Shown here: one piece after another, positions 1-64,000 of the stretch | Layout of the letters: the number at the start of each line of letters is the position of its first letter | Numbering within the stretch: the stretch's first letter is position 1 | From: Planctomycetota bacterium | Lineage (GTDB): Bacteria > Planctomycetota > MHYJ01 > WSZJ01 | NCBI GenBank assembly: GCA_009773755.1 | Contig: WSZJ01000037.1 | Coordinates: 1 to 64,000, forward strand | Length of the DNA stretch: 64,000 nt | Reading direction: 5' to 3' | Position numbers and translations under genes: made by a program | The notes under the pieces: model-generated | Told to the model about the DNA's origin: nothing | What the model saw: only the letters and a program-made list of their open reading frames with translations | The model's database searches: none

Positions 1-1732
1 CGGAAGGAGCGTCGGTGCGCGAGGCGATTCCTCGACGCTCGAGGTCGAAGAGCGCGTTCGCGGCGCGATCGGGCGCGAGGCCCGCGACGATGGCGACTTC
101 TTCCTGCGTTGCCGGACGGGCGAGGACGGCGAGGGCCTCGGCTGCGATGCGCGCGTCTGTGCCGAGAAAGGCGAGCACCCGCTCGAGCCCGGGGCCGCCG
201 GTCGGCGGGGCCGACGAATGGAGGACGCCGTCGCGGATCGACAGGGCGCCTTCAGCGGCGAGAGCGCGGAGGCAGGCGCGAGCCGCGCCCGGATATCCGC
301 CCGTGGCGGCGTGAAGCGCCGAGGAGAACGCCGGCTCGACGCGGAGCGCTCCGGTCGCGTCGCGGGCAATCTCTGCGGTCGCAGCGGCGTCGAGCGGCCG
401 CAGCACGAGGCGGGGCATGCCGGTCCAGGGCGCGATCCCTTCGCTGGAGGTCGCCGCGCCGGCGAACAGAAATCGCGCGCGCGGTGAGAGGCGGAGCGTT
501 GCGACGAGCGCAGCGCTCGCTTCATCCGCCCATTCCGCCGCGTTCATGAAGAGCACGAGCGGCACGCGGCGCGCGGCGGACTCGAGGGCGAAGGCGGCGG
601 CTCGCGGGGCGCCGGGCGCTCCGGCGTCGATGGCCACGATGGCAGCGCGCAGGCGGGGCCACTCGGGAGTCACGTGCCGGGAGAGTTCCGCGAGCCACTC
701 GCGGGCCGCGGCCAGAGGCGGCGCGCCCTGGGCTCCGGTGGCCCAGGCGTGGGCGACGCGACGGGAATGGAGCTGCGCGGCGAAGGCGCGCAGGAGCGCG
801 CCCTTCCCGGATCCAGCAGGCCCTTCGACGATGATCGCCTGCGGTGAAGCGCCCGCCCCCGCTTCCCGAAGCGCCTGCTCCAGGGCACCGACCTCCCTCT
901 CCCGTCCCGCAACCGCGCCGCTTCCGCCGATCCCCTCCGGCCGCAGTTCGCGTTTCCCGCCGGCGCCTATGGCGGCGCGGAGGGCTTCGGCCGTTTCGGC
1001 GGCGGTAAAAAAGCGAGCCGAGGGATCCTTGCAAAGAAGGCGGAGGACGACGCGGCGGACGGGCTCGGGGATGAGTTCGAGGGAGCGCGCCGGGAATTCC
1101 GGGTGGCTGCGGAGGTGGGCGCGGAGGAGGGCGAATCGTGAAGCGCCGTGGAAGGGAGTATGGCGGGTGAGGGCTTCGAAGAGGACGGCGCCGAGGGCAT
1201 AGAGGTCGGCGCGGCGATCGCGAGGACGGCCCTGGATGACTTCGGGCGCGAGGTAATCGAGGGAGCCGCGCACGCCGCGCGGGCCGGGGCGTTCGGCGAG
1301 TCCGAAGTCCATGAGCTTGACCGCGCCGTTTCTCACCTGGAGATTCCCGGGCTTGACGTCGCCGTGAATCAGGTCGTGGGAATGGACGTGCTCGAGGGCC
1401 TCGCAGACCTGCTCGGCGAGCCGCACGATTTCAATCGCGTCGAGGCCGCCGGTTGCGGCCGTGAAATCGAGACCGGGGACGAATTCCATCGTGTACCCGT
1501 GGCGACCGCTCGGGTAGACGAAATAATCGTACGCCTCGACAAGGTTCGGGTGGCGCAGCCGCGCCAGAGAGGCGAATTCCGAGCGGAAGCGGCTGAGGGA
1601 ATCGCCGTCGAGGAGTCCCGGGTGAAGCTGTTTGACCGCGACGGTTCCGCGCGCGTCGTCCTCTGCAAGCCAGACTTCCCCCATTCCGCCCTCACCGAGC
1701 TTGCGGATCAGACGAGGCAGGTTCGTTGGCAT
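1..1732 (-). CDS. Ser/Thr protein kinase fused to AAA-type ATPase domain (partial, runs off left edge)
   Basis: Read by hand on the minus strand from ATG at 1732. Opens MPTNLPRLIRKLGEGGMGEVWLAEDDARGTVAVKQLHP, then HSHDLIHGDVKPGNLQ and KLMDFGLAE (kinase), then a Walker A-like IIVEGPAGSGKGALLRAF. Absent from the ORF track because no stop lies in the window. Confidence 0.9.
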   Translation of the reverse strand, partial: MPTNLPRLIRKLGEGGMGEVWLAEDDARGTVAVKQLHPGLLDGDSLSRFRSEFASLARLRHPNLVEAYDYFVYPSGRHGYTMEFVPGLDFTAATGGLDAIEIVRLAEQVCEALEHVHSHDLIHGDVKPGNLQVRNGAVKLMDFGLAERPGPRGVRGSLDYLAPEVIQGRPRDRRADLYALGAVLFEALTRHTPFHGASRFALLRAHLRSHPEFPARSLELIPEPVRRVVLRLLCKDPSARFFTAAETAEALRAAIGAGGKRELRPEGIGGSGAVAGREREVGALEQALREAGAGASPQAIIVEGPAGSGKGALLRAFAAQLHSRRVAHAWATGAQGAPPLAAAREWLAELSRHVTPEWPRLRAAIVAIDAGAPGAPRAAAFALESAARRVPLVLFMNAAEWADEASAALVATLRLSPRARFLFAGAATSSEGIAPWTGMPRLVLRPLDAAATAEIARDATGALRVEPAFSSALHAATGGYPGAARACLRALAAEGALSIRDGVLHSSAPPTGGPGLERVLAFLGTDARIAAEALAVLARPATQEEVAIVAGLAPDRAANALFDLERRGIASRTDAPS

Positions 1733-1889
1733 CTGGCCAATCAAGTTCCCCTCCGCCCTGAGGTTTCGTCGTCTCCGGCACGCGGCGATATTGAATTCGT
1801 GGGCAGGGGTCGGTCGGAGGCCCGGCCAGTTCGATTATGAGCTCCGCACTGGAATCGGCCGGGACGTAGATCGACCCCTGTTCACGAAT

Positions 1890-2993
1890 TCAGTATCGCC
1901 GCGTGTCGGAGACGCTGCGGTTCCGGCCTCCGCGCTTCGCCTCGTAGAGCGCGCGGTCGGCTCTTTCCAGCAGTTCGAAAGACGTCGCCGGCGTCTCCGG
2001 CTTGAGCGTCGTCAGGCCGATCGAAAGCGACATCTTCTGCGTAAGGCCCAGCGGAGCAAATTCCTCGTTGGCCACGGCCTTGCGCAGACGTTCTGCGACC
2101 ACGCCGGCGCTTCCGGTCGCCTCGCCGTCCGTCTCGGGAAGGATCAGAGCGAATTCGTCGCCGCCGTAACGCGCCGGGACGTCGGCGGCCCGGATGGCGG
2201 CGCGCATGAGCTGGGCGACCCGGATCAGGACCCGGTCGCCGACCTGGTGGCCGAAGGTGTCGTTGATCTGCTTGAAGTGGTCGACGTCGACAAGCAGCAG
2301 CGAAAGGCGGCGCGCATAACGGCGTGCCCGGTCGAGCTCCTCGTCGAGGCGGCGCTGGAAATAGGAGCGGTTGTAGAGCGTCGTGAGCGGATCCGTCACC
2401 GCGCGCGTGTACAGCTCGGCATTTTCAAGCGCGATCGCGGCCTGGTCGGCCAGCGAGCGGAAGACTTCGAAGTCCTCCTGCGTCGATGCGTCGCCGGGCG
2501 CGTGGCTGTCGACATAAACGACGCCTTTCACGTGGTCGCGGAAGCGAAGCGGCGCGCACATGGCGCTGCGAATGCCGAGTTCCACCACGCTGGATTGGCG
2601 GGAAATCGACTCGTCGGTGGAAACATTGGGGAGGTAGAGCGGCTCGTGCGTGGAGAGAACCCGCTCGACGATCGAGTTAGACACGCGAAACTCCTCGGGC
2701 GGAAGATTTTCCCGGTGCATCCGGCGCGCCGTCACCACCTGCAGGTGCCCGTTCGCATCCTTTAGCATCAGGAACCCGCGCTCCGCCTGCGACACTTCCA
2801 GCATCGCATCCATCACCCTCTCTAGCAGCACGTCCTGCGACAGCGTGGAGATGATCGCCTTCGAGACGTCGAGGATTCGCCGGAGGTGCTCCAGGTGCCG
2901 CGTCCCCGCCTGCACCGGCGCGGGCGAGGAAAGGGCGTCCTCGAGTCCATGGAAGAACGCCGATTCGGGTGGCTTGGGCGGCTGGTCGGGCAT
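1890..2993 (-). CDS. GAF domain-containing diguanylate cyclase (GGDEF)
   Basis: DPLTTLYNRSYFQRRL...VDVDHFKQINDTFGHQVGD...RYGGDEFALILPETD, preceded by a GAF-like region. Confidence 0.95.
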   Translation of the reverse strand: MPDQPPKPPESAFFHGLEDALSSPAPVQAGTRHLEHLRRILDVSKAIISTLSQDVLLERVMDAMLEVSQAERGFLMLKDANGHLQVVTARRMHRENLPPEEFRVSNSIVERVLSTHEPLYLPNVSTDESISRQSSVVELGIRSAMCAPLRFRDHVKGVVYVDSHAPGDASTQEDFEVFRSLADQAAIALENAELYTRAVTDPLTTLYNRSYFQRRLDEELDRARRYARRLSLLLVDVDHFKQINDTFGHQVGDRVLIRVAQLMRAAIRAADVPARYGGDEFALILPETDGEATGSAGVVAERLRKAVANEEFAPLGLTQKMSLSIGLTTLKPETPATSFELLERADRALYEAKRGGRNRSVSDTRRY

Positions 2994-3130
2994 CGGGATG
3001 ATTCAAACACGGAAGCGGAGCAAGATACAAGGGCGGCCCGCCGCATCCCCTTCCTTGTCGCTTCTTTCCCCGGGCACTTAGAATCGCGCTTCGACACGCT
3101 TCGCCTGACACACACCCGGAGTTACGCGTC

Positions 3131-4180
3131 ATGAAGGGCACGATGAAAGCGATCGGCAAGTGGAAAGCCGCCCCCGGTGTGCAGCTGGTGGAGGTCCCGA
3201 TCCCTCAGATCGGGAATGGCGAGTTGCTGGTGAAGGTGGCGGGCGCTTCAATCTGCGGCACGGACGTTCACATTTACGAGTGGGACGAGTGGGCGCAGGG
3301 AAGGATCAAGCCGCCGCTCGTCACCGGGCACGAATGCTGCGGGCACGTCGTCGAGGTTGGACCGGGGGTGACCGGATTTGCCGCGGGCGACCTCGTGTCG
3401 CTCGAGAGCCACATCCCGTGCGGACTGTGCGCGGTCTGCCGCACGGGGCTGCAGCACATCTGCACGAACCTCAAGATCCTCGGAGTCGACACGGCCGGCG
3501 TCTACGCGGACTACGTGAAGATCCCGGCGATCTGCGCCTGGAAAAATGACCCGTCGATGCCGATCGAAATCGCGACCGTCATGGAGCCGATGGGAAACGC
3601 CGTCTACGCCAGCCTCTGCGAACCCGTCGCCGGCGCCTCCATCCTCATCACCGGCTGCGGCCCCGTCGGACTCTTCTCCATCATCGTCTGCCGCGCCGCG
3701 GGCGCTTCCCGCATCTTCGCCGTCGACGTCAACCCCAACCGTCTCGAAATGGCGAAGGCTCTCGGCGCGCACGAGACGCTCGACGCTCGCGATCCTGACG
3801 CGGTCGTGAAGCGCGTCCTCGAGTCCACCGGCGGCGACGGCGCCGATGTCGTTCTCGAAATGTCCGGAGCACCCTCGGCGATCAGGACCGGCTTCAAGGC
3901 GCTCCGCAAAGGCGGCCGCTTCACCGCGTTCGGCCTCCCCTCCAAGCCCGTCGAAATCGACTTCAACAACGACATCATCTTCAAGGGCGCCCGCGTCATC
4001 GGGATCAACGGGCGCGAGATGTTCCAGACGTGGTACAAGATGGCCGGGCTGGTGCGAAGCGGCGCGCTCGACCCGCGGCCCGTCATCACGCACAAGTTTC
4101 CGCTCGCGGAATTCGACAAGGCGATGGCGACGATGCGTTCGAAGGAGGGCAAAGTGGGGAAGGTGATGCTGATCCCGTAA
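3131..4180 (+). CDS. tdh: L-threonine 3-dehydrogenase (zinc-dependent MDR)
   Basis: GASICGTDVHIYEWDEWAQ, GHECCGHVVEVG, catalytic and structural zinc cysteines, MEPMGNAVYA. Confidence 0.94.
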   Translation: MKGTMKAIGKWKAAPGVQLVEVPIPQIGNGELLVKVAGASICGTDVHIYEWDEWAQGRIKPPLVTGHECCGHVVEVGPGVTGFAAGDLVSLESHIPCGLCAVCRTGLQHICTNLKILGVDTAGVYADYVKIPAICAWKNDPSMPIEIATVMEPMGNAVYASLCEPVAGASILITGCGPVGLFSIIVCRAAGASRIFAVDVNPNRLEMAKALGAHETLDARDPDAVVKRVLESTGGDGADVVLEMSGAPSAIRTGFKALRKGGRFTAFGLPSKPVEIDFNNDIIFKGARVIGINGREMFQTWYKMAGLVRSGALDPRPVITHKFPLAEFDKAMATMRSKEGKVGKVMLIP

Positions 4181-4205
4181 GGGGTCCGCAGCCTCCCGCG
4201 CGAGC

Positions 4206-4691
4206 TTGCCGCTCTTCGAACAACAGAAGATCGACGATCCCGCGAAGTGGCGTGCGCACTACGCGTTCGGGGGGGCTCTCCTGCTGGGGTTTGCGATGGA
4301 AGCGCCGGGCCGGCTGTCGATCGTGATGACGGCGACGAAGAGCGGCGCGCACCCCGCGCTTGTGGGGCTTGGAGACGTCGCGAAAAGTGTGCTGCCCAAG
4401 GAGGCGTTCGTGGCGACCGTGCGCGTTTCGTGCTCGGGTGTCCGGGGGCTCGACTGGATCGGCCGGCCCGGGTCTCTTTCGGACCTGAAAGAATCGACGG
4501 GCGCTTACGGCAGGGTTGAGACCTTCGAAGTTGCGAAGCTCGCGATCCCGGAAAAGGACCTCTGGCCCGGCGTCCCGCAGCCATTCGTGGCCGCAGACAA
4601 ACCGCTCGACCTCTGGCACGGGCGACTCGCAAGCCGCGATTTCGCAATTCAATGGTTCTGCGAAGCGGCCAGCCTGCGAGAAGGGGCGTAG
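4206..4691 (+). CDS. hypothetical protein
   Basis: Open frame with TTG start, 3 nt before the next gene; no family recognised. Confidence 0.5.
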   Translation: MPLFEQQKIDDPAKWRAHYAFGGALLLGFAMEAPGRLSIVMTATKSGAHPALVGLGDVAKSVLPKEAFVATVRVSCSGVRGLDWIGRPGSLSDLKESTGAYGRVETFEVAKLAIPEKDLWPGVPQPFVAADKPLDLWHGRLASRDFAIQWFCEAASLREGA

Positions 4692-4693
4692 CG

Positions 4694-5236
4694 ATGCAAA
4701 GCGCGGTGCACCCGACACAGGATCGCCTCGTCGAAGTCTTCAACATCATCGAGCGCCATATCGAGGATCGTTACGGCATCCCCGTCATGATCTCCGACGT
4801 CCTCGACCCCAACACCGGCGATTTCGACGGCGTCCAGATCAAGATCGACTACGCCAATGACATCGAAATCGCCGTCTTCGTCCTCATCCACCTCTTCGGC
4901 CATACCGTCCAGTGGAACACCCATCCACGATTCCGCGAGATCGGGCAGGACACGAACCTCAGGAAATCCGAGGAAGAGCTGAAGGAAATCGCCGTCTATG
5001 AAAAGGAGGCGACGCAGCTGTCGATGGCGCTTCTGCACGAAGCCGGCGTCAGGGATCTCGACCAGTGGGTTTCCGACTGGTGGCGCGCGGATTTCGCGTG
5101 GCTGACCAACTTTTACCGCACCGGCGAGCGCGCTGATTTCCGGAAGTACATGCGCGCAGGCGCGGAACCGCCGTTGGGGCCTGTCCCGATTCCAGCCTTC
5201 AAGCCTGTGAAGTGGGTTTCCCGCTGGAGCTTCTGA
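4694..5236 (+). CDS. hypothetical protein with degenerate zincin-like HLFGHTVQW segment
   Basis: ATG at 4694, coherent acidic/aromatic protein, co-directional with neighbours. Confidence 0.78.
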   Translation: MQSAVHPTQDRLVEVFNIIERHIEDRYGIPVMISDVLDPNTGDFDGVQIKIDYANDIEIAVFVLIHLFGHTVQWNTHPRFREIGQDTNLRKSEEELKEIAVYEKEATQLSMALLHEAGVRDLDQWVSDWWRADFAWLTNFYRTGERADFRKYMRAGAEPPLGPVPIPAFKPVKWVSRWSF

Positions 5237-5283
5237 AGCGCCGCCCTTCGGCGACGCACACCCGAAATTGGAGAACGTCGATC

Positions 5284-5847
5284 ATGAAGCGATTTCTCGT
5301 GCCGGCGCTGGCGCTTGCCATCATCGCAGGATGCGGAAAGGACGATTCGAGCTCTTCCTCAAGCGGAGGATCGTCGGGTGGCTCAACGTCTTCCGGCGCT
5401 TCACAGAAGACTCCCGAGGAAGCTTTCAAGGATATGCAGGCCCGGGTGCTCGCGAAGGACGGCAAGGGGTTGTGGAACTGCATCTGCGAGAAGTCCCGCA
5501 AGAAAATGACGGAGAGCGATGAGGCCAGAAAACAGATGGATCAGCTCAAGGGGATGCCGGACGAGCAGCTCGGGGTGATAGTGAAGGACATGGGCGTCAC
5601 GCCCGCAGAATTCAAGAAGCTGTCGAACGAGGAAATCATGCTTCTCCAGATGAACCAGGTCGTCAAGGAGGAGAGCGAACAGAAGAAGGCGAGAGAAACA
5701 AAGTGGAAGGAAGCGAAGATCGACGGCGACAAGGCCATTGCGACGACGATCGAGGCCGACGGCAAGGAGGAGAAGGCCGCCCTGGTGAAAGAGGGCGGTA
5801 CCTGGAAAATCGACATCGAAGAAACCGACAAGCTGAAGGAAAAGTAA
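5284..5847 (+). CDS. secreted lipoprotein, tandem paralog 1
   Basis: MKRFLVPALALAIIAGCGKDD lipobox; Ser-rich linker; C-terminal EGGTWKIDIEE. Confidence 0.85.
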   Translation: MKRFLVPALALAIIAGCGKDDSSSSSSGGSSGGSTSSGASQKTPEEAFKDMQARVLAKDGKGLWNCICEKSRKKMTESDEARKQMDQLKGMPDEQLGVIVKDMGVTPAEFKKLSNEEIMLLQMNQVVKEESEQKKARETKWKEAKIDGDKAIATTIEADGKEEKAALVKEGGTWKIDIEETDKLKEK

Positions 5848-5873
5848 CGGTGGCCAATGTCAGGAGCGGAACC

Positions 5874-6443
5874 ATGTCGTGGTTGAGGCCAGGTGTTTCG
5901 GCCGTGCTGGTTGCGGTCCTCGCGGCCTGCGATTCTCGTGATGGTGACGCTGACAAGTCCGCTTCCGTCGATCCTTCTTCGGCCTCCGCGGGCAATTCCT
6001 CCGCGGAGGCTGAGGCCTTCTGGAACACATGGCGTGCTGCCGTTGCGAAGGGCGACGGCCGCGCTCTCTGGTCGATGACCTGCGCGTCGAACCGGCGCGT
6101 GCTCATCGAAAAGACCGGTAAGTCGATGGGCGTCATGCCGGACGCGGAATGGAAACTGCTTGAGACGATGACCGGGCAAGCCGAATCAAAGCTCCGCGCC
6201 ATGCCCGCCGAAATGCTCGCCGAAGAAACGACGGTCGCGATGCTCAACCGGCTCCGCGACCAGCCTGGCGAGCTGGAGAAGGTGGAAAAGAGCGAGTTTC
6301 TCGGAGCGGACGCCGACGGCGACCGCGCCGTCATCCGCTTCCGCCTCCGCGACGGACGCGAACTCACGCTTGCGATCGTCAAGGACGATGGCGAATGGAA
6401 GGCGGACCTGCAGGAGACGGCCCGTTCGAGCGGGAAGAAATGA
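5874..6443 (+). CDS. secreted lipoprotein, tandem paralog 2
   Basis: MSWLRPGVSAVLVAVLAACDSRD lipobox; WRAAVAKGDGRALWSM and DDGEWKADLQE shared with neighbours. Confidence 0.85.
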   Translation: MSWLRPGVSAVLVAVLAACDSRDGDADKSASVDPSSASAGNSSAEAEAFWNTWRAAVAKGDGRALWSMTCASNRRVLIEKTGKSMGVMPDAEWKLLETMTGQAESKLRAMPAEMLAEETTVAMLNRLRDQPGELEKVEKSEFLGADADGDRAVIRFRLRDGRELTLAIVKDDGEWKADLQETARSSGKK

Positions 6444-6964
6444 AAAGGGGCCTGGCCATTCTCCTCGTGGTGGCTGCCGCCGCCTGCGATCGGAAGGCGG
6501 GGAATGGCTCGCCGCCTGCGCCGGCGCCGCCGCCCAGCGACGCGCAAGCGGCGATCGAGGCGTGGAAAACCTGGGTGGCGTGCGCGGCGGCGGGCGACGG
6601 CGCGCGTGCCTGGGCGTGCCTTTCGAAGCGGACGCGCGCCGAAAGGGCGTCGTTGTATCGAGCCGACGCGGCGAGGATCCGGCGGCTCTCGGGTTCTTCG
6701 CTTGACGCTGAAGCGCGGAGCTGGGGCGTCGCGGCCGACAAGCTGGCGGCGGCAGGACCGGAAGACCTGGCCATCCTGGCGTTGACACGGGAATTTCGCC
6801 GGCCCGGAGGCGCGAGCGTCTCCAGGATTGTGGAAACTTCGGTCTCCCTCGAAGGAGACGTTGCGCGTGTCACGTCGGAAGGCCGGCCACAACCCATTGC
6901 TCTCGTCAGGGAAGACGGCGGGTGGAAACTCGACGACACGGCAAGCCGCGCGCAGGGGCGCTGA
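6440..6964 (+). CDS. secreted lipoprotein, tandem paralog 3
   Basis: MKRGLAILLVVAAAACDRK lipobox; ATGA overlap with upstream stop; WVACAAAGDGARAWACL and EDGGWKLDD. Confidence 0.85.
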   Translation: MKRGLAILLVVAAAACDRKAGNGSPPAPAPPPSDAQAAIEAWKTWVACAAAGDGARAWACLSKRTRAERASLYRADAARIRRLSGSSLDAEARSWGVAADKLAAAGPEDLAILALTREFRRPGGASVSRIVETSVSLEGDVARVTSEGRPQPIALVREDGGWKLDDTASRAQGR

Positions 6965-7051
6965 CCGCATCCCCCTTGCCCGGCCTTCCACCTTCGCGCT
7001 ATCCTTCCTCCTGTGCCCCAGGGGGCCGCAACCATTCCTACAGGAGCTTCC

Positions 7052-7852
7052 ATGCGTATTCTCACCGCCACCGCACTTTTGTTCCTCGCGGCCCTCGCCA
7101 CCGCCGACGTCACGTTCACCGAGAAGGCCAAGGTCACGACGAGCTCCATTCTGAGAGCCAACGACAGCCGCGCTACCACCACCAACGCCGCTTCGATCAA
7201 GGGACGCAAGATGAAGCTCGCGGCCACGGATGACGCCGCCAAACCCACCAGGGTGTTCATCTTCGACGGCGAAAAGACTCTTCAGCGGGACACTTTCCCG
7301 CGCAAGGAAACTTACGGCGAAGTCACGGCCGAGGGCTTCACAAACCGGGTCGATGCCGCGAAGAAGCGCGTCGAGGACTTTGAGACCAAGGTCGAATCGC
7401 TCACGGGCGACAAGCAGGCGCGCATGAGCAACTACATCTGGCATACGAAGAAAGTGCTCGGGCTTCTGACACAGACGCCGAGTGTGGAGCTGAAGCGTAC
7501 GGGCGAGAAGCAGAAGATCGGGGAATGGGACTGCGAACGGATCGTCATCACGGAAGAAAACGCGAAGGGCGAGATGGAAACCGTTTTTGACTGCTGGATG
7601 ACGGAGCAGCTCGAGGGATGGAACGCGTATCTCGATTTCTATGCCGCCTACCGGGCGTTCAGCCCTGCGGTGCTGGAGAAAATGAGGGAGCTCAAGGGAT
7701 TCCACGTGAAGGGGACCTTTATTCCCTACTATTTCGACGGCGACGCCTTCCTCGAGACCAACGAAGTCGACAACAGCGACGTGAAGAAGGTGGACCTGGC
7801 GGCTGCGGAATTCGAAGTGCCCGCGAACTACAAGAACACGACGAAGAAGTAA
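7052..7852 (+). CDS. secreted hypothetical protein (DUF4412-like layout)
   Basis: Signal peptide MRILTATALLFLAALATADVTF followed by a soluble domain. Confidence 0.82.
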   Translation: MRILTATALLFLAALATADVTFTEKAKVTTSSILRANDSRATTTNAASIKGRKMKLAATDDAAKPTRVFIFDGEKTLQRDTFPRKETYGEVTAEGFTNRVDAAKKRVEDFETKVESLTGDKQARMSNYIWHTKKVLGLLTQTPSVELKRTGEKQKIGEWDCERIVITEENAKGEMETVFDCWMTEQLEGWNAYLDFYAAYRAFSPAVLEKMRELKGFHVKGTFIPYYFDGDAFLETNEVDNSDVKKVDLAAAEFEVPANYKNTTKK

Positions 7853-7862
7853 GCGGGAACGT

Positions 7863-9101
7863 GTGACGCGCACGCGCGAATATGAATTCCGCGGGACGAC
7901 CGGCGACATCGGCTTCCCCGCGGCGCTGGAAGAGCTGAAGCGCCTGGGGGCGGATTGGGAGCTCGTCGAGTCCCGCATGGGCCGCCGGCGGCAGGACCCC
8001 GCCGAAGCCGTGGTGCGGCTGCTCGGCCCCTCGACCGCGGCTCTGGCGGCGCCCGAGCGGGCGATTCTCGCCGCCGGAGGAAAGCCGTTGCACGGCAAGA
8101 ACGCCCGCCTTGCCGGCGTCTCTCGCGGCGGAGCGTGCCCCGCAGGATTCCACTCGACCTCCAATCACCCGACCGAGGTGCGCGTGAAAGGCCGCTGGAT
8201 AGGCGTTTCGCGGCAGAAAATGGACGCGGTCATCGTCGTCCGGGAACGCCGGGGCGCTGCCGAATGCCGGACGATCGGAGATGTCAGACGTGGAGAAAAA
8301 GTGGTCGTCGGAGACGAGGGCGTCCGGATTCTCGCACCGCACACCGCTGCCCCCGAACGCGCTTCCTTCGGCTTCATGTCGAGCGAAATCTCCAGTGAGA
8401 AGCCCACCCGGTCTCTCATCGAGCGGATCGCCGCCGAGATCCGCGCGGCCCGGGCCGCCGGACTGAAAGTCTGCGTCGTCGCCGGCCCCGCAGTCGTTCA
8501 CACCGGGGCCTCCGAAGCCCTCGCTTCCCTCATCCGCCGCGGTGTTGTCGACGTCCTCTTCGCCGGCAATGCGCTGGCGGCCCACGACCTGGAGCGGCAG
8601 CTTTACGGGACGAGCCTTGGCTGCGACCTGGACGGCGTGTCCAGGCCGGGCGGCCACCGCAATCACCTGTACGCGATCAACGAAGCGCGCGCCGCGGGGT
8701 CGATGGCCGCGCTGGTGAAGAAGAAGAGATTGCGGGCGGGAATGATGTACGAAGCGATCCGCGCCCGGATTCCTGTCCTGCTCGCAGGCTCAATCCGCGA
8801 CGACGGGCCGCTCCCGGAAGTCGTTACGGATGCGATCGAGGCCCAGAAGCGGATGCGGGCGGCGCTGGAAGGGGTTGGCGTTGTCCTCATGTTCGCGACG
8901 CTGCTGCATTCGGTTGCTGTCGGAAATCTTCTGGGCAGTCACGTCACCACGGTCTGCGTCGACATCAATCCCGCGACCGTCACGAAACTCGCCGACCGCG
9001 GGACGGCGCACGCGATCGGAGTGGTCACCGACGTGGGCACCTTTCTTCCGCAACTCGAGGCGGCGCTCGGCGCGATCCCGGGCCGCAGGGCGCGTCGATG
9101 A
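7863..9101 (+). CDS. TIGR00300 / LOR-SDH domain protein, archaeal-type ornithine cyclodeaminase-like
   Basis: KVCVVAGPAVVHTGASEALASLIRRGVVDVLFAGNALAAHDLERQLYGTSLG; GTG start. Confidence 0.82.
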   Translation: MTRTREYEFRGTTGDIGFPAALEELKRLGADWELVESRMGRRRQDPAEAVVRLLGPSTAALAAPERAILAAGGKPLHGKNARLAGVSRGGACPAGFHSTSNHPTEVRVKGRWIGVSRQKMDAVIVVRERRGAAECRTIGDVRRGEKVVVGDEGVRILAPHTAAPERASFGFMSSEISSEKPTRSLIERIAAEIRAARAAGLKVCVVAGPAVVHTGASEALASLIRRGVVDVLFAGNALAAHDLERQLYGTSLGCDLDGVSRPGGHRNHLYAINEARAAGSMAALVKKKRLRAGMMYEAIRARIPVLLAGSIRDDGPLPEVVTDAIEAQKRMRAALEGVGVVLMFATLLHSVAVGNLLGSHVTTVCVDINPATVTKLADRGTAHAIGVVTDVGTFLPQLEAALGAIPGRRARR

Positions 9102-9286
9102 GCCCGAAAGCCTTCTGGCTGTCGCTGGCCGTCTACGGCCTCTTCGGCGCCGGATTTGCCGCGGTGGCGGTTCTCAAGGCGATGGATCGCCAGCCGGGCC
9201 CCGCGGCGGCCTCCGCGGCGGGCGCGCTCTATTCTCTCTTCCGCGCGGCGATGGTTCTCCGGCAGGGCCGCCGTTCAACTCCCTGA
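9098..9286 (+). CDS. small membrane protein
   Basis: ATGA overlap with upstream stop; one hydrophobic segment. Confidence 0.45.
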   Translation: MSPKAFWLSLAVYGLFGAGFAAVAVLKAMDRQPGPAAASAAGALYSLFRAAMVLRQGRRSTP

Positions 9287-9303
9287 GACTCTTGCCAGCG
9301 CAC

Positions 9304-9338
9304 TTTTCGTTTTTTGTTTTTCGTTTTTCGTTTTTCCT
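9304..9338 (+). repeat. heptamer tandem repeat (TTTTCGT)n
   Basis: ttttcgt tttttgt ttttcgt ttttcgt ttttcct. Confidence 0.85.
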
Positions 9339-9371
9339 TTCGTCGCCTTTCCACTTACCGTCGTTCACCGG

Positions 9372-9971
9372 ATGAACCTCCCCAACCAGCTCACCACTCT
9401 CCGCATCCTCCTCACCCCCGTCTTCGCCTACGTCTTTTTCCTCCCGTCGCTCTCCGCGAAACTCGCCGCCCTCGGCCTTTCGCTCCTCTGCGAACTCACC
9501 GATCTCCTCGACGGCATCATCGCCCGCCGCAAGAACCTCATCACCGACTTCGGCAAACTCGTAGATCCGCTCGCCGACTCCATCTCGCGCTTCACGTTCA
9601 CCCTGTGCCTCATCCTCGCCGGCTGGGGCCAGCTCTGGATGCTCCTCGTCCTTTTCTATCGCGACTCGTTCGTCGCAACTCTTCGCATGTTCTCGGCCGC
9701 CAATAACATCGTGATGGCTGCCAGGACCAGCGGGAAGCTGAAGGCGATCTGCCAGTTCATCGTGATCAACCTCCTCCTCATCTTCGTCGTCCTCGACGCG
9801 TGGATCGCGAAGCGGGGCGCGGCGCTCGAGGTCGGCGGATTCGCCGTGACGCCGGAACTCCTGCACCGGACCGGCTGGTGGGCGATGGCGATCATGGCGG
9901 CGGTCACGGCGCTCAGCGGCGTGGATTACATGTTCGGCGCGAAGGAAACACTTCGGAAACTGAAGCTGTAA
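9372..9971 (+). CDS. pgsA: CDP-alcohol phosphatidyltransferase (PgsA-like)
   Basis: Complete CDP-OH-P motif D-x2-D-G-x2-A-R-x8-G-x3-D-x3-D: DLLDGIIARRKNLITDFGKLVDPLAD. Confidence 0.9.
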   Translation: MNLPNQLTTLRILLTPVFAYVFFLPSLSAKLAALGLSLLCELTDLLDGIIARRKNLITDFGKLVDPLADSISRFTFTLCLILAGWGQLWMLLVLFYRDSFVATLRMFSAANNIVMAARTSGKLKAICQFIVINLLLIFVVLDAWIAKRGAALEVGGFAVTPELLHRTGWWAMAIMAAVTALSGVDYMFGAKETLRKLKL

Positions 9972-9980
9972 ATCCGGGTT

Positions 9981-10874
9981 CTACTTCAGAACCGCCGCGA
10001 TGCTGACCTTCCCCTTCAGTCCGAACTCGCCGCTGACGTAGTCGCATTTCGTGCGCAAGAGCGACACCACGCGGCCGGGGATTTCGTCCTTGTGCTCGCT
10101 CAGCACGTAATAATTTGCCTGGCCTTTGCCGATGACGACGTCGGCCGAGGCGATCGCTTCGCGCAGATCCCGGCTCATTTCCCTCCAGGAGATTCCGAGC
10201 GTGTCGGGCCCGGCAACGATGACCCGGTCGGCGACCTCGGGGATGCCGCAGGTGTCGCCGTCGGCGACGACGGCGTCGCTGGTGATCGGCCCGCCGCGGA
10301 GCGGGACCGTGACGCGAGCGCCGAACGCGCGGATTTCCTTCACGAGAACCCGGTCGAAGGCAAGTTCGCCGACATTGTCCGGAATGTAGAGCAGGTCCTT
10401 CGCGCCCCGACAGATCGCGTGGATCGCCTCTACCTGGTCCACCGCGAGCGGCTTCGCGACGCTGTCCGACAGCCGCGCGTGAATGTCCGCTTCCGTCATG
10501 TCGTACCCCGCGCCTACCGTCCTGAAATCGAGTTCGTTGCCGGCGATCGCCCAGCGCAGGCGCAGCCGGAATCGTTCCGCCTCTGAAAGTTTCTGCGTGT
10601 CGGTCTCGACGCGATTTGAAAGCGAGATGCCGATTTCATTGCACTTGTCGCGAAGCGCCTTGAAGGGCATTTCTCGCCCGAGGATCTGCTTGAGGATTCT
10701 GTGGACACCGGTGATGAACTCGCTGGGTTCGCGTTCCAGGTCGAACCTGCCGTTGAGATAATCGAGAACGGCGGAGCGCACGTGGTCGCGGACTTCCGGC
10801 GAATCCGCTTCGAGCCTGGCGGCGCCGATGACGTCGTCGAGGACGCATTCGAAACAGCCAGTGCGCGCGCGCAT
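9981..10874 (-). CDS. DUF89 / ARMT1-like damage-control phosphatase
   Basis: MRARTGCFECVLDD...IPDNVGELAFDRVLVKEI...DVVIGKGQANYYVL. Confidence 0.87.
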   Translation of the reverse strand: MRARTGCFECVLDDVIGAARLEADSPEVRDHVRSAVLDYLNGRFDLEREPSEFITGVHRILKQILGREMPFKALRDKCNEIGISLSNRVETDTQKLSEAERFRLRLRWAIAGNELDFRTVGAGYDMTEADIHARLSDSVAKPLAVDQVEAIHAICRGAKDLLYIPDNVGELAFDRVLVKEIRAFGARVTVPLRGGPITSDAVVADGDTCGIPEVADRVIVAGPDTLGISWREMSRDLREAIASADVVIGKGQANYYVLSEHKDEIPGRVVSLLRTKCDYVSGEFGLKGKVSIAAVLK

Positions 10875-10910
10875 GGGGGCGATGGTACGTGCGCTTGGAG
10901 AGGAGGAGAA

Positions 10911-10953
10911 GGATGGCGGAGGCTGCGGAGGCTGGCGGAGGCTGGCGAAAGCT
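10911..10953. repeat. decamer tandem repeat, left arm (ggcggaggct)n
   Basis: ggcggaggct gcggaggct ggcggaggct ggcgaaagct; reverse complement of the array at 11041. Confidence 0.8.
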
Positions 10954-11040
10954 AAGGACCATGCTCTTTCGGGAGGCAATTCGTTGAACCGTCGTCAATG
11001 AGGGCCCTCCATAGAGCAGAATGCCGAGGCAAATGCCGTT

Positions 11041-11080
11041 AGCCTCCGCCAGCCTTCGCCAGCCTTCGCCAGCCTCCGCC
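11041..11080. repeat. decamer tandem repeat, right arm (agcctccgcc)4
   Basis: agcctccgcc agccttcgcc agccttcgcc agcctccgcc. Confidence 0.85.
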
Positions 11081-11234
11081 TTCCTGCCTCACCCTGCGGC
11101 TGGAATTTTCCAATGAACCCGCTGCACTGGACGTCCTATATACAGTCAGGTTTGACGCGGCGCTTGCGGGGCTGCTATTCTCCCCGTCTCGCCGCACGTC
11201 GTTCAGCGCCAACCATTTAAGTCGCGGAGCACCC

Positions 11235-12776
11235 ATGGCGGCCCGGGGGAAACCCTTCAGCATCCTCGCCCCCCTCCTTTTCGTCGGCCTCGCCGCCGGC
11301 TTCGTCGGCCTCTACTTTGTTCGCCACTCGCAACCTCCCGCGCCGGCGACGCCCCCGGACCCCCGCGCCGGCCAGATCGCCGCTTCCCTCGAGGCCGCCG
11401 ATAATGCGGAGAAAGCCGGACAGTGGGAGCTGGCCCGCAAGGCGCTCGAGCGCGCGGTCGCGCTGGATACGGGGAATGCCGTCCTGAAAGGAAGGCTCGA
11501 GGAAGCGGTCGAGGAGGAGAAGCGCGCCATGTTGATCGCGGAAGCCGCTGAAGCGAGGAAGGCGGGCGACCCGACGGCAGAGGCGGCGAAGCTGGAGGAA
11601 GCCCGGCGGATCCGGGAGGCGAGCGATCTGCGCGGCCGGCAGGCTGCGGCGGAATTGACGGCCGCGGTGCAGCGCGCGCAGGCGGCGGAGAAGGACGGCT
11701 GCGTGCCCCTGGCGATCGAATCCTGGCGACAGGTTTCCACGGCCGCGGAGAATCGCGATGCGAAGGAGTATTTCGCCGCGCATCCTTCGGAAGCCGTGCA
11801 GGACGCGGCAGCGGACGCCGTCGCGAAGCGGCTCGCGGCGCTTCAGGCGCGGCTTGACGACGGAGAAAAGTCGGATCTGGCGAAGCGGGCCGAGGGGCTG
11901 GCGCGGGAGGGGGTGACCGCGAAGTCTGAGGGCCGCATGACGACGGCGATCGCGAAGCTGAAGGAGGCGATCGGGCTGGAGGCGAGGGAGGAGTGGAAGA
12001 AAGCGCTGGAAGAAACGCAGGCGTACGTGACGGACAGCGAGAAGTTTCTCGACGAGGCCTTGAAGCTGTACGAGAAAAAGGAGTGGCGGGAGACCCGCGA
12101 AAAGCTCGAGTTGGCGCTCTCGTTGAACAAGGAATGCGCCGCCGCGGCGAAGCTGCTCCCCGAGGTGAAGGCGGCGGCGGTGCGCAGGGGGATGCTGGCG
12201 GTCCCTGCGGCGACGGTCGTCGCCGCCGGCACGGAGTCGAAAGTGAAGGCGTTCTATATCGACCCGACCGAAGTCTCGGAGGCCCAGTACTGCACGTACC
12301 TTCGCGCGGAAGGCCAGCCGGTGCCGATGCGCTGGCGCAACACCGGCAAGCCCGAGGGCGATGGCTCGCTTCCCATAATGGGGATCAGCGCGAAGGAAGC
12401 GGCGTCGTACGCGGCGTGGGCGGGAAAGCGGCTTCCGACGGAATCGGAGTGGCTGGCCGCAGCCGGTGCCGGCGACGGCCGGGCCTATCCGTGGGGAGCG
12501 GATTGGGACGCCGCGAAGGCGAACGCGAAGTCGCCCGCGCCGTGGGCGTGCGGCTCGAATGCCGCAGGCGCGAGCCCCTGCGGCGCGCGGGACATGGCGG
12601 GAAACGTCGCCGAATGGACCTCCACCACTGATAACGGCAAACGCGTCGCGAAAGGCGGCAGTTTCCTCTTCCCCGAATCTTCCTGCGCCCTCACGTGGCG
12701 CTGGCTTGAAGACGACGATCTCGGATTTCCCGGGATCGGGTTTCGATGCGCGGCGGACGGCGATGAAGAAAAGTGA
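11235..12776 (+). CDS. membrane-anchored formylglycine-generating-enzyme/SUMF1-domain protein with TPR/coiled region
   Basis: N-terminal TM; VKAFYIDPTEVSEAQYCTYL, GKRLPTESEWLAAAG, YPWGADW, ARDMAGNVAEWTST, GGSF, GFRCA. Confidence 0.9.
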   Translation: MAARGKPFSILAPLLFVGLAAGFVGLYFVRHSQPPAPATPPDPRAGQIAASLEAADNAEKAGQWELARKALERAVALDTGNAVLKGRLEEAVEEEKRAMLIAEAAEARKAGDPTAEAAKLEEARRIREASDLRGRQAAAELTAAVQRAQAAEKDGCVPLAIESWRQVSTAAENRDAKEYFAAHPSEAVQDAAADAVAKRLAALQARLDDGEKSDLAKRAEGLAREGVTAKSEGRMTTAIAKLKEAIGLEAREEWKKALEETQAYVTDSEKFLDEALKLYEKKEWRETREKLELALSLNKECAAAAKLLPEVKAAAVRRGMLAVPAATVVAAGTESKVKAFYIDPTEVSEAQYCTYLRAEGQPVPMRWRNTGKPEGDGSLPIMGISAKEAASYAAWAGKRLPTESEWLAAAGAGDGRAYPWGADWDAAKANAKSPAPWACGSNAAGASPCGARDMAGNVAEWTSTTDNGKRVAKGGSFLFPESSCALTWRWLEDDDLGFPGIGFRCAADGDEEK

Positions 12777-13386
12777 GCTTCCGGTAGCGACGCCGCCGCC
12801 GGCCGCGGAAGCGGGCGGGGATGCGGACCTGATCCGTCGCGCGCAGCGCGGGGACGGCGACGCGTACGGGCAACTCGTCGTGAAGTACCAGGACCTCGTC
12901 TACAACGCGGTCTTCCGGATGGTGAACCGGGAGGACCAGGCGGCGGACATCGCGCAGGAGGCGTTCGTGAAAGGGTGGCGCGCGCTGGGGAGCTTCGAGG
13001 GGCGCGCGCAATTCGGGACCTGGATTTACCGGATCGCCATCAACGCGTGCATCAGCGACCGGCGCGGGCTGAAGCGGCGAAAGGCAACGAGCCTGAACAG
13101 CGCGATGAGCGGAGGCGAGGACGGCGAAGGCGGGATGGATGTCGCGGACGACGCGCCGGAGCCTGTGGAGCAGCTGGTGGACAACGAAAAGGTGAGGCTG
13201 GTGCAGGAAGCGATCGGCGAGTTGGAGCACGAGTTCAGGACGATGATCGTGCTGAGGGACATGGAGGGGCGGCCGTACGAGGAGATCGCGGAGGTGCTGG
13301 AAGTGCCTGTCGGGACGGTGAGAAGCCGACTGCACAGGGCGAGGCAGGCTCTGAAGGACAAGTTGAAAACCAAGCTGGAGAAGTAG
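12763..13386 (+). CDS. RNA polymerase sigma-70 factor, ECF subfamily
   Basis: DLIRRAQRGDGDAYGQLVVKYQDLVYN...AADIAQEAFVKGWRAL...YEEIAEVLEVPVGTVRSRLHRARQALK. Confidence 0.95.
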   Translation: MKKSELPVATPPPAAEAGGDADLIRRAQRGDGDAYGQLVVKYQDLVYNAVFRMVNREDQAADIAQEAFVKGWRALGSFEGRAQFGTWIYRIAINACISDRRGLKRRKATSLNSAMSGGEDGEGGMDVADDAPEPVEQLVDNEKVRLVQEAIGELEHEFRTMIVLRDMEGRPYEEIAEVLEVPVGTVRSRLHRARQALKDKLKTKLEK

Positions 13387-13473
13387 GTAGGAGGTAGTGG
13401 GTAGGAGGTAGGAACGGCCGGTCGCCGCTGGGCCGTTGGTCTTTTCTACTCACTACCCCGTACCTCCTGTCCC
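13387..13473. repeat. facing heptamer tandem repeats: (gtaggag/gtagtgg)4 and (ctactca/ctacccc)4
   Basis: gtaggag gtagtgg gtaggag gtaggaa at 13387-13414; ctactca ctacccc gtacctc ctgtccc at 13446-13473; starts directly after the sigma factor stop codon. Confidence 0.88.
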
Positions 13474-13542
13474 GGTGGTTCATTCAAAACCAAGAAAAAA
13501 CAAAAATCGGAACTTTCCACGAACTCCTGTAGTCAAAGAACC

Positions 13543-15678
13543 ATGAGCACCCAGGACCCCGTCAGCAGCAAGGAAACACTCGTCCTCCCGGACGCGATGA
13601 TCGGCCGCAAAGTCGGCGGTTACGAGATTCGCGGGATCCTGGGAAAAGGCGGGATGGGGGTCGTGTATCGGGCCCATGACGCGGCCCTTGACCGCGAAGT
13701 CGCGCTGAAACTGCTCCCGCCCGCGCTCAGCGCCGATGCTGAATACTCGGAGCGCTTCATCCGTGAAGCCCGAATGGCCGGCAAGCTCGACCATGCGCGA
13801 ATCGTGCCGGTCTACGCCGCCGGGTCGAGCGACCAGGGCGCCTGGATTGCGATGCAGCTCGTGCGCGGCCGGACGCTGGCTGAGGAGCTGCACGACGGAA
13901 TGCGGCCGACATTTTCGAGCGTTCTGCGGATCGCGAAGCAGACCGCGGAGGCGCTCGGCGCCGCGCACAAGGCGGGGCTGATCCACCGCGACATCAAGCC
14001 CGGAAACCTGATCATCGACGCCGACGGGAACGTCAAGGTGCTGGACTTCGGCCTCGCGCGCCCGACGATTCCCTCCGGCCACACGCAGGACGGGACGTAC
14101 CTCGGGACCCCCGAGTACTCCAGCCCGGAACAGTGCCAGACCAACGACATCGACGGCCGCGCGGACCTCTACTCGCTCGGCGTCGTGATGTACGAGATGC
14201 TCGGCGGGCGCATTCCGCACGTCGCCGAAACGCCCCTCGCGCTCTTCACCAAAATCGTCAACGACGAGCCGCTCGCCCTTCGCGACCTGAACCCGAAGGT
14301 TCCGCCCTCGCTCGCCGCGATCGTGGCGAAACTGATCGCAAAGAGCCGCGACTCGCGGTACGCGGACGCCGCGGCGCTTGTCGCCGACCTGGAGAAAGTC
14401 GTCGGCAAGGACGGCCCCGCGCGGCCGCACGAAACCGTCGTCGTGGGTCCCGCCGACCGCGCCCGCGTCGCCGCCTGGACCATGGCGGGCGTCCTGGCGA
14501 CCCTTCTCGTCGCCGCCGTCATTCACTCCAGCCCCTGGAGCGGCGCGGCGATCGGCGCAGGGAACAACTCCGGCGCGGTCGCAACCAACGGAAGCGGCTC
14601 CGGCGTCCAGCCGGTTCCGCAAACGCCCACCGAGGCCGACGGCCGTATCGTTCTCCTCGACTTCAAAAACATCACCGGAAGCTCGGACCTCCGCTGGCTC
14701 GAATCCGCGCTTCCTGAGCTCATCGCTTCCAGCCTTGCCACACGCGAGGGTCTCAATCCGCTGGATCGGGATGAAGTCACCGCGGCGATGAAGAAGGAAT
14801 TCAACGCGCGCCTGACTTCGGGCGGCGGCGACAACGTGGAGCAGGCCCAGGCGCAGGGCGTCAAGGTGCTCGAGGCTCTGAAGGCCGGCGTGCTCGTGCG
14901 CGGGTCGTTCGTCACTCAGGGAAAGAAGCTCCGGGTGCTGACGACCGTGCTCGTGCGGCGCGGCGAAATGCTGGAAGTGGCGGGCCGGTCGCAGATCGAC
15001 GAAGCGACCGAGAACATCCTCGAGATCGCCGACCGGATTGCGGGCGACATTGCGGGCGCGCTCGCGGCGCGGCGCGGGGACCGCGGTGAGCTCGAGAAGC
15101 GGCTCCAGGACAAGACCCAGGTAGGGCGTCTGAAGGCGGCCGATGCCTCGACAAGCGATAAACTCCTGGCACTGACAAAGGCGGGAAGTTCCCTCCGGCG
15201 CCGTGTCGAGAATTTCGAAAAGCAGCGGGGCGGCCGGAAGGAAGACAAGAAGAAGCACGGGGATTCCCCCGCCGAACGTCCCTCGGACGACGCGCGCGAA
15301 CCCGCCGGGGCGGCCGGCGTTCCCGACGCGGCTCCGGCGGAAGGAGCGGGGTGGACTGGCGGCGCTCGCAAGGAACTGACGGACGAGGAGAAGCCCGAGA
15401 AGGGCCACGCGGACGGTGGCGAAGTGGCCGGCGACAAACCGAAGCCCGCGACACCGCCTCCTGCCGGGAAGGACGACTCAAAGGCGGAGCCGGAACGGCA
15501 AGCGCCGCAGGAGCCTGAGATCGGCCAGAATCAGGAAGAACACTTGCGCGAGGACCATTTCGGCGGCGCGAATGCCGAGGATTTGCTGCGCGAGCTTCGC
15601 AAATACGCCGAAGAAATCCGTGAGAGCGAAAAGGACCTTGCGGAAGTAGAGCTGGGGGCCGAAGGGACCGCCAAATGA
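13543..15678 (+). CDS. transmembrane Ser/Thr protein kinase (PknB-like)
   Basis: ILGKGGMGVVYRAHDAALDREVALK, HRDIKPGNLIIDADGNVKVLDFGLA, GTPEYSSPEQ; TM after the kinase domain. Confidence 0.95.
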   Translation: MSTQDPVSSKETLVLPDAMIGRKVGGYEIRGILGKGGMGVVYRAHDAALDREVALKLLPPALSADAEYSERFIREARMAGKLDHARIVPVYAAGSSDQGAWIAMQLVRGRTLAEELHDGMRPTFSSVLRIAKQTAEALGAAHKAGLIHRDIKPGNLIIDADGNVKVLDFGLARPTIPSGHTQDGTYLGTPEYSSPEQCQTNDIDGRADLYSLGVVMYEMLGGRIPHVAETPLALFTKIVNDEPLALRDLNPKVPPSLAAIVAKLIAKSRDSRYADAAALVADLEKVVGKDGPARPHETVVVGPADRARVAAWTMAGVLATLLVAAVIHSSPWSGAAIGAGNNSGAVATNGSGSGVQPVPQTPTEADGRIVLLDFKNITGSSDLRWLESALPELIASSLATREGLNPLDRDEVTAAMKKEFNARLTSGGGDNVEQAQAQGVKVLEALKAGVLVRGSFVTQGKKLRVLTTVLVRRGEMLEVAGRSQIDEATENILEIADRIAGDIAGALAARRGDRGELEKRLQDKTQVGRLKAADASTSDKLLALTKAGSSLRRRVENFEKQRGGRKEDKKKHGDSPAERPSDDAREPAGAAGVPDAAPAEGAGWTGGARKELTDEEKPEKGHADGGEVAGDKPKPATPPPAGKDDSKAEPERQAPQEPEIGQNQEEHLREDHFGGANAEDLLRELRKYAEEIRESEKDLAEVELGAEGTAK

Positions 15679-17210
15679 ACTGCACAAACATCATCGAACG
15701 GCTGGGCGAGCACCTCGACCGGATGCTTCCGCACGCGGAAGCCGCCGAGTTCGATGCGCATCTCGCAACGTGTGGTTCGTGCCGCGCGGAGATGGACGAT
15801 CTGCGCCGCACGCTGGATGCAGTCAAGGCCCTTCCCCGCGTCCGCGCCCCGCGCGGTTTCGCGGCGGGCGTCATGGCGGAAATCCGGACCGAGCCGGCGG
15901 CGGCCACTGCGGGGCCTGCCCGGGTCACCCCGATCCGGAGCGCCACGGTCTTCATGCGCCTCGCGGCGAGCATTGCGGCGGTCTGCCTCGTGTGGGTCGG
16001 CGTTCGCGCCTTGCAGGTCGACCAGGCCATCCCACCGGCCACCGGGGTTGCGGCGAAGAACGAGCCCCTGAAGCGGACCGGCGAAGTCGACGAGATTGCT
16101 CGACTGAAGAAGGCCGGCGACGCGCGTGCTGCAGAAAACGCTTCCAAGACCCTGGACGCTTCGCTGGCCGCGGCGAAGGACGCGCCCGAAGGCCGGGGGT
16201 ACGCTCCGGTTGCCGATGGCATTTCGCCGCCCGCCCCTGCGGTACCTCAGGACGCAGGTGGCCTTCCGGACACGGCTGCGAGAAAAGGTGCGGCCGGCGA
16301 CCTCGAAAAGGCCGGCTGGGCCGCTCAGCCTGAAGAGAAAGCGCAGGGTCTCGCCGTGCAGCGCATCACCGTTTACTCGAGCGACATCGCCGTGGACACG
16401 TCGCAGCTCAAGAAACTGCTCAGCGAGTCCGGGTACACCTATTCCACGCAGAAGAAGGCGATTCTCGTGCGGGTTCCGGCAAGCGAGGCCACCCGCCTCG
16501 TCGCGTCTCTGGGATCCATGCCCGGCGGATTCCGCGCCGCGGACCGGCAGTCCCTGGACGCACTGGAGCGCCTGAAGAAGACCGACCAGAAGGCTGGAAA
16601 GTCGGACAAGAATGGCCAGCCCGGGGGCGGCGAAGGAGGTCTGACCGCGGACGCCGACGACCTCAAGGAAGCGCTGCGGCAGCACATCGACGAATCCCGC
16701 CGCGAAATCCAGAAGCAGGAAGAAGGGAAGAAGTTGAACGAGAAGAAGGCACCGGCTTCGGACCCGAAAGTGACAGCGGGAGGGGGAGGCGGCCTCAGCG
16801 GCAAAAGCAAGAACGGCGCTTCAAAGGAAAAGGACAGTGCGGGCGCCAAGGCCGTAGACCCGGCTGAGGGCGCTGACGAGCACGATCACGAAGAAGCCAT
16901 GGGCGCCTCTTCAGAGCCCGCGAAGGCTCCCGCAGGGCCGGTGATTGCGGGCGGAAACCGGCCGGAGGAAGCAGAAAAGAAGGAGCACGGCAAGGACGGC
17001 GGTCGCGGCGACGACACCTACAAGGATCCAGGCGAGCCGAAGCCCGAGGCCGGAGGCACTGACGACGTAGAAGGCCGGGTCCGGCGCGAGAAGGAACTGG
17101 GCGAAAAGCTGTCGGACGAACTGCGGAAGCTGGAATCGGAACGAAAACTGGCGGATGCCGAGGACGCGGTCGTCATCTACATCGAGTTCGAGGAGCCGGC
17201 GGCGAAGTAG
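15675..17210 (+). CDS. anti-sigma factor, zf-HC2-type zinc finger, TM, long charged extracytoplasmic tail
   Basis: MNCTNIIERLGEHLDRMLPHAEAAEFDAHLATCGSCRAEM (HxxxCxxC); single TM; ATGA overlap with the kinase. Confidence 0.86.
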   Translation: MNCTNIIERLGEHLDRMLPHAEAAEFDAHLATCGSCRAEMDDLRRTLDAVKALPRVRAPRGFAAGVMAEIRTEPAAATAGPARVTPIRSATVFMRLAASIAAVCLVWVGVRALQVDQAIPPATGVAAKNEPLKRTGEVDEIARLKKAGDARAAENASKTLDASLAAAKDAPEGRGYAPVADGISPPAPAVPQDAGGLPDTAARKGAAGDLEKAGWAAQPEEKAQGLAVQRITVYSSDIAVDTSQLKKLLSESGYTYSTQKKAILVRVPASEATRLVASLGSMPGGFRAADRQSLDALERLKKTDQKAGKSDKNGQPGGGEGGLTADADDLKEALRQHIDESRREIQKQEEGKKLNEKKAPASDPKVTAGGGGGLSGKSKNGASKEKDSAGAKAVDPAEGADEHDHEEAMGASSEPAKAPAGPVIAGGNRPEEAEKKEHGKDGGRGDDTYKDPGEPKPEAGGTDDVEGRVRREKELGEKLSDELRKLESERKLADAEDAVVIYIEFEEPAAK

Positions 17211-17229
17211 AAGTCAATTCAACGAACAG

Positions 17230-17261
17230 CCGGGACGACCATCGGTCGCCCCGGTTTTTTT
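17230..17261 (+). terminator. rho-independent terminator
   Basis: ccgggacgacc-atc-ggtcgccccgg followed by ttttttt. Confidence 0.85.
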
Positions 17262-17293
17262 ACGCCTGCCCGCCAGCCGGGTACCATCCACGG

Positions 17294-18040
17294 ATGCGGC
17301 GCGCATTCCCTCTCATCTTCGCGATCCTCGCCGGATGCGCTTCCGATCCGCCCCCTGAGCCGGCATGGGTTTCGGAGGCGGATCCAGGGCTGGTCGCGCT
17401 CGGCGGCACAACGCGAGTGGACATCGAGGTCGACTGGTTCGCCATGGTTCCCCCGGATGACGTGGCGCTCGAGGGCCTGGCGGTCGTCGCGAAACGCGAG
17501 TGCCCCGGAAAGGTCGTGACCATCCGGCGCGACACCGAAATCCCGGCCACCCGCTGGAAATCCTGCCGCGGGGACGCCATCGAAGTGGCGCTCGACGAGT
17601 GCCGCGGCCGGCAGGAAGCCGCCGACGGCGTCGCCTACGTCCATGTTCTCTACTGCCCCGTCAACCCCTGGGGAGAAGCGTACGCCTCAAACGGTCTCTG
17701 CCGCCGCCTGGAAAAGCCGTTCCCCCATTGGCAGATCTTCGTCTTCAAGGGAACGCTGAAGTCCCGCGCGATCCTCGGCCTGGGCGCCGACAAGATCGAT
17801 CGCTCCTGCCTCGTCCACGAGTTCGGTCACGCCCTCGGCCTGGTCGCGAATCCCGAGCACCGCTTCGAAGACGGCGGCGGTCACTGCACGGACACGGGAT
17901 GCGTCATGACCAAGCCCAAGCTCGCCGCCGTGCTGGCGAATGCCGCCATGGCCATCGCGACCGGCGAGATCCCGTGGGATTACTGCGTGAAGTGCTGCGC
18001 GGATCTCGAGCGCGCGCGGGCCATGTACGGCCGTCGCTGA
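17294..18040 (+). CDS. lipoprotein with archaemetzincin/metzincin-like zinc protease motif
   Basis: MRRAFPLIFAILAGCASD lipobox; CLVHEFGHALGLVANPEHRFEDGGGHCTDTGCVMTKP and CVKCC. Confidence 0.8.
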   Translation: MRRAFPLIFAILAGCASDPPPEPAWVSEADPGLVALGGTTRVDIEVDWFAMVPPDDVALEGLAVVAKRECPGKVVTIRRDTEIPATRWKSCRGDAIEVALDECRGRQEAADGVAYVHVLYCPVNPWGEAYASNGLCRRLEKPFPHWQIFVFKGTLKSRAILGLGADKIDRSCLVHEFGHALGLVANPEHRFEDGGGHCTDTGCVMTKPKLAAVLANAAMAIATGEIPWDYCVKCCADLERARAMYGRR

Positions 18041-18141
18041 AGCGATTCTTTGCCTGCTGAGCGTGACGTCCCTAGAATCCCGAGTCGCTCTATCGGGGCT
18101 TCCGGCTCCGGTTCACAGGGGGAATTGCCTAAGGGGTCGCC

Positions 18142-19158
18142 ATGGTCCCGCTTCGTCCACATTTTGCGGCCACTCTCATCGTGGCCGCCGCCATACTTTC
18201 CGGGTGCAAAACGCCCATGGCGACGCTTCAGGTGCGCCGCCCCCCCACCTTGGAGCTGCCGAGCGTGAAAGTGCTGGCCTTTGCCGACTTCGAGTCCGCG
18301 ACGAAAGGCGACGACGCAATCGCCCGCTACGTCCGCGATCAGTTCATCGCGGGCATTAATCGCGAAGGCGCGATTCAGGCGATGACTCTGGCGGAGGCGA
18401 ACGAAAGGTCCGCCGCTTCAGGCCTGAAAATCGAAGCGATCCTGCGCGGCCGGGTGTGGGCGGACTTCGTTCACATCCAGGGGCTGCGCGAGCCGGTAGT
18501 GACCAGCGATGTGGTCTGGGAAACGACGGACAAGGGGGTCAAGTTCATTGCCGAGGCGCACGACAAGGTCGAGACGCAGACCTATGAGGTGGTCAAGGCG
18601 TTCGTGAGCATCCAGCTCAACCTCGTGCAGGTCTCCGGGGTCGAGTCGAAGACGATCGCCGCGCTCTCGGGCGGCCGCGGGTTCCGTCAGCGGATCGGCG
18701 GCGGCTCTTCGTCGAGCTACGACCTCTGGACCGGGCGGGCGGAGGCGGCGGCAGCCAAGGGGGAGCGGAACAAGGATGCGCTGCTGCGCCTCTCCGCGGA
18801 CCGCGCCATCCGGGAGTTCGTGAAGGCGATCAGTCCGCACCAGGAGACAATCACCGCGGTGATCGCGAAGGGAGGCGACGGATCGGCCGCTTCGATGATC
18901 CGGTCCGGCCAGTACGATCAGGCGATTCAGCGGCTGGAGCCCGGTTTGAAAAGCGCGACAAAGGATCGTGCGCCGGACCTGTACAACCTGGGGTTGGCGT
19001 ATGAGGCGACGGGAGACACGGCGTTGCTGGAAGCGGCCGTGCATTTCTACCGGAAGGCACTGGAATTCGATCCTGAGAACGAGGACTACGCGGCAGGGCT
19101 GGGGCGGGTCGAACGGCTGATGCGCGGCAAGGCGAAGCTCGCGGAGGGTATCCGGTGA
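18142..19158 (+). CDS. TPR-containing lipoprotein, tandem family member A
   Basis: AAAILSGCKTP lipobox; DRAPDLYNLGLAYEATGD. Confidence 0.85.
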   Translation: MVPLRPHFAATLIVAAAILSGCKTPMATLQVRRPPTLELPSVKVLAFADFESATKGDDAIARYVRDQFIAGINREGAIQAMTLAEANERSAASGLKIEAILRGRVWADFVHIQGLREPVVTSDVVWETTDKGVKFIAEAHDKVETQTYEVVKAFVSIQLNLVQVSGVESKTIAALSGGRGFRQRIGGGSSSSYDLWTGRAEAAAAKGERNKDALLRLSADRAIREFVKAISPHQETITAVIAKGGDGSAASMIRSGQYDQAIQRLEPGLKSATKDRAPDLYNLGLAYEATGDTALLEAAVHFYRKALEFDPENEDYAAGLGRVERLMRGKAKLAEGIR

Positions 19159-20327
19159 AGAAACTCACGGTCCTGATTTCGGCCGCCCTGCTCTGCGGCT
19201 GCGCCGTCGACACCGTCAAGCTGCGCGTCACCGTCCCGGCTAAGACGCGCATCGTCGGCGTGCGAGGCGTGGCCGTCGGTGGGTTCAAAGCCGAAAATCT
19301 CGACGCGTGGCAGGCGAACGCCGAGGGCGCGGGCTGGAACAGGCACCGGCTGCCGGGAAGCGACCTCCGCGCGATTTCCGACGGCGTGAAGAACGACCTG
19401 CTCGGCAAGCTCGCCGAGACGCCTTTCTACTCGGTCATGGACCTCGAGGGGCAGGAGAAGATCTTCGACATGGACGGGCTGGCCGGTCTCGTCGGCCAGC
19501 CGACGTTCAAGCCGGGGACGGTGGATGCGCTGATCTTCGGCCGCTGCTGGGTCGGGTACCTAGAGGCCGACGGCGTGAAGCACGAAAAGGTCACCCTCGA
19601 GGACTGGGACTACCGTGGCCCGGAGGCGCGCATCACGGCGTCGCGCGAAGAGCTTGTCGCCTCCGATTACAAAACCGCTTCGGCTGTCCTCGTCGTCCAG
19701 TACACCGCGGTCCGTTTCAGGCCACGGCTTGAAATCCTCTTCGTCACCACTACTGTGCAGTCGCTTCGACAGGACGAGGGCGGAGGGATGGTGATTTCGA
19801 AGACCCGTGGCGGCGCGTTTGGCATGGGGGGCGGGTTCGGCGGCGGCGGACGGGAAGGGAAGTCGGAATCGACCGGGTCGAAACCCGCCGGCGGCACCGT
19901 CCCGCTCGCGCTTGAGGTATTCAGCTACCTGTCGCACGAGGCCGCCAACGGATTCGTGGAGCAGATCAGCCCGACGACGACCGAAATCGAGATCGAGGTT
20001 GCCGACGGCGACAAGACCTCGGCCAACCTGATTCGCGCGGGGGCCTATCGCGAAGCGTCGAGGCTGCTCCGGCAGATCACGCAGAACCAGAAGCAGGGGA
20101 CCCGGGCGTACAAGAAAACCGAAGACCGCGCGCCGGACTTGTACAACCTCGGGCTGGCCTGGGAGGCGCAGGGCCCCGCGTATTACGAGGACGCCATCAT
20201 CGCGTACCGGAAGGCCGTGGAGTCCGATCCGGAGACGGTCTTCTTCGCTTCGGGCCTTGGGCGTATCGCGAGGCTTCTGGAGGGGACGAACCTGATCGAA
20301 TTGCAGAAGGGAGCTCGCAATGAATAG
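19155..20327 (+). CDS. TPR-containing lipoprotein, tandem family member B
   Basis: MKKLTVLISAALLCGCAVD lipobox; DRAPDLYNLGLAWEAQG. Confidence 0.85.
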   Translation: MKKLTVLISAALLCGCAVDTVKLRVTVPAKTRIVGVRGVAVGGFKAENLDAWQANAEGAGWNRHRLPGSDLRAISDGVKNDLLGKLAETPFYSVMDLEGQEKIFDMDGLAGLVGQPTFKPGTVDALIFGRCWVGYLEADGVKHEKVTLEDWDYRGPEARITASREELVASDYKTASAVLVVQYTAVRFRPRLEILFVTTTVQSLRQDEGGGMVISKTRGGAFGMGGGFGGGGREGKSESTGSKPAGGTVPLALEVFSYLSHEAANGFVEQISPTTTEIEIEVADGDKTSANLIRAGAYREASRLLRQITQNQKQGTRAYKKTEDRAPDLYNLGLAWEAQGPAYYEDAIIAYRKAVESDPETVFFASGLGRIARLLEGTNLIELQKGARNE

Positions 20328-20422
20328 AGGCCCTTCGACTCGCTTCGCTCGCTCAGGCCGCCCTTCGCATTGCGAAGGGCGGGGGCCCGCAATGAATAGA
20401 GGCCCATCGACTCGCTCCGCTC
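20316..20422 (+). repeat. REP-like palindrome flanked by 35-nt direct repeats spanning a start codon
   Basis: cgcaatgaatagaggccc(t/a)tcgactcgct(t/c)cgctc at 20316-20350 and 20388-20422; palindrome ccgcccttcgca-t-tgcgaagggcgg at 20358-20382. Confidence 0.85.
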
Positions 20423-21486
20423 TTCGACGCGCTGGCCTTGGTCTGACGGCGGCTCTCCTGCTTGTCGCGCTCCTCTCGAGCTGCGCCGCGCAAAAGGCGA
20501 TCATGATCCCGATGCGCAAGCCGGCGAAGGTCGCCATCCCGGGCTCGATTCGCACGCTGATGTTTGAAAATGTGACCGAGAAGCGCGGCAGCGTCCCCGG
20601 CGGGTACAAGCAGGACTCCAGCGACAACGTGACGCTCGTGAAGGCCACGATGTCGGCCGAGTTCTGCGCTTCGAGCTACGCCGTTCTCAACGACGAGCTG
20701 CTCGAAATGGTGCGCAAGTCCGGGAAAATCCCGAACTACCTCTCCGGCGGTCCGACGGTCGCCGTTGACTTCATCAACCAGATGATTGGCGACCCCGGCT
20801 CGATCGGCGTCGTGGAGATTGAAATCAGCAGCGCGTTCGGCGACGACTACACGGCGAAACCCCAGGAAATCTCCCTTACTACCGTTCACTACGACCAGAA
20901 CGGCGTCGCCACTTCGCGCGTCGCGAAGCGTTCCATCTCCGTTCACCGGATCGACGTCTTCGGCGCCGTTTCAGGGGTCGTCCGGATCCGCTCGCCGTAT
21001 CCCGACGGCAGGGTCGTCTTCGAGAAGTCCTACACCGTCCCGGACTTCCGCTACGCTTCCACCGAGTCGGCGCCGCGGAGTTTGTTTCTCTTCGGCCGCA
21101 GCGACGCCGCGAAGCAGGGGAACGGCGCGCCGACGCTGACGGAGGTCAAGGCGATCCAGTTCAAGCAGCTGGCGCGGATGTTCTATGAAGACATCAGCCC
21201 GAGCACGAGCGAGGTTCCAGGCGAGCTGGACCGCCGTGGCGACAAGATGGCGTACAACCTGCTTGCGGAAGGCGCACTGCCGTGGGCGGAAATTCGCCTG
21301 CGAAAGGTCGGCAAGGAAGGGAAGCCGGCGGAGCAGGCGGCGAACCTGTACAACCTCGGCGTCTGCTGGGAAGCGCAGGGGATGGCGTCGGAGGCGGTCG
21401 TGAAATACAAGGCGGCGCTGGACATGGAGCCGGGGAACAGGCAGTTCCGGAAAGCTCACGACAGGGCGAGCGCGAAAGGAAAGTAG
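20320..21486 (+). CDS. TPR-containing lipoprotein, tandem family member C (alternative start ATG 20392)
   Basis: LTAALLLVALLSSCAAQ lipobox; AANLYNLGVCWEAQG; two in-frame ATGs 72 nt apart. Confidence 0.82.
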   Translation: MNRGPSTRFARSGRPSHCEGRGPAMNRGPSTRSALRRAGLGLTAALLLVALLSSCAAQKAIMIPMRKPAKVAIPGSIRTLMFENVTEKRGSVPGGYKQDSSDNVTLVKATMSAEFCASSYAVLNDELLEMVRKSGKIPNYLSGGPTVAVDFINQMIGDPGSIGVVEIEISSAFGDDYTAKPQEISLTTVHYDQNGVATSRVAKRSISVHRIDVFGAVSGVVRIRSPYPDGRVVFEKSYTVPDFRYASTESAPRSLFLFGRSDAAKQGNGAPTLTEVKAIQFKQLARMFYEDISPSTSEVPGELDRRGDKMAYNLLAEGALPWAEIRLRKVGKEGKPAEQAANLYNLGVCWEAQGMASEAVVKYKAALDMEPGNRQFRKAHDRASAKGK

Positions 21487-21575
21487 AAACCAACCGGCCG
21501 GGCACACGCCGGAAGCCGCTTCAGATGCGGCCTTCGAAAACCCGACCCAAACATTCAGGGGTGAAAGGAGACGAC

Positions 21576-22835
21576 ATGCGACTGAAGTTCTGGCAGGGGC
21601 TGTCCCTCGCAGCGGCAGCGATCGTGGCCGGCTGCAGCGACAAGCCTCAGGCGCCGCCGCCGGACGACCGGAGCATCGAGACGAGCGATGAGAAGTGGGA
21701 GAACAACCCGGTCCGTTCCGACGGCGACGCGTTCGACGTCTCGGTGTCGGTGCCGGTGCAGGACACGATTGCGAACGCCAAAGAGGATGCGAAGGACGAG
21801 TGCTTCCGTAAGGCCGTGGACCAGGCAACGAAGGACTACCTTCGCGACACGGACAAGTACCGGAGCAACCAGAAGGAGATCGACCGGCAGATCCTCCAGC
21901 AGCCCGCGAAGTACGTGAAATCACACAGCGAACTTCGCCATATGGTTTTCCAGAGGGGTCAGATGTACGGGCTGGAGCTGCGGGTCGTGATCGACGACCA
22001 GCGGATCAAAAACGTCCTGCAGGATCTGGGGACGATTCGCACGGAGATTGCGGAGAAGAAGGCGATCCTGGCGATCTACGGCGGCAAGAACGCCGACAAG
22101 GAGCTGGTCGGCGACCTCGGCCGGCAGTTGGCGGAGTACTACAACAAGCAGGGCTACAACGCGGTCCTGTGGGACGAGATCGCGGCGGATATCGCCGAGG
22201 AGCGCAACGTCGGCGAGAAAGCGACCGAGGCCTTCATCCAGAAGTTCGTCGAGAACCCCGAGTTCGCCGGCGACCAGGAATACCAGGGGACCCTCACGGC
22301 GCTTCGAAGCCGCGGCAGCCTCGTCATCGGTTTCAACGTCATCAAAGTCTCAGTCGTGAACGGCACCGTGAACGCCGGCGTCAAGGCGTTCGCCAAGGAC
22401 ATGGTTTCCGGCCGAGTCTTCGCCAATCACCAGGAGTACGGCAACCGCCGGATGGCCAGGGACTCCGACCGCGATCTCGCGATGTCCGAGAGCCTTTACG
22501 AAGCGGCGAAGCTCTGCAGCGCAAAGGTCGTCAAGGAAACCAACGACTGGTTTGACAAGAGCGAGCAGCTCCAGAAAGGCACGGAATACACGTTCAAGTT
22601 CTCCGGCTTCTCCGAGGACGACATCCAGCTTCTCAACAAGCAGTGGAGCGCGACTTTCTCGACGGGCGGAGACTTCCACATGGAAGGAACCGCCTACGTC
22701 CGGACCTACAAGAGCGAGATGAAGGGGAACGAGCTCGTTCAGAAGGTCGACATGATGATCAAGAAGGCGGGGCTGAAGGCGAAACCGCCGATGCCCGACA
22801 GCCGCGCCACCACCTTTGAGTTCAAGAGGCAATAG
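21576..22835 (+). CDS. secreted lipoprotein, unknown function
   Basis: MRLKFWQGLSLAAAAIVAGCSDK lipobox; GGAG-type RBS (aaaggag) upstream. Confidence 0.85.
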   Translation: MRLKFWQGLSLAAAAIVAGCSDKPQAPPPDDRSIETSDEKWENNPVRSDGDAFDVSVSVPVQDTIANAKEDAKDECFRKAVDQATKDYLRDTDKYRSNQKEIDRQILQQPAKYVKSHSELRHMVFQRGQMYGLELRVVIDDQRIKNVLQDLGTIRTEIAEKKAILAIYGGKNADKELVGDLGRQLAEYYNKQGYNAVLWDEIAADIAEERNVGEKATEAFIQKFVENPEFAGDQEYQGTLTALRSRGSLVIGFNVIKVSVVNGTVNAGVKAFAKDMVSGRVFANHQEYGNRRMARDSDRDLAMSESLYEAAKLCSAKVVKETNDWFDKSEQLQKGTEYTFKFSGFSEDDIQLLNKQWSATFSTGGDFHMEGTAYVRTYKSEMKGNELVQKVDMMIKKAGLKAKPPMPDSRATTFEFKRQ

Positions 22836-22869
22836 GCAGGTGGTAGGGGGTAGGAGGTAGTGGGTAGGA
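22835..22869. repeat. heptamer tandem repeat (ggtagga)n
   Basis: ggcaggt ggtaggg ggtagga ggtagtg ggtagga immediately after the stop codon. Confidence 0.87.
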
Positions 22870-22878
22870 ACGACCTCT

Positions 22879-22913
22879 CGGGCGGGCGGCGGAAACGCTG
22901 CCCGCCCGTTTTT
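22879..22913. terminator. rho-independent terminator between convergent genes
   Basis: cgggcgggcggcg-gaaa-cgctgcccgcccg followed by ttttt. Confidence 0.88.
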
Positions 22914-22920
22914 CTGGCCA

Positions 22921-23811
22921 CTAGTCCTCGTACCCGTATTCCTTCAGCCGCGACGGATTGTTCCGCCATTTCTCGCGCACTTTCACGAACAGCTCCAGAA
23001 ACACCTTTTTGTTGAGCTGCTTCTCGATGTCCTTTCGCGCGTCCGTGCCGATCGCCTTGATCATGCTCCCGCCCGCGCCGACGAGAATTCCCTTCTGCGA
23101 ATCGCGCTCCACGACGAGGTCCGCGACGATCTTGAGCAGCGTCTCTTTCTCCTCGTACTGTTGCACGATCACAGCGACCGCGTGCGGGACCTCCTGGTGC
23201 ACCAGCGTCAGCACTTTTTCGCGGATCAGGTCCGCCACCCACAGCTTTTCGTCCAGCCCGACTTCCTCGTCAGCCTTCACTTCAAACTCCCGCTCCGGAA
23301 GCGCCTCCGCAATGGCCTGCCAGAGAAGCGGCAGACCTTTTGCGGACTGAGCGGAGATCGGCAGGATCGCCCGGAATTGGTAGAGCTTGCGCCACTTCTC
23401 GACCAGCTCGGTGATCAGCTTTCCGCGCTTCATGAGATCCATCTTGTTCAGCACGAGAATGACGGGGACTTCCTTCGCCCGGATCTTGATGGTCGTCAGC
23501 ATTCTCCGGTCGTTTTCCCGGGCTCCGGCGTCGTCGCTCACCAGCAGGACAAGGTCGACGCCCTCGACGGCGCGGACGACCATCCGCTCCATGAACTTGT
23601 CGAGCATCTTGGTGGGCTTGAACAGCCCCGGCGTGTCGGCGAACAGCGCCTGCGCGTTGTCCTTCGTGACGGCCGCGTACACGCGGTGGCGCGTCGTTCC
23701 CGGCTTCTCGCTGACGATCGAGACCTTTTTCCCCGCGAACGCGTTGAGCAGCGTCGACTTGCCGACGTTCGGCTTGCCGACGATCGAAACGTAGCCGCAT
23801 CTTGTTTGCAT
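22921..23811 (-). CDS. era: GTPase Era
   Basis: GYVSIVGKPNVGKSTLLNAFAGKKVSIVSEKPGTTRHR, DTPGLF, NKMD, C-terminal KH region GAGGSMIKAIGTDARKDIEKQL. Confidence 0.96.
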   Translation of the reverse strand: MQTRCGYVSIVGKPNVGKSTLLNAFAGKKVSIVSEKPGTTRHRVYAAVTKDNAQALFADTPGLFKPTKMLDKFMERMVVRAVEGVDLVLLVSDDAGARENDRRMLTTIKIRAKEVPVILVLNKMDLMKRGKLITELVEKWRKLYQFRAILPISAQSAKGLPLLWQAIAEALPEREFEVKADEEVGLDEKLWVADLIREKVLTLVHQEVPHAVAVIVQQYEEKETLLKIVADLVVERDSQKGILVGAGGSMIKAIGTDARKDIEKQLNKKVFLELFVKVREKWRNNPSRLKEYGYED

Positions 23812-23831
23812 GACGCGCGGATCATACACAT

Positions 23832-23915
23832 GAGTTGCGAGTTGCGGGTTGCGAGTTGCGAGGAAGGGCACCCTTGCCGCGGTTCACTCGCAACTCGTAA
23901 CCCGCAACTCGCAAC
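23832..23915. repeat. facing heptamer tandem repeats (gagttgc)n / (actcgca)n
   Basis: gagttgc gagttgc gggttgc gagttgc at 23832-23859; actcgca actcgta acccgca actcgca at 23886-23913. Confidence 0.92.
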
Positions 23916-23938
23916 CGCGGTATATCATTCGCGCCGCA

Positions 23939-24847
23939 ATGGCCGCCATCGTCGCGCAAGCGCTCACCAAGCACTACAAGGACACCGTCGCGGTGAACGC
24001 GATTTCGTTCGAGGTTCGCGAAGGGGAGTGCTTCGGCTTTCTCGGGCCGAACGGGGCGGGGAAGACGACGACGATGAAAATGACGTACGGATTCAGTCCC
24101 GTGACCTCCGGGCGCCTCGAAGTCTTCGGACTCGATGTCCTGACCCGATCGCGGGAAGTCAGGGCGCAAACCGGCGTCTGCCCGCAGGAGGACAATCTCG
24201 ACCCGGACTTCACCGTCCGCAAGAACCTGATCGTCTACTGCAGGTACTTCGGCATCGATCCCGTTGAGGCCGCGAAGCGCGCCGACGAACTGCTCGACTT
24301 CGTGGCGCTTCGGGAAAAGGCCGGCGGACCCGTGATGGCGCTGTCGGGCGGCATGAAGCGCCGTCTCGTCCTCGCGAGGGCGCTTCTCAACAAGCCGAAG
24401 CTCCTCATCCTCGACGAGCCGACGACCGGCCTCGACCCGCAGGCCCGGCACGTGCTGTGGGACAAGATCCGCGAGCTGCGCCGTAAGGGCGTGACGATCC
24501 TGCTGACGACCCACTATATGGAAGAGGCCGCCCAGCTCTGCGACCGTCTCGTGATCATGGACAAGGCGAAAATCCTGGTGAAGGGGTCGCCGGCGGAGCT
24601 GACCGCGAAGCATGCGCGCCCGACGGTCGTCGAGGTCTGGAACCCTCCCGCCGCGGCCGAGGCGTGGATCAAGGCGCGCAACATGCCCTGCGAGCGCTTC
24701 GGCGACCGGCTCTACGTCTACCCGGACGCCGGCGAGGCGCTTCAACGCGAGCTCGTCACGAAGTTCAACGCCGACCAGGTCATCGTCCGCCGAGGCACGC
24801 TCGAGGACGTTTTTCTGCGGCTGACGGGAAGGGATCTGCGCGAATGA
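23939..24847 (+). CDS. ABC transporter ATP-binding protein (NodI/DrrA-like)
   Basis: GPNGAGKTTTMKM, ALSGGMKRRLVLARALLNKPKLLILDEPTTGLDP. Confidence 0.95.
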   Translation: MAAIVAQALTKHYKDTVAVNAISFEVREGECFGFLGPNGAGKTTTMKMTYGFSPVTSGRLEVFGLDVLTRSREVRAQTGVCPQEDNLDPDFTVRKNLIVYCRYFGIDPVEAAKRADELLDFVALREKAGGPVMALSGGMKRRLVLARALLNKPKLLILDEPTTGLDPQARHVLWDKIRELRRKGVTILLTTHYMEEAAQLCDRLVIMDKAKILVKGSPAELTAKHARPTVVEVWNPPAAAEAWIKARNMPCERFGDRLYVYPDAGEALQRELVTKFNADQVIVRRGTLEDVFLRLTGRDLRE

Positions 24848-25617
24848 ACCCCTTTCAGCGCATCCTGACCGTCTGGCGCCGGAACCTCGACGTCTACCTC
24901 GTGACGTGGAAGGTGAACTTCCTGCCGCCGCTTCTTGAGCCGATGTTCTACCTGCTGGCGTTCGGCGCGGGGTTGGGCGGTTTCGTGAAGGTGATTCCAT
25001 ACAGGGGCGGGGAAGTCGGTTACACGAGTTTCATCGCGCCCGGGATGATCGGGATTTCGGTGATGTTCTCGTCCTTCTTCGAGTGCACGTACGGCTCGTA
25101 CATCCGCATGTACTACCAGAAGACCTTCGACGCGATCATCGCGACGCCATTGAGCCTCGAAGAAGTCATCCTCGGCGAAATCCTCTGGGGCGCGACCAAG
25201 TCCTTCATCTCGGTCACGATCATGTGCGTCGTGGTCCGCGCCTTCGGGTTCATGCAGTTCCCGGACCTGATTGCGCTCCCGTTTGTGGCGTTCCTGGGCG
25301 GCCTTTTCTTCGCTTCCGTGGCGATGTGTTTCACCTCGTTCACCCCCGGAATCGACGCGTTCAACTACCCGATCTTCCTCTTCATCACGCCGATGAGCCT
25401 CTTCGGGGGGACGTATTTCCCGATCGAAGGTCTGCCGGCGTGGGCACAGCAGGTGGCTGTGTTCATGCCGCTGACGCACTTGACTTCCGTGACGCGCTCG
25501 ATCGCGTTCGGGCACTGGGACATGGGAGTCTTCGTGCGCCTGGCGGGATTCGCGGCGCTGGTAGCTCCTCTGATGATCCTCGCGGTGAGGCTGATGAAGC
25601 GACGCCTGATCGTCTAG
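24844..25617 (+). CDS. ABC-2 type transporter permease
   Basis: Six hydrophobic segments, overlaps the ATPase stop (ATGA); LFGGTYFPIEGLPAWAQQVAVFMPLTH. Confidence 0.93.
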   Translation: MNPFQRILTVWRRNLDVYLVTWKVNFLPPLLEPMFYLLAFGAGLGGFVKVIPYRGGEVGYTSFIAPGMIGISVMFSSFFECTYGSYIRMYYQKTFDAIIATPLSLEEVILGEILWGATKSFISVTIMCVVVRAFGFMQFPDLIALPFVAFLGGLFFASVAMCFTSFTPGIDAFNYPIFLFITPMSLFGGTYFPIEGLPAWAQQVAVFMPLTHLTSVTRSIAFGHWDMGVFVRLAGFAALVAPLMILAVRLMKRRLIV

Positions 25618-25804
25618 AAGAGGGCATTCGTGGCCAGGCTTTCCCTCTGTAGAACGTCCGATAATGTCTCTTATGTTGCGTCCAGATGGATAGCGCCAGG
25701 CGCCGTTCTGTCCTCGATTTCCCTGGGGAAACCACGCCCCTTCCCACGAGGGCCGAGGAATCAACCATTGGAACCTGCGAGTCCGCAACCGAGAATGCCC
25801 GCCC

Positions 25805-26530
25805 ATGACATCTTTCTTCGCCGGGCTGGGTGACTTCTTCGCGGGCTTCGGCCTCGTCCTCAGGGTCGGGAGTATCCGCAAATGGGCGATCATCCCGATG
25901 ATCCTGAATGCCCTGCTGTTTGGCGTCCTTGCGGTCCTGGTGTTCCTCTACGCGGACAATGCCGTGGACTGGATGCTGGGACAGTCGAAGTCGAACTGGG
26001 GGTCGTTCTGGTACGTCGTGCTGCAGGTTCTGGTCATCGTCGCCGGCCTCATGGCGGTGATCGTCCTGACCCTGGTTCTTTCGAGCCTGATTGCGGCGCC
26101 GTTTTATACGAAGCTCGCCGAGGCCACCCTGCTTCACCTCACCGGCCGGCAGATTGCAGACATGGGGCCGCTCTGGAAGATCGCCTTCAAAACGATCTAC
26201 CAGGAGGCTGGCAAGCTGGCGATCTTCATCGGTGTCCAGGCCGTGCTGTTCGGCATCGGCCTGGTTCCGCTCGTTGGCCAGGTCATCGCGGGGGGCGTGA
26301 CGTTTCTGCTGCTCGCGTTCCAATTCGCCGACTATTCACTCGAGGCGTACGGCTACGGCCTGCTCGACCGCTACAAGTTCACGGTTGCCAACCCCGGCCG
26401 GTCGCTGGGATTCGGCTGCGGCGCGTTTCTGACCACGATCATCCCGCTCATGGGCATCTTCACGGCGCCGGCCGCCGTGGCAGGCGCCGCCCGCATGGTG
26501 GTCCGGCTCAAGGGCGAAAACGTCCGATAA
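25805..26530 (+). CDS. EI24 (CysZ-like) domain membrane protein
   Basis: FFAGFGLVLRVGSIRKWAIIPMILN...FTAPAAVAGAARMV. Confidence 0.85.
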   Translation: MTSFFAGLGDFFAGFGLVLRVGSIRKWAIIPMILNALLFGVLAVLVFLYADNAVDWMLGQSKSNWGSFWYVVLQVLVIVAGLMAVIVLTLVLSSLIAAPFYTKLAEATLLHLTGRQIADMGPLWKIAFKTIYQEAGKLAIFIGVQAVLFGIGLVPLVGQVIAGGVTFLLLAFQFADYSLEAYGYGLLDRYKFTVANPGRSLGFGCGAFLTTIIPLMGIFTAPAAVAGAARMVVRLKGENVR

Positions 26531-26550
26531 TATTCCCCGTCTCTTCAACA

Positions 26551-26579
26551 AAAACGGCGGCCATCGAGGCCGCCGTTTT
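26551..26579 (+). terminator. rho-independent terminator
   Basis: Perfect 12-bp stem aaaacggcggcc-atcga-ggccgccgtttt. Confidence 0.9.
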
Positions 26580-26580
26580 C

Positions 26581-26615
26581 TTTTCGTTTTTCCTTTTTCG
26601 TTTTTCTTTTTTCGT
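26581..26615. repeat. heptamer tandem repeat (ttttcgt)n
   Basis: ttttcgt ttttcct ttttcgt ttttctt ttttcgt. Confidence 0.85.
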
Positions 26616-26648
26616 TTCCTCGTTGCCCATATCCACTTCCACCCCGGC

Positions 26649-28223
26649 TCATTCCTCCGCCCTGAAATGCTCCATGTAGTGCGGCTGCTTCATCAGCAGC
26701 GGCCGGATCCTCCCCGACTTCAACAACGCGAGGAAAATCTCCGCCACCTTCGGGTCGAACTGCGCTCCCTTGCACCGCTCCACTTCGAACATCACCTCTT
26801 CGTGAGTCATCCCCCGCCGGTACGGCCGGTGGCTCGTCATCGCGTCGTACGAATCCGCCATCTGGATCACCCGCGCCATCGCGGGAATCTGCTCCGCCCT
26901 CAGCCCGTCCGGATACCCCATCCCGTCCCACCGCTCGTGGTGGTGCCGGATCCCGCCGATGATCGCCGCCGCGTTCTTCAGGTGCTTGATGATCTCCGCC
27001 CCGATCACCGGATGCTGCTTCATCACCTCGTACTCCTCCGCCGTCAGCTTGCCGGGCTTCAGCAGCACGCGCTCGGGAATGCCGATCTTGCCGACGTCGT
27101 GCAGAAGCGCGCTCAGGTTCAGCGTCGTCAGGTCCTTCTCGTTCCAGTTCATCGCGCGCGCCAGCTCGACCGCATACGTCGTCACGCGCTCGGAATGCCC
27201 GCACGTGTACTTGTCCTTGGCTTCGAGCGCCGCAACGATCGTCCGGATGCTCTCGAAGAAGAGGCTCTCGAGGTCTTCGATGAGCTTGGCGCGGTCGATG
27301 GCGAGGCCGGCCTGAAGGGCGATGGCGGTCACGAGCTCGAGATCCGCCTGCTGGAACACGTCGGCGACCCCCGTCGAATCGAGGTAGATCGCTCCCAGGA
27401 TCTTCTCCTTCGCGGCGAGCGGTACGCACATCACGCTTCGGATGTGCTGGATGATCACGGACTCCCCTGCCTTGAAGCGCTCGTCCCCCATCGCGTCGTT
27501 CGAAATGATCGACTGCCCGTTTCGCACAACGCTGTCGAGAATCGTCCGGGACAGGTACGGCCGCACTTCCTGGCTCGGGTCTTCCGTCGGATCGTCGACG
27601 CCCGTGTGCACCACCACCGGCTCGTAGGTCCCGCGCTCCCGGTCGATCAGGATCAGCGTCCCGCGGTCCGCCCGGATCTGGCTCATGACCGCGTCCATCG
27701 TGCTCTTCAACACCTTCTGCAGGTCGATTTCCCCGTTGATCAGGTTGCCGACCTTGTACAGCGTCGTCAGCGCACGGTGGGCCTGGCGCATGTCCGCTTC
27801 GCTCTGGGGAAGCGCCATGATGGTCGACTTGTCCAGGTCGAGGCCGACGCTTGTTTCTTCCTTGCCGCCGCCCTCGCTCTTTCCCTCGTGCGTGAGGAAA
27901 ATCTGCGTCGTTTCCTCATTCACGTCGTCCTGCACGCGGAACTCGAAGAGGCTGGAGCCGGCCGCGACGATGTCGCCGTGATGAAGCGGGACCGTCCCGG
28001 TGATGCGCTCGCTGTTGACGTAGGTGCCGTTGGTGGACTTGGCGTCGATGAGTACGTACCCGCCGTTGTCCTGCGAGACGCCGAAATGTCGGCGCGAAAG
28101 GCCCGGGTCGAACATGGGGATGCTGGAATCGTCGCCGCGTCCGATCGAGATCGCCGCCTTAGGCGTCACCTCGATGAATGCGCCGGCGTTCTTGCCCTTG
28201 ATGACCAAGAGGCGCGCCTGCAT
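26649..28223 (-). CDS. FHA-GAF-HD-GYP domain protein (putative c-di-GMP phosphodiesterase)
   Basis: FHA: GRGDDSSIPMFDPGLSRRHF...STNGTYVN; GAF middle; HD-GYP: LLHDVGKIGIP...HHERWDGMGYPDGL. Confidence 0.94.
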   Translation of the reverse strand: MQARLLVIKGKNAGAFIEVTPKAAISIGRGDDSSIPMFDPGLSRRHFGVSQDNGGYVLIDAKSTNGTYVNSERITGTVPLHHGDIVAAGSSLFEFRVQDDVNEETTQIFLTHEGKSEGGGKEETSVGLDLDKSTIMALPQSEADMRQAHRALTTLYKVGNLINGEIDLQKVLKSTMDAVMSQIRADRGTLILIDRERGTYEPVVVHTGVDDPTEDPSQEVRPYLSRTILDSVVRNGQSIISNDAMGDERFKAGESVIIQHIRSVMCVPLAAKEKILGAIYLDSTGVADVFQQADLELVTAIALQAGLAIDRAKLIEDLESLFFESIRTIVAALEAKDKYTCGHSERVTTYAVELARAMNWNEKDLTTLNLSALLHDVGKIGIPERVLLKPGKLTAEEYEVMKQHPVIGAEIIKHLKNAAAIIGGIRHHHERWDGMGYPDGLRAEQIPAMARVIQMADSYDAMTSHRPYRRGMTHEEVMFEVERCKGAQFDPKVAEIFLALLKSGRIRPLLMKQPHYMEHFRAEE

Positions 28224-28306
28224 CTTGTTGATTCCCCGGGAGTTTGGGCGGACCTGACGGCAGAACTTCCACGCTGATTCTAGGTCCGGAGCACGTCCTT
28301 GATCAA

Positions 28307-28348
28307 GCGCGAAGAGTGGGCCAATCGCATGTCTCCCACTCTTCGCGC
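28307..28348. repeat. 14-bp perfect inverted repeat, possible terminator without T-tract
   Basis: gcgcgaagagtggg (28307-28320) / cccactcttcgcgc (28335-28348). Confidence 0.7.
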
Positions 28349-28382
28349 ATGACAGCGTTCCCATCGAGGACAATGGGCGGAG

Positions 28383-31300
28383 TCAGGGCCGGCCGCGGAG
28401 TAGCGCGCGGCACCTGACCAGCGCCGGGTGACTCTCCAGAAGCTCGCGTTTCCCGGCTGGAAGCAGGGCCGCTAGCCTCATGGCCTCGCGTTCGGCCGCC
28501 TCGGCGTCCGACCGCGAACCCGAAATTGAGGCCAGGTCGGCTCGCACGCGCCAGGCGATACCCAGGAGGCCGAGAGACTCGACCTCGGCGGCGAAACGGC
28601 GGAGGGTCGGCTCCGTCTGGTGAGCCCGGGCGGCGACGGCAGTTGCGGTCCAGAGGACGCCATCCTGGGTGGGCAATGGCGCGATGGCGAGGATTTCGGC
28701 GGCGGCGGCGGGGTCTCCGGCGCTCGCGCGGATCTGGAGCGCCAGCGCCGGGGGCATGTCGGCCGCAATTGCGAGCGCCTCCTCGCGCTTCCCCGCTTCA
28801 AGGAGGTCGAGCGCAAGCATGAAGCGGCAATCTGTCGAGCGCGTTGGATCGACGGCGGAGGATTCACGATGGTCGCGCTCGGCGGCTTCAAAGTCTCCGG
28901 ACAGGCGGGAAAGATTGCCTCTCGCGTCGAGGGCGGCCGCGAGCACCCGTTGCTGCCGGGTCGCGCGTGCGAGGGCAATGGCGGCGTCCAGTGCCGTCGA
29001 AGCTCCGGCGAGGTCGCCGAGCAGGTGGCGCACGATCGCCGCATTGCCGAGCGTCGTCGCGACGCCGGATCGGTCGCCCATTTCGCGCCGGAGCGAAAGC
29101 GCCTGGTTGTAGGTCTCGAGCGCTTCCCGGTAACGGCAGCGGCGCGCGTGGATGTTCGCGAGATTGTTGAGGCAGATGCCGAGGCCGTAGACGAGGCCTA
29201 TTTCGCGGGCGAGACGGATCGCCTCCTGGTAGGTCGCGACCGCCGTGTCTTCCGCCTGGAGGCGCGCCTGGACTTCAGCGAGGTTGGTGAGGCTCCCGAT
29301 GACGCCCGGGCGATTCCCGACCTCTTTTTCGAGGGTCATCGAATCCTCGAAAAGTTTCCGGGCTTCCTCGAACGCGTTCCGGCGCATCGCCAGCAGCCCT
29401 AGATTGTTCAGCGCCGCGGCAGCGGTGCGCCGGTCCCCCGCCGCCCGGGCCGCCGCCTCGCAACGCTTCCAGGCGTCTTCCGCTTCCCCGTCGCGCCTCT
29501 GCCGCGCCATCACGACGCCGAGCGTGTTGAGCGCCGCGGACTCCGCGACGCCGTCCCCGTCCTTCGCGGCCTCGGCGGCGATCCTGCGGGCCTCGGATTC
29601 GGCGCCGTCGAAGCGTTCCATGTAGGCGAGCGTGTGGGCGATGCCGTTTTCGGCGAGACGCCGGTTGACGACGTCGCCGTCGAGCGCATGCTTCTCCCGG
29701 AGACGTCGGTGGTCGGCGAGGGCCTCGGCCTGGCGTCCCATGTGGATCAGGACTTCCGCGCGGCCGCGAAGGGCCTCGGGGCGCTCGTCCATCGCGAGGA
29801 CCCGGGCGTAGCAGGAGAGCGCTTCCTGGTTCGCATAGATCTGCCTCGCGCGGCCGGCGGCCTCGAGGAAGAGGGAGACTGCGCGATCGCGAACGTCGGC
29901 CTGCTCGAAATGATTGGCGGCTGAGGCGAGGAGGTCGAGGGGCCGCCGGGGGCCGAGGCGTTCTTCGAGGGCTTCGGCGATGCCGCGGTGGAGTGCTTTC
30001 CGGTTGCGCCTCAGGATCTCCCGGTAGGCGACCTCGGGGATGAGGGCGTGGGCGAAAGCGAAGTCGCGGTCGCCGGCGTTTGACGCAGGGCGTTCGTGAA
30101 TGAGCTCCCGGCGGAGCAGCTCGGCAAGCGCTTCATCCACGCCGCGCTCAAGAACGCGCTCGAGAATCGACCGCGAAAAAGTGCGGCCCGCGACGGCTGC
30201 GGCCTTGAGCACCTTGCGGGCGTCTTCCGGAAGAGCGTCGATGCGCGAGGTCACGACGCCCTGGACCGTGTGCGGAAGCCTGACTTCCTCGATCGGCCGC
30301 GCGAGGCGGAGAGTCCGGCTGGGCTTCAGGGCCAGTCCTTCGCCGTCGAGCTCGACGTCGGTGTCCTCGGCGAGCGCGCCCTCCTCGACGAGGCTGCGGA
30401 GCATTTCCTCGATGAAGAAGGCATTCCCTTCCGACCGGCGGTGGATGAGCTCCGCGAGTTCGCGCGGGAGGTCGCGTCCGCCGAGGAGGGCGCGGATCAG
30501 TTCGTCGGTCTCGCCCGGCGAGAGCGCGGCCAGCTCGACCCTTTCGATCTCCGCGAGCGAGGGCCGCTCCCGGAATGCTTCGGAACGGGCGACCGCGACG
30601 AGCGCGACGGGGGCGGGAAGCGGGGACTTCAGCAGGTTTTCGATGAAGTCGGTCGTGCCGGAGTCCGCCCACTGGAGTTCGTTGAGGAGCAGGACGACGG
30701 GCCCGCGGTGCGAGAGGCCGATAAGGAGGTTGCGAAGGGCGGCGAAGGCGGCGACGCGGACGTCGCGCGGATCCAGGTGACGGACGCGCGTGCCGGACTC
30801 GATGCCGAAGAGCCGGCCGATGAAGCCTGCCGAGAGGTCGGGGTTGCGGTCGCCGCCGGTGGCGAGGTCCTCGGCGAGCGACCGCATGAGCTCGTCCGCC
30901 TCCGTTTCCTCGCCGTAACGCCCCAGCACCGCGGCGCGCACGGCGCGGGACGGCTCGCCGCCGTATGGAACGGAGTCGCCCGAGAGGAAGACCGCCTCGG
31001 GCCAGCATTTCTCAACCCGCCGGCGCCATTCCGAGACAAGTCGAGCTTTGCCGACACCCGGCGACCCGGCGATTCCGATCGAGACCATCGAATTCGAAGC
31101 ACGTGACTTTTCGAGCAGCGCGTCCAGGCGGGCGAGCTCGGAAGATCTTCCGACGAACGGCGTGGCAATCCCGGCCGCCGACTCGATCCTCGGCGCGGGG
31201 CCCGCGACCTCGAAAACGCTCAGCGCTCCGCTCTTCCCCTTGACCAGGAGAGGTTCCAGCAGCCGCACCGCGAACTTCCCTTCCACGAGCTTTTGCGTCG

Positions 31301-31913
31301 CCGCGCTCACGACAGTCCGCCCCGGCTGAGTGTGCGTGTGGAGCCGGCTGGCCGTGTTCACCGTGTCGCCCATCGCGGTGTAGTCCTTCTCCCCGCGGTC
31401 GGATACCGAACCGACGATCACCTCGCCCGTATGCACGCCGATCCGCAGCCGCAGCCGGTCGTCCCGCAGAGCATGGTGAAGCGCGAGGGAACATCGCACC
31501 GCGCGCTCGGGGTCGTCTTCGTGCGCGGTCGGCGCGCCGAACAACACCATGACCGCGTCGCCGATGTACTTGTCGACGTACCCGCCGTGCCTCTCGATCA
31601 CCGGCGTCAGGCGCGCCCAGCACGCCCGGATCCGCTCCTCCACATCCTCGGGATCGAGCCGTTCCGCCAGCGAAGTGAAGCCGCTGACGTCCGCGAACAG
31701 CACCGTCACCACCCGCCGCTCTTTCCCCTCGTCCTGGAATGCCGAGGTGCCAAGCCGCGATCCGCACTGGTTGCAGAAGCGGCAGCCGGGCGGATTCGGC
31801 GCGCGGCACCGCGGGCAGGCGGCGGTGGGTCCCGCCGCCGCGAGGGACAGTCCGCAACCGCCGCAAAATCGCGAGGTCGTCAGGTTGTCATGCCCGCAAC
31901 TCTGGCACTTCAC
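28383..31913 (-). CDS. class III adenylate/guanylate cyclase with N-terminal zinc ribbons, AAA/NACHT-like ATPase and TPR
   Basis: GTG start: VKCQSCGHDNLTTSRFCGGCG; CPRCRAPNPPGCRFCNQCG; RRVVTVLFADVSGFTSLAERLDPED; GIAGSPGVGKARLV; multiple TPRs. Confidence 0.93.
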   Translation of the reverse strand: MKCQSCGHDNLTTSRFCGGCGLSLAAAGPTAACPRCRAPNPPGCRFCNQCGSRLGTSAFQDEGKERRVVTVLFADVSGFTSLAERLDPEDVEERIRACWARLTPVIERHGGYVDKYIGDAVMVLFGAPTAHEDDPERAVRCSLALHHALRDDRLRLRIGVHTGEVIVGSVSDRGEKDYTAMGDTVNTASRLHTHTQPGRTVVSAATQKLVEGKFAVRLLEPLLVKGKSGALSVFEVAGPAPRIESAAGIATPFVGRSSELARLDALLEKSRASNSMVSIGIAGSPGVGKARLVSEWRRRVEKCWPEAVFLSGDSVPYGGEPSRAVRAAVLGRYGEETEADELMRSLAEDLATGGDRNPDLSAGFIGRLFGIESGTRVRHLDPRDVRVAAFAALRNLLIGLSHRGPVVLLLNELQWADSGTTDFIENLLKSPLPAPVALVAVARSEAFRERPSLAEIERVELAALSPGETDELIRALLGGRDLPRELAELIHRRSEGNAFFIEEMLRSLVEEGALAEDTDVELDGEGLALKPSRTLRLARPIEEVRLPHTVQGVVTSRIDALPEDARKVLKAAAVAGRTFSRSILERVLERGVDEALAELLRRELIHERPASNAGDRDFAFAHALIPEVAYREILRRNRKALHRGIAEALEERLGPRRPLDLLASAANHFEQADVRDRAVSLFLEAAGRARQIYANQEALSCYARVLAMDERPEALRGRAEVLIHMGRQAEALADHRRLREKHALDGDVVNRRLAENGIAHTLAYMERFDGAESEARRIAAEAAKDGDGVAESAALNTLGVVMARQRRDGEAEDAWKRCEAAARAAGDRRTAAAALNNLGLLAMRRNAFEEARKLFEDSMTLEKEVGNRPGVIGSLTNLAEVQARLQAEDTAVATYQEAIRLAREIGLVYGLGICLNNLANIHARRCRYREALETYNQALSLRREMGDRSGVATTLGNAAIVRHLLGDLAGASTALDAAIALARATRQQRVLAAALDARGNLSRLSGDFEAAERDHRESSAVDPTRSTDCRFMLALDLLEAGKREEALAIAADMPPALALQIRASAGDPAAAAEILAIAPLPTQDGVLWTATAVAARAHQTEPTLRRFAAEVESLGLLGIAWRVRADLASISGSRSDAEAAEREAMRLAALLPAGKRELLESHPALVRCRALLRGRP

Positions 31914-31938
31914 GCTGGCCGTGCCTCCCCCCGCGGCG

Positions 31939-33303
31939 CTACTTGTAGGAGACCACCCGGTCCAGCCCCGTCCCCAGGCACCGGAGGCAGAGCGAAGAGC
32001 TGCCGACCAGGCCTTTCCCCGCACATTTGTTGCAGTTCACGTGTTCCACCGGCTTGATCATCATGGTTTTCTCGGCCGCGTACGCAGTGAGCCAGTTGAT
32101 CCTTGCCGTCGTATTCTGTTTGGCCCACCACTCGTTGACGAGCTTCCGCTGGTCGCCTGCCTGCTTCTTGAGGCTGGCGATCAGCGCTTCCTTCTCGCGT
32201 TTCTTCGCAATGTCGTCCTGGCTCGTCCCCTTTTCGATCGCGAGGTCCGCCGGATCCATCAGCCAGGACCCCTCGCCGTAGGAAGCCGTCTTCCATTCGT
32301 CCAGCTCCCGCGCCTTCCAGTCCATTTCGAGCTGCTTACGATCGACCTTGAGCTTGGTCGCCAGGTTGTCCAGGATCTCGATCGCCAGTCCCTTCTCCGC
32401 GTATCCCTTGATGTCGTCGAACGTCAGGTCTTTCTTCGCGATCACCTTGCCGATCAGCGATTTCATTTCGTCGTAGTACGACTTCGCCGTCTTCTTGTCC
32501 GCGTCCTTCTTCTGCTCACCCTTCAGCGCCGTTACGTCCCCCTCGCCCTTGTTGGCCAGGTCCGCAGCCTTCACCGCCGCCGCAGTCCCCGGATACTTCT
32601 CGATGATTTCCTTGAACTTCGCGACCGCCTCCTCCAGCTTGTCGTCCGTCACGAGCTTCTCCGCCTCTTTCAGCATCACGGCCGCCTCGGCTTCCTTGAT
32701 TCCGGAATCGGCTTTCGCCAGCTTCGGGTCCACGCGGCCTTTCCAGGTGGGGTCGAGCTCGAGGGCTTTCGTGAAGTGTTCCTTCGCCTTCACGAAGAGG
32801 CCGATCGCGAGGCAAAGCTCGGCGAGATCGAAATTGCCCGCGGGAGTCTCAAGCTTGTAAAGCGCCGCTTTCGCCGCGTACATCTCGTCCGGCGTGTACA
32901 CGGAGAGCATGTTGATCTGGGTCTTCTCTCGCTTCATGATCCCTGACTTCGCGACGTCCTTCGTTCCCCTCGCCGTCCGCAGTTTCACCTTGTCCGGGGT
33001 CTCGTCCAGGACGATTCCCTCCAGCGTGTCGCTGCGCGTGTAGATGACTTCCCCGTCGATCTTGAAGCGAGACGCCTTCTCCGTCGCCTGGCGCGTCCGC
33101 AGCCTCTGAGCCTCCCCGGAAGCCAGCTGGTCCCACTTCAGCTCAAGTTCCAGCCCGTTTTCTGCAAACTTGATGCGCACGACGTCGTCGTCGGCCGACA
33201 CGACTTCTCCGGAGTGGTACGAGCCGTCGCGCATCCGGATCGTCTCCGCGGCGGCGGGCGAGAAGAGCGCCATGGCCAGGACGGCAACGAGCAGCTTCGT
33301 CAT
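31939..33303 (-). CDS. secreted TPR protein with C-terminal DnaJ-type CxxCxG zinc motif
   Basis: Signal peptide MTKLLVAVLAMALFSPAAAETI; C-terminal CNKCAGKGLVGSSSLCLRCLGTG. Confidence 0.85.
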   Translation of the reverse strand: MTKLLVAVLAMALFSPAAAETIRMRDGSYHSGEVVSADDDVVRIKFAENGLELELKWDQLASGEAQRLRTRQATEKASRFKIDGEVIYTRSDTLEGIVLDETPDKVKLRTARGTKDVAKSGIMKREKTQINMLSVYTPDEMYAAKAALYKLETPAGNFDLAELCLAIGLFVKAKEHFTKALELDPTWKGRVDPKLAKADSGIKEAEAAVMLKEAEKLVTDDKLEEAVAKFKEIIEKYPGTAAAVKAADLANKGEGDVTALKGEQKKDADKKTAKSYYDEMKSLIGKVIAKKDLTFDDIKGYAEKGLAIEILDNLATKLKVDRKQLEMDWKARELDEWKTASYGEGSWLMDPADLAIEKGTSQDDIAKKREKEALIASLKKQAGDQRKLVNEWWAKQNTTARINWLTAYAAEKTMMIKPVEHVNCNKCAGKGLVGSSSLCLRCLGTGLDRVVSYK

Positions 33304-33368
33304 GAGCGGGCTCCTGTCTGGAACTGAAGAAAGGGCAGTCCTTCCCCCTTGATTGCAACCCCCGTAGT

Positions 33369-35111
33369 CTAAAAGAGTTCCGGGATGATTCGCCTGGTTT
33401 TCTCCGTGAGGTACTCGACGACCTGGTGCGCGTCGGGAAGCGCCAGCGCGTCCTGCGCTATCTGCCTGGCTTCGGGGATCGAGACCGACCGGAGCACCTT
33501 CTTGACTTCGGGAAGGGCGCTCGGGACGGCGCTGAAGCTGCGAAGGCCGAAGCCCAGGAGCAGGGCGGTGAAGAGCGGGTCGCCGGACATCTCGCCGCAC
33601 ATGGAAACAGGGCGCTCGGCGCGGGCGCCAGCGTCGATGACGCTTCGGATCAGGCGCAATACCGCAGGGTGGGCGGGCTGGTACAGCGGCGCGATCTTCT
33701 CGTTCACGCGGTCCACGGCCATGACGTACTGGACGAGGTCGTTCGTGCCGATCGACAGGAACTCCGCTTCGGTACAGAGAATATCCGCCGCGATTGCGGC
33801 GCTGGGGACCTCGATCATGATCCCGACAGGCATTTCCGGGTCGAACGACACGCCCTCGGCGTCCAGTTCTTCACGAACGTCCGCGACAATCGCCTTGGCT
33901 TGCTTGATCTCGTCGAGCGTCGACACCATCGGGAACATGAGCCGGACTTTGCCGAACGCACTGGCCCGCAGGATCGCGCGAAGCTGAGTGCGGAAGAGGT
34001 CCATGCGCTCGAAGAGCAGGCGGATGCCCCGGCATCCGAGGAACGGGTTGCGTTCCTGCGCCGTGATTCCGGAGACTTCCTTGTCCGCGCCGATGTCGAG
34101 CGCGCGGATCGTGACGGGGCGACCGTCCATGGACTTCAGGACCTGCCGGTACTTTTCGAACTGCTCTTTTTCGGTGGGAAGATTGCGCGGGTCGAAATAC
34201 AGAAACTCGGTGCGGAACAGACCGATCCCGCCGGCGCCATAATCCCTCGCCGTCGCCGCTTCCTCGGGCCGCTCGATGTTCGCCAGAAGTGCGATCGCGA
34301 TCCCGTCGCGCGTTTCGGACGGCTGCGAACGCATCTCGTCCGCGGTCCGCCGCTCGAAGCTGATGAAGTTCTTCTCGAGCGCGCGGTACTTCTTCAACGT
34401 CTCCCCGTCAGGCTCGACGATCACGATCCCCTTCGTTCCGTCCACGATCACCGTGTCGCCGCCGCTCACGTCCCGCGTCACGTCCGCGATGCCGACCACG
34501 GCCGGAATCCCGTGCGCACGGGCCAGAATCGCCGTATGGCTCGTCCGTCCGCCAAATTCGGTCACGAACCCGAGGATTTTCGTCCGGTCGAGCCCGATTG
34601 TTTGCGAGGGCGTCAGGTCCTTTGCGAACACGACGGACTTGCCGTTCGCGCCGCCCTTGAGCCCACCGCGCTCCCCGAACAGCGCGCGAAGCAACCGCTT
34701 CTCAACGTCGTTGAAATCGACCACGAAGCGTGCCGCGAGGCCGCTCGGGTCGTCCCTCGAAGTCAGCTGTTTGACGATCGTCCGGACTCGTTTCGAGACG
34801 GCGTGCTCCGGCGTGAAACGGTACTTCCGGATCGAATCGACCACGGAGGGCACGAGGTCATTCACGATCGCCGCGTGCCCTTCAAAAATCTTGTGAAGGT
34901 CGTCCTCCGGCATCGCCGCTTTCAGCCGCCTGACGTCTTCCGTGATTTCGCCGACCACCGCGTCGACCGCGGTCTGGAAGCGGGCTACTTCCTGCTCGAT
35001 CTGCTCCGGCTCGACGGCACGCCGGGGCATGCGGTACTCCTCGAGATCGAGGAGGAAAGCCTCCCCGATCACGATTCCGGGGCTGACGGGGGTTCCTTTC
35101 AGGATCTGCAT
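33369..35111 (-). CDS. ptsI: phosphoenolpyruvate-protein phosphotransferase (PTS enzyme I)
   Basis: GGRTSHTAILARAHGIPAVVG; EFLSIGTNDLVQYVMAVDR; MCGEMSGDP. Confidence 0.96.
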   Translation of the reverse strand: MQILKGTPVSPGIVIGEAFLLDLEEYRMPRRAVEPEQIEQEVARFQTAVDAVVGEITEDVRRLKAAMPEDDLHKIFEGHAAIVNDLVPSVVDSIRKYRFTPEHAVSKRVRTIVKQLTSRDDPSGLAARFVVDFNDVEKRLLRALFGERGGLKGGANGKSVVFAKDLTPSQTIGLDRTKILGFVTEFGGRTSHTAILARAHGIPAVVGIADVTRDVSGGDTVIVDGTKGIVIVEPDGETLKKYRALEKNFISFERRTADEMRSQPSETRDGIAIALLANIERPEEAATARDYGAGGIGLFRTEFLYFDPRNLPTEKEQFEKYRQVLKSMDGRPVTIRALDIGADKEVSGITAQERNPFLGCRGIRLLFERMDLFRTQLRAILRASAFGKVRLMFPMVSTLDEIKQAKAIVADVREELDAEGVSFDPEMPVGIMIEVPSAAIAADILCTEAEFLSIGTNDLVQYVMAVDRVNEKIAPLYQPAHPAVLRLIRSVIDAGARAERPVSMCGEMSGDPLFTALLLGFGLRSFSAVPSALPEVKKVLRSVSIPEARQIAQDALALPDAHQVVEYLTEKTRRIIPELF

Positions 35112-35176
35112 TGCCCTGTCCCGCTTCGGTCGTCGCTCACGCCAGTTTCATCGCCCGGCTGCCCGCGCGGTTCGCT

Positions 35177-35443
35177 TCAATCGAGGCCGAACCGTGCGTT
35201 CACCAGCTTCTCAATCGCATCGACCGCCTCCGCTGCGTCGGGGCCCTCGGCACGGATCTTCAGCTGCGTCCCCTGCGCGGCGGCCAACGTCAGCAGCTCG
35301 ATGATGCTTCGTGCCGCCACGTCCTGCCCGTCCTTGTGAATCGTCACCTGGCTTTTGAATTTCCCGGCAAGGTCGGCCAGTTTCGTCGCCGGCCGAACGT
35401 GCAGGCCGTGCGCGTTCTGGATCGTCACCGTTTTTTCGACCAC
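35177..35443 (-). CDS. ptsH: HPr family phosphocarrier protein
   Basis: GTG start 35443; NAHGLHVRPATKLADLAGKF...ARSIIELLTLAAAQGT. Confidence 0.92.
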   Translation of the reverse strand: MVEKTVTIQNAHGLHVRPATKLADLAGKFKSQVTIHKDGQDVAARSIIELLTLAAAQGTQLKIRAEGPDAAEAVDAIEKLVNARFGLD

Positions 35444-35448
35444 CGCGT

Positions 35449-35922
35449 TCAGGCCCCCACCGTCTCGTCCATCTCGCGAAGCAGATCCCAGATCTCCTTC
35501 GCTCCCTTCGCGGCCCTGAGGAACTTCAGCATGTTCGGCAGTCGGATCCCCGCCGAAAGTCGCTTCAACGCCGCAAGGTGCGCGTTCGCCTCCGACGGCG
35601 GCGAGAGGATCATGAACATCACGTGGACTCTCTCGCCGTCCACGGCGCCGTATTCCACCCCTGCTTTGGATCGCCCGAACGCGCCGTAGAGTCCCGACAA
35701 TCCTTCGACTTTGGCGTGGGGAAGCGCAACTCCGCCTCCCATGCCGGTGGTGCCCATTTTTTCGCGCTTGAGCAGCGCCTCGAGCACGTCCGCGGCCTTG
35801 AAGGCCGTCGGTTTGCGCGCGGCGCGGAGAGCTTCCGCGACTTCGCGCAGCGCGCCCTTCTTGTCCGTGGACTGGATGTCCTCGACGACGGACTCCCTGG
35901 TCACCAGCTCCGTCAGCTTCAT
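35449..35922 (-). CDS. ptsN: PTS EIIA (PtsN/fructose-type)
   Basis: LLKREKMGTTGMGGGVALPHAKVEGL. Confidence 0.92.
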   Translation of the reverse strand: MKLTELVTRESVVEDIQSTDKKGALREVAEALRAARKPTAFKAADVLEALLKREKMGTTGMGGGVALPHAKVEGLSGLYGAFGRSKAGVEYGAVDGERVHVMFMILSPPSEANAHLAALKRLSAGIRLPNMLKFLRAAKGAKEIWDLLREMDETVGA

Positions 35923-35985
35923 GGTTCCGTGTGCCTCTCACCGAAGTCGGCGGAATCGCGGCCGCCGTTCCGTCCTCCTACCTGT

Positions 35986-36312
35986 TCAACTCAGCTCCGC
36001 CGACTTGGGCGCCTTCTTGACGTGGTGCCCGCGCACTTTTTCCTTCAGCTTGGTCAACTGCCGTTCCATCTTGTCCGTCACCAGGTCCATCGCCGCGAAG
36101 ACGTCCTTGTGTTTCTCCTGCGCGACGAGTTGTATTCCGCGTGCGCCGCCGCAGATCATTTCAGCCGTGTAGGAATTCGCGTCGCGGTTGAGGATGACCT
36201 GCATCGAGTTGATCCGGTTGAAATAGTGCTCCAGTTTCGCCGCCCGCTCTTCCGCGTAGTCTTTCATTTCCTCCGTGATGTCCATGTGCTTCACGGCAAT
36301 CTGGACACGCAT
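35986..36312 (-). CDS. hpf: ribosome hibernation-promoting factor (short form)
   Basis: MRVQIAVKHMDITEEMKDYAEERAAKLEHYFNRI...DVFAAMDLVTDKMERQLTKLKEKV. Confidence 0.93.
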   Translation of the reverse strand: MRVQIAVKHMDITEEMKDYAEERAAKLEHYFNRINSMQVILNRDANSYTAEMICGGARGIQLVAQEKHKDVFAAMDLVTDKMERQLTKLKEKVRGHHVKKAPKSAELS

Positions 36313-36344
36313 GCAGGTCCCCCTCTCGAGTGTGGCGCGGGCCC

Positions 36345-37127
36345 TCAACGTCCGAGCCCGAGCCTGTCCCCCATCCGCGGATCGATCGCCGAAATCCCGC
36401 GGATTTTGTCCGCGGTCTTTTTCCAGTCGTATTCGACCCGATGATACTTGAGCTGGTCCCCTTCGATCGTCACGTAGCAGGAGCGCGGGTCGCCGTCGCG
36501 AGGTTGCCCGATGCTGCCGACGTTGATGAGCGCCTTCTTGCCCTGCTCGAATTTGTACTCCATGTTCAACTCCGCGGGCGTGTGGAATTTGCCGTCATCC
36601 GTGATCACGCCGGGGTCGTGAGTATGGCCATTGAAGCAGATCCACGACTGCTCCATCTTCTCGAAACACTCGCGGATTTTGTCAGGGATTCCGCCCATCA
36701 GGTCCTCGCAGTCGGAGCGCAGTACGTACTCCATCGTAGGGTCGCGGGGGGATCCGTGGACGTACATGAACTCGCCTTCCTTCTTCAGGCGCGGAAGCCC
36801 CCGCAGCCAGTCCCAGCGGTCCTTCCTCTGCCGGTTTGAAAGCCAGCCGGGCTTCAACTCCTTGCGATGCCAGTCGATGACGCCGCGCGCCAGCGGGTTG
36901 AATCCTATTCCGCCGACGACCTCGTCGACCACCGCTTCATCATGATTCCCCAGCAGGCACCACTCGACGCTCGAACGTGCGATGTCCGTGCACTCGACGG
37001 GATTGGGCCCGTATCCGACGACATCTCCAAGGCACTGGATCTGAGTGATCCCCTGGTCTTTGATGTGCTTCAGGATCCCCTCGAGAGCCTCAAGGTTTGC
37101 ATGAATGTCGGAAATGATGGCTCTCAA
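36345..37127 (-). CDS. metallophosphoesterase (start uncertain; TTG 37127 or CTG 37133)
   Basis: IISDIHANLEALEGIL, CLGDVVGYGPNP, LLGNHD, FNGHTHDPG. Confidence 0.9.
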   Translation of the reverse strand: MRAIISDIHANLEALEGILKHIKDQGITQIQCLGDVVGYGPNPVECTDIARSSVEWCLLGNHDEAVVDEVVGGIGFNPLARGVIDWHRKELKPGWLSNRQRKDRWDWLRGLPRLKKEGEFMYVHGSPRDPTMEYVLRSDCEDLMGGIPDKIRECFEKMEQSWICFNGHTHDPGVITDDGKFHTPAELNMEYKFEQGKKALINVGSIGQPRDGDPRSCYVTIEGDQLKYHRVEYDWKKTADKIRGISAIDPRMGDRLGLGR

Positions 37128-37171
37128 GGTCAGACGCTCCGGGCCCCGGGGGTGGCCTCGAATTGTAGCAG

Positions 37172-37296
37172 CCGCGCGGAGGGTGACAACCATGAGGCGG
37201 GTCGGGCGCAGTCGGCCGGGCGGCGGGAATTCGAGAAGTGCTCCGCAGGCGGGCCGACTCCGCCGACCCGCCTCATGGTTGTCACCCTCCGCGCGG
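37172..37296. repeat. 34-bp perfect inverted repeat, 57-nt centre
   Basis: ccgcgcggagggtgacaaccatgaggcgggtcgg (37172-37205) / ccgacccgcctcatggttgtcaccctccgcgcgg (37263-37296); inner agtcggcc/ggccgact extends the fold. Confidence 0.95.
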
Positions 37297-37306
37297 GCCT
37301 GATCAA

Positions 37307-38470
37307 CTACAGCGTTCCGGCCTCGCGTTTGCCGTAAAGGTTCACGAGCGACTCAACCATGGCGTCTGCTGAGAAGCGCTCCCGACAGAGGTCTCTGCCC
37401 CGCACGCCCCACTTTTGCGCCGCAGGCAGGTCTGAAGCAACCCGATTCAGTGCATCGGCCAGGCCGCCGACATCCTCGGGACTCAGCAGAAGTCCCGTAA
37501 CTCCATGCTCGATCACCTCGCGCGCGCCGTCGATGTCGAACGAAATCACGGGGAGACCTGCCAGGAGAGCCTGCGGCAGCACGCGCGCGAGCCCTTCGCG
37601 CAATGAGGCGTGCACCAGGAAATCGGAAGCGTGCAGGTAGTCCGGAACGTCCTGCGGCGGCACCAGGCCCGCGTAGTGAATTCTTCCTTTCAGGCCCAGG
37701 TCTTCGGCTTTGCGCGTCAGTCGTTCGCGCCAGAGGCCATCGCCGACGAACAGGAAGTGGATCCGCGGGTCGGCCCTGGCTGCAGCCTCCAGGACGAAGT
37801 CGTGGCCTTTCAGCTCGAAGAGGCGCGCGACCTTGCAGCCGAGGAGCGCGTCCTGCGGGATTCCGAGCGCCGCGCGGACGTCCGCTCGCCCGCGGTTCGG
37901 TTTCAGGAATGGCTCGACCTCCATCCCGCTCCACACGCGCACGAATTGTTCTTCGCGCCCCACGCGGGCCGCGAGCGCTTTCTGTTTCATGGCATCCGCC
38001 ACGACGACGATCTTCCCGGTCAGCGCGGCGGCCGCGCGTTCCGACCAGATGAACGCAAGATTCGCCGCGGGGGCCGCATAGGGATGAAACGGCAGCCCGT
38101 GAATGGTGTGGATCACTCGCGGCACGCCCGCGGCTGCCGCGGCGAAGCGGCCGAGGATGCCGGCCTTGGACGAGTGCGTGTGAACGATATCGGGGCGTTC
38201 GCGCCGGAAGAGCGAAGCGAGCGCGTGGAACGCGCGCATGTCGGAAACCGGCCTGACCGCCCGCCGCAGCGTCGGGATCTCCACGACCGGAAATCCTCCG
38301 CGCCTCGCCCGCGTCAGCAACTCCCCTTCCGGCCCCTCCGCGGGTCCTGTAACCAGCCAGGCGTCCCAACCGCGCCGGTGCAACCCCTCGACCGTCAGCA
38401 GGGTGTTCTCCTGCGCGCCGCCGAGGATCATCCGCGTGATGACATGAAATACGCGGACCGGCCGGCTCAC
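37307..38470 (-). CDS. glycosyltransferase family 1/4
   Basis: HVITRMILGGAQENTLLTVEGL...HTHSSKAGILGRFAAA...EGLARVLPQALLAGLPVISFDIDGAREVIEHGVTGLL. Confidence 0.94.
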   Translation of the reverse strand: MSRPVRVFHVITRMILGGAQENTLLTVEGLHRRGWDAWLVTGPAEGPEGELLTRARRGGFPVVEIPTLRRAVRPVSDMRAFHALASLFRRERPDIVHTHSSKAGILGRFAAAAAGVPRVIHTIHGLPFHPYAAPAANLAFIWSERAAAALTGKIVVVADAMKQKALAARVGREEQFVRVWSGMEVEPFLKPNRGRADVRAALGIPQDALLGCKVARLFELKGHDFVLEAAARADPRIHFLFVGDGLWRERLTRKAEDLGLKGRIHYAGLVPPQDVPDYLHASDFLVHASLREGLARVLPQALLAGLPVISFDIDGAREVIEHGVTGLLLSPEDVGGLADALNRVASDLPAAQKWGVRGRDLCRERFSADAMVESLVNLYGKREAGTL

Positions 38471-38974
38471 CTCTGCCCCTCAGGCGCGAGAGCGGAAGCG
38501 AGCGCTCGAGGGGCCTCGGTGGCGTCGCCGTAGAACGGCTCGATGCGGCGCTGAGCCTCGTCGAGCATCCAGCGAACGCGGGACTTTGCCTCAACGGGGA
38601 GGGCGGCTTCCGCACCGCGCAGCAAGAGGGGTGCCAGGACTGAGGAGTGCATGTCATCGGAGAATTCGCGCGTCGGGTACATCGACAATCCTGCGAGCGC
38701 GACGAGAACGGCCGCCGTCGCCTTCGCGGCGCCGAGCCGCGTAGGCCGCGAGGTAAAGAAACAGGAAAACGAGGAAGTATGCGAAGACTGAAGCGACGGC
38801 GGGACTGAACCGGTTTTCGAGGACTCCCGAGGCCCAGGATCCCCAGCGGAGTGCGCCCAGGGCGCCGAGCACGGCCATAGAGACGCGGGCAATCTGCCAG
38901 AACGCGCCCGTCAGGGCACCAAAGGTGGCCCCGAGGACGAGCACTGAGACAATGGAGGCGTCCAGCCAGGTCAT
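38467..38974 (-). pseudogene. cvpA: CvpA family protein, split by frameshift near 38740
   Basis: N-terminal half MTWLDASIVSVLVLGATFGALTGAFWQIAR...LYLAAYAARR in frame of 38974; C-terminal half ...VLVALAGLSMYPTREFSDDMHSSVLAPLLLRGAEAAL in frame of 38467-38892. Confidence 0.65.
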
Positions 38975-38995
38975 GGCGCTCCTTCCGGTCGAGCG

Positions 38996-39104
38996 GCGGG
39001 CAAGCGGGCAGGCGGGCAGGCGGGCAGGCCTTCATGTGCGTGCGGCAGTCGCCCGCCTCGGCAGGATGAGCCTGCCCGCTCGCCCGCTCGCCCGCTTGCC
39101 CGCC
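38996..39104. repeat. facing octamer tandem repeats (gcgggcag)4 / (tcgcccgc)4
   Basis: gcgggcaa gcgggcag gcgggcag gcgggcag at 38996-39027; ctgcccgc tcgcccgc tcgcccgc ttgcccgc at 39072-39103. Confidence 0.9.
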
Positions 39105-39155
39105 CCGACGTTATTCGCATCCGCCGCTCCACGATCCCCACCTTTCTTCCTGCCG

Positions 39156-39905
39156 TCAGTATTTCACTTCCACCAACGTCAGTCCCTTCGCCGGCGCGAC
39201 AGGACCCGCCGTCTTTCTGTCCTTGGACTTCAGGATCTCGTCGATCTTCGAGGACGGCCAGGCGCCGCCGCCGATTTTCAGCATCGTTCCCGCGAACGTC
39301 CGCACCATGTTGTAGAGGAAACCGTCGCCTTCGACGTCGAGGAGCATCGACGGGCCTTCCTTCGTCCAGGAAACCCGTTTCATCGTGCGAACCGAGTTCT
39401 TGTCTGCATCGATCTGCGTCGCAAATGCCCGGAAGTCGTGCTCCCCCTCCAGCCGCTTCCCTGAATCCTGCATCGCTCTCAGGTCCAGGCCGTTTCTCAC
39501 GAGATGCGCGAACGCCCGGTCAAGCGCGGAACGATAACGGTCGTTGCGGACTCGATACTGGTACCACTTCCCCTTCGCCATGAACTGCGCATGGAAGTCC
39601 TCCGCTGCGTCCACCGCCTCCGTCACCGCCACGTCCTCCGGCAGGTGCGCGTTCAGCGCGTGCGCGATCTTCCACGCCGTCATCCCGCTCGCCGTCCGGA
39701 AATTCGCGACCTGCCCCCGCGCATGCACACCGGCGTCCGTCCTGGAAGCGCCGTACACCGTGACGCGTTCGCGCAGAGCCTTCTCGATCGCCATCATGAC
39801 CACGGCCTGCACCGTCGGCTGGTCGTCCTGAAGCTGCCACCCGGCGTAGTTCGTCCCTTCGTACTCGATCGTCAACCGGATGTTCCGCTTCGACTCCCCC
39901 ATCAT
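39156..39905 (-). CDS. truA: tRNA pseudouridine(38-40) synthase TruA
   Basis: IRLTIEYEGTNYAGWQLQ...YGASRTDAGVHARGQVANF...DGFLYNMVRTFAGTML. Confidence 0.96.
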   Translation of the reverse strand: MMGESKRNIRLTIEYEGTNYAGWQLQDDQPTVQAVVMMAIEKALRERVTVYGASRTDAGVHARGQVANFRTASGMTAWKIAHALNAHLPEDVAVTEAVDAAEDFHAQFMAKGKWYQYRVRNDRYRSALDRAFAHLVRNGLDLRAMQDSGKRLEGEHDFRAFATQIDADKNSVRTMKRVSWTKEGPSMLLDVEGDGFLYNMVRTFAGTMLKIGGGAWPSSKIDEILKSKDRKTAGPVAPAKGLTLVEVKY

Positions 39906-40129
39906 TCGCCCGGCCCCTTCTGGAAGAATTTCGCGACGTCGAGTCCGAAGTACCGAAGGCCGCTGATCAGGATCACGGTTGCGACGACTTCATCGATGTT
40001 CCCGTAGAACGGCGCGCGGTCCGGCAGCAGTTCGAGTTCTCCCGCAGTCGGGTTCATGAGGTACACAGCCAGCGCGATGCAGACCGACCACACGAGGAAC
40101 GACCGCGACAGCTTTCCGACGTCGGTCAC
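39902..40129 (-). CDS. DUF1232 (YkvA-like) small membrane protein
   Basis: GTG start; LLPDRAPFYGNIDEVVATVILISGLRYFG. Confidence 0.8.
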   Translation of the reverse strand: MTDVGKLSRSFLVWSVCIALAVYLMNPTAGELELLPDRAPFYGNIDEVVATVILISGLRYFGLDVAKFFQKGPGE

Positions 40130-41184
40130 TTGGCCTCCTCCAGGACCTGCTCGAGTTCGGGAAGCGTCGCGAGCGATTTGAAAGCGCGGAATTCGCCGTT
40201 CTCCGCCACTTCGCCCCATGCGAACGCTTCACCGTCCCGACGCAACTCCATGATCTTTATCGGTTTGCCGCCCGGCCGGGCTTTATCGAACAGCTCGATG
40301 CGGAAACGCCAACGGACGGTGTCTAGCAGGGCCTCGCGGGTGATGGAAGCGCCTCCCGGGCGAGGAAGGACCGCGACTTTGAGCTGGTCTCCGAGCTTTG
40401 GGAACTGGCTCGCGCGGGCCCTCATCAGCTCGCGTTCGCGTCTTACTTCGGCCATTTTGTTCTGGCCGACCAATGCCTGAATCGCTGCCTCGCGGGCGCG
40501 CCAGTGAATCAGGTCGAATTCGAGTGCGTTTGTCAGTGCCCTTTCAGCGGATTCGTACAGCCCGCGGCCGAGCCACACGACTCCGACCCCATACCAGGCT
40601 TCGGAGCAGCCGGGATCCTCCGCCAGGGCCGCGCCCCATTGGTCCAACGCCAGGTCGATTTCCCTCTGGTAATAGGCGGCGAATGCGAAACGGTGCCTTG
40701 TTTCCGCGTCGCGTCCGTCTTCTGCGACGAGCTCTTCGAACTTCCGCCGAGCCTCGGCCCACTTGCCGTCGTCAGCGTCCATGGTTGCCAGCGCACGGCG
40801 CGTAGGCCGGTGCTTCGGGTGTTCCGCGAGGACTGCTTCAAACGCCTGGCGAGTCGGCGTGGATCGCGCCCGGAGGTACGCCAGGTCGGCCGGTGGCAGC
40901 CCGAAGCACTCCACGACGCTCTTCGATCCGTCGGGCGGAAGCTGTGCTTCCAGATTCTGCAGGTCGATCGCATCTTCGAACCCGATACCGAATCTGGAAC
41001 CGAACTTCATCACCTCTTTCATGCTCTTCAGCGCCTTTCGAATCGTCTCCAGATTCCCCCTGACCATGTCTTTTCGCCAGGCCAGATGCCTGGGAACGGG
41101 TTTCGGTGAGGGATCCTGTCCGCTGGCGAGGCACGCGAAGGCCAGTCCCAGGACGAGTCCCGCTTTGGAGATTCCGCTCTTCAT
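40126..41184 (-). CDS. secreted TPR protein, paralog 1
   Basis: Signal peptide MKSGISKAGLVLGLAFACLASGQ; GAALAEDPGCSEAWYGVGVVWLGRGLYESAERALTNALEFDLIHWRAREAAIQALVGQ. Confidence 0.86.
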   Translation of the reverse strand: MKSGISKAGLVLGLAFACLASGQDPSPKPVPRHLAWRKDMVRGNLETIRKALKSMKEVMKFGSRFGIGFEDAIDLQNLEAQLPPDGSKSVVECFGLPPADLAYLRARSTPTRQAFEAVLAEHPKHRPTRRALATMDADDGKWAEARRKFEELVAEDGRDAETRHRFAFAAYYQREIDLALDQWGAALAEDPGCSEAWYGVGVVWLGRGLYESAERALTNALEFDLIHWRAREAAIQALVGQNKMAEVRRERELMRARASQFPKLGDQLKVAVLPRPGGASITREALLDTVRWRFRIELFDKARPGGKPIKIMELRRDGEAFAWGEVAENGEFRAFKSLATLPELEQVLEEAK

Positions 41185-41248
41185 CCTGGCAGGTTACCCC
41201 GCGGCCGTGTCCCACGGGGAGGGCAATCCTGCCGGTACCGGCCGCCGG

Positions 41249-42292
41249 TCACCTGGCTCTCGCCACAACCTGCTCCAGATCCGGAAGCGCGGCAAGACTC
41301 TTCGCCGCCCGGAATTCGCCGTTCTCCGAAACATCGCCCCAGGCAAATGCTTCCCCGTCCCGGCGCAATTCCTCGACCCTGGCGAATCCGCGCCCTGGCC
41401 CGGTCTTATCGATTACCTCGATGCGGAAGATCCAGGGGACGGCGTCCAGCAGGGCTTCCCGGACTTTCGCGGCGCCGCCCGCTCGCGGCAGGACGGCGAC
41501 GAGGATTTGGTCGCCGATCCGCGGGAGTTTCGGCGCCAACTCACGCAATTTGTCGCGAAGGATTTTTGCGTCCGCGAATCTCCCCTGCCCGACCAGCGCC
41601 TGGATCAGCGATTCGCGCGCGCCCCAGTGAAGCGGGTCGAATGCCACGGCGTTGATCAGCGCCTTTTCTGCCGACTCGAACTGTCCGCGGTTGAGCCAGA
41701 AAGCGCCGCAGCCGTACCACGAGGCCGCGTGTTTCGGGTTCTCCTCCAGCGCGCGAGCCCACTGATCCAGCGCGGCGTCCAGCTCATTAGCTCCGCAGAG
41801 CGCGAAGGCGTACCGGTGCCGGGTGTCGGCGTTCGCCGCGTCTTCCGCGAGCAGGTCTTCGAACGCCGCGCGGGCTGCCGGCCAATTCCCGCCCTCCGCA
41901 TCCATCGTCGCGATTGCGCGCCTCGCCGCGTGATGTTTCGCATCGAGGGCGAGCACCTTCTCGAAGGCCGCCCGGGTCGGCACGCCGCGAGCCTTGATGT
42001 ACTCCTCGTCCGCTTCCCGCTCGAGCATCATCCGGACCAGGGTCACTCCGGACGTCTCGCCGATCTGAAGGTAAAGGTCCTGGATGTCCACGACGGCCGC
42101 GAGCGTCGGCGGCTGTCCCGTGATGCGGAGCCGGTTCGCCTCTGCTGCGAGGTTCCTTGAGGCGCCTTTCACGTCTCCGCGCGCGATCGCCTCACGGATT
42201 TTCCCCCGTGGATCCGCGTCAACCGGAGACCCGCAAATAAAAAGGGCGAGGCCCGTGACGAGCCCCGCCCTGGCGATTCCGTTCTTCATCAT
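41249..42292 (-). CDS. secreted TPR protein, paralog 2
   Basis: MMKNGIARAGLVTGLALFICGSPVDA; ARALEENPKHAASWYGCGAFWLNRGQFESAEKALINAVAFDPLHWGARESLIQALVGQ. Confidence 0.86.
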   Translation of the reverse strand: MMKNGIARAGLVTGLALFICGSPVDADPRGKIREAIARGDVKGASRNLAAEANRLRITGQPPTLAAVVDIQDLYLQIGETSGVTLVRMMLEREADEEYIKARGVPTRAAFEKVLALDAKHHAARRAIATMDAEGGNWPAARAAFEDLLAEDAANADTRHRYAFALCGANELDAALDQWARALEENPKHAASWYGCGAFWLNRGQFESAEKALINAVAFDPLHWGARESLIQALVGQGRFADAKILRDKLRELAPKLPRIGDQILVAVLPRAGGAAKVREALLDAVPWIFRIEVIDKTGPGRGFARVEELRRDGEAFAWGDVSENGEFRAAKSLAALPDLEQVVARAR

Positions 42293-42332
42293 TTCACATT
42301 ACCGCACCGACGTCGTCCCGGGACGTCATTCC

Positions 42333-42388
42333 TGCTCACTGCTCCCTGTTCACTTCTCACTACTCACGACTCATTACTCCCTGCTGTC
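42333..42388. repeat. heptamer tandem repeat, 8 units (tnctcac consensus)
   Basis: tgctcac tgctccc tgttcac ttctcac tactcac gactcat tactccc tgctgtc. Confidence 0.9.
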
Positions 42389-42394
42389 CCACGC

Positions 42395-43402
42395 TCAGAG
42401 CATCTCAGCAATCTGTACCGCATTCAGCGCCGCGCCCTTCCGGATATTGTCCGACACGATCCACAGGTGCAGCCCGTTGTCCACCGTCGGATCCCTCCGG
42501 ATCCGCCCGACATAGCACTCGTCGTGCCCCGCCACATCCGTCGCGAGCGGATACGCCATCCTCGACGGATCGTCCACGACCCTCACCCCCGAAGAGGAAC
42601 CCAGGATCTCCCGTGCCCTTTCCGGCGTCAGCGGCTTCGCCGTCTCGATGTTCACGCTCTCACTGTGCCCGCGCAGCACCGGCACACGCACGCACGTCGG
42701 CGCCACCGCGATCGTGTCGTCCTCCATGATCTTCTTCGTCTCGTGGATCATCTTCGTCTCTTCGTCCGTGTACCCGTCCTTCCCGAACGTCTCCTTCTTC
42801 TGCCCGATCTGCGGGATGCAGTTGAACGCGATCTGGTGCGGGAAAATCGCCCGCTTGTACTCCTTCCCCGCCAGCACCGCCCTCGTCTCCTCGATGCACT
42901 CTTCCACCGCCTTAGCCCCCGCGCCGCTAACGCTCTGGAACGTCGTCACCACCACGCGGCGGATGCGGGCCTTGTCGTGAAGCGGCTTCAGCACGACGAC
43001 CATCCCGATCGTCGAGCAGTTCGGGTTCGCGATTACGCCCTCGTGCCGCGCGATCGCCTTCGGGTTGACCTCAGGCACCACCAGCGGCACGCGCGGGTCC
43101 ATCCTCCACGCGCTCGTGTTGTCCACGACGATGCACCCGGCCTTCGCCGCGATCCACGCGAATTCCTTCGAGACGCCGCTGCCCGCGCTGAAGAGCCCGA
43201 TCTCCTGACCCTTGAACGACTCCGCCTTCAGCTCTTCCACCCTGAGCGTCTCCCCCCGGAACTTCATCGTCTTCCCCTTCGACTTCGCGCTCGCGCAAAG
43301 CTTCAGGTTTTTCACCGGAAACTCGCGCTGCTCGAGGACTTTGAGGAATTCCTGGCCGACCGCACCGGTCGCGCCGACGATGACGACGTTACGGGGAGGC
43401 AT
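42395..43402 (-). CDS. asd: aspartate-semialdehyde dehydrogenase
   Basis: NVVIVGATGAVGQEFLKVLEQREFP...GVIANPNCSTIGMV...SGAGAKAVEE...VRVPVLRGHSESVNIE. Confidence 0.96.
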   Translation of the reverse strand: MPPRNVVIVGATGAVGQEFLKVLEQREFPVKNLKLCASAKSKGKTMKFRGETLRVEELKAESFKGQEIGLFSAGSGVSKEFAWIAAKAGCIVVDNTSAWRMDPRVPLVVPEVNPKAIARHEGVIANPNCSTIGMVVVLKPLHDKARIRRVVVTTFQSVSGAGAKAVEECIEETRAVLAGKEYKRAIFPHQIAFNCIPQIGQKKETFGKDGYTDEETKMIHETKKIMEDDTIAVAPTCVRVPVLRGHSESVNIETAKPLTPERAREILGSSSGVRVVDDPSRMAYPLATDVAGHDECYVGRIRRDPTVDNGLHLWIVSDNIRKGAALNAVQIAEML

Positions 43403-43486
43403 GGGGCCGGATCCTTTCGTGGAATGAAGTTGCGAGGGCGGAGGTCTGCCCGGGGGCGCGAGACTATACGCTGCCGGGAGATCCGG

Positions 43487-43521
43487 AAACGGCAAACTGC
43501 AAAGGGCAAGAGGCAAGGAAA
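43487..43521. repeat. heptamer tandem repeat (aaanggc)n
   Basis: aaacggc aaactgc aaagggc aagaggc aaggaaa. Confidence 0.75.
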
Positions 43522-43579
43522 CGGCAACAATCAAAAGGCGACATCGTTCGCGCGGTGCCCTGAACGACCGGTTGGGCTT

Positions 43580-44992
43580 GTGAGTTTTGAAACTTCGGAC
43601 GCTACACTGTCGGCCCTCGGGGACTTCCCTTCTCAGGACACCAGCTTGCTCGACTGCATCGTGATCGGCGCCGGCCCGGCCGGCTCGGCCTCCTCAACCG
43701 TTCTTGCGCAGGCCCGGCGCTCCGTCCTCTGCCTCGAGGCCGAGGAATTCCCCCGATTCCATATCGGGGAGTCCATGCTTCCGGCGGCGGTGAGGATCTG
43801 GAAGCGGCTCGGGCTGTGGGAGAAGCTGCAGCCGCTGGGATTTCCGTACAAGGGCGGCGCGGACTTCGTCACGGCGGACAACAAGGACATCGCGCACTTC
43901 TGGTTCGGCGACTGGCTGGAGGAGGACCTGAAGGACGCGATCCAGGTCGACCGCGCGAAGTTCGACAAGGCGGCGGTTGACCACGCCCGGTCGTGCGGGG
44001 CCGACGTGCGCTATGGCTGCCGAGTCACGGATGTGAAACTGATGAATCCGGGAGTCGAGGTGACCTGGCGCGACCCGGCGGGGGCGAGTCACACCGGGTG
44101 TGCGCACGCGCTTCTCGATTGTTCCGGAATCAAGTCTTTCATGGGGAAGCGGCTCGGGCTGCGCCGCACGATCGACTCACTGACGAAGTTCGCGGTCTTC
44201 GCGCATTACGACGACGTGAAACTCCCCGAGGGGATCCGCGAAGGAATCATCACGGTCGTCTGCGCCGCCGACGCGTGGTACTGGGTGATCCCGCTGGAGA
44301 TCCACGGCAGGCACAACCGGACGAGCGTCGGCTGCGTGATCGACCGCAAGGTACGCGACCACTGGCGCGGAGAGCCGGCCGACCTGCTCGACCACCTCAT
44401 CGAGGCGTCCGTGCATCTGCGCGAGCGCATGACGCGAGCGAAGCGCGTCTCTCCCGTTCGCGTGGAGGCCGACTACTCGAACCGCTGCGACCCCTCCCAC
44501 GGCGAAAGCTGGTCCCTCGTCGGCGATGCCGCCGCGTTCCTCGACCCGATCTTTTCCACCGGCTTCTGCCTGTCGCAGCGCCACGCGATCATCAGCGCAG
44601 AGGCGATCGACGGGGCGATCCGGAAGCGCGGTTGCGTTCGTGCCGCGGATTTCGCCGGTCCTTCGAGAGAGTTTTTCCAGTCCGTGGACACCTACACCCG
44701 CTTTGTCCGCGGCTTCTACGAACGTCCCGCCTGGCTCGACTGCTTCATGAGCCCCCCGGTCAATCAATTCAACGTCCGCCGCGCGGTCGTCCGCGTCCTC
44801 GCGGGGGACGTCCACCGCGTGTCGTTCTGGCTGGCGGTGTTCTTCCTGTTCGTGCGGCTGCAGCGGTGGTTCCCGCTCGTGCCTCGCGTGTCGAGGCCGC
44901 GGGTAACGGATGGGTTGGTGAGTGGGGGTGAAGGCGGAAGGGGTGTTTCAGGAAAAGCGAAGGCTGGCTTCGCCGACGCTGGAACGCGCTGA
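43580..44992 (+). CDS. FAD-dependent oxidoreductase, tryptophan-halogenase/geranylgeranyl-reductase-like fold (start GTG 43580 or TTG 43646)
   Basis: DCIVIGAGPAGSASSTVLAQA; FPRFHIGESMLPA; WYWVIPL; LVGDAAAFLDPIFSTGFCLS. Confidence 0.9.
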   Translation: MSFETSDATLSALGDFPSQDTSLLDCIVIGAGPAGSASSTVLAQARRSVLCLEAEEFPRFHIGESMLPAAVRIWKRLGLWEKLQPLGFPYKGGADFVTADNKDIAHFWFGDWLEEDLKDAIQVDRAKFDKAAVDHARSCGADVRYGCRVTDVKLMNPGVEVTWRDPAGASHTGCAHALLDCSGIKSFMGKRLGLRRTIDSLTKFAVFAHYDDVKLPEGIREGIITVVCAADAWYWVIPLEIHGRHNRTSVGCVIDRKVRDHWRGEPADLLDHLIEASVHLRERMTRAKRVSPVRVEADYSNRCDPSHGESWSLVGDAAAFLDPIFSTGFCLSQRHAIISAEAIDGAIRKRGCVRAADFAGPSREFFQSVDTYTRFVRGFYERPAWLDCFMSPPVNQFNVRRAVVRVLAGDVHRVSFWLAVFFLFVRLQRWFPLVPRVSRPRVTDGLVSGGEGGRGVSGKAKAGFADAGTR

Positions 44993-45188
44993 AACGACCG
45001 CTGAACGGCGCAGATCGGTGGTCGTTTTGCAGCGCTTTTCCTGCTTTTCAGCGCGTTTCCGTGTCCGCGAAGCGGAATGACTTACCTGGAGTTACCACGT
45101 GTTGCCGCAATCACTGATTGAAGCGTCGGAAATCGTCGCTGCGCAGCGTGAGGTGCGCTGGAATCGATCGTCCGGCGGGTGGCGGCAC

Positions 45189-48044
45189 CTACCAGTCCAT
45201 CGTCCCCTTCCAGGCCCGTTCCGCCTCTTCAACAGGCACCACGCACACCGCCTTCGCGCTCTTCGTGAACCAGATGCCGCTTCGACCGGTGACTTCGCCG
45301 ACTCTTCGCGCGGGGAACTTCTCGAACAGCTTTGCGAACGCCGCCTCGCTGGTCTTTTCGACTTCGACGAGGAAGCGGGTGCAGGTCTCGCTGAACAGCA
45401 GCGCGTCGATGGTGAGCGGCACGGGCGTTGGCAGGGAATCGAGAGCGACTTCGCATCCGATGCCGCCAGCGAGCGCCATTTCAGCGGCGGCGACGGCGAG
45501 GCCGCCGTCGGAGAGGTCGTGGCACGACCGTACGAGACCTTGCGAAATGGCGGCGTGCATCGCTGCGAGGACATTCGGCGCTTCACGGATATCCGGCGTC
45601 GGGGACAGCATGCCGAGCCATCCGTGGAGTCTGTACCACTCGCCGCCGCCCATTTCCTCGCGGGTTTCGCCGACGATCCAGAGGGCGTTGCCGGCTTTCT
45701 TGAGGTCCATGGTCACGGCTCGGCGCACGTCGGGGACGATGGCGAGGGCGCTGATGAGAAGGCTCGGCGGTACGGCGATCGTCTCGCCGCCATGGGAGAA
45801 TTCGTTGTTGAGGGAGTCCTTGCCGCTGATGAACGGCGTGCGGTACGCCATCGCGCCGTCGCGGCAGCCCTGCGCGGCACGGACCAGCGATCCCAACCGG
45901 TCGGGCTTGGCGCAGTTGCCCCACGAGAAATTGTCGAGGATCGCGCACTGCTTCGGATCGCCTCCGACGGCAACGACATTCCGCAGAGCCTCGTCGATTG
46001 CCGCCAGCGCCATGCCGTGCGGGTCGATGTCGCCGTAGCGAGGGCACATTCCGCAGCCGATCGCGGCGCCGCGGTTCGAGCCGAAGACCGGACGGATCAC
46101 CGCGGCGTCCCCGGGGCCGGACTTCGGCCCCACGAAGGGCTTCACGACGAGCCGCCCCTGCACCTCGTGGTCGTACAACCTGACGATCCATTCCTTCGAC
46201 GCCACGTTCCACGACCCGAGCAGCTTCAGGACTTCCTTCCCCCAGTCCAGCTCTTTCGGCCGCGACGGCTCCGACAGCCGAGGCATCTTCCACTCGGCCT
46301 TGCGCGTCCACTGGGGGACTCCTTTGTGGAGGAAGTGCATCTCGAGATTGGCGACTTCGGTTTCATTGAAGAGCAGCCTGAGCCGTCCGGTGTCGGTGAA
46401 CTTGCCGATCGGCGTCGCTTCGACGTCCTCGCTCGCGAAAAGTCGCAGCATGTCGTCGAGTTTCTCCGGCGGGACCGCAAAGACCATGCGTTCCTGCGCT
46501 TCGCTGATCCAGATCTCGGTGTAAGTGAGGCCGTCGTACTTGAGCGGCACCTTCTCCAGGTGAACTTCCGCGCCGCACCTTTCCCCCATCTCGCCGACCG
46601 CGCTCGACAGCCCGCCGGCGCCGCAGTCCGTGACGCCCCGGTACATCCCTCTGTCGCGCGCCTGCAGCATCACGTCGAGCAGCCGCTTCTCCGTGATCGC
46701 GTTACCGATCTGGACAGCGCCGCCGCTCAGCGACTCGCTTTCGTGGGTCAGTTCGGCGCTCGAGAACGTCGCGCCGTGGATCCCGTCGCGTCCGGTGCGC
46801 CCGCCCGCGACGACGACGATGTCGCCGGGAAGCGATTCCTTTTCGACCATCGTGCGCGGGAGGAGGCCGACGTTGCCGGCGTAGACGAGCGGATTGCCGA
46901 GGTAGCGGTCGTCGAAGAGGACCGCGCCGTTGACCGTCGGGATTCCCATGCGGTTGCCGTAGTCCTTCACGCCCTGCACGACGCCCTTCAGGACTTTCTT
47001 CGGGTGCAGGACGCCCGGCGGAATCGACTCCGGGTTCGTGTCCGGCGGCGCGACGCAGAAGACGTCCGTGCTTGCGATCGGCTTCGCGCCGAGTCCGACC
47101 CCCATCGTGTCGCGCAGCACGCCGCCGATGCCGGTGCCGGCGCCGCCGTACGGTTCCAGCGCGCTCGGGTGGTTGTGCGTCTCGACCTTGAAGGTCAGCG
47201 CCCACTCGTCGTCGAACGCGATGACCCCCGCGTTGTCCTTGAAGACGCTGAGGCACCATGGCGCGTTGATGAACTCCGTCGCTTTGACGATGGTGCTCTT
47301 GAGCAGGTTGTCGATCTTCTCACTTCCGAATTCGATCACGCCCGTCAAGGTCTTGTGCTTGCAGTGCTCGCTCCAGGTCTGCGCGATCGTCTCCAGCTCG
47401 GCGTCGGTCGGGTCGCGTTTCTCGGACCGGAAGTGGTCGCGGATTGCCTGCATCTCGCGAAGCGTCAGCGACAACTGGCCGTCCTTGCTGATCTTCTCGA
47501 GGGCGGCGTCGTCGGCGTCGAGAAGTGGCACGACGATTTTCCTGAAGGGCGGGACGCGCGAGGCCGGGATTTCCTGAATCGTCCGGTCCTCGAACGCGAT
47601 TTCGTCGACGACGGCGTTCGCGAGCGCTTTGCCCGCCCATTGTTCCAGGCCGGGCGAAGCGTCGCCGGCGTAGAGGACCTTGCGTCCGGTGCGGACGGAT
47701 TTTGGGTGGAGGCCGAGGTCGCGAAGCGCTTTGAGGGAAGACTCCTCGACGGGGTCCATGACGCCGGGTTTGCGCGTAATGGTGATGGCGTTCCAGGCGC
47801 CCTCGAGTTTTTTGGAGACGGGTTCGCCGATGGTCCAGAAGTCGGTGACGGGATCTGCGAAGAGGTCGCGGGCCACGCGCTCGGCGGAAGCGCGGTCGAA
47901 TTCAGCCTGGATAAAGAAGACCCGAACAACACGAACATCCGTAAGTGATGAAAACCCGGCCTCTCGCGCATCGGCGAGGATCGACTTCCCCGCTGGATCG
48001 GCAAGCCCAGGCTTGATCGCCGTCTCAATCTGCCAGATATTCAT
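45189..48044 (-). CDS. purL: phosphoribosylformylglycinamidine synthase PurL with N-terminal PurS-like region, no glutaminase domain
   Basis: QTWSEHCKHKTL; VETHNHPSALEPYGGAGTGIGGVLRDTMGVG; CGAGGLSSAVGEMGERCG; SCHDLSDGGLAVA. Confidence 0.95.
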   Translation of the reverse strand: MNIWQIETAIKPGLADPAGKSILADAREAGFSSLTDVRVVRVFFIQAEFDRASAERVARDLFADPVTDFWTIGEPVSKKLEGAWNAITITRKPGVMDPVEESSLKALRDLGLHPKSVRTGRKVLYAGDASPGLEQWAGKALANAVVDEIAFEDRTIQEIPASRVPPFRKIVVPLLDADDAALEKISKDGQLSLTLREMQAIRDHFRSEKRDPTDAELETIAQTWSEHCKHKTLTGVIEFGSEKIDNLLKSTIVKATEFINAPWCLSVFKDNAGVIAFDDEWALTFKVETHNHPSALEPYGGAGTGIGGVLRDTMGVGLGAKPIASTDVFCVAPPDTNPESIPPGVLHPKKVLKGVVQGVKDYGNRMGIPTVNGAVLFDDRYLGNPLVYAGNVGLLPRTMVEKESLPGDIVVVAGGRTGRDGIHGATFSSAELTHESESLSGGAVQIGNAITEKRLLDVMLQARDRGMYRGVTDCGAGGLSSAVGEMGERCGAEVHLEKVPLKYDGLTYTEIWISEAQERMVFAVPPEKLDDMLRLFASEDVEATPIGKFTDTGRLRLLFNETEVANLEMHFLHKGVPQWTRKAEWKMPRLSEPSRPKELDWGKEVLKLLGSWNVASKEWIVRLYDHEVQGRLVVKPFVGPKSGPGDAAVIRPVFGSNRGAAIGCGMCPRYGDIDPHGMALAAIDEALRNVVAVGGDPKQCAILDNFSWGNCAKPDRLGSLVRAAQGCRDGAMAYRTPFISGKDSLNNEFSHGGETIAVPPSLLISALAIVPDVRRAVTMDLKKAGNALWIVGETREEMGGGEWYRLHGWLGMLSPTPDIREAPNVLAAMHAAISQGLVRSCHDLSDGGLAVAAAEMALAGGIGCEVALDSLPTPVPLTIDALLFSETCTRFLVEVEKTSEAAFAKLFEKFPARRVGEVTGRSGIWFTKSAKAVCVVPVEEAERAWKGTMDW

Positions 48045-48226
48045 GGTGAGACCTTCTCTAAATCGTTATGTATTAACGTCTTACGACTGCGCACTTTCAA
48101 CCGCCCGCTGCCCCCGCCATCGTATCCCCTCCTCCCTACCCTACCACCTTTTTCTTTCTCTTGACCCCCCCGTACCCCGCCGCGATACCATCAACCTCTT
48201 CGCCCCCACCAAGAGGGACACCCCGG

Positions 48227-48403
48227 TTGGACGCCACGAGAGAGTTCGACAAAACTCTCAAGCAGATCGAAAAACGGATCGAGGAGCTCGAAGCCCTTTC
48301 GCGCTCCTGCCAGCTCGACGTCGCTTCAACGATCCAGGCCCTGCGCGTTCAGGTCGATGCCGTCCGCAAATCAGCGCACTCCCGACCCGGCATAGGAGAT
48401 TGA
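48227..48403 (+). CDS. 58-aa coiled-coil protein resembling AccA N-terminus
   Basis: TTG start preceded by aagaggga; LDATREFDKTLKQIEKRIEELEALSRSCQLDVASTIQALRVQVDAVRKSAHSRPGIGD; stop 1 nt before accA GTG. Confidence 0.65.
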   Translation: MDATREFDKTLKQIEKRIEELEALSRSCQLDVASTIQALRVQVDAVRKSAHSRPGIGD

Positions 48404-48404
48404 C

Positions 48405-49502
48405 GTGGAAGATTTCCTCGAATTCGAGCAGCCGATCAAGGACGTCGAGAAGAAGATAGAGGAGCTGAAGAAATTCTCGGAGCAGATGGACGTCGATCTC
48501 TCGGGGTCGATTGAGGAGCTCCGGAAGCAGCTCGATCTGCTGAAGCGGGAGATCTACAACAAGCTGACGCCGTGGCAGCGCGTGCAGCTTGCGCGCAATC
48601 CGGGGCGGCCGGACACGATGGACATCATCGCGACCTTCGTGGAGAAGTTCCAGGAGCTCCACGGCGACCGGTTTTTCGGCGACGACCCGGCGATCGTCTG
48701 CGGCACCGGGATCATCGGCGGCCACAAGGTGATGTTCATCGGGCAGCGCAAAGGCAAGAACACGAAGGAGCGGCTGCGCTGCAATTTCGGCTCGCCGCAC
48801 CCCGAGGGGTATCGCAAGGCGCTTCGCAAGATGAAGCTCGCCGAAAAATTCCACCTCCCGGTCGTCTGCCTCATCAACACTCCGGGCGCCTACCCCGGCA
48901 TCGGCGCCGAGGAGCGCGGCCAGGCTCACGCGATTGCCGAGAACATCTTCGAGATGAGCCGCCTGCGCACCCCGATTCTCTGCCTCGTGATCGGCGAGGG
49001 CGGAAGCGGCGGAGCGCTCGGCATCGGCGTCGGCGACCGGCTGGCGATCATGGAAAACGCATACTTCAGCGTCATCTCGCCCGAAGGATGCGCGGCGATT
49101 CTCTGGAAGGACTCGGAGAAGGCGAATCGCGCGGCGGAGGTGCTGAAGCTCACGCCGAAAGATCTGAAGGGCCTCGGCATCTTCGACGACATCGTCCCCG
49201 AACCGCTAGGGGGCGCGCACACCAACCCGGCGGCCGCGATGGAAACGATCAAGGCGTATCTCACCAAGACACTGACCGAGCTGAAGGCGATCCCGATCGA
49301 CAAGCTCGTCGAAACGCGCTACCAGAAGTACCGCCACATCGGGATCTTCCTTGAGGACCAGCAGGCGAAAGTCGTGATGCTTCCCGGAAAGGGCGTCGTC
49401 GAGTCGGCGCTTCCGACGCCCGGCGAGATCGCGGCGGCGGAAATGGGCGAAGCACAGGCGGTCGAGGAAGAGGAAGACGTGAAGCCGGGGAAGGAAGATT
49501 AA
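48405..49502 (+). CDS. accA: acetyl-CoA carboxylase carboxyltransferase subunit alpha
   Basis: PWQRVQLARNPGRPDTMDII...HGDRFFGDDPAIVCG...TPGAYPGIGAEERGQ...GEGGSGGALGIGVGDRLAIMENAYFSVISPEGCAAILW. Confidence 0.96.
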   Translation: MEDFLEFEQPIKDVEKKIEELKKFSEQMDVDLSGSIEELRKQLDLLKREIYNKLTPWQRVQLARNPGRPDTMDIIATFVEKFQELHGDRFFGDDPAIVCGTGIIGGHKVMFIGQRKGKNTKERLRCNFGSPHPEGYRKALRKMKLAEKFHLPVVCLINTPGAYPGIGAEERGQAHAIAENIFEMSRLRTPILCLVIGEGGSGGALGIGVGDRLAIMENAYFSVISPEGCAAILWKDSEKANRAAEVLKLTPKDLKGLGIFDDIVPEPLGGAHTNPAAAMETIKAYLTKTLTELKAIPIDKLVETRYQKYRHIGIFLEDQQAKVVMLPGKGVVESALPTPGEIAAAEMGEAQAVEEEEDVKPGKED

Positions 49503-49506
49503 CGGC

Positions 49507-49589
49507 AGTCGGGAGTCGGGAGTCGGGAGTTGCGACCGGGCGCCTTGATCTCCGAACTCCCGTCTCCTGTCTCCCGACTTCCGAGTCCG
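49507..49589. repeat. facing heptamer tandem repeats (agtcggg)n / (gtctccc)n
   Basis: agtcggg agtcggg agtcggg agttgcg at 49507-49534; aactccc gtctcct gtctccc gacttcc gagtccg at 49555-49589. Confidence 0.92.
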
Positions 49590-49598
49590 TGACGACGG

Positions 49599-51611
49599 CT
49601 ATCGCTCAACGGACGCCTTCGCGATGCGGTCCCCGACCTCGATCGCGCGCACCACGTCCATGCCGCTCTCCAGCCGCGCGAATACCGTGTACCTGCCGTC
49701 GAGATGCGGCGCAGGCGCGCTCATGATGAACAACTGGCAACTGCCGGTGTCCTTGCCGGAGGTCGCCATCCCGACCGCGCCCGCGTCGAACGGCTCGCGC
49801 GACCACTCGTCTCGCACCGTGAATCCCGCGTCGCCCGTGCCGTCTCCCTTCGGGTCGCCGCCCTGGATGACGAAGTTCGGCACTACCCGGTGCCACGTTT
49901 TCCCGTCGTAGAAGCCGCTCCTCACGAGACGGACGAACGACGACGCCATCGCGGGCGCAGCGCCCGGCAGCATCCGGATCCGGATCACGCCGCGCGTCGT
50001 CTCCAGCTTCACGATCATCGAGAAGCCGATCTCCTCCAGCCTGGTCGGTTCAATCGCCGCGGGAGGCGGCGCCGGCGCCGCTTCCGCGGATTCGTTGCTC
50101 GCCTTCAGAGTTTTCACGGCCTGGGCTCTCACCGCCGGCACGTCGTCCTTCGTCGCCTCGAAGGCCAGCGACCGTCCGCGCTTCGCCTTCTCGAACCACA
50201 TCAGCACCGCCATCCGCGGGTCCACCATGTCCTTCCCGCCGCTGGCGCGGTACGCCTTCTCGAGCGCGGCGTCCCACGAGGCGTCCTCCTCCCTCCCCGC
50301 AAGCGCCCCCACGGCCGCTTCACGCACCCCCGCATCCGGGACGTCCAGCGCCGACTTCACGTAGCCGTCCCAGTCCGCGTGCAGCTGCGGGTGCCGCTTG
50401 TGGTGGTCCGCGATCTCGGCCATCAGCTGCACCTGGAGCGCCCTCTCGTTTCCGAGCATCACGCGTTCGAGTTCGCCGTGCGCCTTCGAGGTGCCGATCG
50501 CCACGAGCGCCCTAACGGCCGCCCGGCGCGACATCGCGTCCCCGGATTTCAGCGCGGTCATTGACTCGTCGAAAGCCTCCATCCCGTGCCTGAATGCCTT
50601 CGCCCACAGCGCCACCCCGCGTACCGTCACGCTCGGGTGCCGCAGCGCCGCCTTGATCGTGCCGGGCGTCGCTTCGCCGCGCATCCCGAGAATCTCGAGC
50701 GCCCGGGCGATCGTCACGGACTCGCCGCCCGACGCCGCCTTGTTCAACGCTTCGCTCACTTCCCCGCTCACGCACTTTTCCAGCGCATTCACGCCCTCCC
50801 AGGCCACCCGTGGATCCGAGTCTCCCGCCGAACGGATCAGCGTCTTTTCCGCGGCCCGGGTCTTCTTTTCCTGCTCGGGATCCACGATCCGGCCCAGCGC
50901 CCGCGTCGCGAACGCCCGCACCAGCGCCTCCTGGTCGACCGTCGCTGCTTCGATCTCCGCCCGGAGCGGCGAAGCGTCAACTCTCGAGAGTCCGCACGCT
51001 GTCCGCCAGCGGGCTGCGTCATCGGGGTCGTGGAGAAGCGGCTTGAGCGCGAGCACGGCGTCCTTCAGCTTCGATTTGTCCTCATCGCTTTCCGCCCTCG
51101 CCGCCATGCGTGCGACGGCCATCCCGAGCTCACCCCGGACGCGCGCACTCGCGTCCCGCGCCATGCCCGCCGCCAGCCCGAGGTCCCCGGGTCGGCCAAG
51201 GCGACTCAGCGCCTGGATCGCCAGCGCGCGCACCTCCGGCTCGGGGCTCTTCAGCGCCGGTCGAAGAGGCTCCGCAATCGCCGGGTCGCCGATCAGCCCG
51301 AGCGCGAAGGCCGCGTCCTCGACCACTTTTGTTTCGGGGTCGCGGAGAAGCGCCGCGACGGCACTGACGGATTTCGGGTCGCCGATGCGGCCGAGCGCGA
51401 GGAGCGCGCGGCGGCGGACGGTTTCGTTTTCGTGTGAAAGGAAGGGTTCGACAAGTGCGCCCGGCGCGCGTGTGTCCTCGAGGCGCTGGATGTCGGCGAT
51501 GTCCTGGGCGATGGTGCGCTCCGGTGGGTTTTCGTCGACGGGCTTTTCGGAAGAGCCGCAGCCGGCGGTGAGGATGGCGAGCGAGGCGAGGAGGGCGCGG
51601 GTTCGGTTCAT
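49599..51611 (-). CDS. HEAT-repeat lipoprotein fused to C-terminal cyclophilin-type peptidyl-prolyl isomerase
   Basis: LASLAILTAGCGS lipobox; multiple HEAT units; FYDGKTWHRVVPNFVIQGGDPKGDGTGDAGFTVRDEW...SCQLFIMSAPAPHLDGRYTVFARLESGMDVV. Confidence 0.92.
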   Translation of the reverse strand: MNRTRALLASLAILTAGCGSSEKPVDENPPERTIAQDIADIQRLEDTRAPGALVEPFLSHENETVRRRALLALGRIGDPKSVSAVAALLRDPETKVVEDAAFALGLIGDPAIAEPLRPALKSPEPEVRALAIQALSRLGRPGDLGLAAGMARDASARVRGELGMAVARMAARAESDEDKSKLKDAVLALKPLLHDPDDAARWRTACGLSRVDASPLRAEIEAATVDQEALVRAFATRALGRIVDPEQEKKTRAAEKTLIRSAGDSDPRVAWEGVNALEKCVSGEVSEALNKAASGGESVTIARALEILGMRGEATPGTIKAALRHPSVTVRGVALWAKAFRHGMEAFDESMTALKSGDAMSRRAAVRALVAIGTSKAHGELERVMLGNERALQVQLMAEIADHHKRHPQLHADWDGYVKSALDVPDAGVREAAVGALAGREEDASWDAALEKAYRASGGKDMVDPRMAVLMWFEKAKRGRSLAFEATKDDVPAVRAQAVKTLKASNESAEAAPAPPPAAIEPTRLEEIGFSMIVKLETTRGVIRIRMLPGAAPAMASSFVRLVRSGFYDGKTWHRVVPNFVIQGGDPKGDGTGDAGFTVRDEWSREPFDAGAVGMATSGKDTGSCQLFIMSAPAPHLDGRYTVFARLESGMDVVRAIEVGDRIAKASVER

Positions 51612-51694
51612 GTCCGGAGAGTACAAAAGCGTGCGCCCGCCGGGCACGGATTAGGAACCGCCGGAAGTGCTTGTACGCAGATGAAAGTGGATCT

Positions 51695-51761
51695 TGCAGA
51701 AACGTCGGCAGATACGGCGACCTTCACCGAACGGCCGGCCGTATCTGCCGACGTTTCTGCA
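51695..51761. repeat. 24-bp perfect inverted repeat, 19-nt loop
   Basis: tgcagaaacgtcggcagatacggc (51695-51718) / gccgtatctgccgacgtttctgca (51738-51761); outer gtacgcagat.../...atctgcgtac pairs imperfectly. Confidence 0.95.
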
Positions 51762-51793
51762 GAATCCGCCTTATCTGCGTACGCCGTTTTTCT

Positions 51794-53512
51794 TCAGGCG
51801 ACGCACGCCGGACCGGAGCAATCGCCCTTCGCCATCGCCTGCCCCGCGCGGCAACCGTCGCGGTAGACGGTGATTCCCTTGCAGCCGGCCTCCCAGGCCG
51901 CGCGGAATGCCTCCGCCACCTGCGGCCGCGTCGCCTCTTTCGGGAAATTCACCGTCTTCGAAACGGCGCTGTCGACATGCCGCTGGAACGCCGCCTGCAT
52001 GCGGACGTGCCAGGACGGCGCGATGTCCGCGGCCGTTGCGAACGCGCGCCGGATCCGCTCGGGGACCGCTTCGCAGCCGCGCACGCCGCCCGTCTTCTTC
52101 ACGTGCGCCCACACCTCCGGCCGGTCGAACCCGCCTTCGCGCGCCAGCCGCGCGAACTCCGGGTGCGCTTCCGGCAGGACTTCCCCGTCCAGCACGTGCC
52201 GGTTGAAGGCGAGGGCGAAGAGCGGCTCGATGCCGCCGCTGGTGCCGGCGAGGATCGAGAGCGTGCCGGTCGGGGCCACGGTCGAGACGGTCGCGTTGCG
52301 GATCGGATAGCCGGAACCGCGCGCGTGGATCGACTCGGGGTAGTTCGGGAACGGGCCGCGCTCGCGGGCGAGCTGCTGAGAAGCCGCGCGCGCCGCGCGG
52401 GAAAAAGCGGCCATCGTGCGGTCGGCGAGCGCGATCGCCTCTTCCGAGTCGTACGGCACGCCCAGCAGGACAAGCGCGTCCGCCCAGCCCATGATGCCGA
52501 GGCCGATTTTGCGGTTGGCGCGCGTCAGCCGCTCAATCGCCGGCAACGGATACCGGTTGCGCTCGAGGACGTCGTCGAGGAAGCGGACCGAATCGGCGAC
52601 GACCTGTTCGAGGCGGGCGAGATCGAAGCCGGAGGGTTTGACGAAGCGCGCGAGGTTGATGGAGCCGAGCGTGCAGGCCTCGTTCGGAAGAAGCGGCTGC
52701 TCCCCACACGGATTAGTCGCCTCGATCGCGCCGAGGCCGGGAGTCGGGTTGTCGCGCTCGATGCGGTCGCGGAAGAGGATGCCGGGCTCGCCGGAGTCGT
52801 GGGCTTCCTCGACGAGCGCTTCGAAGAGCTTGTCGGCGCGAATGTGTTTCGCGACAAGGCGGGTGCGCGGGCTGACGAGCGCCCACGGCTCGCCGGCCGC
52901 GGCCTTGCGCATGAAGTCGTCTGTGACGAGAACGGAGACGTTGAAGTTCGACAGCTCGCCGCGGTCGCGCTTGGCGCGCACGAATTCCTCGACGTCCGGA
53001 TGGTCGGCCGCCAGCACCGCCATGTTCGCGCCGCGCCGGAACCCGCCCTGGTTGATCGCGTTCGTCGCCGCGTTGAACACGCGGATGAACGACACCGGCC
53101 CGCTCGCCGCGCCCTGCGACGTCGCGACGCGGTCGCCTTTCGGCCGCAGCCGCGAAAACGAAAACCCGGTCCCGCCGCCGGACTTGTGGATGAGCGCGGA
53201 CGCCCGCAGCGTGCCGAAAATCGAATCGATCGAATCTTCGACCGGCAGAACAAAGCACGCCGCGAGCTGCTGCAACTCGCGCCCCGCGTTCATCAGCGTC
53301 GGCGAATTCGGCAGGAAATCCCCTTCCATCATCAACTCGTGGAAGCGGCGCACCCACGGACGCGGCGAGTTGCCGAACGCCGCTTCCGCAGAAGCAATGT
53401 CGGTCGCGACGCGCAGGAAGAGCGCCTCGGGGGATTCGGCGGCGCGGCCGTTGGAATCCTTGAGGAGGTAGCGTTTTTCGAGAACGGCGCGGGCGTTGGC
53501 GGTCAGGGGCAT
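51794..53512 (-). CDS. nrdJ: adenosylcobalamin-dependent (class II) ribonucleoside-diphosphate reductase
   Basis: FLPNSPTLMNAGRELQQLAACFVLPVEDSIDSIFGTL...KSGGGTGFSFSRLRP...NPCGEQPLLPNEACTLGSINL...GCKGITVYRDG. Confidence 0.93.
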   Translation of the reverse strand: MPLTANARAVLEKRYLLKDSNGRAAESPEALFLRVATDIASAEAAFGNSPRPWVRRFHELMMEGDFLPNSPTLMNAGRELQQLAACFVLPVEDSIDSIFGTLRASALIHKSGGGTGFSFSRLRPKGDRVATSQGAASGPVSFIRVFNAATNAINQGGFRRGANMAVLAADHPDVEEFVRAKRDRGELSNFNVSVLVTDDFMRKAAAGEPWALVSPRTRLVAKHIRADKLFEALVEEAHDSGEPGILFRDRIERDNPTPGLGAIEATNPCGEQPLLPNEACTLGSINLARFVKPSGFDLARLEQVVADSVRFLDDVLERNRYPLPAIERLTRANRKIGLGIMGWADALVLLGVPYDSEEAIALADRTMAAFSRAARAASQQLARERGPFPNYPESIHARGSGYPIRNATVSTVAPTGTLSILAGTSGGIEPLFALAFNRHVLDGEVLPEAHPEFARLAREGGFDRPEVWAHVKKTGGVRGCEAVPERIRRAFATAADIAPSWHVRMQAAFQRHVDSAVSKTVNFPKEATRPQVAEAFRAAWEAGCKGITVYRDGCRAGQAMAKGDCSGPACVA

Positions 53513-53650
53513 GTGGTTTCTCCGAAGGCGAACATAATACTAACATGGAATTCGGCTCCGTCAATCCCCTTCCGGAAATTACTGCCGGTAATTCCCGAAC
53601 TTCGCGCCAGAATCGCGCGTCTTACCGGTACGCCCACTACGGAGCCCCGC

Positions 53651-54565
53651 ATGCGCTTCCCCGCGATCGTCCTCGCCTTCGTCGTCGCCGCTCTCCCCGT
53701 CCTCGCCGACCCACCCACCGAGCAGGACGTCCGCGGCTGGATCGCGCAGCTTTCCGACGACGATTCCGTGAAGCGCGACGAGGCGCAGCGGCGCATCGAG
53801 TCGCTCGACATCGCGTGGAAGAAAACGCTTCAGGATTCTCTCGCGGCGTCGACCGACGCCGAGGCGCGCGCGCGGCTCACCGAAATCCTGGCGAAAATAG
53901 GCCGCATCCAGTGGATAACAGACGTCACCGCCGCGGTCGCGAAGGCGCGCGCGGAAAAGAAGCCACTTCTCGTCATGGCCACCCCTGGCGCTCCCGACAG
54001 CTTCTCGTGACTCGGCGGCCACCTCATGCGAACCGTGACGTTCGCGGATGCCGACCTGTGCGCGTGGATGAACCGGACGTTCGTCCTCGCGTGGTACGAC
54101 ATCAAGCCGGAAGCCACCGCCGCGGGCCTCGGCGCGCTTCAGCCCACCTACTCCAGGGAAGAAATCGCCGCCTACCCCGAGGGCGGCGGCGGCACGAACG
54201 TCCGCGCGGTCTTCTGCTCCCCTGAGGGAATCGTCCGCCACGCGACCCAGGGCTGGTGGCCCGCCGGCCGCTTCCGGGAGGAATGCGAGCGCGGCCTGGC
54301 GTGCGCCGGGGCGAAGTCGCTCGACGCGGCGAAGGATCTGCGGGCGAGGGGCGCGGACGAGCTGATCAAGGCGGCAAACGAGCTGGCCGCTGCGAATCCT
54401 GAAGAAATGAGGCGGCCCGTGCGCGAGTCCGCCGTCGCCCGGCGCGTCGCGGCGCTTCGGTTGCGCGCGACGACCTACGCTCAGATGGAAGGAGCGATCG
54501 GGCAGGAAGCGGTGATCGTGCTGGGAGACTGGGAGGAGGAGGCCGAGGGGCGGATCATGAAGTGA
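53651..54565 (+). CDS. putative selenoprotein 1: secreted thioredoxin-like protein with in-frame UGA at codon 120 (TGA 54008-54010)
   Basis: The track splits this into an ORF ending at 54010 (from ATG 53651) and 54026..54565, both in the same frame. Read-through: MRFPAIVLAFVVAALPVLADPP...EKKPLLVMATPGAPDSFS-U-LGGHLMRTVTFADADLCAWMNRTFVLAWYD...YPEGGGGTNVRAVFCSPEGIVRHATQGWW. Confidence 0.72.
54028..54045 (+). promoter_or_regulatory. candidate bacterial SECIS hairpin for UGA at 54008
   Basis: gcgaac-cgtgac-gttcgc, 6-bp stem, 17 nt after the TGA. Confidence 0.6.
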
Positions 54566-54635
54566 GGGTAGTGAGGCGAACCCGGTCAGGGTTCAACGGA
54601 AAGTTCGGAGACGGGAGTCGGGAGACAATCCGGGA

Positions 54636-55193
54636 ATGCGGTGTTCCTTTGTGTTGCTGGCGTTGTCCGCCTGCGGGTGCGCTTCGGCGCCGCCGGCTGC
54701 GTTTTCTCTGAGCAACGACGCCGCTCGCGAACTCGCGAAGAAAGAGCGCAAACCGCTCCTCGTGCTCTCCGTCGTCGGCGACCTCGATGGCAGGTTGTGA
54801 CTCGCAGCGCACGTCCTGAGAGCCGTGACGCTCTCGGATCCAGGAGTGAAGCGCTTGATCGAAGAGAACTGGGTTTCCACCTGGCACAACCAGTGCCCGG
54901 GTCTCTACTGCAACAACACGGCCGACACGCGAAAGCCGATTCCCTACCCATCGGAGCAGTTTGACACCGTGTATGAAGGCGTCGGCGGCGGGAACATCCG
55001 GCTGTTTTTCTGCGACAAAGATGGACGCATCATTTACGCCGTCACGGGGTACCTTTCGATCTCCTCGATGATGGACGCAGAGAGGTTCGCGCAATACCTC
55101 CTGCCCCTGGGCGAGCGCCACAGGAAGATCGCATGCGAGATGGAAGCCACGTCTGGCAGGTCCTCCGTGAAATCGAGGACAACATCTATCTGA
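54636..55193 (+). CDS. putative selenoprotein 2: lipoprotein thioredoxin-like paralog with in-frame UGA at codon 55 (TGA 54798-54800)
   Basis: The track shows only 54825..55193. Upstream in the same frame: MRCSFVLLALSACGCASAPPAAFSLSNDAARELAKKERKPLLVLSVVGDLDGRL-U-LAAHVLRAVTLSDPGVKRLIEENWVSTW...YEGVGGGNIRLFFCDKDGRIIYAVTGYL. Confidence 0.7.
54818..54835 (+). promoter_or_regulatory. candidate bacterial SECIS hairpin for UGA at 54798
   Basis: gagagc-cgtgac-gctctc, 6-bp stem, 17 nt after the TGA, same loop as 54028-54045. Confidence 0.6.
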
Positions 55194-55280
55194 AGGGCGC
55201 GATCGGCTGAGACAGCGAATGAGCGGCGGTGCGCCGCATTCAGCGCGACAGCCCCAGACAGCCCTGCTATAACCGCATCC

Positions 55281-55910
55281 ATGACGCGCGCGGTCGATAA
55301 GTCCGGCGACTGGAAGAATCGCCTCTATAACCTCGGGTTCGAACTCTTCAATTCAGGCAAGCGCTTTGAGGCGCACGAGGAGTGGGAAGCGATCTGGCTG
55401 GACGAGCCTAAGGGGCACCCGAACCGGCTGTTTCTGCAGGGACTGATCCAGGTCGCGGCGGCGTTTCACCGGGTGGACACGAATTTTCTGCGCGCGGCTT
55501 ACCGGCTGTTTCGATCTTCGCGGCGAAAGCTGATCCCTTACTCGCCCGGGTACAAGGGCGTCAACGTCGCTTCGCTCATTCCGCTTCTCGAAACCTGGAT
55601 CGATCGCCTGGGCTCGCTGAATCGCGGCGACGCGCCTTCGCACGCCGACTATTTCCCGATGGCGCTCGGCGGGCGCGGCTGGAACGAGGCGACGCGCGAG
55701 CCGGACGCTTCGCCTGAGGGACTGTCGACGTTCAAGGCGTTCGAGGAGTATTCGAGCGACCGGGAGGTGCGGTCCGTCTGCCCGAAATGCGGCGACGCGC
55801 TGGCCGTGAACGGCCGGCGGCGGGCGCCTGCCGAAGACGTCGAGAGCGTCTGGCGGGTCGCCTGCCCTCGCGGCTGCGTCGAGCGCGCGTTCGCGGGAGC
55901 CGGCGCGTGA
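55281..55910 (+). CDS. DUF309 protein with C-terminal zinc-ribbon-like segment
   Basis: LFNSGKRFEAHEEWEAIWLDEPKGHPNRLFLQGLIQVAAAFH; CPKCGDALAV...CPRGC. Confidence 0.88.
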   Translation: MTRAVDKSGDWKNRLYNLGFELFNSGKRFEAHEEWEAIWLDEPKGHPNRLFLQGLIQVAAAFHRVDTNFLRAAYRLFRSSRRKLIPYSPGYKGVNVASLIPLLETWIDRLGSLNRGDAPSHADYFPMALGGRGWNEATREPDASPEGLSTFKAFEEYSSDREVRSVCPKCGDALAVNGRRRAPAEDVESVWRVACPRGCVERAFAGAGA

Positions 55911-56293
55911 GCGCGTTCGTGCACCGCGTGAAGCCCGTCTGGCGCGACATGGACGCGCTTCGGCACGTGAACAACGCGGTGTACCTGACGTATCTTGAGA
56001 ACGCGCGGGAAGCGTGGTGGAAGGACGTCGCGGGGACTTACGACATTTTTCCATTCACGCTGGTGAGGGTGGAGATCGACTACCGGTCGAGCGTGACGTG
56101 GCGGGACGAAATCGACATCAGCGTAACGGTCGCGAAGATCGGCAATTCTTCCTTCGAGCTTGCCTACCTCCTTGCGGCCGGCAAGCGCGTGGTGGCCGAG
56201 GCGCGGACAGTGCTCGTGATGATGGACGAGAAGCAGGTGAAGCCGGTGCGGATACCGGAAGAGGCACGGCAGAAGATGAAGCGCTACGAATAG
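55907..56293 (+). CDS. acyl-CoA thioesterase (4HBT/hot-dog, YbgC-like)
   Basis: VWRDMDALRHVNNAVYLTYLENAREAWW; GTG overlapping upstream TGA. Confidence 0.9.
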   Translation: MSAFVHRVKPVWRDMDALRHVNNAVYLTYLENAREAWWKDVAGTYDIFPFTLVRVEIDYRSSVTWRDEIDISVTVAKIGNSSFELAYLLAAGKRVVAEARTVLVMMDEKQVKPVRIPEEARQKMKRYE

Positions 56294-56295
56294 CC

Positions 56296-57513
56296 ATGCC
56301 CACGCTCGATGTTCTCCTGAAAGCTGCGCTGGCCGCGGGTCCGAAGTCGTCCGCGGCGCTTGCGCGCGAGGCGCTGGGGCTCTCGGGGCCTGAGGCGATC
56401 GTCGCGAAGGTCGCGGAAGCGGCACTGGCGAAGGCGTCCTGGGCGGAGCGTGACGGATCCCTCTGGCGACTGAAGGCGGAGGCACCGCTTGACGAGGAGT
56501 CCGTGTTGCTGGTCGCTACGGAAGCGGACCGTGCGGTGTGGGCGGACTGGTCCGGCAACCGCCTCGGTGAAATCAAGATCTCGGTCATCGCGGCGCTTCC
56601 GAAGGGCCGCGCCGCCATCGCCTTCGAAGCCCTCCCCGGCGCCCTTCCCCTGCGCGCACTCTGCCGTGCGCTCGACCCCGGCCGCGCGTTTACCACGGCC
56701 GCCCGCGCCGCCGAAGAATGGCGCCTCCCGCACGGCGCCGGCGACGATGCGGCGGGAGCCCTTCACACCTTGTCCGCTCTCTGGGAACGCGCCCGCGACC
56801 TCGCCGCCGAGCGCGACGTCCACGGATTCGAGGCGCTGCGTGAGTTCGCCGAGCGCCCGCGGCCGCGCCTCGACCTGGCGCCCTACCGCTTCGACGCGGA
56901 GTTCCTCTCGACGCTCCCGGAGACGCCCGGGACGTACCGGTTTCTCGACGGCGGCGGCTCGGTCTTCTACGTCGGCAAGGCGCGGAACCTGCGCAATCGC
57001 GTCGCCTCGTACTTCCTCGTGCCGCGGCAGCCGGACGCAAAGTGGCTGACCATTACAAAGCGGCTGCGCGAGATCGAGATCTCGATCGCCGGAAGCGAGC
57101 TCGAGGCGCTTCTCCATGAGCATCGCCTCATCCGGGAGCTGCGCGAAGGACTGATCAATGTCCAGTCGGCCGCGCACCCGCGCCCTTCGAGGCGGCTGCC
57201 GGAGCGCTCGATATTCATCCTCCCCTCGGCCGACGACGCGTGCGCGGCGGTGTGGCTCCACCGGCGCGGGGCGGCGCTGAAGCGGCTGGACGTGCGCCTT
57301 TCGCCGCGCGGAGTGAAAGGAGCTTCGGACGCGGCGCGGGCGTTTTTTGACGCCGTGCGTCAAACAGACGCAGAGGAACTCGCGATCGGCGAGGCCTGGC
57401 TCGGCGAGAACATCGCGGCGATCGCGCGGCTGGATCCCGACAGTCCGGATCTCGATGCCTCGCTCGCCGGAATCCTGAAAGGGGACGCCTTTTCACCCGG
57501 GGAGCGCCGATGA
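56296..57513 (+). CDS. GIY-YIG nuclease domain protein (UvrC N-domain-like)
   Basis: LPETPGTYRFLDGGGSVFYVGKARNLRNRVASYF; SELEALLHEHRLIRELR. Confidence 0.88.
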   Translation: MPTLDVLLKAALAAGPKSSAALAREALGLSGPEAIVAKVAEAALAKASWAERDGSLWRLKAEAPLDEESVLLVATEADRAVWADWSGNRLGEIKISVIAALPKGRAAIAFEALPGALPLRALCRALDPGRAFTTAARAAEEWRLPHGAGDDAAGALHTLSALWERARDLAAERDVHGFEALREFAERPRPRLDLAPYRFDAEFLSTLPETPGTYRFLDGGGSVFYVGKARNLRNRVASYFLVPRQPDAKWLTITKRLREIEISIAGSELEALLHEHRLIRELREGLINVQSAAHPRPSRRLPERSIFILPSADDACAAVWLHRRGAALKRLDVRLSPRGVKGASDAARAFFDAVRQTDAEELAIGEAWLGENIAAIARLDPDSPDLDASLAGILKGDAFSPGERR

Positions 57514-57575
57514 GGACTCGAGATTTCGAATTCAGGCCGAACCTCAAGGTCCGCCGCAACGTCTAATCCAGCATC

Positions 57576-58094
57576 ATGACGCTCTCGACGCCGCGAATCC
57601 TGATTCTCCTGACCTGCGGCCTCCTCATGGTCGGCGTGCTGGCGGCCGCGGTGGGTGGATTGCAGGCAATGTCGAAATCGCCGGTCGTCATCGTTGATTC
57701 GGCCCCGGGAGGTCCGAGAAAAAACGCTTCTCCGGTGACGCCTGCCCCTCCTCCGGAAGTGCGGGTGGACCTGCCTGACGGACTCCAGGCCGGAAGCGCG
57801 GTTCGTCTCGAGACGACGATTCGCGATGACAGCAACACGCCGGTCAAGGGCGGAACGCTCAGGTTCACCTGGTTTTCCCCGGTCGGGTCGCTGGAAGGAT
57901 CATCGCGCGACGTCACGATCGCCCACCACGGACTCTATTACCTCAATTTCCGCGTTCCGGTCGACGGCCGCGTCGAGATCCGTGTACTCGATGGCAAGGG
58001 CGCGGCTTCCACCTCGTTTCGGGTCACGGACAATTCCAGACTGTCCCGCCAGCTGATCCAGCTCTCGCATCACTTTGACGTGGCGCCGCGCTGA
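57576..58094 (+). CDS. membrane-anchored/secreted hypothetical protein
   Basis: N-terminal hydrophobic segment then beta-rich domain. Confidence 0.72.
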   Translation: MTLSTPRILILLTCGLLMVGVLAAAVGGLQAMSKSPVVIVDSAPGGPRKNASPVTPAPPPEVRVDLPDGLQAGSAVRLETTIRDDSNTPVKGGTLRFTWFSPVGSLEGSSRDVTIAHHGLYYLNFRVPVDGRVEIRVLDGKGAASTSFRVTDNSRLSRQLIQLSHHFDVAPR

Positions 58095-59158
58095 TCCGAG
58101 GCGGGGACCACGTCGATGATGACGACGTGCGGGGGGCACCAGAAACGCAGGCGCGGCGCGCTTCCCCGCTCCATTCCAATCCCGCGGGAGACCACGAGGG
58201 TCCGACCGCCGCCGAGATCGTGAGCGCCGCCCGCGGCCCAGTCGCGCGGCACGAGGGAGAGCGTGATCGGCGGCCCAAAAATCGGGATCTGCACCTGTCC
58301 GCCGTGGGTGTGCCCCGCGACGAGGAGGTCTGCCGGCGGATTGGAGAGCGCGAAATCCGGGGCGTGACCAAAGACGATCAGAAAACTGGAAACAGGCGCG
58401 ACGACGAGGTTGGTGCGGCGGGAGTCGCGAAGGGACAGTCCTATGAGGGACACCGCTCCGGCCTGGGCATCAAAAGTCACCTTTGATGTTCGAACAGGAA
58501 GTCCCGTGAAGATGTCAAGCCAGTCCCCCCAGTCGTTATCCCCTTCCACGGCAAAAACGCCTAGCGGGGCGGCGAGGGACTCTTCCAGGAAGATCCGGCG
58601 AAGGCTTTCATGCTGGGTTCGCCTTCGAGCGTCGTCCTCTTCCTCGATGTAGTCCCCGCAGAGGAGCACGAGGTCGGGCTTCTCCTGCATGGCGGCACGA
58701 ACGGCGCGACGCTCGTGCGCACCGACGTCGTCCGTCTGGATGTCGGCGAGGATGGCGATACGGATCGGAGACTTCAACTTGGCGGAAGTGAGCCGGATGT
58801 GCTCGACCTCGAGGCGCTTCGGTTCAATAAGGAATGCGTCCGTCGCGACGGCCAGTACCACGGCAGCCGCTGAAGCGAATGCGACGCGTGCCCGACCTTT
58901 CGCCAGCACAGCTAGCGCGAGAAAGAGAAAGGGGCCGTGCGCGAAAACTCCCCAGGCCCAGAGTCGCATCACCGCGAATCCCTCCTGAGCCACCGGGAGG
59001 GAGAGGGCCAGGGCGACGAGCAGAGGAAGGGCGAGGCGGGTTGCGGCCCGTCCCGTCGTCGCGCCGGTGGCGCGGAGGCGGAGGAAGAGGCCGATCTCTG
59101 CGGCGGCGAGGAGGACGTTCCAGCCGATTTCGATGGCGGGACTCACGTCCTGATTCAA
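58070..59158 (-). CDS. membrane metallophosphoesterase (YkuE-like)
   Basis: IAILADIQTDD, LLCGDYIEEE, EGDND, VAGHTHGGQVQIP; N-terminal TM segments. Confidence 0.9.
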   Translation of the reverse strand: MNQDVSPAIEIGWNVLLAAAEIGLFLRLRATGATTGRAATRLALPLLVALALSLPVAQEGFAVMRLWAWGVFAHGPFLFLALAVLAKGRARVAFASAAAVVLAVATDAFLIEPKRLEVEHIRLTSAKLKSPIRIAILADIQTDDVGAHERRAVRAAMQEKPDLVLLCGDYIEEEDDARRRTQHESLRRIFLEESLAAPLGVFAVEGDNDWGDWLDIFTGLPVRTSKVTFDAQAGAVSLIGLSLRDSRRTNLVVAPVSSFLIVFGHAPDFALSNPPADLLVAGHTHGGQVQIPIFGPPITLSLVPRDWAAGGAHDLGGGRTLVVSRGIGMERGSAPRLRFWCPPHVVIIDVVPASDQRGATSK

Positions 59159-59216
59159 CGACTCGCGTCTGAATTAGACCAGCCGGAACGACCTGCGGGA
59201 TATCGTGTCGGGCTCG

Positions 59217-59696
59217 ATGACATCCAATCCCCTCGAAATTCTGCGCGCGGAAGCCGGTGACCTCGAGCCGCTTCTCAGCCTCACGCACCGCGCCTACGCG
59301 GCCAACAAGGCTCTCGGGTTCAATTTCTATGGCACGCGCGAGACGATGGACGACATGCGCGAAGTGTTCCGCGCGAAGGCGTTGTGGAAGCTGGTCGAGA
59401 ACGGGCGGCTGATCGGGACGATCCGGCTGCAGGAATACCCGGACCAGCCGGGAGTGCTTTACGTGAATCGAATGTGCGTGGAGCCGGAGGAGCAGAAGCG
59501 CGGCCTGGGGAAGCGGCTCATGGCCTTCGCGGAAGTTGAGGCCGTTCGGCGCGGGTTGCATGCGGTGCGGTTGGACACGGCGAAGCCCTTCCAGCGACTG
59601 GTCGGGTGGTACCTGAAGCTGGGCTACGTCGTGATTTCGGAGACGCAGTGGGATGTGACCAATTACCGGTCGGTCATTATGGAGAAGCGGCTGTAG
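59217..59696 (+). CDS. GNAT family N-acetyltransferase
   Basis: LYVNRMCVEPEEQKRGLGKRLMAFAEVEAVRRG. Confidence 0.9.
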   Translation: MTSNPLEILRAEAGDLEPLLSLTHRAYAANKALGFNFYGTRETMDDMREVFRAKALWKLVENGRLIGTIRLQEYPDQPGVLYVNRMCVEPEEQKRGLGKRLMAFAEVEAVRRGLHAVRLDTAKPFQRLVGWYLKLGYVVISETQWDVTNYRSVIMEKRL

Positions 59697-59913
59697 CCGG
59701 CGGATTCCCGAATTCGGCGAGTCATTCGTAGGTTTTTCATACGCAACGATTTCGCTGCAAAGTCCGGCGGTAAAACAGGTTGAGCGAATATCGCTGTCCG
59801 AACAACATTCCTCCGCAACCGGGGTTTTATTCCTGCCATTGACGCGCCTGCCCTTCGCAGGCTCAAATCCGCGCCCAACCATCAAGACCCGCAGGGGAGA
59901 AAAGGGAGAGAAC

Positions 59914-61305
59914 ATGAAGAACTTTGCCTTCGGCCTTGCCGCCGTCGCCCTCCTCGCCGCCGCCGCTTCCACAGCGCGCGCCGACGACTGGGACAAGCTT
60001 GGGACGCGCATCGTCGCGTTCGGAGCGGAGAAAGACACGATCGACTGCACGGGAGACGGGAGATTCTCGGCGATCAAGATCGACGTGGATGAGGGAAATC
60101 TGGAGATGTACGACCTGAAGATCACGTTCGGAAACGGCGATCCGTTTTCGCCCGGAACGCGCTACGAGTTCAACGAAGGAACGCGCAGCCGCACGATCTA
60201 CCTGCCGGGCGACGCGCGCAACATCAAGAAGATCGAGTTCTGGTACCGGTCGAAGTTCAAGAAGGGGCGCGCGACCGTGACGGTGTTCGGGAAGCGCGCG
60301 GGCGGCGGAGGCGGCGGGACGGAAGAGCCTCGCCCGCCGGTGAAGGATCCGCCGGCCGACAACGACAAGGGCTGGGAACTGCTCGGCTTGCGCATCGTCG
60401 ACTTCGGAGCCGACAAGGACACGATCGATGTGACGGCCAGCGAGGGGAAATTCAAGCAGATCAAGATCGACGTCGAGCAGGGCAGCGTCGACATGTGGAA
60501 CATCAAGGTCACCTTCGGGAACGACGAGCATTTCTCACCCGAGACGCGCATCGAATTCCGGCAGGGGTCGATGAGCCGGACGATCGATCTCCCGGGCGAA
60601 GCGCGCGTGATCCGCAAGATCGAGTTCTGGTACAAGTCTGAAATCAAGAACGGCAAGGCGCGCGTCCGCCTCTACGGCAAGCAGGCCGGCGGCGGCGGCG
60701 ACGCGAACGAGGCAAAGGAAAAGTGGGAGGACATGTGGAACATCCGCGTGACCTTCGGAGACGGGACCAACCACTCGCCGGACACGCGCCTCGAATTCCG
60801 CCAGGGATCGATGAGCCGCACGATCGATCTCCCCGGCGAAGCTCGTGTCATCCGCAAGATCGAGTTCTTGTACAAATCCGAATTCAAGAAGGGCAAGGCG
60901 ACGCTGCACGTCTTCGGCCGCCACGCGGCAGGCGGCGGCGGCGAGGTAAAGCCCCCGGTCAAGGAGCCGAAGGACCGCTTCCCCGGCTGGGAGCACCTCG
61001 GGTCGCGCGTCGTTAATTTCGGCGGCGACCACGACACGCTCGATTGTCGCGGCGAGGGAAAATTCAGCTCTTTCCAGATCGAGGTGGAAAACGGCGATCT
61101 CGAGATTTTCGACGTCGTTGTCACCTTCGGCAACGGAGAAACCCAGTCGCCGAAAACCCGGCTTTACTTCGACGACAACAACCGCACGCGCCTCATCGAC
61201 CTGCCCGGCAAGGACCGCTTCGTCAAGAAAATCGAGTTCTACTACAAGTCGGTGAAGGCGACCAAAGACGGCAGGGCGACGATCAACGTCTACGGAAAGC
61301 GCTAG
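59914..61305 (+). CDS. secreted multi-repeat protein, four DUF2541-like domains (third truncated)
   Basis: Signal peptide MKNFAFGLAAVALLAAAASTARA; repeats W[DE].LG.R[IV]V.FG...D.[IL][DC]...G.F..[IF][KQ]I[DE]V. Confidence 0.88.
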   Translation: MKNFAFGLAAVALLAAAASTARADDWDKLGTRIVAFGAEKDTIDCTGDGRFSAIKIDVDEGNLEMYDLKITFGNGDPFSPGTRYEFNEGTRSRTIYLPGDARNIKKIEFWYRSKFKKGRATVTVFGKRAGGGGGGTEEPRPPVKDPPADNDKGWELLGLRIVDFGADKDTIDVTASEGKFKQIKIDVEQGSVDMWNIKVTFGNDEHFSPETRIEFRQGSMSRTIDLPGEARVIRKIEFWYKSEIKNGKARVRLYGKQAGGGGDANEAKEKWEDMWNIRVTFGDGTNHSPDTRLEFRQGSMSRTIDLPGEARVIRKIEFLYKSEFKKGKATLHVFGRHAAGGGGEVKPPVKEPKDRFPGWEHLGSRVVNFGGDHDTLDCRGEGKFSSFQIEVENGDLEIFDVVVTFGNGETQSPKTRLYFDDNNRTRLIDLPGKDRFVKKIEFYYKSVKATKDGRATINVYGKR

Positions 61306-61330
61306 CCGACCGACCGAAGACGCATCAACC

Positions 61331-61363
61331 GCGGGCCGGGGCGAAAGCTCCGGCCCGCTTTCT
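61331..61363 (+). terminator. rho-independent terminator
   Basis: gcgggccggggc-gaaa-gctccggcccgc followed by tttctt. Confidence 0.8.
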
Positions 61364-61378
61364 TGAAACGGAGCCTGC

Positions 61379-62179
61379 GTGCACCCTCGAGTGTCCGAGG
61401 TCCTCGCCGGATTTGCGGCGCCGCTCGGCCTGATCGCGGAAGCGTCCGCCGGTGACCTCGCGCGGCTGGAGGCTCTGGTCGGTCCGATCCCGGAACCCTG
61501 GGCGGAGTTCCTTCGCGGCGCAGGCGCTTCAACCGGCAACCTGCGTCTTCGAGGTCAGCACACGGATCTCGGTCTTTCGCTCGCCGAAGACGTGTTGCCG
61601 GTGCTGGAGAAAAAGCGAAAGAAGGAAGCGGCGAAGGGGCTGAAGCTGGCGCCGGTCGCAGCCTCCCGATTCATGATTGCGATGCCGCGCGGCACCTGCC
61701 AGGACTGCGGACCGGTCTGGCTTGAACTGGAAGGCGGGTTGCTTCCGGCCGCGATCCGCAAGGGGCTGGAAGAAGCGGGATCGCACGAAGCCGCCGTGGT
61801 GCAGGTCGACGAAGGCGGGCCGCGCGGAAAACGGTCTCCGGCGCCTGCCTTCGTGCTCGGCGAATCGCTCGCGGCATGGCTCTTCGATGCCGCGTTTCGC
61901 CAGTTCCGGCTCGCCGCCGCCGGGCCTCCGCAACGCCGTTCCGTCCGCCCCGAACACGCCGCGGCGCCGCGTTCGCTTCTCGAATCCCTCGGCCGTGCCG
62001 CCATCGCCGAGGGTTTCCGTAGGCACGAACTGTCCCGCTTTGTCCTGACGTCTCACTTCACGCGCAACGACGCCGCCGCAGTCTTCGCGTGGAACGGCAA
62101 CGCCGTCGAAGTCGTTTTCGCCGCCCGCACCCCTGCTCTTGCATCGCGTCTGGGCGTCGCGCTGGCGCGTCCCCACTGA
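61379..62179 (+). CDS. hypothetical protein (SMI1/KNR4-like N-terminus)
   Basis: LARLEALVGPIPEPWAEFLRGAGASTGNL...; GTG start. Confidence 0.75.
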   Translation: MHPRVSEVLAGFAAPLGLIAEASAGDLARLEALVGPIPEPWAEFLRGAGASTGNLRLRGQHTDLGLSLAEDVLPVLEKKRKKEAAKGLKLAPVAASRFMIAMPRGTCQDCGPVWLELEGGLLPAAIRKGLEEAGSHEAAVVQVDEGGPRGKRSPAPAFVLGESLAAWLFDAAFRQFRLAAAGPPQRRSVRPEHAAAPRSLLESLGRAAIAEGFRRHELSRFVLTSHFTRNDAAAVFAWNGNAVEVVFAARTPALASRLGVALARPH

Positions 62180-62201
62180 CCACGCCCGACATGATTCCCG
62201 A

Positions 62202-62243
62202 TACCCCCAGCAGGATTTGAACCTGCGACCATCGGTTTAGAAA
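62202..62243 (-). other. truncated tRNA-Arg(UCU) 3' half; candidate attachment site of an integrated element
   Basis: Minus strand TTTCTAAACCGATGGTCGCAGGTTCAAATCCTGCTGGGGGTA: anticodon loop with UCU, variable loop, T-arm GCAGG-TTCAAAT-CCTGC, acceptor 3' strand; no matching 5' half. Confidence 0.8.
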
Positions 62244-62399
62244 TGGATTTCCCCTCGGGGCGAAAGGCCCCCGTCCCGAGGGAAGGGCGCAAGTCGGCGC
62301 AAGTCGTCCGAGCCACTTGCAGGCACGCGAAGGCCCCCGTAGAGGCCCCCGAAGTCTCGCCTGTGGAATCGCACCGCTCGACGTAGAATTCTCAACGGC

Positions 62400-63527
62400 G
62401 TGGCTGATCCCCGCGCCAGTCCCGGACGTGCGGCGAGCCCGTCTCCACCGGGCCGCCGCCGTCCGCTTTCGGGAGTGGAGCCCGTGAAGAAAAAGAAACT
62501 GTCCGCGAGCGAGCGGCGATTCCGTCTCGGCGTGATGCTCCCGCAGGCCCGACGCGAGAAATACACAAGTTATTCCCTCATGGCAGATGTCTACAATCTG
62601 CACCGTCGCGCCCGAGAGAAGAGGCCGCTGACGCGACCTGCGGAGGGGCTCGCCGCGCATCCTCTCGCCCGTGAGGCCGCGTTTTGTCTCGACGCGATGA
62701 AGGGCTTGCCGCACGCCGACCCCGAACGCATCGGCCTACATCAGAAAAGCATGCTCCCTTGGGCTTCGTCTTGTGATCTGCTCGGCCATTGGGCAAAACA
62801 GGGCTTCGGGTTGACCGGGAACCACGGGAACAGACACTTCCTACTCCGCGACTTGCTACAGCTTGTCTCGCGATCCATCGCCCCGTTGCGCGTGCGCACC
62901 CTTGCCGCCGCCGCCGGGCTCGCCGTCGTGAGCGAGTGGCCGGACCGGCTGACGATGACCTCATTCCCGGACTTCGTGGAAAGCGTGAAGGCGCTTGGCC
63001 ACGCTGACCTGGCCCGTATCGCCGAGGGACTCTATGACGGCAGTTTCGATCCGGCTTCGGGACCGGATCGGGAATCGGCGCTCGCGGCGATTCGAGCGGT
63101 TCGCGTTCCTGATCGCGGTTTCTCTCAACCTTCGCGTGGTATCTCGGAAGGCCCTGACTTGCATTCTGGGAAGGCCATAATCAAGGCTCTCGGACTTTCG
63201 GGAAAGGTGACGTGGAAAGAGTTTCGCATCCGACACGAGAACGACTCCGCGTGTCCCGTTTCATGGGCGAAAGGACCCGGGAAGAAGCCGCTCGCCAATG
63301 CCGAAGCGGTAAGAAGGTGGCATGTGGGATTGCTCAGGGCGGCGGGAGTCTCCTCTGATCCATGGGCCGCGTCGCCGGAAGACGACCGCGCCTTGAACAA
63401 CCCCATACCTTGGGGGAAAGGGGAAGTGATACCGGACGGCAAGCGACTCGATTCGCTTTCAATTCGTTCTCATCCGGTGAAGAACGTAACCAAGCAGGCA
63501 CGACCGGCGAACTTGGACGAAAAATGA
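62400..63527 (+). CDS. hypothetical protein, element cargo
   Basis: 375-aa open frame with GTG start; no family recognised. Confidence 0.7.
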   Translation: MADPRASPGRAASPSPPGRRRPLSGVEPVKKKKLSASERRFRLGVMLPQARREKYTSYSLMADVYNLHRRAREKRPLTRPAEGLAAHPLAREAAFCLDAMKGLPHADPERIGLHQKSMLPWASSCDLLGHWAKQGFGLTGNHGNRHFLLRDLLQLVSRSIAPLRVRTLAAAAGLAVVSEWPDRLTMTSFPDFVESVKALGHADLARIAEGLYDGSFDPASGPDRESALAAIRAVRVPDRGFSQPSRGISEGPDLHSGKAIIKALGLSGKVTWKEFRIRHENDSACPVSWAKGPGKKPLANAEAVRRWHVGLLRAAGVSSDPWAASPEDDRALNNPIPWGKGEVIPDGKRLDSLSIRSHPVKNVTKQARPANLDEK

Positions 63528-63613
63528 CGACTTAGACGAACTTGGCCCGGCGACGCGGAACTCCATGGATTTAGGGGGAGCGCCCGCAACCACCGCTCCT
63601 CACTGGAGGCGCG

Positions 63614-63826
63614 ATGGATGTCACAAGGCCGGGACTTACCCTTCCCCAAGTCTGCCGATGCGTCGGCATCACGCGGGCTCGGGCCGAAAGACTTCTCTTC
63701 GTCTACCGGGACCGGCTTCCGGTCCCCGTGCGCGTTGGCATCACGCGCCTATGGCCGCCTGAAGTCGCCGATCAAGTCCGCATGATCGTGGCGGAAGAAG
63801 ACCGGCTTCGGGAGGCGGCCCGATGA
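63614..63826 (+). CDS. small HTH protein (MerR/excisionase-like)
   Basis: LTLPQVCRCVGITRARAERLLFVYRDRLPVPVRVGITRLWPPEVADQVRMIV. Confidence 0.65.
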   Translation: MDVTRPGLTLPQVCRCVGITRARAERLLFVYRDRLPVPVRVGITRLWPPEVADQVRMIVAEEDRLREAAR

Positions 63827-64000
63827 ATTACCTCACTCCCGCCGAAGTTGCCGACCGGCTCCGGCTCCACGTCGTTTCCGTCCGCGCGATGCTGGCCGCC
63901 GGAAGGCTCGGGGCCGCCGTCAAGATTGGGCGAGTGTGGAGGCTCCCGGAAGACGAGTTGCAACGTGCGGTAGAACGGATGCGCGTCACGCCTCCCTGCT
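63823..64000 (+). CDS. excisionase-family HTH DNA-binding protein (partial)
   Basis: MNYLTPAEVADRLRLHVVSVRAMLAAGRLGAAVKIGRVWRLPEDELQRAVERM; ATGA overlap with the previous gene. Confidence 0.8.
   Translation, partial: MNYLTPAEVADRLRLHVVSVRAMLAAGRLGAAVKIGRVWRLPEDELQRAVERMRVTPPC

Follow-up and report, generated by a model that had tools for sequence, protein, structure and literature searches.

How half a tRNA gene comes to lie alone close to the end of a DNA sequence from an uncultured planctomycete is the question raised by this locus. The sequence analyzed (hereafter the window) is 64,000 nucleotides long and represents contig C4:1-64000 of a Planctomycetota assembly of 5.78 Mb that is 88% complete, so that window and contig coordinates are identical; the region beyond it was read on L003 (C4:60001-80000). 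At 62202-62243, the minus strand has the sequence TTTCTAAACCGATGGTCGCAGGTTCAAATCCTGCTGGGGGTA. This 42-nt segment is the 3' part of a tRNA; it starts at position 32 in the anticodon loop, ends with the discriminator base and corresponds in BLAST to positions 33-74 of a 74-nt tRNA. No complete tRNA is detected in the window by ARAGORN, and therefore the 5' half is absent at this position, as the initial annotation had read from the sequence. In Rfam, the fragment scores below the tRNA cut-off and also scores weakly as an unrelated plastid element, both of which are expected because the fragment is half a tRNA.

The missing half is found beyond the window. A 37-nt probe allowed up to 3 mismatches locates two sites in the whole 5.78-Mb assembly, the distal fragment and C4:69870-69906, on the same strand. 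The two sites belong to a perfect direct repeat (45/45 bp; 62199-62243 and C4:69866-69910) with a spacing of 7,667 bp, which is the longest exact direct repeat of the region. The shared segment of 42 nt described in the initial annotation is thus real and perfect, but its true length is 45 bp: the tRNA-Arg(UCU) sequence from the anticodon loop to the 3' end plus 3 bp. The second copy lies within an intact minus-strand tRNA-Arg(UCU) gene (C4:69869-69942), and the copy at 62199-62243 on the minus strand is the distal attachment core with the displaced 3' part of this tRNA. As predicted from the geometry, the element extends rightward with the complete gene on its far side. The loop sequence TTTTCTAAACC of the intact tRNA is present at a single place in the assembly, and the rebuilt gene thus appears to be the only tRNA-Arg(UCU) gene there. 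A gene for a tyrosine integrase of 380 amino acids (C4:68631-69773; PF00589, E 3e-26; PHROG 1, E 7e-68), for which a search to the right of the window had been proposed, adjoins the intact tRNA gene at a distance of 95 bp.

These features are those used by Islander to recognize islands in tRNA genes (tDNAs): a complete tDNA and, on the same contig, a partial copy of it at 45/45 identity, an integrase gene within the interval, a 3' fragment that lies downstream of the tDNA on the same minus strand and reaches the tDNA end, a length of 7,667 bp within the range of 2-200 kb and a fragment outside any conserved coding domain. The feature is an ordinary tDNA genomic island with crossover in the anticodon loop. 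Taken as a whole, the locus is almost certainly best explained as a 7.67-kb integrative element that its integrase inserted by recombination between attP and the anticodon loop of tRNA-Arg(UCU).

An empty site in relatives is a supporting feature rather than an Islander filter, and it was also found when three congeneric genomes (G001, G003 and G004) were compared at tRNA-Arg(UCU). G001 retains both flanks with nothing inserted, in the order DUF2541-repeat gene (window 59839-61305), tRNA-Arg(UCU), M29 peptidase gene and tRNA-His. In G003, the left flank is kept and the 48-61 kb part of the window is collinear as far as tRNA-Arg(UCU). G004 retains both flanks, and about 200 bp beside its tRNA contain a stretch of 25 codons similar to the C-terminal end of the integrase (L065:11332-11480; 48% identity; E 0.02 within that locus) together with a repeat pair of 12-bp period; this small relic is best read, from its sequence, as what remains of an earlier element at this tRNA. 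The relic also suggests repeated use of the tRNA-Arg(UCU) site. With a second core copy, an integrase gene and empty sites in congeners, the initial reading as the distal att scar of a tyrosine-integrase island is supported, and the outcome that the initial annotation had named as its refutation, with no second copy nearby, continuous synteny in relatives and no integrase genes, is excluded. The half tRNA could also have been an isolated pseudogene or a chance duplication instead of an att scar. No evidence in support of this reading was found, and it is refuted because an intact tRNA in the same orientation contains an exact second copy, an integrase gene lies between the copies and the congeners have empty sites. 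We give it practically no credence.

The tRNA genes also bear on the source of the integrated element. The acceptor pair A7-U66 of tRNA-Arg(UCU) in the host genome is G-C in the closest congener, and U66 is common to the displaced copy and the element copy. This shared base points to a close relative of the host as the probable source of the element, or to homogenisation of the element copy with that of the host. A G1-U72 acceptor end is found on tRNA-Arg(UCU) in 4 of the 4 congeneric genomes examined (C4:69869-69942; L062, L064 and L065). Outside the element, a 266-aa ORF (window 61379-62179) separates the DUF2541-repeat gene from the distal att site, with the distal fragment beginning about 20 bp beyond its end. 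Pfam gives no match for this ORF, and nothing matching it is found at the equivalent position in three congeners; it is possibly a separate gain or a piece of an older insertion.

The part of the element within the window (62244-64000) runs on to C4:69865, 5.9 kb past the window end. Its first gene (62400-63527, plus strand) encodes a 375-aa orphan without match in Pfam, PHROG, NCBIfam or PADLOC and with one weak relative among about 290 Planctomycetota genomes. It is followed on the same strand by a gene for a 70-aa protein (63614-63826) with a marginal helix-turn-helix (HTH) match (PHROG 686, E 0.09), which overlaps by 4 nt a downstream gene for an 85-aa protein of the HTH_17/excisionase family (C4:63823-64080, of which 63823-64000 are in the window; plus strand; PF12728, E 1e-11; TIGR01764 above cut-off). 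The latter protein is a candidate excisionase. The orphan ORFs and excisionase-type HTH genes described for the right flank are thus present. Further to the right are genes for a 71-aa protein (C4:64077-64292), a 701-aa primase/AAA_25 protein (C4:64292-66397; PF13481, E 7e-37; PHROG 239 DNA primase/helicase, E 6e-26) that combines AAA_25 with a weak DnaG Zn-ribbon, a TubC_N protein (C4:66394-66648), a second HTH_17 protein (C4:66652-66906), a 156-aa orphan (C4:66893-67363), two minus-strand ORFs (C4:67398-67763 and 67768-68232) and a ribbon-helix-helix (RHH) protein (C4:68432-68638) whose gene overlaps that of the integrase by 8 nt. Integrase residues R210, K237, H311, R314, H337 and Y346 are invariant across six family members and form a complete catalytic set. 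No relaxase, terminase or capsid/structural gene was recognized among the element ORFs with Pfam, PHROGs and NCBIfam, and PADLOC, whose matches were limited to weak primase and ATPase-like ones, detected no defence system. The GC content of the element (63.9%) is similar to that of the host (65.2%, with 7.7-kb windows ranging over 62.4-67.5%), and composition therefore adds no support to the island reading.

Related integrases occur in 13 of the 392 Planctomycetota genomes scanned, host included (E < 1e-40), and the closest named records, on which the phylum assignment of the host rests, are Planctomycetota metagenome-assembled genomes. A second element in the same genome (contig C137, L061:7097-16096) is 8.93 kb long and lies inside tRNA-Phe(GAA) with a 44-bp perfect core; its integrase is 57% identical to that of the tRNA-Arg element, and it also encodes three HTH_17 proteins, a PrimPol-AAA_25 protein, a serine recombinase and an RHH-like protein whose gene overlaps the integrase gene. 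A weak HicA-like cargo gene is found close to its distal end. In G005, an 11-kb element in tRNA-Ser(UGA) is delimited by an exact 3' tRNA fragment, as is a 7.9-kb element in tRNA-Sec of G063; in other genomes, related integrases adjoin tRNA-Arg(CCU), tRNA-Ser(CGA) and another tRNA-Sec.

Several further loci were observed during this comparison. Two tRNA-Arg(CCU) 3' fragments in G073 (L066:2729-2771 and 7476-7518) precede an intact gene (12755-12831) in steps of about 5 kb and resemble a tandem island array, in which none of the six larger ORFs scanned matched an integrase and one encodes a PD-(D/E)XK nuclease. In G048, integrase ORFs extend over the tRNA-Arg gene or over a fragment of it (L068:10437-11969 and L074:4586-6355), which may be likened to Mx8-type elements, where the integrase gene overlaps attP. 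A 38-bp exact repeat in G001 (L112:9291-9332 and 19549-19620; about 10.3 kb apart) covers the 5' portion of tRNA-Cys, anticodon loop included, and adjoins a distant relative of the integrase of the tRNA-Arg element, making the locus a candidate for an island of the rarer type marked by a 5' fragment.

Just inside both ends of the tRNA-Arg element is its second longest exact repeat, TCGGGGGCCTCTACGGGGGCC, which contains a tandem GGGGGCC pair of 12-bp period. The distal copy is on the minus strand at 62332-62352, 88 nt from the distal core, and the exact proximal copy is on the same strand at C4:69823-69843, 22 nt inside the proximal core. A third, single GGGGGCC is located between the pair and the distal core (62266-62272, minus strand), and the proximal end likewise has a third copy. 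The repeats were also considered as terminator stems, an explanation that was rejected because the two ends carry them on one strand and as direct rather than inverted copies. Comparable repeats are found in the sister elements, with AGGGGGGCCTAGAGGGGGGCCA at 62 and 85 nt in the tRNA-Phe element, a tandem AGTATGCC pair at each end of the tRNA-Ser element and GCCACC pairs at each end of the tRNA-Sec element. The motif thus varies from one element to the next but is shared by both ends of any one element, a pattern expected of integrase arm-type sites, and we propose the end repeats as candidate sites of this type. A 12-bp-period pair with an exact match of at least 8 nt is present at 12 of 14 ends, compared with 3.1% of 160-nt windows drawn at random from these loci, in a test for which the motif was first noticed in two of the tested elements, some single ends were assigned by adjacency alone and a 10-bp-period pair was equal or stronger at two ends. 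One of the remaining two ends has a 6-nt match; the other (L102, the integrase end beside tRNA-Met) has a match of only 5 nt and no 12-bp pair.

These comparisons raise the prospect, which we regard as evenly balanced, that the elements form an undescribed Planctomycetota family of small elements whose integrases moved among Arg-UCU, Arg-CCU, Phe, Ser and Sec tRNA genes while the arm-site architecture, a tandem pair of 12-bp period at both ends, was kept and its sequence changed with each element. If so, the family would be a natural series for reading the arm specificity of the integrase N-terminus from sequence. A keyword search of the available literature returned no report of such elements in Planctomycetota. 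With the tRNA-Arg element, this phylum gains a mobile element whose boundaries are exact and for which an empty site serves as control; the sister elements provide paired ends at different tRNA genes for tests of how integrase target and arm specificity change, and their exact boundaries help to annotate orphan genes as mobile rather than chromosomal.

Insertion into a tRNA gene that is rebuilt at the far end is a common integration route of bacterial genomic islands, encountered here in a little-studied group. In the mechanism we propose, the integrase recombined attP of the element with the anticodon loop of the host tRNA-Arg(UCU) gene. The element brings its own copy of the tRNA 3' half, so that the complete gene came to lie at the integrase-proximal end (C4:69869-69942) and the 3' half of the host was displaced to the distal end (62199-62243). 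The integrase N-terminus may bind the tandem GGGGGCC pairs just inside both ends, and the core would be where its catalytic domain acts. An excisionase role may fall to one of the HTH_17 proteins, and the primase-AAA_25 protein may prime or replicate the circle after excision.

The way in which the element passes from cell to cell is a separate matter from its status as a tRNA-gene island, and three explanations were considered. It may be a defective remnant that is no longer able to move: many of its ORFs are orphans, and congener G004 has the apparent decayed relic at the same tRNA. Such decay is unlikely, given that no internal stop interrupts the integrase, primase or HTH frames and that the two cores have remained identical; the element may still be mobile today. 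Primase and HTH_17 genes, both present here, are common in mobilizable integrative elements that borrow the transfer machinery of a helper plasmid or ICE, and the RHH gene next to the integrase gene of the sister tRNA-Phe element weakly resembles NikA (PF21983, E 1.6e-5, below cut-off). However, no relaxase, coupling or type IV secretion family was found among the element ORFs with Pfam, NCBIfam and PHROGs, and we consider mobilization of this kind to be similarly improbable. Somewhat better placed, though still tentative, is the explanation that the element is a phage satellite that is excised with an HTH_17/AlpA-type regulator, replicates with a primase of its own and depends on a helper phage for packaging. 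Its size of 7.7 kb, its set of integrase, HTH_17 and primase genes and its lack of structural genes resemble minimal satellites. Against this, no terminase, capsid-remodelling or packaging gene was recognized, no helper was identified, and a scan of viral contigs with the integrase alignment returned distant integrases only (best 35% identity) and no phage relative. No significant terminase, portal, capsid or tail gene marks the element as a prophage either.

Among known systems, the PICI/PICMI satellites are similar in small size, integrase, AlpA-like regulator and primase (PMC10803314). In the PICMI model, PF12728 is used for AlpA in addition to PF05930, and the prototype has a small gene overlapping the integrase gene, as does the tRNA-Arg element with its RHH gene (PMC10803314). 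The element differs from them in its primase, which is of the AAA_25 type with a weak DnaG Zn-ribbon instead of DUF3987/DUF5906, in its insertion in tRNA-Arg rather than next to fis and in showing no signs of a helper phage or of packaging. Lambda and Tn916 are also arm-type integrase systems. For IntS of ICEMlSymR7A, attP has several arm motifs that flank the core and are bound by the integrase N-terminal domain, which is the known arrangement (PMC11963761) and the one to which the repeats described here are similar. Unlike in these three systems, the candidate arm motif here is a tandem pair of 12-bp period with a sequence that varies by element. Closest of all are the islands compiled by Islander, 3,760 of 3,919 of which have a 3' fragment and 2,083 of 3,919 of which use the anticodon subsite (subsite A), the larger subsite class (PMC4383910). 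The tRNA-Arg element shares with them the intact tDNA, the displaced 3' fragment of the same orientation, the tyrosine integrase in between and a length within their range; its mechanism is no different, and what sets it apart from the well-studied cases is its host phylum, the Planctomycetota, and its mostly orphan genes.
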